A DNA stretch of 40,435 bases from Fidelibacterota bacterium. GTDB taxonomy: Bacteria; Fidelibacterota; Marinisomatia; SCGC-AAA003-L08; JACNLC01. The notes beneath the pieces were generated by a model that worked only from the letters and a program-made list of their open reading frames with translations, made no database searches and was not told where the DNA came from. Of this stretch, positions 1-40,435 are shown piece after piece; the first letter of the stretch is position 1, and each line of letters opens with the position of its first letter. The stretch lies in the NCBI GenBank assembly GCA_014381725.1, contig JACNLC010000041.1, positions 1-40,435 on the forward strand, read 5' to 3'. The translations under genes were made by a program, and so were the position numbers.

Positions 1-584
1 TAATTGTGCATTCGATAGAATATGCAATTGATTCTAAACTTCCAGACACAATTTATGTTTCTACAGATGATGAGCGCATTGCAGAGGTTTCGAAAAACGC
101 AGGTGCGGAAATTATCGAACGACCTGCTGAAATTGCGGGAGACACCGCAACGACTGAAAGTGCGATTGAACACGCTTTATCAGTTATGGATATTCAACCT
201 GATATTATTGTTCTGCTTCAAGCGACCAGTCCGTTACGCCCTAAATATTCTTTGGATAAAGCATTGCAACATTTCATTGATGGTGGGTTTGATTCTCTGC
301 TGAGTATTTCCCCAACTCACCGATTTTTTTGGAGAATTGAGGATGATATTGCCAAACCAAAATACGATTATTCAAATCGCCCACGACGACAAGATATGAA
401 ACCGGAAGATATTCGTTATGTTGAAAATGGTTCGCTTTATATTCTCACAAGAGAGCACTTTGAAAAAACAGAAAATCGTTTGGGTGGAAAAATCGGGTAT
501 TTTATTTTCCCAGAAAAATACAGTATGGAAATCGATACCAATCAAGATTTTATTTTATTAGAAACAATTGCTGAATTGGGCTAA
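1..584 (+). CDS. CMP-nonulosonate cytidylyltransferase (NeuA-like), 5' truncated by window edge
   Basis: This is the C-terminal part of an acylneuraminate or legionaminate-type cytidylyltransferase, which activates a nonulosonic acid with CTP to the CMP-sugar in the cytoplasm. The reading frame is already open at base 3 and the first visible residues align with the middle of the Rossmann domain, so the N-terminal nucleotide-binding motif lies outside the window; the GTG at 6 is not a real start. Visible family motifs are VSTDDERIAE, LLQATSPLR and ENGSLYI, followed by a conserved EIDTNQDF near the C-terminus. The PRRQD..P segment before ENGSLYI suggests the sialic/legionaminic/pseudaminic branch rather than KdsB. 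It fits functionally with neuB at 19197-20252, but lies 18 kb away on the other strand. The exact sugar cannot be told from sequence. Confidence 0.85.
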   Translation, partial: IVHSIEYAIDSKLPDTIYVSTDDERIAEVSKNAGAEIIERPAEIAGDTATTESAIEHALSVMDIQPDIIVLLQATSPLRPKYSLDKALQHFIDGGFDSLLSISPTHRFFWRIEDDIAKPKYDYSNRPRRQDMKPEDIRYVENGSLYILTREHFEKTENRLGGKIGYFIFPEKYSMEIDTNQDFILLETIAELG

Positions 585-654
585 TGCAGGATTTATCTAT
601 GCAGATATTAGAGATGCTGTCAATATAATTTGAATCCTTTGAGAAACAATTAAA

Positions 655-1578
655 TTGGTAAAAGATATAGAAATATTATCTCAAAATATTAAACATAAAG
701 CACTAGATCTGGGATTCTCTCTAGTTGGGATTTCTAAAGCAAAGTTATCCGATAAAACTTCAGAAAGACTAGATGATTGGATTTTGAACAATTATCACGC
801 ATCTATGAAATGGATTGAAAATCGAGCAGAAGAACGGAAAAATATATTTCATTATTATCCTCAAGCAAAGTCAATAATATCAGTCGGGCTGAATTATTTT
901 ACAGGAGAAGCAAAAGGGAAACACAAAATCTCAAACTATGCTTGGGGAGACGATTATCATCTTATTGTGAAATCAAAATTACGAGAGTTACTTTCATACA
1001 TTAAATCTACTAAAAAAGGTATTGATGGAATCGTATGCGTGGACACCTCTCCTGTAATGGAAAAAGTTGTGGCGCAAAATGCTGGACTTGGCTGGATTGG
1101 TAAAAATACTAATTTGCTTACTAAAGATTTTGGTTCTTGGGTATTTTTGGGAGAAATCATCCTTAATATAGAACTGGATTACAATGATACAACACCACAA
1201 AATTATTGTGGTGATTGCACAAAATGTATAGACGCTTGTCCAACAAACGCGTTAGTTAAACCTTATGTTTTGGATTCCAATCAGTGTATTTCATATCTAA
1301 CAATTGAACATCGCAACGAGATAGATTTAGAATTGTTTGATAGATTCAATGGTTGGATTTACGGTTGTGATATTTGCCAACAAGTATGTCCGTGGAATAT
1401 TAAATTTTCTAAAATTACTGAAATGGACGAATTCAAAGAACGAGAATTGATTATAAAACATTCAAAAGATAATTGGCAAAATTTAACCGAAGACGAATTT
1501 AAAGAAATATTTAAAAAAAGTCCTGTCAAAAGAACTAAATTTGTAGGGTTGAAACGAAATTTAGATATTACTAATTAA
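655..1578 (+). CDS. queG: Epoxyqueuosine reductase QueG (short form)
   Basis: QueG performs the last step of queuosine synthesis, reducing epoxyqueuosine to queuosine in tRNA with cobalamin and two [4Fe-4S] clusters. The 307-residue protein has the family core: PVMEKVVAQNAGLGWIGKN around residues 133-151, the first cluster motif CGDCTKCIDACP and the second CDICQQVCPWN. Characterised homologues of about 380 residues carry a C-terminal HEAT-like tRNA-binding region; here the protein stops about 60 residues after the second cluster, so that region is reduced or absent. The start is TTG at 655, chosen because a stop lies in frame at 640 and no ATG or GTG falls between. It is followed 13 bases later by elbB, probably in the same transcript. 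Confidence 0.9.
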   Translation: MVKDIEILSQNIKHKALDLGFSLVGISKAKLSDKTSERLDDWILNNYHASMKWIENRAEERKNIFHYYPQAKSIISVGLNYFTGEAKGKHKISNYAWGDDYHLIVKSKLRELLSYIKSTKKGIDGIVCVDTSPVMEKVVAQNAGLGWIGKNTNLLTKDFGSWVFLGEIILNIELDYNDTTPQNYCGDCTKCIDACPTNALVKPYVLDSNQCISYLTIEHRNEIDLELFDRFNGWIYGCDICQQVCPWNIKFSKITEMDEFKERELIIKHSKDNWQNLTEDEFKEIFKKSPVKRTKFVGLKRNLDITN

Positions 1579-1591
1579 TGAAGGAGAATAA

Positions 1592-2248
1592 ATGAAAATT
1601 GGTGTATGCTTAGCAGGTTGCGGAGTTATGGATGGCTCTGAAATTCACGAATCTGTAATTACAATTTTGGCACTCGATAGACTTGGAGTTGAAATTATTT
1701 TTATGGCTCCGGATGTTAATCAGCTCAAAGTTGTCAATCATCTTGATGCATCCAATTTGAATGAAAACCGAAATGTTCGTGTAGAAAGTGGACGAATTGC
1801 CCGTGGAAGTGTGATGGATATTGCTGAAGTATCCTCTAACAATATCGATGCTCTAATTTTCCCCGGTGGATTTGGTGCTGCATTAAATCTGTGTGATTTT
1901 GGTATTAGCGGACCAAATTGTAACATTCATTCTGAAGTGAAACGAATCGTACAAGAAATGATACAATCCAAAAAACCAATTGGTGCAATTTGTATAGCTC
2001 CTGCAATGTTAGCAAAAGCAATTGAAGATTTGAACCTCAATGCGAAACTCACAATCGGAACTGATAGTGGAACTGCATCAGCAATTGAGTCGATGGGAAG
2101 TAAGCATATCAATTGTTCCGTTACGGATTGTGTTGTAGATGAAACCAATAAAATTGTAACAACACCTGCTTATATGCTGTCTGAAAATATTTCTGAAGTT
2201 GCAACTGGAATTGAAAAATTAGTAACTAAAATAATACAATTTGTATAA
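1592..2248 (+). CDS. elbB: ElbB-like DJ-1/PfpI glyoxalase
   Basis: This 218-residue cytoplasmic protein belongs to the ElbB branch of the class I glutamine amidotransferase-like (DJ-1/PfpI) superfamily, linked to isoprenoid metabolism and shown to have weak glyoxalase activity in E. coli. The N-terminus MKIGVCLAGCGVMDGSEIHE, the IDALIFPGGFGAALNL motif and the nucleophile-elbow region GAICIAPAMLAKA (putative catalytic Cys in AICIAP) are typical. The length equals the family norm. A strong Shine-Dalgarno (AAGGAG) stands before the ATG. It is probably cotranscribed with queG and ends at the shared bidirectional terminator. Confidence 0.9.
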   Translation: MKIGVCLAGCGVMDGSEIHESVITILALDRLGVEIIFMAPDVNQLKVVNHLDASNLNENRNVRVESGRIARGSVMDIAEVSSNNIDALIFPGGFGAALNLCDFGISGPNCNIHSEVKRIVQEMIQSKKPIGAICIAPAMLAKAIEDLNLNAKLTIGTDSGTASAIESMGSKHINCSVTDCVVDETNKIVTTPAYMLSENISEVATGIEKLVTKIIQFV

Positions 2249-2283
2249 ATGGTAAGTTTTTATAGCTTTTATAAATATTTGAC

Positions 2284-2314
2284 AAAAAAAACCTCATCGA
2301 ATGATGAGGTTTTT
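2284..2314. terminator. Bidirectional intrinsic terminator between elbB and rpmA
   Basis: An 8 bp perfect stem, ACCTCATC (2291-2298) with GATGAGGT (2303-2310), closes a GAAT loop. It is flanked by an A-run on the left and a T-run on the right, so it can end transcription of elbB (plus) and of rng-rplU-rpmA (minus). Confidence 0.9.
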
Positions 2315-2337
2315 CAATATAGTTTTATAGAAAGGAT

Positions 2338-2595
2338 TTAAGCTTCAGCGTAAATGCTAACTTGTTTTTTATCTCTTCCTTTTCTTTCAAATTTAACTCT
2401 GCCATCAATAGTAGCAAACAAAGTATCATCTCCACCTTTACTTACATTTTTTCCTGGATGAATTTTTGTCCCTCTTTGACGAACTAAAATGCAACCAGCA
2501 GTAACTAACTGACCATCGGCTCGTTTAGCACCCAAACGCTTGGAGTGACTCTCACGACCATTCTTTGAACTTCCAACACCTTTTTTATGTGCCAT
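2338..2595 (-). CDS. rpmA: 50S ribosomal protein L27
   Basis: This is L27 of the large ribosomal subunit, whose N-terminus reaches the peptidyl-transferase centre. The 85-residue sequence is full length, beginning [20 protein letters not shown] and carrying [18 protein letters not shown]. It starts directly at the mature-type N-terminus, without the cleavable extension of Firmicutes. It lies 3 bases downstream of rplU in the usual L21-L27 order and is the last gene before the terminator. Confidence 0.98.
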
Positions 2596-2598
2596 AAC

Positions 2599-3030
2599 TT
2601 ATCCTTTCTTCTTTTCGTCAGTTTTTTTAACAACAGTAGTCTTTTTTACTGTGGCTTTTGTTTTGGATTTAGTAACTGTTTTTTTAGCAGTTGCTGGTTT
2701 AGTTTTATTTGGTGCTACTTTCTTTTCAACCTTATCAACTACTATTACAGAATAATTTTGGCGATGTCCTTGTTTTTTTTGATAACCTTTTCTGCGTTTC
2801 ATCTTAAACACAATGATTTTTCTCTCTCTACCATGAGATACAATCTTAGCATCAAGCGACATCCCTTTAATAAAAGGTTCACCTATAATCTTTTTCTTGT
2901 CATCGTCAAAATATAACACTTTATCTAGTGTCACTTTTTCACCAACTTTTCCGGAGATAAGAGGAACTTTAACCTCAACACCCGGCTCAATTTTAAATTG
3001 TTTTCCTAAATAATCAACTAATGCATACAT
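2599..3030 (-). CDS. rplU: 50S ribosomal protein L21 with Lys/Thr-rich C-terminal extension
   Basis: Residues 1-100 are canonical L21, a 23S rRNA-binding protein: MYALVDYLGKQFKIEPG at the start and KRRKGYQKKQGHRQNYSVI near residues 78-96. The protein then continues for about 40 residues of low-complexity Lys/Thr/Ala/Val sequence (TKPATAKKTVTKSK and similar) to 143 residues, whereas ordinary L21 is about 103. The extension ends cleanly at a stop just before rpmA and there is no frameshift, so it appears to be a genuine basic tail that could add rRNA contacts. A Shine-Dalgarno AGGAAT precedes the ATG. It is the middle gene of rng-rplU-rpmA. Confidence 0.95.
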   Translation of the reverse strand: MYALVDYLGKQFKIEPGVEVKVPLISGKVGEKVTLDKVLYFDDDKKKIIGEPFIKGMSLDAKIVSHGRERKIIVFKMKRRKGYQKKQGHRQNYSVIVVDKVEKKVAPNKTKPATAKKTVTKSKTKATVKKTTVVKKTDEKKKG

Positions 3031-3085
3031 AATTCATTCCTAATTTAGCTCAATAATTTATTTCAATATTCATTTGTGAAGCAAG

Positions 3086-4633
3086 TTAAACTTCAGAAGT
3101 TACATCTCTCTTTCGTTTTTTTGAAAAAACTCTGAATTTATCTGGAAGTAAATCTTGATCTGCTTTTATTTCTATTAACATCCAATTTTCCCACATAAAC
3201 CCACTAATAACCTTACTTTTAGTTTCTTTTATATATTCAGCAAGTTCTGGATGTAAATATAAAATTAATCGTCTGTCATTTGCTTTTGCTCTAAATCGTT
3301 TTAACCAATTTTCGAGTTTTGTTAATACTGTATATTTTGATGAAATTCTACCCAAACCACGGCAAGTTGGGCATTCTTCACTAACAGTTTGTAATAGTGA
3401 TTGTCGAATTCTTTGACGAGTCATTTCCAGTAAGCCAAAATTTGAAAATTCAGATAATGAAACTTTTGCACGGTCACTTTTTAAAGCTTCTTTTAGCTCA
3501 TCAAATACTTTTTTTCGATTTTTTGGTTCTTGCAAATCAATAAAATCAATAACAATTAATCCACCAAGATCTCTTAACCTAAGCTGTCGTGCTATTTCTT
3601 TTGCTGATTCTATATTAATTTTAAGTGAATTTTGCTCGTGATCTTTTTTCCCAATAAAACGACCACTATTTACATCAATTACCAACATAGCTTCAGTTTG
3701 TTCGATAACTAAATGAGCACCACTTTTCATCCAGACCTTGCGCCTAAGAGATTTTTCTACTTGTTCTTCTATATTATTTTGGTCAAAAACCGAACCTTTG
3801 CCTTTATGTATTACAAGTTTATCAATTTGATTTGGAGATACTTCTTTTATATAACCAGCTATTCTCTTGAAAACCACTTTAGAATCCACTACTATCTTAC
3901 TAACATCCACCGTAAAGAGATCTCGTATCACTTGATCAGCAGTTGAGTAATCTTGATAAACGCAAACTGGAGCATCAGATTTTTTAGACGTTTCATCCAT
4001 TTTTTTCCACGAATCCAACAATCGACTATAATCTTGTTCTAAGATACTGTGATCCTTCCCTTCGGCAATCGTCCTGACAATCAGCCCAAATTCATCTGAT
4101 TTTAGTTCTTTGACAACTCTACGCAATCTTCGTTTTTCATATTTGTCAGACATTTTCCTAGAGATACCAATAAAATTGCTTTTAGGAACAAGTACGAGTA
4201 AACTTCCAGGCAAAGATATATCTGTAGTAACCCTGGGACCTTTCCCAGCATAAGGTTCTTTAATAACCTGCACCAATATCTCGTCATCTGTTTTTAGGTC
4301 TTTTGCTGGGTCAAAATCTGATTTCTTGTTTTTATTTGTTTTTTTATCTGTCTCATCAGAATCATCATCATCCGAAATAGAAAAATTACCCAAATTTTCA
4401 GGACTTTCAATTTCTGAAAAGGGTAAAAATGCATTAATATTATAGCCAATATCTACAAAAGCTGCTTGCATACCGGGAATTACATTCTGGATTTTACCTT
4501 TATAGATATTTCCAACCATTCGTTGGTGATGTGGTAATTCAATATATAACTCTACGAGTTTTTCATCCTCTACAATTGCAATTCTTGTACTCCCAGCAGA
4601 TACATTTATAAATATCTCTTTGTTTGCGACCAT
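3086..4633 (-). CDS. rng: Ribonuclease G/E family endoribonuclease
   Basis: This single-strand-specific endoribonuclease takes part in rRNA maturation and mRNA decay. The 515-residue protein has an S1 RNA-binding domain (about 37-135) interrupted at 86-112 by an acidic then lysine-rich insertion, an RNase H-like and 5'-sensor region, and a DNase I-like catalytic part with AMLVIDVNSGRF (D320) and LIVIDFIDL (D363) carrying the two metal-binding aspartates. The Zn-link CPTCRG (C421, C424) allows dimerisation. The long C-terminal degradosome scaffold of E. coli RNase E is missing, so it is RNase G-sized. ATG at 4633 has AAGGTGG as Shine-Dalgarno. It is first in the operon with rplU and rpmA, and its leader can form a conspicuous hairpin. 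Confidence 0.95.
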   Translation of the reverse strand: MVANKEIFINVSAGSTRIAIVEDEKLVELYIELPHHQRMVGNIYKGKIQNVIPGMQAAFVDIGYNINAFLPFSEIESPENLGNFSISDDDDSDETDKKTNKNKKSDFDPAKDLKTDDEILVQVIKEPYAGKGPRVTTDISLPGSLLVLVPKSNFIGISRKMSDKYEKRRLRRVVKELKSDEFGLIVRTIAEGKDHSILEQDYSRLLDSWKKMDETSKKSDAPVCVYQDYSTADQVIRDLFTVDVSKIVVDSKVVFKRIAGYIKEVSPNQIDKLVIHKGKGSVFDQNNIEEQVEKSLRRKVWMKSGAHLVIEQTEAMLVIDVNSGRFIGKKDHEQNSLKINIESAKEIARQLRLRDLGGLIVIDFIDLQEPKNRKKVFDELKEALKSDRAKVSLSEFSNFGLLEMTRQRIRQSLLQTVSEECPTCRGLGRISSKYTVLTKLENWLKRFRAKANDRRLILYLHPELAEYIKETKSKVISGFMWENWMLIEIKADQDLLPDKFRVFSKKRKRDVTSEV

Positions 4634-4656
4634 TCGTCCACCTTAATTTCTTTATA

Positions 4657-4721
4657 TAAACAGGAAACGATTGAGCAAAACAACCCTCTTGGGTCATCTA
4701 TCTCAATCACCTGTATGTTTA
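4657..4721 (-). promoter_or_regulatory. Hairpin in the rng 5' leader
   Basis: On the minus-strand transcript, 23 to 88 bases upstream of the rng ATG, three nested pairings form one long stem. Outer pairings are TAAA (4657-4660) with TTTA (4718-4721) and CAGG (4661-4664) with CCTG (4710-4713). The middle pairing is a 7 bp perfect GATTGAG (4669-4675) with CTCAATC (4702-4708). The top is ACCC (4683-4686) with GGGT (4691-4694) closing a four-base loop. The rne leader of E. coli contains stem-loops used for autoregulation, so a similar role is conceivable here; the role is inferred. Confidence 0.55.
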
Positions 4722-4980
4722 CTTATACTTATTTAACTTCTCGTGGATTTACTTGAGGAAAAAGAAGAATAAAATTTCTACAATTAAAAATACTTGTTAA
4801 TAAAACAAAAAATATCTGGTAAAAAAAACAAACTAAAATAAAAGAAAAATGTGTTAAATCTGTATTCTTTTACCTCTATCCACCACGGAAATGTATGTTT
4901 ATTATTGCAAATTACCTAATAATAATATTTAAGATATATAGAATTTTTTTAAGAATTTGCTTTATTATGACATTTTTCTG

Positions 4981-5027
4981 TTGGTGGTGCTTTGTTATAA
5001 ACTGTAATTTTTGGTGATGTTTTATTA
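4981..5027 (+). repeat. Imperfect direct repeat, 30 bp period, upstream of the ferredoxin gene
   Basis: Two 17-base copies fit TTGGTGRTGYTTTRTTA, at 4981-4997 and 5011-5027, matching at 14 of 17 positions with all three differences being transitions. The 30 bp period is about three helical turns, which would put both on the same DNA face. They end 39 bases before the ferredoxin start, so they may be a regulator site overlapping its promoter. No known consensus is recognised. Confidence 0.5.
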
Positions 5028-5066
5028 ACAGATTTTCCAGAAAATCAAATAAAAGGAGAAAATAAA

Positions 5067-5258
5067 ATGGCTCTATATATAAACGAAGATTGTATAAATT
5101 GTGGTGCTTGTGAACCTGAATGTCCAACTGAGGCGATTACTGAAGGCGACGATATCTATGAAATCGATGCTAAAACATGTGTTGAGTGCGAAGGACATTT
5201 TGACGAACCTCAATGTATAGAAGTTTGTCCAGTTGACTGTATTTTCAAAGTTCAATAA
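5067..5258 (+). CDS. 2[4Fe-4S] ferredoxin, Allochromatium (Alvin) type
   Basis: This is a 63-residue cytoplasmic electron carrier with two [4Fe-4S] clusters. The first motif is CINCGACEPECP; the second is CVECEGHFDEPQC followed by CP, with the longer gap between its second and third cysteines that marks the YfhL/Alvin-type ferredoxins. ATG at 5067 follows an excellent AGGAG. It is a single small gene between two strong secondary structures and just upstream of the Fe-S carrier mrp, suggesting a shared Fe-S theme, although a hairpin separates them. Confidence 0.95.
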   Translation: MALYINEDCINCGACEPECPTEAITEGDDIYEIDAKTCVECEGHFDEPQCIEVCPVDCIFKVQ

Positions 5259-5278
5259 GATAAATACAGATAAACTTT

Positions 5279-5315
5279 CACATAAACGGCTGTCATTTTG
5301 ATGGCCGTTTGTGTG
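5279..5315 (+). terminator. Strong hairpin between ferredoxin and mrp, without a U-tract
   Basis: CACATAAACGGC (5279-5290) pairs over 12 bp, including one G-U wobble, with GCCGTTTGTGTG (5304-5315). The loop can add three further pairs, CAT with ATG. No T-run follows, so it may be a weak terminator, or a processing or stability element between the two genes. Confidence 0.45.
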
Positions 5316-5340
5316 CTATGGATATATTTAGGAAAACAAA

Positions 5341-6387
5341 ATGACAGAAAAACAAATTCTTGAACTACTAAAAAACATCAACTATCCCGGGTTTACACGA
5401 GATATTGTTTCATTTGGAATGGTTGATAATATCGCAATTGATAAAGATACAGTTGAAATAACTCTTTCAATAGATACGAAAAATAATGACCTTAAATCTC
5501 AGCTAACAAATCAAATTACTGAACTGATATCTTCAGAAACTGATAAATTAAAAATTATCGTAAATATACAAGAATCCAAAACAGACAAATCCCAAACAAT
5601 AAAAACTAATAAACAAGCACCAACTCCAAAAGTACTTGATAACATCAAACATGTAATCGCAGTTTCCAGTGGAAAAGGTGGTGTTGGAAAATCTACTGTT
5701 GCTGTAAATATTGCATCGATTTTAAGTGAAAATTATAAAGTTGGAATTTTAGATTTAGATATCTACGGTCCAAGCCTTCCAATGTTAATGGGAATACAAG
5801 AAGTTCCATCATTTACTGAGGATGAAAAAATTATACCACTTGAAAAACACAATATTAAATTGATGTCCTTCGGATTTATTAGTGGAAATCAAGCACCGGT
5901 AATTTGGCGTGGACCATTAGTCGGACGAATGACAAAACAATTTATTGACGATGTAATTTGGGGAGAATTGGATTTTCTAATATTAGACCTTCCTCCTGGA
6001 ACAGGCGATGTTCAGTTAACTTTATCACAAACTTTAGAATTGACTGGAGCAATAATCGTTACAACTCCGCAAGAATTAGCAGTTTTGGATGTTAAAAAGG
6101 GAACTGATATGTTTCGAAAAGTAAATACACCTGTATTGGGTATCGTCGAAAATATGTCACACTTTTTATGTCCACACTGTAATCAAAAATCGCTGATATT
6201 CTCTCAAGGAGGTGGAAAAAAGGAAAGCGAACGATCTGAAATTCCTCTCTTGGGACAGATTCCTTTATCTCAAGCCTTAGTGGAATCCTCTGATGAAGGG
6301 AATCCGTTTGTTTTTAAATTTCCTAAATCTGAAATTACATCAATTTATAAAGATGTAGTTTCTAAAATTATCAATAATATTGGTTAG
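5341..6387 (+). CDS. apbC: Mrp/ApbC Fe-S cluster carrier ATPase
   Basis: This P-loop ATPase of the Mrp/Nbp35/ApbC family carries and transfers [4Fe-4S] clusters. Residues 1-70 form the MIP18 (DUF59) domain; residues 103-348 form the MinD-like ATPase with the deviant Walker A SSGKGGVGKSTV at 109-120, GILDLDIYGPSLP as the following conserved strand, LILDLPPGTGDVQL as Walker B/switch, and a C-terminal CPHC for the bridging cluster. The length of 348 is usual. It begins about 80 bases after the ferredoxin, with the hairpin between them. Confidence 0.95.
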   Translation: MTEKQILELLKNINYPGFTRDIVSFGMVDNIAIDKDTVEITLSIDTKNNDLKSQLTNQITELISSETDKLKIIVNIQESKTDKSQTIKTNKQAPTPKVLDNIKHVIAVSSGKGGVGKSTVAVNIASILSENYKVGILDLDIYGPSLPMLMGIQEVPSFTEDEKIIPLEKHNIKLMSFGFISGNQAPVIWRGPLVGRMTKQFIDDVIWGELDFLILDLPPGTGDVQLTLSQTLELTGAIIVTTPQELAVLDVKKGTDMFRKVNTPVLGIVENMSHFLCPHCNQKSLIFSQGGGKKESERSEIPLLGQIPLSQALVESSDEGNPFVFKFPKSEITSIYKDVVSKIINNIG

Positions 6388-6548
6388 CAAAATATTTCTG
6401 GAACTATATAATTTCTTAACTCGTTTGAATCTCTTTGATGTTTCGATTTATATTGTGTTTTAAATTAATTGTTTGTTTCCTATGAAAATGGGGCAATATT
6501 CTGTTAAATTATTGGGCTATATAAGTTCAGATTTTAGTGTAAATATTA

Positions 6549-7301
6549 GTGAAAATTAAAAAACAAATTGATATAAATAATATTCCGAATCACATCGCTA
6601 TTATTATGGATGGCAACGGTCGTTGGGCAAATACTAATGGTTTGCCACGAATGGCAGGGCATCGTGAAGGAGTAAAAACCGTTAAAAATATTACTCAATT
6701 ATGCGGTGAACTTGGAATCAAAGAATTGACTCTTTACACCTTTTCTTCAGAAAATTGGGAACGACCAAAAACTGAAGTTAGTGCATTAATGACATTGTTT
6801 ATACAGTCGCTTCGTCGAGAAATAAACGATTTAATGAAAAATAATGTTAAATTGACAACTATTGGGAGTACAGATAATCTACCCAAATCCGTTGAGACAG
6901 AACTGATAAAAGGTGTTGAGAAAACTAATAACAATTCAGGGCTGAATTTGAACCTTGCATTTAATTATGGAAGTCGGCAGGAAATTATTCGTGCTACAAA
7001 AAATATTGGGAGAAAATTACTCAATGATCAATTAACAATCGAACAAATTGACGAGCAGCAATTTTCTAAACATCTTTATACACAAAATATGGCTGACCCA
7101 GATTTACTGATTCGTACAGGTGGAGAATTTAGAATCAGTAATTTTATGCTTTGGCAAATTGCTTATACTGAGCTGTATATCACTAATACATTTTGGCCTG
7201 ATTTTAGTAAAGTTGACTTGATAAATGCAATTTCTGATTATCAATCACGAGAACGAAGATTTGGTTTAACTAGCGAACAAATTAAAGAAAACAATGATTA
7301 A
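6549..7301 (+). CDS. uppS: Undecaprenyl diphosphate synthase (cis-prenyltransferase)
   Basis: UppS condenses isopentenyl diphosphate onto farnesyl diphosphate to make the C55 carrier lipid for peptidoglycan and LPS. The 250-residue protein has HIAIIMDGNGRWA (catalytic Asp in MDGNGR) near the N-terminus, the TLYTFSSENWERP motif, the DLLIRTGGEFRISNF motif and the SRERRFG end. The GTG at 6549 is used; it lies just upstream of the conserved start of the family. It is the first gene of the envelope operon and overlaps bamA by 8 bases. Confidence 0.96.
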   Translation: MKIKKQIDINNIPNHIAIIMDGNGRWANTNGLPRMAGHREGVKTVKNITQLCGELGIKELTLYTFSSENWERPKTEVSALMTLFIQSLRREINDLMKNNVKLTTIGSTDNLPKSVETELIKGVEKTNNNSGLNLNLAFNYGSRQEIIRATKNIGRKLLNDQLTIEQIDEQQFSKHLYTQNMADPDLLIRTGGEFRISNFMLWQIAYTELYITNTFWPDFSKVDLINAISDYQSRERRFGLTSEQIKENND

Positions 7302-9711
7302 AAAGATTATACTAACATTTATTTTATTATCTCTGTTCTTTGCACAAACACAAACAATCAAGATTTTAGATATCAATGTTGTCGGCAATCACAGACTTTC
7401 GAATAATGATATTATTCGTATTTCACGATTGCATCAAGGCAAAGAAATCGATATGGAAGATATTCAGGATGGCATAAAAAACCTTTGGACCCTTAGGCAA
7501 TTCAGTGACATCCAAATTTTAGTAAATGATGAAACTCTTAAAGGAATATCCTTAACAATTTCCGTTGAAGAATTTTCAATATTGAATGAAATTAGTTTCA
7601 AAGGAAATAAAAAAATAAAAGATAAAAAACTCAAGGAAGAAATTGAACTAAAAATTGGACAACCTGTTTCCGAATACAATGTTTTTGAAGCAGTACAAAA
7701 AATTAAATCTTTGTATGTTGAAGAAAATTTCCACAATGTTTTGGTTGATACACTCAGTACACCAAGTGATAAGGAACAATCCTTAAATCTGACATTTGTA
7801 ATTACAGAAAACAAAAAACAAAAAATTCGTGAAGTGAATATTATTGGCAATTCTGCTTTTTCAGATGCAAAAATAATTCGACGCTTAAAGAACACACAAC
7901 CTTGGAAATGGTTTATGCCTTGGCGTGGGAAATATGATAAACAAGAATTCGAAACAGATTTGGAAACTCTCAAAATTTACTACAATAATCATGGGTATCG
8001 AGATTTTTATGTAATCAGCAAGAACATTGAAACATCTGAGGATGGGAATGGATTGGCTGTAAATCTCGATATTTATGAAGGTCCACAATATTTCATAAAA
8101 TCAATATCTTGGGAAGGAAATACAATCCACAAAGACGAAATACTGTCTGCAATATTTGGTTTGGAAAATGGTGATATATTTAATTTAGAAAAATTCCAAA
8201 TTGCAGTTTCTGAGAGGGTTAGTCCGCTTTATATGGATGATGGTTATTTTTACTTCCAGATTGAACCAGAAATTATTCCTTCTGGCTCAGATTCACTAAT
8301 TATAAACTTTCAAATTACTGAAAACAATAAAGTAAGAGTTAGAAAAATTGATATCTCAGGTAATGAAAAAACTCACGAGAATGTCATTCGGAGAGAATTA
8401 AATGTTTTCCCTGGAGAAATTTTTAACAGAAAAAAAATAATTGATAGCTATCGAGATATTATTATGCTTGATTATTTTGGTAATGTTCTCCCAGATGTAG
8501 TACCAATATCAGAAGATGAAATTGACATTACTATTGATGTTACTGAAAAAAGTTCTGACAGAGCTAATTTTTCTATGGGCTACAATGGAACTTACGGTTT
8601 CACCGGAGGAGGTGGATTTGAATTCAAAAACTTCCGAGGACGAGGACAGACACTTTCAATTTCCTACAATCGTGGCTTGGGCGGCGGAACATCTTCTGCA
8701 AGTGGAGTATCGCCTTATTATTCTGGTCAAAATACAACATCAAGTTTTCAGTCATTTTCTTTACAATTTGTAGAGCCTTGGTTGATGGATACTCCAAATC
8801 TAGTTGGTGCATCTATCTATTATTCTGAGCGAGGAAAAGGTCAAGGAAACTATCTTCCGTTTGATGTTCATCAGACAATAGCATCTACTCGTTGGGGAAG
8901 ACGGTTCAAATGGCCTGATTATCTATTTAGAGGCACTTGGATTGCTCGTACTTCTTACAATAGATATTTCGCTTCAACAGAAAGTGAGTTAACCTCATAT
9001 TCTGGATTTGGTACAGATATTGGAAATTTTATTGTCCATTCAAACGGAGAATATTACTTCCCCACTTCTGGTGTTTCATTAACTCAGATTATTGCTCGAG
9101 ACAGTCGTAATCATCCAGAATTTCCATCTGCAGGTTCACAATTTACTTGGACTTCTGTTCTATCTGGTTCATTCCTCGGTGGTGATGAAGATTATCATAA
9201 ACATGAATTTGAATTTCATTGGTTTTCTCCACTTATCAGTAAATTAGTTATGCATCAATGGATGAAAGCAGGAGCAGTAAAATCAATTTCTGTTTCTGAA
9301 GGAGAACGATCTATTATACCTCCAAATTCTAAATTCTTTATGGGAGGAAGTGGAATTCCCTACGGTGAAATGTTAAGAGGATATGACGATTTTGCAATAG
9401 GACCTCAAAACAACTATTTCAGACCTAAAGGTGGTAACACTATGCTGAAATATTGTCTTGAACTGAGATTCCCCTTTGCTGAAAATCCAACTGTTTACAG
9501 TTTGGTTTTTGCAGAAGCGGGAAATGTCTGGGATAATTTTGAAACCATAGATCCGTTTGACTTAAAACGATCGGCTGGTGCAGGAATTCGTGCGTATATT
9601 CAAATGCTTGGTATGATTGGATTTGACGCAGGATATGGTTTTGATGATATAAACGGAGATAATCAACCAGAAGGATGGAACTATCATATTCTATTTGGTA
9701 TGCCGTTTTAA
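7294..9711 (+). CDS. bamA: Outer membrane protein assembly factor BamA
   Basis: BamA is the Omp85 core of the outer-membrane beta-barrel insertase. The 805-residue protein has a signal peptide ending near FFAQ, five POTRA domains (about 22-95, 96-170, 175-260, 263-345, 347-425; boundaries by eye from the recurrent I..GN motif) and a 16-strand-type barrel from about 430 to the terminal F. The barrel carries the MLRGYDDF version of the conserved V/IRGF loop-6 motif. The length is standard. It overlaps uppS and is followed by skp, lpxD and lpxC-fabZ, the usual outer-membrane neighbourhood. Confidence 0.96.
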   Translation: MIKKIILTFILLSLFFAQTQTIKILDINVVGNHRLSNNDIIRISRLHQGKEIDMEDIQDGIKNLWTLRQFSDIQILVNDETLKGISLTISVEEFSILNEISFKGNKKIKDKKLKEEIELKIGQPVSEYNVFEAVQKIKSLYVEENFHNVLVDTLSTPSDKEQSLNLTFVITENKKQKIREVNIIGNSAFSDAKIIRRLKNTQPWKWFMPWRGKYDKQEFETDLETLKIYYNNHGYRDFYVISKNIETSEDGNGLAVNLDIYEGPQYFIKSISWEGNTIHKDEILSAIFGLENGDIFNLEKFQIAVSERVSPLYMDDGYFYFQIEPEIIPSGSDSLIINFQITENNKVRVRKIDISGNEKTHENVIRRELNVFPGEIFNRKKIIDSYRDIIMLDYFGNVLPDVVPISEDEIDITIDVTEKSSDRANFSMGYNGTYGFTGGGGFEFKNFRGRGQTLSISYNRGLGGGTSSASGVSPYYSGQNTTSSFQSFSLQFVEPWLMDTPNLVGASIYYSERGKGQGNYLPFDVHQTIASTRWGRRFKWPDYLFRGTWIARTSYNRYFASTESELTSYSGFGTDIGNFIVHSNGEYYFPTSGVSLTQIIARDSRNHPEFPSAGSQFTWTSVLSGSFLGGDEDYHKHEFEFHWFSPLISKLVMHQWMKAGAVKSISVSEGERSIIPPNSKFFMGGSGIPYGEMLRGYDDFAIGPQNNYFRPKGGNTMLKYCLELRFPFAENPTVYSLVFAEAGNVWDNFETIDPFDLKRSAGAGIRAYIQMLGMIGFDAGYGFDDINGDNQPEGWNYHILFGMPF

Positions 9712-9738
9712 TAATAGTTTTTAATGAAAGGTAATAAA

Positions 9739-10263
9739 ATGAGACAGAAAATAACTTATACACTTCTAGCAATTGCTTCTTTAGCACTTGTCTTTGCAGA
9801 AATGAAGATTGGATATATTGACTCTAATCGGATTATGACTGAATATGATCAAGTAAGGCAAATTCAAGCAGAACTAGAAAAAGAACAACGGAAAATTGAA
9901 GCTGAGTTTAATGATCTTCTTGTTCAGCTTGATAGCTTAAAGCAGGATTTTGAAAGACAACGACTGTTAATGAGTGAAAATCGACGAGAGGAAAAAAAGA
10001 ATGAAATCCTAAGAGCTGAAGCTGAAGCTCAGGAATTTCAACTGAAAAAAGTGGGTCCAGAAGGCGAAATCTATAGAAAGCAAGCTCAACTTCTCAATCC
10101 TATATTGGAAGATATTAACAAAATCATCAGTAATATTGGTGCAGAAAAAGGTTATGATTATATTTTAGATGCAGTTTCGGGATCAATTGTTTATGCAATA
10201 GATAGCCACGACCTTACAGATGCTGTTTTAGAACAACTAAAAGGCACTACAGAAGAAGATTAA
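9739..10263 (+). CDS. skp: Periplasmic chaperone Skp/OmpH
   Basis: This periplasmic holdase delivers unfolded outer-membrane proteins to BamA. I place the start at the ATG at 9739 because AAAGG at 9727-9731 stands 7 bases before it; the ATG at 9724 would overlap that site and add five residues before a normal signal peptide (RQKITYTLLAIASLALVFAE). The mature part starts with KIGYIDSNRIM, has a long charged helical region (QAELEKEQRKIEAEFNDLL and onward) that forms the coiled-coil tentacles, and ends with the short GYDYILDAV strand. At 174 residues it matches the OmpH family. Confidence 0.93.
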   Translation: MRQKITYTLLAIASLALVFAEMKIGYIDSNRIMTEYDQVRQIQAELEKEQRKIEAEFNDLLVQLDSLKQDFERQRLLMSENRREEKKNEILRAEAEAQEFQLKKVGPEGEIYRKQAQLLNPILEDINKIISNIGAEKGYDYILDAVSGSIVYAIDSHDLTDAVLEQLKGTTEED

Positions 10264-10284
10264 GTAACCAAATTAGTAAATACA

Positions 10285-11310
10285 ATGTTAACTGTTAAAC
10301 AAATATCTGAACACATTAATGGCACAATAGTTGGAGATGAAAATCTAGCTATTTCTGGTGTTGGAAGATTAGAAAATGGGAAAACTGGTAGTATTTCGTT
10401 TTTATCTCAAGCCAAATATATTAAGTTTTTCGAAAATTCAAATGCGTCAGCAGTTATTGTAAGTAAGAATTTTGATCAAGATTCTTACGGAAAAACACTA
10501 ATCAAAGTGGAAAATCCGAGTTTGGGTTTTGCACAAACTCTTGAACTTTTTGACACTCGCAAAACAGAGACGGTTGGAATTCATCCAACAGCAAATATTG
10601 CTAAAAATGCAAAATTGGGGGATAACTTACGAATTTCGCAATTCGCTGTCATTGAAGATAGTGCTGAAATTGGTGATAATTCATCAATTGGAGCGGGTTC
10701 ATTTATTGGAAATAATACTACAATTGGAAAAAATACAACTATACATCCAAATGTAACCATTTATGACCAATCAATTATCGGAGATAATGTTACAATTGAT
10801 TCGGGTACTGTTATCGGCGCTGATGGTTTCGGATGGGTTACAGATAAAGGTAAACACAATAAAATCCCCCAAATTGGAAGAGTTGTTATTCACAATAATG
10901 TATGGATTGGAGCAAACTGTTGTATTGACCGAGGAACTTTCCAAAATACAACAATAGGTGAACATACTAAACTAGATAATCTTATTCAAATTGCACACAA
11001 TGTCCAGATTGGAAAAAGTTGTTTACTCGCCGCTCTAGTTGGAATTGCAGGCAGTACAACCATCGGAGATTTTGTAACCTTAGCTGGTCAAGTTGGTGTT
11101 GTAGGACATATATCGATTGGCGATAGATGTGTAGTTGCATCCAAATCTGCAGTTATGAAATCTATTGAACCAGGTTCATTTATTTCAGGAATTCCAGCTC
11201 GTAATCATCTTGCACGACGCAAGCAAGATGTCGTAACTTTCCAATTACCTGAGTTATTGAAAAGAGTTCGAGAACTCGAAACAAAATTAAAATTATTAGA
11301 AAAGGGATAG
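10285..11310 (+). CDS. lpxD: UDP-3-O-acylglucosamine N-acyltransferase LpxD
   Basis: LpxD adds the second (amide) acyl chain in lipid A synthesis, using acyl-ACP. The 341-residue protein has an N-terminal uridine-binding domain (ISGVGRLENGKTGSISFLS) and a central left-handed beta-helix of hexapeptide repeats (residues about 100-300, many of the form I/VG.N). It includes GADGFGWV and IQIAHNVQIG with the catalytic His, and ends in a short helical tail rich in L, K and E. It lies between skp and lpxC-fabZ with 21 and 4 base gaps. Confidence 0.96.
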   Translation: MLTVKQISEHINGTIVGDENLAISGVGRLENGKTGSISFLSQAKYIKFFENSNASAVIVSKNFDQDSYGKTLIKVENPSLGFAQTLELFDTRKTETVGIHPTANIAKNAKLGDNLRISQFAVIEDSAEIGDNSSIGAGSFIGNNTTIGKNTTIHPNVTIYDQSIIGDNVTIDSGTVIGADGFGWVTDKGKHNKIPQIGRVVIHNNVWIGANCCIDRGTFQNTTIGEHTKLDNLIQIAHNVQIGKSCLLAALVGIAGSTTIGDFVTLAGQVGVVGHISIGDRCVVASKSAVMKSIEPGSFISGIPARNHLARRKQDVVTFQLPELLKRVRELETKLKLLEKG

Positions 11311-11314
11311 AGAT

Positions 11315-12733
11315 TTGTCAGAAGAAAACTATCAGCATTCAAAATATCAAAAAACTATTAGAAAGTCGGTTGAACTTAGTGGAATAGGATTACATACTGG
11401 TGTAGAATCTACAGCTATTTTTCAACCTGCACCACCAAATACAGGTATCCGTTTCAAGAGATTGGATTTGGAAGATTGTCCTGAAATATTAGCTGACATT
11501 GATCATGTTATAGATATTTCGCGAGGAACATCAATCGGTCAGAATGGAAATCGAATTCATACTGTTGAACATATTTTGGCTGCTGTAACAGGATTGCAAA
11601 TTGACAATATACTCATAGAATTAACCAATAAAGAACCTCCTGTAATGGATGGTAGTGCAAAACCATTTGTGGATGTTCTTTTAGAAGCTGGAATTGAAGA
11701 GCAAAGTGCATATAGAGAAGAATTGGTCATAGATAGAACTATTTCTTATAGCGACCCTGAACGAGGTGTTGATATTTATGTACTTCCTTCTAAACGATTT
11801 AGCATAACTTTTATGACTGACTACAATTTTTCCTCTCTTGGGACACAATATATGGCATTGTACTCTCTTGGAAATGATTTTGTTGAGCGAATTGCACCTT
11901 CTAGAACTTATTGTTTTTTCTCTGAAATCAAAGAGTTAAAAGAACAAGGTTTGATTATGGGTGGTGGAATTGATAATGCTGTTGTTTTCCTAGATAGAAA
12001 AGTTCGAAAAGATGAATTAGAAATTGTTGCTGATATGTTCAATGCTGGTCAGGAAATTTTCGCTGGTGACAATGGAATTATGAACGGTGTAAAACTTCGT
12101 TTCCAAAATGAACCAGTTCGTCACAAAATATTGGACTTAATCGGAGATTTGGCGTTACTCGGAATGCCAATTCGAGGGCATATCATTGCTGCAAAAAGTG
12201 GACATGCTGCAAATATAGAGTTAGTAAAGAACATTAAAAAAGCATACAGTAATAAAATAATTGCAAAACGGAAACAGCAAGAAGCGACAAATCTTAAATT
12301 TGATATTCAAGCAATTTTGAAAGTTATGCCTCATCGTTATCCTTTTTTACTAATCGACAGAATATTGGATGTTGAACCGGGTAAGGTAGTTCATGCATTG
12401 AAAAATGTAACGATTAATGAACCTTATTTTCAAGGACATTTCCCGGAACAGCCTGTTATGCCTGGAGTGATGATTTTAGAAACGATGGCTCAAGCTGGTG
12501 GATTTCTGATTCTTAATTCTATTCCAAACCCGGAAACAAAATTGATGTATTTTACTGCAATTAATAAATCAAAGTTTAGAAAAGTAGTTGTACCTGGAGA
12601 TCAAATACATTTCGAAGTTTCATTATTGAAGTTCAAATTGAATACATGCAAAATCGCAGGGAAGGCGATTGTGGATGGTAAAGTAGTTGCTGAATCTGAA
12701 ATGATGGCTTCAGTCGTCGATAGGAGCAGTTAG
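11315..12733 (+). CDS. lpxC: Bifunctional LpxC-FabZ fusion
   Basis: This fusion joins UDP-3-O-acyl-GlcNAc deacetylase (LpxC, the committed step of lipid A synthesis) to (3R)-hydroxyacyl-ACP dehydratase (FabZ). Residues 1-310 are LpxC, with SVELSGIGLHTG at the start, the zinc-binding TVEHILAAVTG and HKILDLIGDLAL, and the GHIIAAKSGH end. After a short charged linker, residues about 326-472 are FabZ with LKVMPHRYPFLLIDRI and GHFPEQPVMPGVMILE. The fusion is typical of Bacteroidetes, Chlorobi and relatives. The start is TTG at 11315 after GGGA. Its last codons contain the Shine-Dalgarno of lpxA. Confidence 0.96.
   Translation: MSEENYQHSKYQKTIRKSVELSGIGLHTGVESTAIFQPAPPNTGIRFKRLDLEDCPEILADIDHVIDISRGTSIGQNGNRIHTVEHILAAVTGLQIDNILIELTNKEPPVMDGSAKPFVDVLLEAGIEEQSAYREELVIDRTISYSDPERGVDIYVLPSKRFSITFMTDYNFSSLGTQYMALYSLGNDFVERIAPSRTYCFFSEIKELKEQGLIMGGGIDNAVVFLDRKVRKDELEIVADMFNAGQEIFAGDNGIMNGVKLRFQNEPVRHKILDLIGDLALLGMPIRGHIIAAKSGHAANIELVKNIKKAYSNKIIAKRKQQEATNLKFDIQAILKVMPHRYPFLLIDRILDVEPGKVVHALKNVTINEPYFQGHFPEQPVMPGVMILETMAQAGGFLILNSIPNPETKLMYFTAINKSKFRKVVVPGDQIHFEVSLLKFKLNTCKIAGKAIVDGKVVAESEMMASVVDRSS
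12723..12726 (+). promoter_or_regulatory. Shine-Dalgarno GGAG that sets the lpxA start
   Basis: GGAG lies inside the last codons of fabZ, 8 bases before the ATC at 12735. This is normal SD-to-start spacing and is the main reason for placing the lpxA start at a non-canonical codon. Confidence 0.6.
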
Positions 12734-12734
12734 T

Positions 12735-13505
12735 ATCTCACTTATTCATCCAACAGCATTAATAGATCAAACAACTCGACTCGGAGTTAATGTAGAAGTT
12801 GGTCCGTTTTCTGTAATTGAAGAAAATGTAATAATCGGTGACAACACAAAAATCTCATCTCATGTTTCTATCAAAAGTAATACTGTAATTGGAGATGATT
12901 GTAACATTTTTCAACACGCAATATTAGGAGAAATTCCTCAAGACTTAAAATTTGGTGGTGAAAAAACTTTTCTTGAAATTGGTGATAGAACAACTGTAAG
13001 AGAATGTTGTACACTTAATCGAGGTACTGATGATCGCGGGAAAACAACAATCGGAAGTGATGTTTTGCTAATGGCTTATGTACATGTTGCTCACGATTGT
13101 GTTATTGGAGACAAATCAATTTTGGCGAATGCTGTTCAGCTTGGAGGGCATGTATCTTTGGGTTATCATGTTACTGTTGGAGGGATGACTCCTATCCACC
13201 AATTTTGCAGAGTCGGAGACCACGCGTTTGTTGGTGGTGCTTACAGAGTAGTTCAAGATGTACCTCCGTACATTCTAGTATCTGGTGAACCACTTCGTTA
13301 CGCTGGAACAAATGTAATTGGACTTCGCCGGAGAGGATTTTCTCAAGAAACGCGGACGCTTATCAAAAAAGCTTATCGATATATTTATCGTTCAGAATTA
13401 ACCTTATCAAAAGCGATTGAATCAATCAAAATTGAGTTGAAACAAACATCTGAAATTCAGAGCATTCTTAACTTCATTGAAAATAGTGAACGCGGACTTG
13501 TTTAA
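12735..13505 (+). CDS. lpxA: UDP-N-acetylglucosamine O-acyltransferase LpxA, apparent ATC start
   Basis: LpxA performs the first acylation of UDP-GlcNAc in lipid A synthesis. Read from 12735 it gives 256 residues, the family length, beginning like other LpxA proteins with (I/M)SLIHPTALID. It continues with hexapeptide coils (VNVEVGPFSVIEENVIIGDN), the catalytic-histidine motif YVHVAHDCVIGD, and the C-terminal GTNVIGLRRRGFS. No ATG, GTG or TTG exists in this frame between the upstream stop at 12702 and the internal TTG at 13065, which would discard about 110 residues of the beta-helix. GGAG at 12723 sits correctly for ATC at 12735. A sequencing error or a +1 shift from fabZ cannot be excluded. 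Confidence 0.88.
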   Translation: MSLIHPTALIDQTTRLGVNVEVGPFSVIEENVIIGDNTKISSHVSIKSNTVIGDDCNIFQHAILGEIPQDLKFGGEKTFLEIGDRTTVRECCTLNRGTDDRGKTTIGSDVLLMAYVHVAHDCVIGDKSILANAVQLGGHVSLGYHVTVGGMTPIHQFCRVGDHAFVGGAYRVVQDVPPYILVSGEPLRYAGTNVIGLRRRGFSQETRTLIKKAYRYIYRSELTLSKAIESIKIELKQTSEIQSILNFIENSERGLV

Positions 13506-13645
13506 TCGTTTACAGAAATTTATAACACACAATTGAAATGGTTAACTTACTAAGTAAATACTTCGTAACCCCCGAAAGTCTGGTGTTGCCATACAAAAAT
13601 AATCAAAACCGTTTTACCTATCAGTACTCGTTGCTTCATAGGATC

Positions 13646-14224
13646 ATGAGGAACGGTTTATTTCTATTTCTGTTGATTTCTTTTATGTTTTCTACAGAAA
13701 AACACTTTGCATCAGAAGTTTCGCAAATTACTTATCAACCTTTGGAATTCTCGAGCATCTCAATTTCTGCATCATCTCAATATTCTGAGAATCAATTTAC
13801 CAATAACATTTGTTCAGTTTGGTGGCCAAGTCCAAATCTCTTCATTTCAGCAGGAATGTCACCAAACAAATCTGACGATGACATCAATCTCTATTATCAT
13901 TCGTCGTTAGGTTATACGCCACTATGGACATTATCAGATAAATTTAGCACTACAGTTTCAATAGGAATGCACCGATTTAGATTTTCTGATGAAGGCGATT
14001 TTCGCTGGTATCATTTCGCTATACTTGAATCCGTAAATTTCTTTGAAATTGACTGGAATTTAAACTGGATTTACTTATTTGATACAGATTGGGAACATCA
14101 TCAACTTCAGGTTGAAACAGCGAAAACAATTAAAGAATTATACCAAGTTCATTTTGGATTTACAACACAACTTTTGGATAAAATTAAGTTTACACCATCA
14201 ATCAAAATTTCTTTAGCATTATGA
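13646..14224 (+). CDS. Uncharacterised secreted protein, possibly outer-membrane, between lpxA and dxr
   Basis: I do not recognise the family. The frame is open from 13538, but the ATG at 13646 gives a proper signal peptide (MRNGLFLFLLISFMFSTEKH), so I prefer it (192 residues). The mature part is rich in Ser, Phe, Trp and Tyr with alternating polar and hydrophobic stretches such as LEFSSISISASSQY and KIKFTPSIKISLAL, which fits a small beta-barrel or beta-sandwich facing the outer membrane. There is no cysteine after the signal to make a lipoprotein. It overlaps dxr by four bases (ATGA), so it is translated within the envelope operon and probably serves envelope biogenesis. Confidence 0.7.
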   Translation: MRNGLFLFLLISFMFSTEKHFASEVSQITYQPLEFSSISISASSQYSENQFTNNICSVWWPSPNLFISAGMSPNKSDDDINLYYHSSLGYTPLWTLSDKFSTTVSIGMHRFRFSDEGDFRWYHFAILESVNFFEIDWNLNWIYLFDTDWEHHQLQVETAKTIKELYQVHFGFTTQLLDKIKFTPSIKISLAL

Positions 14225-15381
14225 AAAAAATCGGAATTTTAGGTTCAACTGGTTCAATCGGGACACAAACTTTAGAAGTAGTTCGTCGTCAACCAACAGA
14301 TTTTTCTGTTGAATATTTGTCATCCAACAGAAATGTAAAACTTCTTGCGGAACAGGCAATTCAAACAGGTGCATCGATCGTGTGCATTGCTGACGAATCT
14401 TACAAAGAAGAACTACAAAATTTACTCAATGGGAATTCTGTTGAAATCATCGCAGGAAGAAAAGCTCTTATTGAACTCGCAGGAAATAACTCCATAGACT
14501 TAATGGTTAATGGGCTTGTTGGTGCTCCGGGAATGGAACCAACAATTTCAGCAATTCGTAACGGAATAGATGTTGCATTATCAAACAAAGAAAGTTTGGT
14601 GATGGCTGGTGAATTAATAAACTCACTTCTCGAAAAACATAATGTAAAACTATACCCGATTGACAGCGAACATAGTGCAATTTGGCAATGTTTGATTGGC
14701 GAAAAGGTTTCGCAAATTCATCGACTGATTCTCACTGGTTCCGGTGGTCCGTTTAGGACTAAACCTGTTGAGCAATTTTCACGAATTACAAAAGCGGATG
14801 CTCTAAATCATCCAAATTGGGATATGGGTGCCAAGATTACTATCGATTCTGCAACGATGATGAACAAAGGTTTGGAAGTCATCGAAGCTCGTTGGTTGTT
14901 TGATATGCCTCCAAATAAAATTGATATCGTTGTGCATCCGCAATCCATAATCCACTCGATGGTGGAATTTTATGACGGTTCTGTAAAAGCTCAACTTGGA
15001 CTTCCAAGTATGAAAATTCCAATTCAGTATGCTCTAAATTATCCAAATCATACCGGGACTAAATGGGATAATTTGGATTTAACAAAAATTGGTAATCTAA
15101 CATTTGAAAAACCTGATTTGCCTAAATTCAAGTGCATAAAGTTGGCCTATGATGCACTTCAATTAGGTGATTCTTATCCTATAGTTTTGAATGTTGCTAA
15201 CGATACTGTAGTTCAAGCCTTTCTCGATGAAAAAGTAAGTTTTACAGATATCCCTAATTTTATTGAATCAGCGATGGATACTCACAAAGTCATCAAAAAA
15301 CCGGATTTAGAGGATATTGAAGATTTAACTGACTGGACACAACAATTCACACAAAATTTAATTAGAAAGAAAAATATATAG
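14221..15381 (+). CDS. dxr: 1-deoxy-D-xylulose 5-phosphate reductoisomerase
   Basis: Dxr converts DXP to MEP with NADPH, the committed step of the non-mevalonate isoprenoid pathway that supplies uppS. The 386-residue protein begins with the dinucleotide motif ILGSTGSIGTQTLEV, has ALSNKESLVMAGEL, the metal-binding IDSEHSAIWQCL, the LTGSGGPFR loop and HPNWDMGAKITIDSATMMNKGLE in the active site. It is full length. It starts in a four-base overlap with the preceding gene and ends sharing one base with rseP. Confidence 0.97.
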   Translation: MKKIGILGSTGSIGTQTLEVVRRQPTDFSVEYLSSNRNVKLLAEQAIQTGASIVCIADESYKEELQNLLNGNSVEIIAGRKALIELAGNNSIDLMVNGLVGAPGMEPTISAIRNGIDVALSNKESLVMAGELINSLLEKHNVKLYPIDSEHSAIWQCLIGEKVSQIHRLILTGSGGPFRTKPVEQFSRITKADALNHPNWDMGAKITIDSATMMNKGLEVIEARWLFDMPPNKIDIVVHPQSIIHSMVEFYDGSVKAQLGLPSMKIPIQYALNYPNHTGTKWDNLDLTKIGNLTFEKPDLPKFKCIKLAYDALQLGDSYPIVLNVANDTVVQAFLDEKVSFTDIPNFIESAMDTHKVIKKPDLEDIEDLTDWTQQFTQNLIRKKNI

Positions 15382-16457
15382 TGGTTACTTTATTATCATT
15401 CATTTTCGTTATTGGAGTCTTAGTTTTTGTTCACGAACTCGGACATTTTCTCGCAGCAAAATCCGTTGGAATGAAAGTTGAAAAATTCTATCTCGGGTTC
15501 AATTTATTCGGATTAGGATTACGCAAAAAATGGGGAGATACCGAATATGGTATAGGACTTTTCCCATTGGGTGGCTATGTAAAAGTTGCAGGTGTAATTG
15601 ACGAAAGTATGGACGATTCCACAACCGGTGAAGCTTGGGAATTTCAATCTAAAAATGCACTCCAACAAATTTGGTTTATGTCGGCCGGTGTGATAATGAA
15701 TGTTGTTTTAGCAATTGTGTTATTCACTATAATTACTTTCAAAATGGGGATTGGTGAACCAAATCCGCAACCAATAATCGGGCAAATTTTATCGTCGAAT
15801 GACTCACCCGCTCCAGCTGAACTTCTTGGTTTAGAAACCGGTGATAGAATTCTAGAAATTAACGGAATTACTGTAAATACTTGGGGAGAAATGACGGACA
15901 TTGTTCACAATCAACCAGAAACTATGGTTTTTGTTAAATGGCAAAGAGGTTTGTTGGAATATGCTGATTCTGTAAAAACAATATCTACCGAAATGGTTGT
16001 TGATGGTAAAATTAAAACTCTTGGAATGATCGGTATTTCTCCGGAAATTATTATCCACGAAGCTTCATTCTCGGAATCTGTGAGTGCCGGATTTATAAAA
16101 ACATTTCTTTGGCTCAATTTGACTGTTGAATCACTCAGTATGTTGATTACTGGTGAAGCATCTTTCGATGATGTGGGAGGTCCTGTGATGATTGCACAAA
16201 TTGCAGGAGAATCAGCTCGTTCGGGGATTTGGACATTATTCAACTTAATGGCAATTATTAGCATAAACTTAGCTTTGTTGAATATACTACCAATTCCTGG
16301 ACTTGATGGTGGGCATATTATTATTGCATCAATTGAAGGAATTTCACGACGAAAATTACCAGCAAAAATAAAAATGGGAGTTCAGCAATTCGGGATGTTG
16401 CTTCTACTCATTCTATTTGTTTTTATAATGATAAACGATATTTCACGATTATTTTGA
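15381..16457 (+). CDS. rseP: RseP/RIP-type site-2 zinc metalloprotease
   Basis: This inner-membrane intramembrane protease cleaves anti-sigma factors or signal-peptide remnants. Its GTG start shares one base with the dxr stop. The first transmembrane segment carries FVHELGHFLAAKSVGMKVEK (zinc ligands in HELGH, about residues 17-21). A PDZ domain lies at about 125-190 (APAELLGLETGDRILEINGI). The last membrane segments contain NILPIPGLDGGHII with the third zinc ligand Asp. At 358 residues with one PDZ it is nearer to the B. subtilis RasP type than to E. coli RseP with two. It is the last gene of the envelope operon. Confidence 0.95.
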   Translation: MVTLLSFIFVIGVLVFVHELGHFLAAKSVGMKVEKFYLGFNLFGLGLRKKWGDTEYGIGLFPLGGYVKVAGVIDESMDDSTTGEAWEFQSKNALQQIWFMSAGVIMNVVLAIVLFTIITFKMGIGEPNPQPIIGQILSSNDSPAPAELLGLETGDRILEINGITVNTWGEMTDIVHNQPETMVFVKWQRGLLEYADSVKTISTEMVVDGKIKTLGMIGISPEIIIHEASFSESVSAGFIKTFLWLNLTVESLSMLITGEASFDDVGGPVMIAQIAGESARSGIWTLFNLMAIISINLALLNILPIPGLDGGHIIIASIEGISRRKLPAKIKMGVQQFGMLLLLILFVFIMINDISRLF

Positions 16458-16670
16458 AGAAAACCAATTAACCACGAATTATAGTGATTACCCTAAAATG
16501 TTTTTCTGTGTAATCTTTTAATCTGAGTTTATCTGTGATACTGACAATGTTTTAAACTTTCACAACGAACATCAAAAATCCAACACCAAAACATAGTTGT
16601 TAGTTTTCCAAATCTTAATTCTTAACCGTATTCATTTATTTTTAGGAATAGGGTATCACATTTTTCTGTT

Positions 16671-17363
16671 TTATTCAACCTTTGTCAATTCCATTTTCAT
16701 CACACCTATATTGGTTTTAATTTCGATTTTAACTGGTAATTTTTTATCATCAGTTGAAAACCAAATCCGCATTTCACCTTTATTTTTGAGTAAACTTTTA
16801 TTATCTGCTGATGCTGGTGAAACCAAAAGACACTGAAATTTCCCCGCAGGAACAGAAACTCTCTCATATTTAATTACTTGGACAACTGTTTCTCTAATTT
16901 TTCCGTTGTCATAAATTGAAAATTGAAATTGCTGACCTGTGTTTAAATTCTGTTCACGGAGAAAATATAACGCAGAAAACGGATCAAATACTCTCCCTTT
17001 CAATTTGTGAAATTTACTATCATAAAATACTGTTGAATCTTCTGTGAAAAACACAGCTGAATGTTCTTTGTTATACTTCCCTTCACGAATATTCTTTTCA
17101 ACTTTCAATAATGTATAGTCAAGAGTATCCACCCAAATATCAATTTTATCGCGGACTTTGTAAAACCTATCGAGAAATGAATTTGTTTCGGTGTGAGAAA
17201 TTAGATGATATACAAGTTCTCCATTTAATGTGTCTGATTGTAATTCTATTGTGGATTTCCCAGCTGAGAATAATCTGAATCCGGCTTTGTAAATTAGCTT
17301 TTCTCCGACATTGTTCGGGAATATCGATGAAAACAACAATAAAGGAATGAGCAATTTATTCAT
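16671..17363 (-). CDS. DUF3108 periplasmic protein
   Basis: This 230-residue secreted protein of the DUF3108 family has no established biochemical function. A signal peptide (MNKLLIPLLLFSSIFP) is followed by the family start VGEKLIYKAGF.LFSAGKSTIE, then beta-rich segments, the FDPFSALYFLRE motif and a C-terminal strand pair ending IRIWFSTDDKKLPVKIE-like sequence (here EMRIWFSTDDKKLPVKIEIK). The ATG at 17363 overlaps the waaA stop as TGATG, which I prefer over the TTG one codon earlier. Its position right after waaA suggests an envelope role. Confidence 0.85.
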   Translation of the reverse strand: MNKLLIPLLLFSSIFPNNVGEKLIYKAGFRLFSAGKSTIELQSDTLNGELVYHLISHTETNSFLDRFYKVRDKIDIWVDTLDYTLLKVEKNIREGKYNKEHSAVFFTEDSTVFYDSKFHKLKGRVFDPFSALYFLREQNLNTGQQFQFSIYDNGKIRETVVQVIKYERVSVPAGKFQCLLVSPASADNKSLLKNKGEMRIWFSTDDKKLPVKIEIKTNIGVMKMELTKVE

Positions 17364-18634
17364 CAATCAAAAAGTTTGTTAATAATTTTATGAGATATTT
17401 GTTGATGCTCTGTAACAAATTTAAGTGTATCTTTTTGCAACTTCGCTAACATTTCTGGTTTTTGTAAAATCCCTAAATATTCAGCAAACTCATCACTGTT
17501 ATTGACAATGGTTCCAATTTCGTTTTTGTGCATAGTAATCGCTTCATCCAATATTTGTATATTTGGTCCAAATGCCACAGCACATCCATAAACAGCAGGT
17601 TCGATAACCGAGTGAACTCCAGCACCGAAACCCGCACCAACATAAGCCAAATCTGCAACTGAATATAAATCAGCTAAAATTCCAACTACATCCACCAATA
17701 TTACAGAAGATTCTATGGTTTTGGTAATTTCTGAAAATCGTTGGAACGATAAATTCGTTTTTTTCAAATATCGTTCAATGTCAATCAAAGTTTTTTCATC
17801 AGTCTCGTGAGGGACAACAATTAATCTATGATTCTGTTTCTGCAAAGACTCATTACCAAGTGGATAAACTTGCTCAATGCTATTGAAGATTACTTGATAG
17901 TCAGATGGAATAATGCTTCCAAAAATAATATTTTTTGTTTCTTTAATTTCTTCTGGAAAGTGTTTATTTTTATTTACCGACTTTCTATCGAGGATTTGGT
18001 CGAACCTAGTATCTCCGATTACAGAAATATTAATATCATTTTTAAGTAATTTTACTAAATTCTTTTTCAACCTATCTGAACCGGTAATAATGTGAGTGAA
18101 ATTTCTAAATGTCCAGCGATTAAATCCGCGCAATCCAAACCAAAATCTTGAAGAATTTTCATAAAGGTTGGCATTGATTAAAACTGTCTGTATTCCGAAC
18201 AATCTTGCGAAATATAAGTGATTTGGCCAAACATCGTGACGAGTAAGAATATAGAATTTAGGTTGAAATTTGGTTAAAAATAATAACGCTGACCAAGGAA
18301 AATCAAATGGATGATAGCATACCGCATCAAACAATTTTGAATCTTGCTCCTTTTCATAAATTGTCGGGGAGAAAAATGTTTGCAGTACGAAGTATCGCTT
18401 TTTATCAATTCGTCTGAGAATAGGTTTAAGTTGTTCAAATTCTCCTGCAGATGCTGCGTGGAATAAAAGTAATTCTCTTCCATTTTGATTTTCAGTTATA
18501 GTTTTTGAAGCAACTTTCCAAGTTTGGGATTGTTCACTAAAATGAACTCTAATTTTTAGATTGAATATGGAAACAAATTTGAGGAGAATCCATAATACAG
18601 GAGAAATAAGAAGATAGATTATGTATAAAAACAC
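17363..18634 (-). CDS. waaA: Kdo (3-deoxy-D-manno-octulosonic acid) transferase
   Basis: WaaA attaches Kdo residues to lipid IVA at the cytoplasmic face of the inner membrane. The 423-residue GT-B protein has an N-terminal membrane anchor (MFLYIIYLLISPVLWILLK), the family motif LLFHAASAGEFEQLKPIL (putative catalytic Glu), the glycan domain segments TRHDVWPNHLYFARLF and INANLYENSSRFWFG, and a C-terminal CMP-binding part with AYVGAGFGAGVHSVIEPAVYG. The start is GTG at 18634. It follows the KdsC-like gene after 65 bases. Confidence 0.93.
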   Translation of the reverse strand: MFLYIIYLLISPVLWILLKFVSIFNLKIRVHFSEQSQTWKVASKTITENQNGRELLLFHAASAGEFEQLKPILRRIDKKRYFVLQTFFSPTIYEKEQDSKLFDAVCYHPFDFPWSALLFLTKFQPKFYILTRHDVWPNHLYFARLFGIQTVLINANLYENSSRFWFGLRGFNRWTFRNFTHIITGSDRLKKNLVKLLKNDINISVIGDTRFDQILDRKSVNKNKHFPEEIKETKNIIFGSIIPSDYQVIFNSIEQVYPLGNESLQKQNHRLIVVPHETDEKTLIDIERYLKKTNLSFQRFSEITKTIESSVILVDVVGILADLYSVADLAYVGAGFGAGVHSVIEPAVYGCAVAFGPNIQILDEAITMHKNEIGTIVNNSDEFAEYLGILQKPEMLAKLQKDTLKFVTEHQQISHKIINKLFD

Positions 18635-18699
18635 TTTTATTTATGAATTATGCTTGACCATTTTTGATTTGCAATATAATACTCCAATAACTCTAAAAT

Positions 18700-19200
18700 C
18701 TATTTTCGATACTTTAAGATTGTATCAACAAATTCGCGAAACGCACCATCACCGCCAACTCGCTTGGTAATAAAATCTGGCTTGAATTGGTCTAATATCG
18801 GACTGCTACAAGGCATTGCAGATAAGCCAACTGCTAATAATACTTCCAAGTCGTTTAGGTCATCACCGATATATGCAACTTCATCAAGAGAAATATCAAA
18901 CTTTTTGCATAAGTAATGCATTCTTTTGAGTTTTTGTTTTTCGTTGATATATACATTTTCAATCTTGAGTTTTTCAGCTCGTCGTAGAACAATTTCCGAG
19001 TTCTCACCGGTGAGTATAGCAACTGGAATTCCTGCTTTTCGCAAAATGTAAGTTGCCATTCCATCATAAGTTGAAAAAGATTTCATTCGTTCACCATCAG
19101 CTGAATAATACATTTTGGCGTCAGTCCAAACGCCATCTATGTCAGTAGCAATCAATTTAATATTTTTGCATTTGTCTTTGATGGATGAAGCACTCATCAT
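18700..19200 (-). CDS. KdsC/YrbI-type HAD phosphatase
   Basis: This 166-residue cap-less C0-type HAD hydrolase removes the phosphate from Kdo-8-phosphate (KdsC) or from a nonulosonic acid 9-phosphate (the C-terminal NeuA type). Motif I is ATDIDGVWTD with the nucleophile and acid/base Asp at about 19 and 21, motif II ILTGENS, motif III Lys in NEKQKLK, motif IV GDDLNDLEVL. It overlaps the neuB stop by four bases. GGAG stands before a double ATG, so the second ATG (19197) may be the real start. Neighbours point both ways, with neuB upstream and waaA downstream, so the substrate is uncertain. Confidence 0.88.
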   Translation of the reverse strand: MMSASSIKDKCKNIKLIATDIDGVWTDAKMYYSADGERMKSFSTYDGMATYILRKAGIPVAILTGENSEIVLRRAEKLKIENVYINEKQKLKRMHYLCKKFDISLDEVAYIGDDLNDLEVLLAVGLSAMPCSSPILDQFKPDFITKRVGGDGAFREFVDTILKYRK

Positions 19201-20252
19201 TCACTCCAATCAATATCGTTTTCGTTAATAACAGTATCAGTTGCGATCTCTTTTAGTGTTGCTTTCCCAATGACTTCACCCATCCTCATAGGTGATAATC
19301 CTGTGCCAGGACCTTTAGTAGTCAGCATATCTCTTGTGATTTTTGTTCCTTTTTGGATATCAACGGTTGATACAATACTTTTTGCCAGTTTCTTAAAAAT
19401 TGGAAGTTCAGATTCCTGCACATTTTTCTCATCACTCCCCATTGCTTGCTCAATATGGCGGATATCCCTAACCATTTTGGCAAACCCCTGCGGTTCTAAC
19501 GATGCAGCGTGGTCTCCGCCTTTCATTGTTCTATCAAGAGTAAAGTGTCGTTCAATAATTCGCGCACCCAAACCGACAGCAACTGGTGGGATGACAATCC
19601 CAAGTTCGTGACCAGAATATCCAATGACTGCATTTGGAAATTCCTTTTTGTAAGTCTGCAAAACATTCAAATTAATTTCATCAAATATAGATGGATAAGT
19701 TGAAGTGCATTGTAAAATTGCTATTTGGTCGTTGAATTGTTCAATCAGTTCTACCGCATTTTTAACCATCGCCAAATCAGCCATACCAGTAGAAAGTAAA
19801 ATTGGTTTCCCAATTTTCGCTGTATGCTCAAGTAGTGGGAAATTGGTTAAATCTGCCGAAGCCATCTTGAAAAATGACACCCCCATTTTGTCAAGAAAAT
19901 CCACACTTTCCTCGTCCCAGCCTGATGCACAGAAAAATACATCTAAATTTTCGGAATATTCTAACAAATCAAAATAATCTTCTTCAGTGAGCTCGAGTGC
20001 CTTTTTATGTTCACCATAAGTTTTACCAAAACTATTCCGATTAGCATAAGGCATTTCCAAACCTTCTTTGGTCAGGATTCTAGATATTGTTCTTTTTTGG
20101 AATTTAACAGCATCTGCACCACAATTTTTAGCTTCTTGGATTAGCTGTTTAGCTACCTCCACATCACCTTGATGATTAATACCAATTTCTGCAATAATAA
20201 ATGTTGGATAATTACTGCCGACTTTTCTTCCGTCTATGTTTATTGATTTCAT
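19197..20252 (-). CDS. neuB: N-acetylneuraminate (nonulosonic acid) synthase NeuB
   Basis: NeuB condenses phosphoenolpyruvate with a hexosamine derivative to give a sialic-acid-like nine-carbon sugar. The 351-residue protein has the TIM barrel start PTFIIAEIGINHQGD, KFQKR, SAFDEES-like catalytic region (here CASGWDEESVDFL), STGMADLAMV, QCTSTYPS, GYSGHE and the RHFTLDRTMKGGDHAASLEP metal site. Its C-terminal antifreeze-like SAF domain (about 290-351) distinguishes it from KdsA. Shine-Dalgarno AGGA precedes ATG 20252. It overlaps the phosphatase gene. Whether the product is Neu5Ac, legionaminate or pseudaminate is not decidable here. Confidence 0.93.
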   Translation of the reverse strand: MKSINIDGRKVGSNYPTFIIAEIGINHQGDVEVAKQLIQEAKNCGADAVKFQKRTISRILTKEGLEMPYANRNSFGKTYGEHKKALELTEEDYFDLLEYSENLDVFFCASGWDEESVDFLDKMGVSFFKMASADLTNFPLLEHTAKIGKPILLSTGMADLAMVKNAVELIEQFNDQIAILQCTSTYPSIFDEINLNVLQTYKKEFPNAVIGYSGHELGIVIPPVAVGLGARIIERHFTLDRTMKGGDHAASLEPQGFAKMVRDIRHIEQAMGSDEKNVQESELPIFKKLAKSIVSTVDIQKGTKITRDMLTTKGPGTGLSPMRMGEVIGKATLKEIATDTVINENDIDWSE

Positions 20253-20328
20253 TTTTCCTAAACTGTAATTTTAACCTTTGTTTACTTCTGTTAAATTAAC
20301 GATCTTTGTGCAATTTGTATTAGTAATT

Positions 20329-20712
20329 TTATTTTGTTTTTAATTCAGATCCTCTAACAATAACAAATGCGATTAGAGCAAACATGAAAAATACAAGCAA
20401 CATCCAAGAAAGTCCTATTAGAGAGCCGATAACTGTCCTGTAAATTTCCAAAATCCATCTATCGGCATTTAGAGTTATTATCTCTACATTTTTAGTTGGA
20501 ATAATATATTTTTCTAAATCCCAAACTCTTACTCCAGATGATATTCCCACAACATAAACAGCAAATTGAAGATATTTTACCCAAGCTTTGCTGATTTCAT
20601 CAGATATTATCCTGTTCATTATCTTTAGTATTGGAGATGAGAATATTCTCGACACTAAAAAAGATACAACCAACGCTATAATAAATGTAACAGATAACAA
20701 TGTAATAAACAT
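20329..20712 (-). CDS. Small membrane protein of unknown function
   Basis: I do not recognise this 127-residue protein. It has an N-terminal membrane segment (FITLLSVTFIIALVVSFLV), a possible second hydrophobic stretch around YLQFAVYVVGISSG, and a C-terminal segment (GLSWMLLVFFMFALIAFVIV), with a charged loop between them containing RVWDLEKYI. It lies between the MmcQ/YjbR gene and neuB on the same strand, 18 bases from the former. Translation from ATG after AAGGAA supports it as real. Confidence 0.7.
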   Translation of the reverse strand: MFITLLSVTFIIALVVSFLVSRIFSSPILKIMNRIISDEISKAWVKYLQFAVYVVGISSGVRVWDLEKYIIPTKNVEIITLNADRWILEIYRTVIGSLIGLSWMLLVFFMFALIAFVIVRGSELKTK

Positions 20713-20730
20713 ATCATTCTTCCTTTTAAT

Positions 20731-21087
20731 TTACTTAACTAAAACTTTTTCACGGTCGCTTTTTTTCAGTCCATTTACAACCAAACCATAAGATTCATCA
20801 ATTAATTGAAACACAATATCATCGGGAATTCTGTCGTCAATAGTGATTGTATTCCAATGTTCTTTATTTAAGTGATAACCAGGTTTAATTGCTGAATACA
20901 TTGAACGCTGGACCTGAGCATCTTCAGGATCGGCTTTGAGTGAAACAGTTAACGGTGTCTTTGAAACACTCACCAAAGCAAACATCTTATTCATCACCTT
21001 AATAACCATTGGTTCTTCACCAAAGGGATAAGTTTCTTTAACGCAAGGTTTTGCAAGCAGATATGCTTTTAGAACTGAAATAGTCAA
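20731..21087 (-). CDS. MmcQ/YjbR family protein
   Basis: This 118-residue cytoplasmic protein of the MmcQ/YjbR (double wing, CyaY-like fold) family is sometimes annotated as DNA-binding, but its role is not established. Typical features are the early Lys/Pro segment KPCVKETYPFGEEPMVIKV, FALVSVSKTPLTVSLKADPE and the central HLNKEHWNTITID motif before the C-terminal helix (LIDESYGLVVNGL). The start is a TTG at 21087, only 9 bases after the YtfJ-like gene stop, so the two are likely translated together. Confidence 0.9.
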   Translation of the reverse strand: MTISVLKAYLLAKPCVKETYPFGEEPMVIKVMNKMFALVSVSKTPLTVSLKADPEDAQVQRSMYSAIKPGYHLNKEHWNTITIDDRIPDDIVFQLIDESYGLVVNGLKKSDREKVLVK

Positions 21088-21096
21088 AATTATTTA

Positions 21097-21618
21097 TCAT
21101 TCATTTTGCAAATCAATGATAAGCTGAATCAACTCTTTTTGCTTTTCTTCAGTAATTTTACCTCTAACAATAGCGCGGCATACTCTATCTTTATCTAGAA
21201 TAACTACATTGTAACTATCTTTTTTTAGTCCCCAAGAATTTCTTAGTTTAGCATCATAATCGAAAAGAATAGTAGTGTCAAACTTTTTAGCTTTATTCCC
21301 AGCTATTATTCTTATTAAGAAATCTGGTTTCCAAGTTGCTGCACAATCTACAATCCCAAAACCTTTATAATTATCACGGGAGATAAGTTTATCAACATCA
21401 ATTGTTTTCTTGACAGCATCGTTAAATGGCTCGTTCATTTCTGACTCATCCGGATCAACATAGTTTATTTGCAGAATTTTACCAGCCCAAGAATCCATAG
21501 TAAAATCTACTCCATCAGCATCTTGAAAAACCCATTCTGGTGCTTGCATTCCAACTTCAAGTGGTTGTGCAAAAACTACAGTTAAACTTAGAATTAAGGT
21601 TAATGTTATTTTTCTCAT
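21097..21618 (-). CDS. YtfJ-like periplasmic thioredoxin-fold protein
   Basis: This 173-residue secreted protein has a signal peptide (MRKITLTLILSLTVVFAQ) and a thioredoxin-like domain. It matches the YtfJ family in order: strand KILQINYVDP, EMNEPFNDAV, the short strand before FGIVDC, a TTILFDYDAKLRNSWGL region and NVVILDKD.VCRAIVRG. There is no CXXC; the cysteines in VDCAA and RVCRA are isolated, so a disulphide oxidoreductase role is unlikely. The function of the family is unknown. Shine-Dalgarno AAGGAC precedes the ATG. Confidence 0.8.
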   Translation of the reverse strand: MRKITLTLILSLTVVFAQPLEVGMQAPEWVFQDADGVDFTMDSWAGKILQINYVDPDESEMNEPFNDAVKKTIDVDKLISRDNYKGFGIVDCAATWKPDFLIRIIAGNKAKKFDTTILFDYDAKLRNSWGLKKDSYNVVILDKDRVCRAIVRGKITEEKQKELIQLIIDLQNE

Positions 21619-21656
21619 TGTATGTCCTTTATGTTATTTGAAAGTATTTACTGCTA

Positions 21657-22439
21657 CTAAAATGTTTCTGAATACATTATTTTAACTTCGCGGTTTGTAT
21701 ATTCTGCATCTGTATTTTTATTTATATTGTTGAGATTTAATTCAATCATCAAATTTTGTGCTATTGTCCAACGCATACCAACATTTAGATAGCCATAACC
21801 TCTCCCCAATGTGATGTCATCTATTGTATTATCATTGCTGTTAAAAGCCGCATCATATTCAAGAAGCATGGAAAAACTTCTGTTTAATTCTTTATCTATT
21901 CCAAAAAAGAAATCATAATCATCATCGTCATCGGAATTCTCCCAAGTATTTTTACTAACACCAATATGAACACCGAGATTCCCAAATATATTCCAGTTTT
22001 TACTTGCAACAAGATAAATTCCCAACGCTTTCTGTTCGTAGCGATTCACCTCAACAGAATCCTCATCAGCAACTGACCACTGTTTAAAAGCTCCCCTACC
22101 TTGCGTATTTAATCCAATAACAATTGCCGGGCGAGAAGTGGTTTCTTCATACATTCTATATTTCAGTTGGACTTCAGGCGTGGGTCTGTTAACAATTGGT
22201 TTTTGATCACCTATAAAATTTTGCACTCCAAACGACATCCCTAATGTAAAATGATCGGTTAATCCAATCGCCAATTTGGGAAGAAGTCCACCTTCCTTTT
22301 GTAGCAACATTTCCAAAGTGAAAGCACCTTTGGGTATTGTGCCAGCAGTAGGAATAGATATCAAATCTAATGGTGGGTATGGTTGTTCACTTTGAGCAAA
22401 CAACATAGTTAAAAGTGAAAATATTATGATTTTTTTCAT
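21657..22439 (-). CDS. Predicted outer-membrane beta-barrel protein
   Basis: This is a 260-residue protein with a signal peptide (MKKIIIFSLLTMLFAQ) and a mature part made of amphipathic beta strands (RPAIVIGLNTQG, GIYLVASKNWNIFGNLGVHIGVS, YGYLNVGMRWTIAQNLMIELNLN). It ends YSETF, with a terminal Phe as usual for barrels. The start of the mature protein (SIPTAGTIPKGAFTLEMLLQ) resembles porin-like proteins annotated as YjbH-like or conserved hypothetical barrels. An acidic loop (NSDDDDDYDF) faces one side. There is a good Shine-Dalgarno (AAGGGA). The substrate is unknown. Confidence 0.72.
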   Translation of the reverse strand: MKKIIIFSLLTMLFAQSEQPYPPLDLISIPTAGTIPKGAFTLEMLLQKEGGLLPKLAIGLTDHFTLGMSFGVQNFIGDQKPIVNRPTPEVQLKYRMYEETTSRPAIVIGLNTQGRGAFKQWSVADEDSVEVNRYEQKALGIYLVASKNWNIFGNLGVHIGVSKNTWENSDDDDDYDFFFGIDKELNRSFSMLLEYDAAFNSNDNTIDDITLGRGYGYLNVGMRWTIAQNLMIELNLNNINKNTDAEYTNREVKIMYSETF

Positions 22440-22474
22440 TCTTTCCCTTATTATCGAACGGTTGAATTTACTGC

Positions 22475-23056
22475 TTAATTAGTATATTTATAATCTAATT
22501 TTCTTATTTCTTTTTTTCTATTTCCAAGAAACCAAGTTTCTTTAACATTTTCGTTTTCAAAATCATAATCAATATTAATCAAACCAATAATTTTATTAGA
22601 TTGTGAATAAAATACATATTTTTCTGGCAACAATTGAATATTATAAACAACTTCTGTCAGTCTGTTTGATTCTATTGGCAAAAATCCAAACCCAAATACA
22701 AATTGAAAATAATCATAAGATTTATAAATATCTTGTAACCATAATTCAGACTTTAATCTTCCTTTTTCAAAATATGAAATAAGAGATAAATCACCGCTCT
22801 TATCATATTCATAATTGCGTTTTCGCAATAGGGAATCTGATTCAGAATACCACAATATCTCAACTACATTCTTGTTGGAATCACGAATTGTTTTTAGATA
22901 TTGTCCATCGTCAATTTCTTCATTTGGAAGTCGAATATCTTCTATAAAAGAGAGTTCATCTCTAAAATACGAAACTGTAACCTTCTCTTCACTTTTGTCA
23001 TTAGAAAAAGCAACATTAGCAAATAGTAAGAAAATTGCAATTTTAAATATTTTCAT
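22475..23056 (-). CDS. Uncharacterised secreted protein
   Basis: This 193-residue protein has a signal peptide (MKIFKIAIFLLFANVAFS). The mature part holds repeated stretches of the type RKRNYEYDKSGDLSLISYFEKG and IINIDYDFENENVKETWFLGNRKKEI-like segments, reminiscent of YD/MORN-like antiparallel beta repeats seen in toxin-related and surface proteins; the family is not recognised. I start it at the ATG at 23056, which overlaps the end of the EEP-LTD-dockerin gene by 14 bases. No clear Shine-Dalgarno is present, so translational coupling is likely. Confidence 0.65.
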   Translation of the reverse strand: MKIFKIAIFLLFANVAFSNDKSEEKVTVSYFRDELSFIEDIRLPNEEIDDGQYLKTIRDSNKNVVEILWYSESDSLLRKRNYEYDKSGDLSLISYFEKGRLKSELWLQDIYKSYDYFQFVFGFGFLPIESNRLTEVVYNIQLLPEKYVFYSQSNKIIGLINIDYDFENENVKETWFLGNRKKEIRKLDYKYTN

Positions 23057-24641
23057 CAATAGTAATTATAATATCAATGATATTTATCATTCCATCAATA
23101 TTTTGGTCAACACTACAAATTTGTGATTCTGTAAATGAAACTTCTTCTAAAATATAATCTATCGTCAAAACAATATCTAAAATATCAGTTATTCCATCAA
23201 AATTAACATCTCCATTGGATGCACAAATGTTCGATTCTCCAGGAGAACCAAAATCACCGCCAGACATTGGAGAAGATGATACTGACCAGTTCCCTCCAAT
23301 ATTATTGTCAGTATTTTGGTTATCTAACGACATAGATGCTCCTTCTGGATCTGGAAAAGTTGCTCCGTTATCATACCAAACTTCGTCAATTATCGTTCCA
23401 TTCGGATGAGCAATTATTACTTCGTCAAAAGTATTTCCAAGAAATATTCCAGAATACATATAATCCAATTCCACTCCGCCATTCAATCCTATATTATCAT
23501 TTACACCCAAAACAACAAAATCACCGGGATTTAAATACAATCCACCCGGATTTGATATTGTATGAGAATCTGAACCATCATCTTTTAGAACAAGTCCATT
23601 CAAATCGATTACTTCATCGCCAGTATTTGTCAATTCTAGCCATTCCCCATAAGAGTCTGAAACTACTGCTGGGTTATTCATAATTTCGTTTATCACCAAC
23701 CCAGATGGGATTTCAATTTCTGCAATTGGAATTTTCCACATTACCGGTCTGTGGTCGGAGATTTGATTTTGGTAACTGGAGGAACCTACATAATCATCTA
23801 TTCTTAGAGTTTGTACAAAGCCGTTTTCATTTTCATCAAACAAATTTGACGAAATTAAAATATGATCAATAAATCCAGCATAGCTGCCCCACGGATATGA
23901 ATTTTGATAACTGTTATAAGCAATTGACATCGTAACAAATTCAGCATTTGGATCTGACACCAACGGCCATAGTGAATTGTTAGATTCTGGGTCTGTAATT
24001 TCATCATTAAAATCACCGATTACTACAATGTTATCACTTGGATGCGATTGGATATAATCCGATAGAATTTCTGATGCCCCAAATCGTTGATCAAAACCTT
24101 CATCGTATGCCTTGAAATGAACATTTATTACAGTTAAATTGATTGTTGATTCGCCACATCCCCACAAAATTTCTACCTTTAATGGATACCTTCCAGCAAA
24201 CTCCCAACCGTCAGAGGGAAACAGTGTAGAATAGTTCAGAATCTCAACACAATCTCGACGAGTTATGATGCCCAAATCTAATCCCCAATCGTTATTATAA
24301 TTAGTGTGTATGAATTCGTATGCAGGGATTTGCACCGATAGGGACTCAAACGCAGACATATCTGTAATTTCTTGGATACCTATTATATCTGGTAAGAGGT
24401 CAGATATAATTTCATTTACATAGTTTACTGTATTCCCCGCTTGTGGAAATTCTTGAATATTCCAAGTTACAATTTCTAATCCCGTCCAATTATTGACAGT
24501 AGCGATATTCCACAAATTTTGTGGAGGATTAACTACAGTTGTATCTGCAGGTGGGCAGGATTGAGAATACCCAATAGAAGATAGTGACAAAATAGTCCAA
24601 AAAATAATTAACATCAAAAACTTAACTTTTGATTTTAACAA
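23043..24641 (-). CDS. Secreted EEP nuclease/phosphatase with LTD and dockerin domains
   Basis: This 532-residue secreted protein has a signal peptide ending near SIGYSQ. Residues about 54-305 are an endonuclease/exonuclease/phosphatase domain with the expected catalytic set: VTWN (N61), GIQE (E91), the HF of INVHFKA, GDFND (D210, N212), IDHILI and SDHRPV (D296, H297). Residues about 312-455 form a lamin-tail (LTD) domain beginning GLVINEIMNNPAV. Residues about 475-532 contain two D.N.DG...I.DI calcium-loop repeats (GDVNFDGITDILDI and DQNIDGMINIIDI), a type I dockerin. Extracellular DNA/RNA or phosphoester cleavage is likely. The dockerin implies docking to a cohesin-bearing partner. Confidence 0.87.
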   Translation of the reverse strand: MLKSKVKFLMLIIFWTILSLSSIGYSQSCPPADTTVVNPPQNLWNIATVNNWTGLEIVTWNIQEFPQAGNTVNYVNEIISDLLPDIIGIQEITDMSAFESLSVQIPAYEFIHTNYNNDWGLDLGIITRRDCVEILNYSTLFPSDGWEFAGRYPLKVEILWGCGESTINLTVINVHFKAYDEGFDQRFGASEILSDYIQSHPSDNIVVIGDFNDEITDPESNNSLWPLVSDPNAEFVTMSIAYNSYQNSYPWGSYAGFIDHILISSNLFDENENGFVQTLRIDDYVGSSSYQNQISDHRPVMWKIPIAEIEIPSGLVINEIMNNPAVVSDSYGEWLELTNTGDEVIDLNGLVLKDDGSDSHTISNPGGLYLNPGDFVVLGVNDNIGLNGGVELDYMYSGIFLGNTFDEVIIAHPNGTIIDEVWYDNGATFPDPEGASMSLDNQNTDNNIGGNWSVSSSPMSGGDFGSPGESNICASNGDVNFDGITDILDIVLTIDYILEEVSFTESQICSVDQNIDGMINIIDIIITIDENI

Positions 24642-24721
24642 AACGAATACTCCTTTTATGCCAACTGCAAGTTTACAAATCTAAGAAATTTATTTATGTG
24701 ACGAAAATCAAATTATAGTAA

Positions 24722-26656
24722 TTATTTTAAAGGGAAACTCAGCAATACAGGCAGATGGTCAGAAATATATTGTTCATAGACATCAAATCCACCCATATAT
24801 TCATCCATTCGTAATGTTCTAACATCTATATCAGTAGAATGAGGAATAAGTTCAGTTGTTACCAAAATATGATCCAAGAAACTTACATACGGTTCCTTTG
24901 GATAAGATGCTTGTTCGATATCAAAAACAATATCACGATTTACAAAATAAAATCTGTCATCTTCAAAAAATGGATGGAAACAATGAGCGTTATCTTTGTC
25001 TTTCAAATCATCATTCCAATCACCAAGTACGATAAAATTCTTTTCTCCATTATCATATTTGTCCACTAAGTAATTATATAACATTTTTGTAGCTTTTTGA
25101 CGACGCTTCAATCCAGAATCGCAACATTTCATATGTAAATCAATGATGCTGAGAGGGATAATTTCTTCCCCACATAGATATAACAAATCCGCTTGTAAAG
25201 GAGGACGGCCTGCAAAATTATAATCATTCTCTGCAAATGGTTCAACTTGTCCAATAAGTTTGAACATACCGCTTCTAAAAATAATAGCTTGATCCATAAA
25301 AGACGATTGTTGTGAAATTACAAAATCATATTGTGGAAGCTGATCCATTAATTTACTAAACCAGCCGGTTCTACGAATTTCCTGAAATCCAATGATGTCA
25401 GGATTTAGATCTGAAACTGCTTCTGATAGTGCTAGAATAGTCGAATCATCAGCAGTTGGGAAAAACTCGCAATTCCATGTAACAATTTCAATTCTATCTT
25501 CTAAATTTATTTCTGGTATTTGCCAGTCATCTCTACTAATTCTATTAGAATCATCATTGCAATTATTCATTGGTTTCAATTTAGTATCAACTGCCACCTT
25601 TGGATTGTAGATATTTTCAATTGCTTTATTTTCTTGATTCTTAATCCAATCGTGAATTTCGTAATCAGGAGTAAAGTCGTCTGCTAAAAGTGTCTGAGAT
25701 ACCCGACCTTTTACAACTGTTTCATATCCTACGAAAACATGAGATTTTGGATCGATTTTTAGTTTAATATGACCAAATTCTGTTCCATTTCCATAATTTT
25801 GGAAAATATAAACATGACTTTTGGAATCATACCACGGCAACGGATATCCTTTACTCTCTCCCCCTGAAATGATTACATCTACTCCATCGGCAAAATATCC
25901 CATTTCAAGTGAGTTTAGAGGATGTTCTTCTGGGTTCCAATCTTCGGTAAGTTTTTCTCGAAATTCTTTATACACTCTTTCTCTGTTCCATGGAATTCCT
26001 GTACTTGCCAAAACGATTACAACTTCTGCACCATCATCTTTTATTTCAGGTATCCATTTATTAAGTGTTTCAATTTCGTGATTTACTCGAATACCAATTT
26101 TATTTTCAGATAATACATTTTCTTCAATAGCTGAACCTACAATTCCGAGAATTCCAATTTTTATTCCGTTAATTTCTCTAATAATGTACGGTTTGAAATT
26201 TTCAGAAGTAATAGCACAATTTTGGCATTCTATATTACTCGCCAAAAATGGAAATTGTGATTGCTCTGCAAGTTCATTGAGATTTCTTGCACCCAATATA
26301 AAATCGTATCTCCCTGGGACTAGAGCATCGTAACCCATTTTATTCATCCATTCAATCATAAATTGACCACCGTCCACAATTCCCAACGGATTCCCTTGAA
26401 AGAAATTCCCACCATCGAGAATCAGTAATCCCTCTCCAGATTGCTTGCATTCTTCACGCATATCCTCAGCATATTTATAGAGTGCAGAACCACCTAAAAT
26501 AGTAGGTGGATATTCGGGATTCATAAAAGTTGCTTCTTGTTCCGCAATTACTCCGTGTAAATCGTTGGTGAAAATCAAGTTGATGATTTCCGGTTTATTA
26601 GAAGCAAATGAAAACGATAAACAACAAATAGCTATCAGACGAATAATATTCTTCAT
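24722..26656 (-). CDS. Fusion of degenerate 5'-nucleotidase-like metallophosphatase and EEP domain
   Basis: This is a 644-residue protein with a signal peptide (KNIIRLIAICCLSFSFAS). Residues 25-345 align with the UshA/5'-nucleotidase metallophosphatase domain, but only the first motif NDLHG keeps its Asp and His. GD becomes GN in DGGNFFQG, GNHE becomes GRYD at about 115-118, the later T-H-x-G is ASTG (about 217-220), and GGHSH is GGESK (about 265-269). Residues 388-644 are an EEP domain with intact motifs VTWNCEFF, GFQEI, DLHMK, GDWNDD, LDHILV and SDHLPV. It is thus probably an active EEP enzyme carrying an inactive binding domain. It neighbours a second EEP gene on the same strand. Confidence 0.88.
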   Translation of the reverse strand: MKNIIRLIAICCLSFSFASNKPEIINLIFTNDLHGVIAEQEATFMNPEYPPTILGGSALYKYAEDMREECKQSGEGLLILDGGNFFQGNPLGIVDGGQFMIEWMNKMGYDALVPGRYDFILGARNLNELAEQSQFPFLASNIECQNCAITSENFKPYIIREINGIKIGILGIVGSAIEENVLSENKIGIRVNHEIETLNKWIPEIKDDGAEVVIVLASTGIPWNRERVYKEFREKLTEDWNPEEHPLNSLEMGYFADGVDVIISGGESKGYPLPWYDSKSHVYIFQNYGNGTEFGHIKLKIDPKSHVFVGYETVVKGRVSQTLLADDFTPDYEIHDWIKNQENKAIENIYNPKVAVDTKLKPMNNCNDDSNRISRDDWQIPEINLEDRIEIVTWNCEFFPTADDSTILALSEAVSDLNPDIIGFQEIRRTGWFSKLMDQLPQYDFVISQQSSFMDQAIIFRSGMFKLIGQVEPFAENDYNFAGRPPLQADLLYLCGEEIIPLSIIDLHMKCCDSGLKRRQKATKMLYNYLVDKYDNGEKNFIVLGDWNDDLKDKDNAHCFHPFFEDDRFYFVNRDIVFDIEQASYPKEPYVSFLDHILVTTELIPHSTDIDVRTLRMDEYMGGFDVYEQYISDHLPVLLSFPLK

Positions 26657-26662
26657 TTGATA

Positions 26663-28759
26663 TTACATTTCCTTTTCTGCTTTAACTGGCTTGCCTTTGA
26701 CAAACATCGCAGATTGCACTAATTCATCTGTTAGATACACGACTCCCTCATCGTTATGTGGTTTACCAAATACTGAGTGACAAGATTTAAGTCCGCCAAA
26801 CCATGCTCGTTTATCTGCAATATAGACCAAGTCGCCAACTTCTGCTGACATTTCATCCATTTGAGTCTGCGTAAATCTTGCAACTTGTTGTTGACCTTCT
26901 GCAATCTTCCAATTAACAACCACTTTCTCGCCCTCTATGTCGTTTGGTTTACTACCTTTGAATAATTTTCGTGCAATATCTATTGAGTTAGCAGTCAATC
27001 CGACAGTATGTTTGTTTTCATCATATTTCACAAAATAAGTTACCGATAAAGGAACAAGAACTATTACTCCAACTGTAGACATAACCTGGATTGAAATTTC
27101 CGATACATTGAAAAGAACAAAAGTAAAAAGTATAATTGCAACAGCTGTAATTCCATTCATAATTATTTTTTCATTTGTTAAAGAACGAATTTTCGCTACC
27201 AAACTAACCTGCAATTTCGTAGTTAAAGCAACAAGTACGGCTACTCCAGAACAAGCTAGCGTGTTATATAATGCCCTGATATAAGAATATGGATGAGCTT
27301 GATTCATTTCAATTCCGTGGTCAAATGGAGCAATCAATAATCCAGGATATCTTGCACCAAGAATCATTAATACTACACCACCAACAAATGTAGTAATAAC
27401 TGCAGCTGGCGTAAATCTTTTCCAAAATACTCCAAGGAATATTCCAACTACTAAAGGAGGAGTCAATGTTGAATGAAAATATCCGTGAGCTTCATAAACA
27501 GTAGGAAAATTTTTGAAAGCAAGTACAGCCAAAACTCCCAAAATCGTAACTACGATTGAAGCATAGCGAGCAGCACCAAGTTCTTTTTTATCCTTTTCAA
27601 TATCCGATTTTACTGTTTTCTTTAGAAACCGTTGAATAGGCCTATAAACATCGTTTATGTAGATAGCAGCCGTCGCATTAATTAGTGTATCAACCGTACT
27701 CATCAGAGCTGCTGTTAATGCCGCCATTATGAACCCAAACATACCTGGGCTAGCAATTATATTTGCTACTACTACAAATATCTGGTCGGGGGAAACAGAT
27801 GGACTAACAATATCAGGACTTGCTACAGAGATTGCTTTCCCTATCCAACCTGCATTACCCACAACAATTGCTGATATCGGAAGCACAAACAAAATATTTA
27901 CAGCTGCTGCCTTACGACCTTCATTTACATTTTTACACGCCATAAAACGCATAACTAGACCTTGATTCATAAATAAAAATCCAATTGAACCAGCAATTGC
28001 ATCCTGCCAAAATATCCCAACGAAGTTAAAATTAGATGGCTGATTAAAATCTGCAAGTGGCAATTTCCACTCTGTCGGTAGTAAATCCCAAAAGATATCG
28101 AATCCACCCAAATATGTAATACCAAACAGGAATAATAACAGCCCTGCAAAAAGTAGAATGAAACCCTGTATCAAGTCGGTGAAAATAACTGCTGTTTGAC
28201 CTCCAAATGTAATATAGATTCCAGTAATAATAGCAATAACAATAATTGCACCCATTAGCGTAATTGGCAATGTAGTTCCAAAAATCGTAATTGCTTCAGG
28301 CAACATTGGAATAACTGCTTTACCAAGAGTTAGGAACCCAATTCCTATATATCCTATCATATAAAGAAGCAACAGAATTGTTGCTAGGAAACGAGCGGAT
28401 GGACTAAATCGTTTTTCGAAATACTCAGGAATAGAACGAATTTTTGAATACACAATAATCGGAAGCCATCCAAACATAAAAAATGCTATAAAAAACCAAT
28501 CGTTTAAATAGGTCATTGAAGACGAAATTCCATGTTCAAAACCCTTAGCAGAATATTTTACAAAACTATGGCTTCCTACCCCGGTTGCTACGATTGACAT
28601 AGTAATTAACCACCACGAAAATCTTCGCCCACCAAAGAAAAAATCTGATGTTGTTTTAGTGTATCTGCCAAAATAACTCCCAAAGAGCATTATAACAATA
28701 AAATAGACAACCATAACTACCCAGTCTGTTGTTGTTCCAATATCATGAAATGTCTGCAT
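26663..28759 (-). CDS. Sodium:solute symporter (SSS/SLC5 family)
   Basis: This 698-residue inner-membrane secondary transporter has about 13 or more transmembrane segments. The N-terminal half has FFFGGRRFSWWLITMSIVATG, the family signature after TM1. TM6-8 include TDLIQGFILLFAGLL and the region MAALTAALMSTVDTLINATA (Na-binding helix with the conserved STxDT-like STVDT). A soluble C-terminal tail of about 120 residues follows the last helices. The substrate cannot be deduced; adjacent EEP/5'-nucleotidase-like genes would suit a nucleoside, sugar or similar product. Its ATG shares one base with the stop of the small membrane gene upstream (TAATG), so the two are translationally coupled. Confidence 0.92.
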   Translation of the reverse strand: MQTFHDIGTTTDWVVMVVYFIVIMLFGSYFGRYTKTTSDFFFGGRRFSWWLITMSIVATGVGSHSFVKYSAKGFEHGISSSMTYLNDWFFIAFFMFGWLPIIVYSKIRSIPEYFEKRFSPSARFLATILLLLYMIGYIGIGFLTLGKAVIPMLPEAITIFGTTLPITLMGAIIVIAIITGIYITFGGQTAVIFTDLIQGFILLFAGLLLFLFGITYLGGFDIFWDLLPTEWKLPLADFNQPSNFNFVGIFWQDAIAGSIGFLFMNQGLVMRFMACKNVNEGRKAAAVNILFVLPISAIVVGNAGWIGKAISVASPDIVSPSVSPDQIFVVVANIIASPGMFGFIMAALTAALMSTVDTLINATAAIYINDVYRPIQRFLKKTVKSDIEKDKKELGAARYASIVVTILGVLAVLAFKNFPTVYEAHGYFHSTLTPPLVVGIFLGVFWKRFTPAAVITTFVGGVVLMILGARYPGLLIAPFDHGIEMNQAHPYSYIRALYNTLACSGVAVLVALTTKLQVSLVAKIRSLTNEKIIMNGITAVAIILFTFVLFNVSEISIQVMSTVGVIVLVPLSVTYFVKYDENKHTVGLTANSIDIARKLFKGSKPNDIEGEKVVVNWKIAEGQQQVARFTQTQMDEMSAEVGDLVYIADKRAWFGGLKSCHSVFGKPHNDEGVVYLTDELVQSAMFVKGKPVKAEKEM

Positions 28760-29061
28760 TATGACCTCGCAATCTTTTTAAGAATTAAGTTTACAGCAAT
28801 AAATATAACAACTAGAGCTAGCATAATAATAGGTACTAAATAAACAGAAATACTATCCAGCGCAGCCAATGTCATTAATGCGTGTAACATGATATACCAC
28901 ACAAAACCGAATATTAAAACCCACATCCATTTCTTATGGACATACCGATTTAAATCAAATGAACCAGCTTTAAGCGTAATTATGATACCAAAGACAAATA
29001 AGGCGCCTCCTAATCCATAAAGATATAAAAAAGGTAACCAAGAATGAGAGAATAGATCCAT
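28759..29061 (-). CDS. Small membrane protein coupled to the sodium:solute symporter
   Basis: This is a 100-residue protein with three predicted transmembrane helices (FLYLYGLGGALFVFGIIITL, WMWVLIFGFVWYIMLHALMT, and VYLVPIIMLALVVIFIAVNL) and a short basic C-terminus. I do not recognise a family. It stands just upstream of the symporter with a TAATG one-base overlap, so it is made in a fixed ratio with it. Two-component SSS systems with a small DUF-type subunit are known elsewhere; this protein may be an analogous but different subunit. It starts at ATG 29061 after GGAGG. Confidence 0.8.
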   Translation of the reverse strand: MDLFSHSWLPFLYLYGLGGALFVFGIIITLKAGSFDLNRYVHKKWMWVLIFGFVWYIMLHALMTLAALDSISVYLVPIIMLALVVIFIAVNLILKKIARS

Positions 29062-29084
29062 ATTTATTTCCTCCGTAGTGTTTA

Positions 29085-30365
29085 TTAAAACTTATACTTA
29101 ACTGATAACAAAATATTAAAATGACTTTCCATTACTTTTTCAATACCACTAGGGTTACTTGGGTCATTTTCTGGTTGGAATATGTCAAAGTATGAATAAG
29201 ATAGACTTCCATATTCACCACCAATATCATAAGATATTTTACCTATAGATTTACCAAATCCAAATGTAAAAATTGATTCTGTTAAATCTTTTCGATATGG
29301 AGATGTTTTGTGAATTAAACCTGCACGGATTGGAAATTTATTATTTACCATATATTCAAATCCAATTTTGTAGGTGTCTGTATCTATCAGTTCTAAACTG
29401 TCAATAGCTACTGAAGAGTACTTTACTTTCTCATACTCTAATACAAAAGTAGTATTTATTTTTTGAGATGGAGAAAAACTCCAACCAATTCTATATTTTT
29501 CAGGTTTAACAAGTGAATTATTCACATGTACTGTATCAACAGCAAATTGTGGTAATCCAAAAGTATCGTTTTGTAGAATTACCAAAGAATCTTCATACTC
29601 AACAGTTGCTGATTGTTCGTATGCTAATGCTAATCTCGATTCGTTGCCTAATTTTATTTCGCTACTTAATACTGCAAAATAGGTGTTATTCGTTTCGCTG
29701 TTAAATGAAAACTCTTGTTCTGATGCAATAAAATCACTTGTTTCTAAAATTACAGTGTCTCTTATTGCTGTAAATGTAGTTGGTAAAATTACATTCTGTG
29801 AAAAGCCAATTGAAAACAAATTGGTAAACGATGTTGCCATAGAACAAGTTAACAAATTTAAGGTCCCGGATGTTTCAAATTTGTGATAACCAACTAATGG
29901 ATCTTTATAAAATGATGAACCTCTATCTCTAACTTCTTCATTAAATAAATAATCTGATGTTAAATATTGACCTTGAGAAATTGCTAGTGAGATTGGCAAA
30001 ATACTTAAGTTCGAATAACTAACTCCTATACGATTATAATTAAAATAATTTCCATTAGTTACATAGTTTGCATCTACTAAGTAATCCCCAAAAAAGTCTT
30101 GAACTGGAATACTGCGTCGTTCTTTTACGCGCATGATATTGGTAGAAACATCAATATTAAATCCATTTAGTTTTAACAATCCTGCTGGATTTGATAGCCC
30201 AAGTGCTGAAGAATTATCAGACATCATTGCTGTTTTAGCCATTCCATAAGCTCTGCCTGAAATTGGATAAATATCATCACCTAATATTCTATTGAAATAT
30301 GATTGAGAAAATATTACTCCAATAAATAATACTACTGATAAAACTTTTATATTTTTAATATACAT
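29085..30365 (-). CDS. FadL/PorV-like outer-membrane beta-barrel protein
   Basis: This 426-residue protein has a signal peptide (SVVLFIGVIFSQ). Its mature start (SGRAYGMAKTAMMSDNSSALGLSNPAGL) is typical of OMPP1/FadL and PorV relatives, where the A.A...N...L..NPAGL motif plugs the barrel. The rest is alternating amphipathic strands ending VKYKF with a terminal Phe. In this family members take up hydrophobic compounds or act as T9SS shuttle components. It overlaps the downstream end of the HhH-barrel gene by 11 bases and stands directly before the SSS pair on the same strand. Confidence 0.82.
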   Translation of the reverse strand: MYIKNIKVLSVVLFIGVIFSQSYFNRILGDDIYPISGRAYGMAKTAMMSDNSSALGLSNPAGLLKLNGFNIDVSTNIMRVKERRSIPVQDFFGDYLVDANYVTNGNYFNYNRIGVSYSNLSILPISLAISQGQYLTSDYLFNEEVRDRGSSFYKDPLVGYHKFETSGTLNLLTCSMATSFTNLFSIGFSQNVILPTTFTAIRDTVILETSDFIASEQEFSFNSETNNTYFAVLSSEIKLGNESRLALAYEQSATVEYEDSLVILQNDTFGLPQFAVDTVHVNNSLVKPEKYRIGWSFSPSQKINTTFVLEYEKVKYSSVAIDSLELIDTDTYKIGFEYMVNNKFPIRAGLIHKTSPYRKDLTESIFTFGFGKSIGKISYDIGGEYGSLSYSYFDIFQPENDPSNPSGIEKVMESHFNILLSVKYKF

Positions 30366-32949
30366 AATCTACCTGCAATCTGAAATCTGTTTCGTTAGAA
30401 AAAACTGTTGGATTCGTTATTACCGTACTACTTCCACCATATTCACCATTGTATGGATAAGTCGTTGTAATCTTGGTTTGTGGGAAATGAGATGTATGGC
30501 TCACTTTTAATCTCATTGATAAATTAGTGCTAACTCTCGCCATAAAACTTACCCAATTATGTAAAGCGTGAGTTTCTGTTTCAAATATTCTGAAGTCGGT
30601 ATCCTCAAAATTCCAAAAGAAACCTTCTATGTACATTATCGAACCCATTATTTTGAAATTTTTGTCAAAATTGTGGGTTATTGAAAATCCATAAGTTTCT
30701 TCTGGGGTCCCGATATTACCAACCATCATATCATATGAACTTTCTGTTTCAGCATTATTTGTTAAGCGAGGTCTTGGTGCAAATGTAGTGAAATTATTAG
30801 AATATAACAATTTTATTTGATTGAAATTTGATAATCTCAACCTCATAGTTACACGAGTTTCTCGAGAATCAAATGGACTTGGGTGAGAAATATTCATAGA
30901 ACCTCTTCCCTGAAATTTCTGCCTAACTTTGATACGATAATTAAATACTGGGCAAAACTCAATAGTGGTTACCACTCTAAAATATCTTGTATTATCAGCT
31001 ACCCTTGTCCAAGTATCCCAATTTATTTTACCAGCCATAGATCTATGAAATTGATATCGACTTTCTAGATACAATCCTCTCTCTGCTTGAGGTTGCGGAT
31101 TAGCTGTATATAGATTCCCAAAAATCGGGTCATCTAACCAATATGTGTCTTCAAAAATACTGGTTTTGTAGCGTTGATAGTTTGAAAAAGATCGCTGATA
31201 AGGATTATCAAATTCCAAACTATAATCTCTATACAAAGCTAACAAATTTAAACTATTAAATTGATAATACGCGTTTAACACCAATGCGTGCGGTTCATTC
31301 CCTAGTTTATAGATATTTTTTTCATTGGTTAGTTCGCCATATTCACCTTGTAAGGCAAGATTTCCTATTACTGTAGAAAAATCAAAACCTATTACTCTCC
31401 TAAACGATTTTGCAGAATTCCAAAGTTGAGACTCTCCAGAATTTTGATACATAGCATTGATTTCCGCATCTGCACTATTACTCAAATAAGCTAAATATCT
31501 ATCATCACCAGAATATCCAGGATCACCGCCAACAATTGTATTTTTAATTTGAGGATCGATGACTCTATCGTAAAGACTCTCATAAAACGACATTCCCAAA
31601 AATGTACCAATAATTGGTGAAACTCGCAAATGTCCTCCCCAAGTAACCTCGTTAACTGATGAAGTTAAAGGATGAGAAAGCACGGAATCATTATAAGCAA
31701 TTCCATTAGTTAATCCCCATGGTAATCGTGGATTCATTACTATGAGAGAAGAAAAACTCGCATTGTCCCAGACGCCATTTTCATTTGCATCAGTAAATAC
31801 TTCACCAACATCCCATTTTCCGTTATCGTTTAAATCTGTAAATGATTCAGCATCATCGTTTATTATTGCATCTCTAGGTGCATAAGAAGCAAACAAAATA
31901 CCTCTAAAAGATTTATTCGACACTTGCGCTGAAATACCATTCATCACATATTGATTTGTTTTTGACAAGTCCTGATGTATCCCTGCAAATCGCTTTGAAA
32001 AACCAAATCCACTTCGTCTAGGGCTAAAATAATCTGAATTTTCGAACACTACACCTTGCCCAAACGAAGAAGAGAAATTTCCCAATACAATTCTATCAAT
32101 ATTAAGTAATCCTGTTTCAATATTTTCAATAGATGCTGATGCTTTTACTTTTGGGAATTTGAATCCTACATTATCGTAGTAAAAATCTGGTTCAGCCATA
32201 TTGCGATGATAAGCTATTCCAAACTTATAATTTTGACCATAACCGGCAGTAATTTTAGTAAATAATTCCGGAATCGAATTATTTTTGACCTGAGATACAC
32301 TACCTTCCGCATCAGGATTTGTTGTTGGGGGGACAGTTCTAATGAGAGAACTTATCCTATAACGCCAAACAGGAGATGTAATTTCATCAGGGAATGATAC
32401 AAAACTTAAAAGGTTTTTATAGCCATAATGACTAATTCCTGGTGAATTCTTTAGTTGAAAAGTTCCTTCAATTTCTCCTCTATCTTTCTGAAGAAGTACT
32501 GCTGTAGCGTCAATAGGAGTAATATTTGGGAGATTCATCAAATCATCGTAACTCATTTTATTGACATCTTTTGGTTCAAATACTTGGTCAAGCCAAACTT
32601 CTGACATTCCTTCTTGAGAACCATCAGATGACAACCATTGTTCAATCTTATAACTATTCTTTTTCATCTTTTCATCAAAAGAAGAAACAGAATTATTGTC
32701 AATATGAAAGTATGGCTTAAGAATATGGAGATCTTCAGGAGATATTCCTGGAATTAACAATAAATCGTAAATAGTCTCAAAATATCCACCACCTTCAACA
32801 AAATCTACAATTAGTATTTTTTTTGTTTCACTAATTGGGATATCAGAAATTTGTGAATATGTAACAGAATTCAAATTAACAGTTTGTATTTCTGCAAATA
32901 CTTGACTACAGAAAAAGATAGCTAATATAACAATAAAACTATTTTTCAT
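30355..32949 (-). CDS. Helix-hairpin-helix protein with large predicted outer-membrane barrel
   Basis: This is an 864-residue secreted protein with a signal peptide ending SQVFAE. The first 190 residues hold three helix-hairpin-helix-like units (LLLIPGISPEDLHILKPYF near 63-81, DLMNLPNITPIDATAVLLQK near 136-155, LKNSPGISHYGYKNLLSF near 166-183) of the ComEA type that normally bind DNA backbones. The remainder is about 650 residues of amphipathic strands ending DYVY, as in outer-membrane barrels. An extracellular loop at about 371-396 has two Ca-loop-like repeats (DLNDNGKWD and DANENGVWD). Similar HhH-barrel fusions occur in FCB genomes, without assigned function. The gene sits between PorV-like genes. 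Confidence 0.78.
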   Translation of the reverse strand: MKNSFIVILAIFFCSQVFAEIQTVNLNSVTYSQISDIPISETKKILIVDFVEGGGYFETIYDLLLIPGISPEDLHILKPYFHIDNNSVSSFDEKMKKNSYKIEQWLSSDGSQEGMSEVWLDQVFEPKDVNKMSYDDLMNLPNITPIDATAVLLQKDRGEIEGTFQLKNSPGISHYGYKNLLSFVSFPDEITSPVWRYRISSLIRTVPPTTNPDAEGSVSQVKNNSIPELFTKITAGYGQNYKFGIAYHRNMAEPDFYYDNVGFKFPKVKASASIENIETGLLNIDRIVLGNFSSSFGQGVVFENSDYFSPRRSGFGFSKRFAGIHQDLSKTNQYVMNGISAQVSNKSFRGILFASYAPRDAIINDDAESFTDLNDNGKWDVGEVFTDANENGVWDNASFSSLIVMNPRLPWGLTNGIAYNDSVLSHPLTSSVNEVTWGGHLRVSPIIGTFLGMSFYESLYDRVIDPQIKNTIVGGDPGYSGDDRYLAYLSNSADAEINAMYQNSGESQLWNSAKSFRRVIGFDFSTVIGNLALQGEYGELTNEKNIYKLGNEPHALVLNAYYQFNSLNLLALYRDYSLEFDNPYQRSFSNYQRYKTSIFEDTYWLDDPIFGNLYTANPQPQAERGLYLESRYQFHRSMAGKINWDTWTRVADNTRYFRVVTTIEFCPVFNYRIKVRQKFQGRGSMNISHPSPFDSRETRVTMRLRLSNFNQIKLLYSNNFTTFAPRPRLTNNAETESSYDMMVGNIGTPEETYGFSITHNFDKNFKIMGSIMYIEGFFWNFEDTDFRIFETETHALHNWVSFMARVSTNLSMRLKVSHTSHFPQTKITTTYPYNGEYGGSSTVITNPTVFSNETDFRLQVDYVY

Positions 32950-33825
32950 TTATTTAACCACATATGTCAATGACATTTGGTGGGTTGCAGGTAAAACATG
33001 ATGGCTTAAAAAACTATAATCAAATTGAATACTTTCAAATTGAATGCCAATACCGCATCCCAAACGGTTTGGGTTAGTCTGCGCACCAACTCGCAAAACA
33101 ATATAATTATTTAAGTCATAAATTATTGCACCTTTAAGTTGAGAATCCGGGTGTCCAAACAACTGCTCGAACACTAAAGAAGTTACTACACCATCGTATG
33201 GAGTGTAAGCCATTCCTATATCTAATCTTCTGGGCAATGCTAAGCCGTTTAACTCTGGTTGATTAATATTCTTTGCAAAAATTCCAACACGATGTTTTTT
33301 TCGGAGAACCGCTTGAAAACCTATATCTAACCCAAATGCAACTTGGTTTCCAATTTCAATCCCATCACTTCCATCACCAGAAAGACCTGCTGTTTTTCCG
33401 TATTCAATTTCATAATAAGATAAAGCATAACCGAAGTTAATTTGAGAATTTTTGTCCTTTTGCAGGTTAAATCCATGGCTAAATCCAATTGCAGTTTCAG
33501 TTGATAAATTATTTTTAGGATAGCCTACATCAAATAATTGCATGGATAATCCAACAGATCCAAAACTATTTGTTGGTACAATTAATCCTGCATTTGCAAA
33601 TTGCAAAAAACTTTGGCTAAAAATGTTTGTATTACCAACAGTTAGCAACATCGATTGACAATCTGCTAAACCAGATGGATTATGATATAAACTCCAGCTT
33701 CCACCGGGATTTGCAGCTAATGCTCCAGCAGTTCCTGTGGCTTCCGCTCCGGTATATGAATAATCAGAGGTAACTTGCCCAACAACAAAACTTAATACAA
33801 TAACTAATAAACTAATTTTTTTCAT
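32950..33825 (-). CDS. PorV-type outer-membrane protein (T9SS-associated family)
   Basis: This 291-residue protein has a signal peptide (MKKISLLVIVLSFVVGQ). Its mature start (TGAEATGTAGALAANPGGSWSLYHNPSGLA) matches the PorV/PorQ-like family, which in Bacteroidetes ferries T9SS cargo to the attachment complex or forms related barrels. The remainder has amphipathic strands through LTYVVK. The frame is open up to 33957, but the first ATG of that extension precedes no signal peptide; the ATG at 33825 gives a good one and overlaps the upstream stop as ATGA, so I use it. It is cotranscribed with the LTD gene upstream and the HhH-barrel gene downstream. Confidence 0.85.
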   Translation of the reverse strand: MKKISLLVIVLSFVVGQVTSDYSYTGAEATGTAGALAANPGGSWSLYHNPSGLADCQSMLLTVGNTNIFSQSFLQFANAGLIVPTNSFGSVGLSMQLFDVGYPKNNLSTETAIGFSHGFNLQKDKNSQINFGYALSYYEIEYGKTAGLSGDGSDGIEIGNQVAFGLDIGFQAVLRKKHRVGIFAKNINQPELNGLALPRRLDIGMAYTPYDGVVTSLVFEQLFGHPDSQLKGAIIYDLNNYIVLRVGAQTNPNRLGCGIGIQFESIQFDYSFLSHHVLPATHQMSLTYVVK

Positions 33826-35498
33826 TTTGTTGATACTCCTATTACAACTGGTGCAATTGCAGTTGATGATTCCCCAGTTGAAAATTCTGTTGCTTCCAAA
33901 TGCATTAAATATGTTCCAGGAGGTACAAGTTCTCCTAAATGAGTTCGTCCATCCCAATATTCAGTTTTTACTTCATCTTCCTCAGAAAATTCCGGCACCC
34001 CATCTAATAAAGATGTAATAAATCTCCCCGAAACATCAAAAATCCTGATAACACATCTATGACCATTTGGAACGGCATAAGTATATTTTATCGTTTCTCC
34101 AATAGATGGAAGAAACGGATATGGTTTGACGGAAAAGGAAAGAGTCTCCGGGAAATATTCACAACTTCCATCGTCTATTAGTGCAGTTGAGTCATAATTA
34201 CCGGCATTTTCATCAGTACAACCGAAATCTTCAACATTATATTGTGCTATTATTTCAATATCTACTTCATATTCAACAGTAATCTGCCATTCCGAATTAA
34301 TATCTAATAATTCATCATCATCACAATATGCTCCAAGCTCACCCGTAATTTTTACTTCATAACTTCCAAAGGTTGATGCATCTGCTAAAACATATAAATC
34401 AGTTTGTGTGATGTCAAAACCATCTTGATATTGACTACTTTCAGGCCAAACAACAAAATCAATTTGTTTACCACTACTACCTCTAATTGAAAATGAATGA
34501 GGACCATTATATGGTGTAATATCAAAATAATCAACTACAATACCAGTTGTTGTTATTGACTCCTCATAAAGTGGACAACCTTCTGCACTGGAAACACTTA
34601 AATCATACTGTCCATCACATTCAAGTTGTTCTCCCAATTCATCAGCACAGTTGTAAACAATGTCATTTATTAAAATTAAATATTCACAACTTTCGTCATC
34701 TATGGTTGCTTCTGGGTTGAAATTAGATGCATCAGAATCTGTGCATCCATAAACAACTTCAAATTGTTGTACAATTTCCCAAGATTGTGTAAAATCTTCG
34801 CTCATTTCGTCGTGGCCTGTGATTCCATTACCGTTTTCTTGTGTTTCGCCAATTTCATCAAAACCTACTCTAACATACATAGAGTCAACAATATCTGAAT
34901 TTGAGTAAGCACGAATTGGAAGCTGATTTTCTAAGGTAGTGTCGTTAAACGGATATCCATCATCTGTAGTTTTTGCCACACCGTAAGTTGTGTTTCCCCA
35001 CAGAAAGTAATCCACATCTTTGACTAGATCACTTTCGCCATCCCAAAAGAATAAAATCAAACATCCTTCTGTATCCTTTAACTGTGATGCAACTCCAATT
35101 GTTGATTCTGATTCGCTAGCACTTAAAAAATTCTCTTGCAAACTCAGGTCGGGATAATATCCAAAATAACTATAATATTCTTCAGATGTAACAAGTGAAA
35201 TCGATAAAGTTTCTCCAGATTCAATAGTCATTTCTGGAAATTTAGCAATGAAATCTAGACCAAATCCACCCCAAAAGTCCTCTCCTGATGGTAGATTGAA
35301 ATAGTTACCTCCGTGAGTTGTAGCATCTGTAATGTAATAGTTTGTTAAACTAATATCAACTGCAGTTGGATTGTAAAATTCTATCATTTCTGCTTCATCT
35401 GGATAGGTTATTACTTTATTCAATATCAAATGATCTGCCTGCCCTGCAAAAACTAGAGCAGACAAAATCATCAAAATTAGAAGGTTATTAATTTTCAT
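33822..35498 (-). CDS. Surface protein with LTD, GCTD repeats and FlgD-like Ig domain
   Basis: This 558-residue protein has a signal peptide (MKINNLLILMILSALVFAGQ). It begins with a lamin-tail domain (about 22-215, LNKVITYPDEAEMIEFYNP). Two copies of a Cys-bearing motif follow (GCTDSDASNFNPEATIDDESC at about 251-271 and GCTDENAGNYDSTALIDDGSC at 426-446), a repeat widespread in marine bacterial surface proteins. A middle OB-like region lies at 315-390. The C-terminus (about 450-558) is a FlgD-type Ig-like domain (IRIFDVSGRFI and the WDGR motif) without the usual YPNPFN tail start. Attachment or scaffold role is likely. Shine-Dalgarno GGAG precedes the ATG. Confidence 0.84.
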   Translation of the reverse strand: MKINNLLILMILSALVFAGQADHLILNKVITYPDEAEMIEFYNPTAVDISLTNYYITDATTHGGNYFNLPSGEDFWGGFGLDFIAKFPEMTIESGETLSISLVTSEEYYSYFGYYPDLSLQENFLSASESESTIGVASQLKDTEGCLILFFWDGESDLVKDVDYFLWGNTTYGVAKTTDDGYPFNDTTLENQLPIRAYSNSDIVDSMYVRVGFDEIGETQENGNGITGHDEMSEDFTQSWEIVQQFEVVYGCTDSDASNFNPEATIDDESCEYLILINDIVYNCADELGEQLECDGQYDLSVSSAEGCPLYEESITTTGIVVDYFDITPYNGPHSFSIRGSSGKQIDFVVWPESSQYQDGFDITQTDLYVLADASTFGSYEVKITGELGAYCDDDELLDINSEWQITVEYEVDIEIIAQYNVEDFGCTDENAGNYDSTALIDDGSCEYFPETLSFSVKPYPFLPSIGETIKYTYAVPNGHRCVIRIFDVSGRFITSLLDGVPEFSEEDEVKTEYWDGRTHLGELVPPGTYLMHLEATEFSTGESSTAIAPVVIGVSTK

Positions 35499-35529
35499 TA
35501 ACTTTTATCTCCGTTAAGAATAACTAGTA

Positions 35530-38085
35530 TTATTTGATTAGTGTAATTTTCTGTGTTATAGTTTTTTCGTTAGCATTTAATTTAACAAAATAAATACCAC
35601 TTGTATAATTTGATGCATCCCAAACTGTGTTATAATTTCCTGGATTCATATTCCTATTAACAAGAGTTTCAACAAACTGACCTTGTAGGTTGTATATTGC
35701 AATGTTAACATCACTAATATCCATTAATTCATAACTGATAACTGTTGTAGGGTTAAATGGATTCGGGTACACAGAAGTAATTCTGAAATCGCTTACAATA
35801 AAATCATTATCAGTATTCAGATTATTAAAATCATCAATACTTCTAGGATAGATAGCATATTCACCATACGAGTAGTGTAAAATACCAGTAATGGAAGTAT
35901 AAGTATCTCCAACTGCAGCATTGTCCCACTCTCCTTCAAAGAAATAGTCATCAATCTTAGCTTGGCCAGTTCCATCGTTCACATACCAACTATTAAATTC
36001 AGTATTGATATCTTCTACAGTTATATTTTGGATAGTTACTAACATTCCTTCATAAACTTCCGCATCTAATGAGCAAGTAAGTCCAATCTCACCAGTAGAT
36101 AATAACTGTGTATCTATCGAGTTATTTGACGACAAGACTTCATAGGAAGCTATATTTTTTAACTCAGTAACTCCGTAGTATTCATCAACTTCTGCAGTCA
36201 ATGTAACTTCATCTCCAACGCTTGGGTTTACAGTTGTATCGTATACATAAACCCCACTCCATTCGTCTTTATCAGGATCTTGAATAAAGAAATTTGGATA
36301 ATCCCCTGGCTTAACTGCAGTTACAATTCCGCTTACTGTAACATCTTGACCCACAAATGATGAAGGATAACAATCGTCACCACTACCAACATCTTCAGAA
36401 TATTGGATATCACTAATTTGTGTTAAGCCAACTACAGTTATGGTTACTTCATCAGAACTTTCATTCCAATCGTTATCCCAAACTGTTAACTCAAAAACTA
36501 AATCTCCAGATTCTTCAGGTGCTGTAAATGTAGTAATTTCTGATTCATCATCACTTAGAGTTACAGTAGTTCCACTTAGTTGAATCCATTCCCAAAATAC
36601 AATACTACCATCATCAGTACTCGCTGAACCATCTAATGTTACAGTCGAGCTAGGTTCAACGGTTTGGTCAGAACCTGCATTGGCAACAGGTAATGTTGGG
36701 TCTGTATTATCCACAATATCACTTAGATATCCACAAACTAACTGAACAGCTCCATTATAAAATGTTATTACTCCAAAGACACTAAGTTCTTGACCTATCA
36801 TCTCTTCATATTGTAACAAATCACCTGGGGGAACTGCAGAATTCCAAAACATTACATCGACTTCAGTACCATCGACAGTTAATGTCAATTGCAAGAAACC
36901 ATAATCTGAATTCCAAAAATTGGTTAAAATACCTGTGGCATTACCCCAGGTACCATTTAAATTAGTTGTTTCAGTTCCCGTGACTACTAATGCTTCTGGT
37001 AAATCATAATTAGAATCAATCAATGTAATTGTTTGATATATAATTTCTACATCATCATTATAAACTTCAACCGTTCCCATGACTTCAATATAATCTCCTC
37101 TATTGTAAATATCAGCTATTGGAGTTCCATTGTAAATTTGGATTCCCCTTCCTGACTCATCTTGAACATAGAATTTTGTATGATCTGGGTAAAGTAATCC
37201 ATCACCAATAGTTACCACTCCAGTGATACTTACTAACTCACCTTCGTAATTCGCAATATTTTCTTGGATATCATAAATCGGAATATTGTTTAAAATGTAA
37301 TAAGAAATATTTACTACATCAGTGTTGGAGGCACCTTCATCATCAGTTACTGTTAATTCAAATACTAAATGTGTGGTTTCTGAAACTTCAGGAAATGTGA
37401 AAGTAGCAACTTCATCAGTTTGATAAGTTAAATCAACATCAGGTCCAGAAGATTGTTCCCATAGATAAGATTCAATGATACCATCTGAATCAACACTCTC
37501 GCTACCATCTAGTGTTACAACATCGCCAGGCTCGGCAGTTTGGTCAAGTCCAGCATTCGCTGAAGGTGGGAAATTGGCATCTGGATCTAAAACTTGATTG
37601 GTATTAATACCTCCTGGAGTAATTGGTACCTCTTCCCAAGGTGATCCATCCACACCAATTCTGCTAATGGACTGTGCATCTTCACCTTCGGATTGATAAT
37701 CCTCACCACCATTTTCCATAGGATTTCCATCTGAATCAATCATATCTCCCTCATACGATACAGCGTCAACTATTATACCATTTATTAATAACTCAATCCC
37801 ATCTGGCGCCCCATTTTGTATGCCTTCAAAATATTCAACATGAAAACCATATCCATCACTTTGATTTGAAAGTGTCAGATCTCCAATTTGAATTGTTTCA
37901 TATACTGAATTATTATTGCCGTTGATTAATTGAACACTCACATTTGAATAAGCGTTGGCAGGTCCTGCAATTTCAAAAAATTCACCCGAATCGGCACCTG
38001 GTTGATCATAGTCAATTTCATTAATAAATAATTGAGCACTTACAGTACTCATTACAACTACAATTATCATTAACATTTTCTTCAT
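35530..38085 (-). CDS. Large secreted LTD-PKD-OB-fold protein with T9SS tail
   Basis: This is an 851-residue protein with a signal peptide (MKKMLMIIVVVMSTVSAQ). Domains in order: LTD (about 18-160, LFINEIDYDQPGADSGEFFE), a PKD domain (172-262), two OB-fold-like segments (about 270-355 and 370-455, with ELVSITGVVTIGDG and KFYVQDESGRG), a second PKD (465-552), two more OB-like segments (about 575-750, DVTVSGIVTAVKPGDYPNFF), and a T9SS type A sorting tail (770-851, SVYPNPFNPTTVISYEL). LTD plus OB-fold modules are the accessory part of extracellular nucleases such as ExeM, but no EEP domain is present here. Its promoter is visible just upstream. Confidence 0.87.
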   Translation of the reverse strand: MKKMLMIIVVVMSTVSAQLFINEIDYDQPGADSGEFFEIAGPANAYSNVSVQLINGNNNSVYETIQIGDLTLSNQSDGYGFHVEYFEGIQNGAPDGIELLINGIIVDAVSYEGDMIDSDGNPMENGGEDYQSEGEDAQSISRIGVDGSPWEEVPITPGGINTNQVLDPDANFPPSANAGLDQTAEPGDVVTLDGSESVDSDGIIESYLWEQSSGPDVDLTYQTDEVATFTFPEVSETTHLVFELTVTDDEGASNTDVVNISYYILNNIPIYDIQENIANYEGELVSITGVVTIGDGLLYPDHTKFYVQDESGRGIQIYNGTPIADIYNRGDYIEVMGTVEVYNDDVEIIYQTITLIDSNYDLPEALVVTGTETTNLNGTWGNATGILTNFWNSDYGFLQLTLTVDGTEVDVMFWNSAVPPGDLLQYEEMIGQELSVFGVITFYNGAVQLVCGYLSDIVDNTDPTLPVANAGSDQTVEPSSTVTLDGSASTDDGSIVFWEWIQLSGTTVTLSDDESEITTFTAPEESGDLVFELTVWDNDWNESSDEVTITVVGLTQISDIQYSEDVGSGDDCYPSSFVGQDVTVSGIVTAVKPGDYPNFFIQDPDKDEWSGVYVYDTTVNPSVGDEVTLTAEVDEYYGVTELKNIASYEVLSSNNSIDTQLLSTGEIGLTCSLDAEVYEGMLVTIQNITVEDINTEFNSWYVNDGTGQAKIDDYFFEGEWDNAAVGDTYTSITGILHYSYGEYAIYPRSIDDFNNLNTDNDFIVSDFRITSVYPNPFNPTTVISYELMDISDVNIAIYNLQGQFVETLVNRNMNPGNYNTVWDASNYTSGIYFVKLNANEKTITQKITLIK

Positions 38086-38115
38086 AATATTTCTCCTTTT
38101 TGATTAAATTTATTT

Positions 38116-38144
38116 AGTATAAATCTTTCCGTAACGGACATCAA
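38116..38144 (-). promoter_or_regulatory. Sigma-70-like promoter with palindrome in the spacer
   Basis: On the minus strand, -35 TTGATG (38139-38144), a 17-base spacer and -10 TATACT (38116-38121) lie about 30 bases before the ATG of the large LTD-PKD gene, with AAGGAG between. The spacer contains a perfect inverted repeat, TCCGT-T-ACGGA (38128-38138), in a position where a bound regulator would block polymerase. Confidence 0.5.
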
Positions 38145-38234
38145 ATTTAAGCGTATTTATATATCTAATTCATACTTTTTTTATCTCTTTGAAATTTCTT
38201 GTAATTATTTATTTTCGGATATAATTATTATAGT

Positions 38235-40337
38235 CTATTTCACTAACAACATCTTTTGTGTATTCACATAATCAGCAGCTGTCATTCTTACAAAATATAA
38301 TCCACTTGGTAGATTCTCAGCATTCCAGATTACTGAGTGATAACCAGCGTTCTTTCTGCTATCTACTAATCGTTCAATCAATTGTCCATTTATATTATAG
38401 ATATCTAATGCTACTTCACTATTAACAACTAACTGATAACCAATCACAGTTTTCGGATTAAACGGATTTGGATAGTTCTGTGATAATCCAAACTCTGTAG
38501 GAATTAGTTCTGTTGCACCTTTGAATAAAACAGGTTCAATATCGTTTCCAACAATGCTGTTAACAACAAATTCGATTGTTTCACTTAGTGATACTTCAAC
38601 ACCTGACTTATATACTTTGAAGATTAGCTCTTCACCTTCTTCACCATAAGCCATTAGATTTGCTGTGTAAGTATCTGTTAGCGGGAAATATGTAGCTTCT
38701 GTAACACCTCTACATTCATCACCAACAAATGCTGCTAACTGATCACCTTCGTTTAACTGTGTTGTTATTGTCATATTATGTTCAAATGAACGATAATCTA
38801 CTGTCCAGTTAAGTTCTGACCTAACTTTAGTATTAGTATTAACCTTAGCCAACGCCGGAGTTCCATACACAAGTACTGAGTCTGAATTCATATTAATCAT
38901 ATATCCACTTCCTGGACTTAAAATCTCCATTCCATACCAGCCAAAGCCATCGTAATAAGTTGCAAATTCAGTTTGACTTTTTATCATACTGGCTGATTCT
39001 CCGATGCTGAACAAAGCACCATCTAAATTGTTTTCTGTTTGTGGTAAATACCCGATCCAATTCCAACCAGTTGATAAATTAATCGGAGTGTTTTCAAAAT
39101 CTACTGGAACACCAGTAAATTCCAAAGTTCCAAGTAGAGACATATAAATCATATACAAACTAGTCACATCTATTTCATCGAGACCATACCAACCAAAACT
39201 ATCATAATAAGTTGCAAATCCGGTTTGATTTTTTATGAGCGTAGCACCATCACCCAAAGTTTCTAGAACTACATCGAGACTCATATCATCACCAATTTGA
39301 TTGACTGAAAACCAATTCCATCCCGAATATAATTGCAAAGAAATTCCATCGTCTGGCTGAGATACTTCCATTGTTAAAGTATTCAATACTTCAAAGTCTA
39401 AGGATATTCCTTGTTGCCCTGAAATATATACATTTTGTAAATCAAATTCTACAGATCCATAAGATATCGGATCGTTCAGATAAATTGTTGTTAAGAGAGC
39501 TGACTCAGTTGGAAGAATTTCATATCCATCCATTGAGAACCCCAAAACTGTACCAGTTTCATTATTATAAACACTTTCGTTTCCAAAGTTAGATTCTGCT
39601 AATCCTCCAGATCCTTGTACTACAGAAAAAATATTTGGATTATCAGTAAGCTCAAATTGGAACCCTCGCAGAATCTCTGGTGTAGCTAAATAAACATCTA
39701 TGCTATATTGTGTACTTCCTTGTTGTAAAGATAATTGTACGATTTCTGGTAATTGAGAATCAACCTCGTGAAATCCGAGATTAGTCCAAGTTTCACTAGG
39801 ATAGACTTCCCATTCACAAGTTTCTGAAGCAGACGATATTGACCAATTGTTTCCAGAATTTATACTTGGCATTCTAACTAAAGTCTGATCTTGAGTGCCT
39901 CCAATTCCACACACATCCCAAGAGCTACCGGGATCTGCGTTCCAGTCACCAATCCAATCTATTGCAACAAAATTAGCTTCAGTTCCTTGTACAAGAGCAA
40001 GTCCATCATTACCATTACTCAAATATAAAAATGTTTCATCGCATTCTGCTAATATTATAGGATCAGCACTTGGATGACACACAACATAAACATCTCCAGG
40101 TTCGATGGTTGCACCCAAACTAAATGTGTTCCAATATTCATACTCACCTGGAATAGTCGGGGCATTTCCAACACTTGGATATGCATATCCATCTAAACTG
40201 ATTGTAGTATTTCCAGGATTGTAAATTTCCAAGTATTTGTTATTACTACTACCCTCGGCGTACTCTGAAAAAAACAGGTTTTGTGTAAAAACTGTTCCAA
40301 TAGATAAAACTATCATAAAAATTCTAAATTTCTTCAT
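38235..40337 (-). CDS. Secreted LTD/cohesin-like protein with GWNW repeats and T9SS tail
   Basis: This 700-residue protein starts at ATG 40337 after GAGGGAG; the open frame upstream to 40376 lacks a Shine-Dalgarno and only adds residues before the signal peptide (KKFRIFMIVLSIGTVFTQ). Domains: LTD (about 20-190, FFSEYAEGSSNNKYLEIYNP), a cohesin-like beta sandwich (about 205-325, LRGFQFELTDNP and SALLTTIYLND), two tandem units of about 85 residues (about 332-495) each with GWNW, IK.QT.FATYYD.FGWYG, and then a segment with AAFVGDECRG. It ends in a T9SS sorting tail (620-700, NYPNPFNPKTVIGYQL). It is the last transcribed gene on this strand before the window edge. Confidence 0.85.
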   Translation of the reverse strand: MKKFRIFMIVLSIGTVFTQNLFFSEYAEGSSNNKYLEIYNPGNTTISLDGYAYPSVGNAPTIPGEYEYWNTFSLGATIEPGDVYVVCHPSADPIILAECDETFLYLSNGNDGLALVQGTEANFVAIDWIGDWNADPGSSWDVCGIGGTQDQTLVRMPSINSGNNWSISSASETCEWEVYPSETWTNLGFHEVDSQLPEIVQLSLQQGSTQYSIDVYLATPEILRGFQFELTDNPNIFSVVQGSGGLAESNFGNESVYNNETGTVLGFSMDGYEILPTESALLTTIYLNDPISYGSVEFDLQNVYISGQQGISLDFEVLNTLTMEVSQPDDGISLQLYSGWNWFSVNQIGDDMSLDVVLETLGDGATLIKNQTGFATYYDSFGWYGLDEIDVTSLYMIYMSLLGTLEFTGVPVDFENTPINLSTGWNWIGYLPQTENNLDGALFSIGESASMIKSQTEFATYYDGFGWYGMEILSPGSGYMINMNSDSVLVYGTPALAKVNTNTKVRSELNWTVDYRSFEHNMTITTQLNEGDQLAAFVGDECRGVTEATYFPLTDTYTANLMAYGEEGEELIFKVYKSGVEVSLSETIEFVVNSIVGNDIEPVLFKGATELIPTEFGLSQNYPNPFNPKTVIGYQLVVNSEVALDIYNINGQLIERLVDSRKNAGYHSVIWNAENLPSGLYFVRMTAADYVNTQKMLLVK

Positions 40338-40380
40338 TTTCTCCCTCTTTGTTTTTTTCAGAGTTATAAGACTCAAACAA

Positions 40381-40412
40381 AACCTTGCGAAGGTTTGACC
40401 CTTCGCAAGGTT
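40381..40412 (-). terminator. Strong intrinsic terminator of a gene beyond the right edge
   Basis: A 13 bp perfect inverted repeat, AACCTTGCGAAGG (40381-40393) with CCTTCGCAAGGTT (40400-40412), encloses a 6-base loop. On the minus strand it is followed by TTTTGTTTG, a U-rich tail, so it ends a minus-strand gene lying outside the window. Only 43 bases separate it from the next start codon, leaving little room for a promoter. Confidence 0.8.
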
Positions 40413-40435
40413 AATAAAACATCTATTTTATTTCA

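Follow-up and report, generated by a model that had tools for sequence, protein, structure and literature searches.

The 5'-nucleotidases UshA, CD73, and NadN consist of a Metallophos domain with dimetal and catalytic residues and a C-terminal substrate-binding domain (5_nucleotid_C). Pseudoenzymes are mostly known from eukaryotic signalling. Extracellular nucleases of the ExeM/NucH/Xds type join an LTD or OB domain to an endonuclease/exonuclease/phosphatase (EEP) domain, and the YhcR type of Bacillus subtilis carries an SNase-like nuclease fused to an intact 5'-nucleotidase domain. An OB fold of YhcR is also mentioned (PMC4118848). In DNA foraging, nucleotides are as a rule dephosphorylated before they are imported (PMC8289736), and a helix-hairpin-helix (HHH) protein, RA0C_RS02645, is required for natural transformation in Riemerella (PMC8459023). 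At the cell surface, FadL-family barrels hold surface proteins, such as BamG with BamH in Bacteroidota and PorV in T9SS (PMC12611786, PMC12578637).

Here we describe a gene in a window (the whole stretch of DNA analysed, 40,435 nucleotides from a Fidelibacterota contig) whose product joins a nucleotidase-fold half and an EEP domain in one polypeptide. Compared with UshA, CD73, and NadN, the N-terminal half shares the fold and the motif order, and its direct intact relatives share the locus, but the dimetal and catalytic residues are missing and an EEP domain stands in place of the C-terminal substrate-binding domain. The likeness to ExeM/NucH/Xds lies in a secreted EEP domain with intact motifs and in lamin-tail and OB-type proteins encoded nearby; however, the fusion has neither an LTD nor an OB domain, and its partner domain has a nucleotidase fold. 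The YhcR type likewise pairs a nuclease with a 5'-nucleotidase-fold domain in a single secreted chain, but there the pair is SNase-like and intact, whereas here it is EEP and dead. A FadL-family barrel beside a secreted partner recalls BamG-BamH and PorV, earlier cases of a surface protein anchored by a barrel, although BamH does not have a metallophosphatase fold and the FadL-like protein encoded here does not reach the cut-offs for BamG and PorV. The neighbouring gene shares a tandem HHH domain with ComEA and RA0C_RS02645, but here the domain is fused to a predicted large β-barrel, and the protein is not known to have a transformation phenotype. In the literature searched, we found no single described protein that works like the fusion, and no description of a nucleotidase pseudoenzyme, of a nucleotidase-fold pseudoenzyme on an EEP domain, or of a Marinimicrobia nucleotidase fusion.

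Overall Architecture of the Fusion Protein

The ORF coincides exactly with positions 24722 to 26656 of the minus strand (Table 1). Its product is predicted to be secreted, with a signal peptide in which no lipobox is read. The AF2 model, for which 20 orthologues served as input, has a pLDDT of 89.9 and a pTM of 0.88, and the latter suggests that the domain arrangement is fixed. Judged by its residues, the protein is a pseudoenzyme-enzyme fusion, with catalysis lost in the N-terminal half and an EEP domain in the C-terminal half.

Table 1. Features of the fusion gene and its neighbours in the window; fusion counts refer to aligned sequences.
Feature	Positions	Strand	Basis
Pseudo-5'-nucleotidase/EEP fusion gene	24722..26656	-	ORF, ATG start, 644 aa; PDB and Pfam matches; AF2 model
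Predicted Sec signal peptide, residues 1-19, MKNIIRLIAICCLSFSFAS	26600..26656	-	Sequence; helix 2-18 in AF2 model
Domain with UshA-type metallophosphatase fold, lacking a working dimetal centre, residues 22-331	25664..26593	-	phmmer, Foldseek, motif tables
Motif I D32-L-H34, retained	26555..26563	-	D in 42/47, H in 45/47 fusion sequences
N84 replacing the metal-bridging Asp	26405..26407	-	Asp in 0/46 fusions vs 33/33 intact relatives
R116-Y117-D118-F119-I120 replacing N-H-D/E-F-D (metal Asn, catalytic His, catalytic Asp)	26297..26311	-	
S218 replacing a metal His	26003..26005	-	His in 19/47 fusions; Ser throughout the clade of the window protein
G266-E267-S268 replacing H-x-H of the GHxH motif	25853..25861	-	H266 in 3/47, H268 in 0/47 fusions
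Long helix 332-350, end of the metallophosphatase half, break point	25607..25663	-	DSSP of AF2 model; alignment limits 344-364
EEP domain, residues 386-644, all catalytic motifs intact	24725..25501	-	PF03372, motifs
EEP, lamin-tail, and dockerin protein gene	23043..24641	-	Pfam, synteny, EEP tree
Sodium:solute symporter gene, between the FadL-like gene and the fusion	26663..28759	-	SSF, E 7e-45
FadL/Toluene_X-like outer-membrane barrel gene	29085..30365	-	Pfam; NCBIfam; synteny
HHH (ComEA-like) domain and predicted β-barrel gene	30355..32949	-	HHH_3, E 3e-8

A Nucleotidase Fold without Its Catalytic Residues

Pfam Metallophos gives no score for the N-terminal half, and 5_nucleotid_C has no Pfam match in the fusion protein. 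Residues 25-355, however, match the 5'-nucleotidase 3ivd (phmmer, E 7e-22) and, more weakly, CD73, UshA, and SoxB; a Foldseek comparison of this half of the model with 3ivd gives an E of 9e-24. The metallophosphatase fold and the motif order of UshA are thus present by both methods. In the alignment with 3ivd, NDLHG is retained, AGD is changed to GGN84, GNHE to GRYD (115-118), IHEG to ASTG (His to S218), and GHAH to GGES (His to G266 and His to S268). The original prediction, that only the Asp and His of NDLHG remain and that the other motifs are replaced by GN, GRYD, ASTG, and GGESK, is borne out at each substitution. Only D32 and H34, two of the nine metal or catalytic positions, hold the original residue, which makes a metal site completed by alternative ligands less likely, and both the dimetal ligand set and the catalytic His-Asp dyad are incomplete. 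The protein is a 5'-nucleotidase homologue, yet it falls outside the active UshA-type members.

We tabulated these positions in 47 aligned fusion sequences (D84 scored in 46) and in 33 intact relatives, 20 from the phylum and 13 from outside it. All nine positions are kept in every intact relative that aligns there. In contrast, the fusions have lost D84 in 46/46, H117 in 47/47, and H268 in 47/47 sequences, a pattern that is not due to chance, while N116 is kept in 4/47 and D120 in 9/47, against 33/33 intact relatives for N116, H117, and D120. The replacements N84 and G266 come close to fixation (98% and 94%), and a conserved GGx(S/N)xGY stands in place of the GHxH motif. The losses are graded by family: f31 (L103-L105) retains the first His of GHxH and the His at position 218, f30 has neither His of GHxH but mostly retains H218, and S218 together with GGxSKGY marks the clade to which the window protein belongs.

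The EEP Half

PF03372 (Exo_endo_phos) matches residues 392-634 with an E of 1.2e-10, above the gathering score. The EEP motifs WN395, QE426, GRPP, H508, GD546xN548, LD595H596, and SD633H634 are all present, in agreement with the claim that this half keeps every catalytic motif. These motifs are conserved in all orthologues, and the motifs that define the EEP superfamily with its DNase I-like fold (N, E, H, D-x-N, and D-H) are found. The C-terminal half belongs to this superfamily and is apparently a working nuclease-type domain. Its PDB profile matches are mixed and weak: the top one is an EEP protein whose function is not stated, and DNase gamma matches less well; the NCBIfam model ExeM_NucH does not match the fusion protein.

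Replacement of the C-Terminal Domain

Outside the fusions, the closest relatives of the N-terminal half are proteins of ~550 residues with Metallophos and 5_nucleotid_C domains and all motifs intact; 5_nucleotid_C was found in the intact relatives L074 and L119. These proteins align to the fusion only up to residues 344-364, just past helix 332-350, and continue into 5_nucleotid_C, which indicates that the EEP domain occupies the former place of the nucleotidase C-terminal domain. In the metallophosphatase tree, the fusions form one clade (99) beside one clade of in-phylum intact nucleotidases (98), and in the EEP tree the fused EEP domains also form one clade (96). Intact and fused forms sit in different families of the phylum. 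Intact in-phylum nucleotidases lie in the same locus, which also occurs outside the phylum; therefore, one clade has replaced the C-terminal domain by EEP in place. Within this clade, the residue pattern indicates that nucleotidase catalysis has been lost stepwise while the fold was kept. As the direct source of the fused EEP domain, we considered the EEP genes downstream of intact nucleotidases (L085 and L087); this is unsupported, since their EEP domains group apart from the fused ones in the EEP tree.

No EEP fusion with intact nucleotidase motifs, which would be the direct ancestor, was found among the 245 in-phylum and ~147 outside genomes. Outside the phylum, matches occur in 17 of the ~147 genomes; wherever listed, the nucleotidase half stands alone, and none of these genomes has a fusion.

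Distribution and Selection

In a whole-genome search, full-length fusions occur in 52 of the 245 in-phylum genomes (54 places), along with a few partial or split copies. Pairwise dN/dS, with saturated pairs left out, ranges from 0.06 to 0.27 in the dead half and from 0.04 to 0.17 in the EEP half, pointing to purifying selection on both halves. The metallophosphatase half thus behaves, by sequence, as a pseudoenzyme: a conserved, monophyletic group has lost the catalytic residues and yet evolves under purifying selection. That an inactivated nucleotidase has been retained, as first proposed, is upheld by the clade-wide losses, by the single clade in both domain trees, and by the low dN/dS. Intact homologues might have meant that this copy had merely decayed; they do exist in the phylum, but they mark the ancestor of a widespread fusion. 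Simple decay or an assembly error in a single copy is hardly credible and can be ruled out, because members of one clade from many families share these fixed losses, their ORFs are uninterrupted, and they evolve under purifying selection.

Two loci encode three-part fusions, with the dead nucleotidase, EEP, and a second EEP in one ORF (L022:463-3486, 1008 aa; L106:3777-6605, 943 aa). In bacterium TMED161 (L027/L032:4986-6870), the halves are encoded separately, by a pair of overlapping frames (363 and 283 aa), either a natural split or a frameshift.

A Conserved Outer-Membrane Locus

Most of the 20 intact loci within the phylum have the gene order HHH/β-barrel, FadL-like, nucleotidase. Fusion loci show the same order, with the fusion in the nucleotidase slot and often another EEP gene following. 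A FadL-like gene lies directly upstream of the fusion in most relatives, though not in every genome, and the window is an exception: a symporter and a 100-aa membrane protein are inserted between the two genes (26663-29061, minus strand), and the symporter was not seen at this place in the other loci checked. The module with an intact 5'-nucleotidase also occurs outside the phylum, where a FadL-like gene lies upstream in 8 of 13 loci and the HHH-barrel gene is also present in 6 of the 13.

The FadL-like protein matches the NCBIfam models BamG (E 5e-11) and PorV (9e-6), both below the cut-offs. A relationship of the fusion protein to BamH, beside a BamG-like barrel, was rejected, as BamH has a carbohydrate-binding-type fold. 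The HHH gene product matches the comE model with an E of 1e-3 in the window and 1e-8 in L113. Its model has an overall pLDDT of 61 (~76-88 in the HHH region) and shows the HHH helices followed by many strands; this low-confidence model gives Foldseek matches to outer-membrane barrels (E ~1e-7). The pairing of the ComEA-like HHH and predicted barrel protein with a FadL/BamG-like barrel and a 5'-nucleotidase was seen in the window, L113, L117-L120, and L123. By gene content, this locus is apparently an undescribed conserved module, possibly for DNA uptake; library searches gave no description of such a locus.

The downstream EEP gene of the window matches ExeM_NucH with an E of 0.026, far below the cut-off. 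A further gene at 35530-38085 (minus strand) encodes PKD repeats, a hint of an OB fold, a match to the ExeM/NucH N-terminal region (E 3e-19), and a T9SS sorting tail, without an EEP domain. Three features suggest a nucleic-acid context for the locus: the HHH domain resembling ComEA, the presence of a second EEP gene, and the segment at 35530 that resembles ExeM/NucH.

Possible Role of the Dead Half

More than 50 related genomes retain the same domain pairing at the same genomic spot, beside outer-membrane channel genes; hence, a function other than catalysis is very probable for the dead half, for instance keeping the nuclease in position. A substrate- or surface-binding role, as originally suggested, would be of this kind, and we consider it most likely that the dead half docks or positions the EEP enzyme. 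Not part of the original suggestion were the conserved neighbourhood, the exchange of the 5'-nucleotidase C-terminal domain for EEP, and the gradation of motif loss from family to family. Three observations argue for docking: the partner genes stayed constant while the enzyme chemistry changed; the non-catalytic residues of the A-x-F-x-N-P-x3-P loop, unlike the metal ligands, persist in both intact and dead forms; and FadL-family barrels elsewhere are known to hold surface proteins. As the sequences show, an ancestral periplasmic or surface 5'-nucleotidase in the conserved outer-membrane locus lost 5_nucleotid_C and acquired, where its linker helix ends, an EEP phosphoesterase domain. The metallophosphatase domain shed its catalytic residues stepwise, D84, H117, and H268 in all fusions and H266 and H218 only in some. 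The dead domain may then have been kept to hold the EEP domain beside the FadL-like barrel and the HHH/β-barrel protein, where EEP would cleave nucleic acid or another phosphodiester, within nucleic-acid scavenging or uptake. The output of the locus would thereby have shifted from clipping phosphate off nucleotides to cutting polymers. For this account as a whole, from domain swap through stepwise loss to docking for scavenging, we judge the chances to be about even. The mixed PDB profile matches of the EEP half, the weak model of the HHH-barrel protein, and the genomes in which no FadL-like gene adjoins the fusion count against it. So does the retention of D32-x-H34, which would be odd if the pocket held no ligand or metal whatever.

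The same retention suits a different explanation, namely that the former active site has been remodelled, so that D32-x-H34 together with R225, D277, H296, GGxSKGY, and QNYG binds one metal or a ligand (a nucleotide or a DNA end), feeding or regulating the EEP site. D32 and H34 are kept in nearly all fusions (Table 1), and R225, D277, H296, and Y271 are invariant in the fusions and variable or different in the intact relatives. However, the bridging Asp, the catalytic His, and H268 are absent from all fusions, L023 has NEING, and L071 lacks H34; we regard a remodelled site as doubtful, although it deserves to be taken seriously. That the N-terminal half is a structural relic, which since the exchange of the C-terminal domain has served only to maintain solubility or secretion of EEP and binds no particular partner, is improbable. 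It would fit the dN/dS of the dead half, which in most pairs is somewhat, but only slightly, above that of the EEP half, and the fact that many of the conserved core residues are fold residues. Nevertheless, this dN/dS is still far below 1, invariant new surface or pocket motifs (GxPxxR and GGx..GY) and the A-x-F-x-N-P-x3-P loop are present, and the half is kept in 52/52 genomes with a full-length copy.

A broader and rather unlikely extension is that the HHH/β-barrel protein, the FadL-like barrel, and the 5'-nucleotidase form an undescribed complex for nucleic-acid uptake and processing, in and beyond this phylum, in which the nucleotidase of one lineage became a dead adaptor carrying an EEP nuclease at the pore. 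Such a complex would show a natural swap of enzymatic output with the docking part preserved. Uptake or processing of nucleic acids may be the function of the conserved locus of ComEA-like HHH barrel, FadL-like barrel, and nucleotidase. Because one genomic slot across a single phylum holds intact ancestors, intermediates with partial degradation, and forms that are fully dead, one can read directly in which order the residues were lost and when this happened relative to the domain replacement.

The window's genome also encodes a second UshA-like protein (L041; G000:C77:23600-25300), which looks motif-poor (ADAGN and VGSKD) and is perhaps an independent pseudoenzyme.
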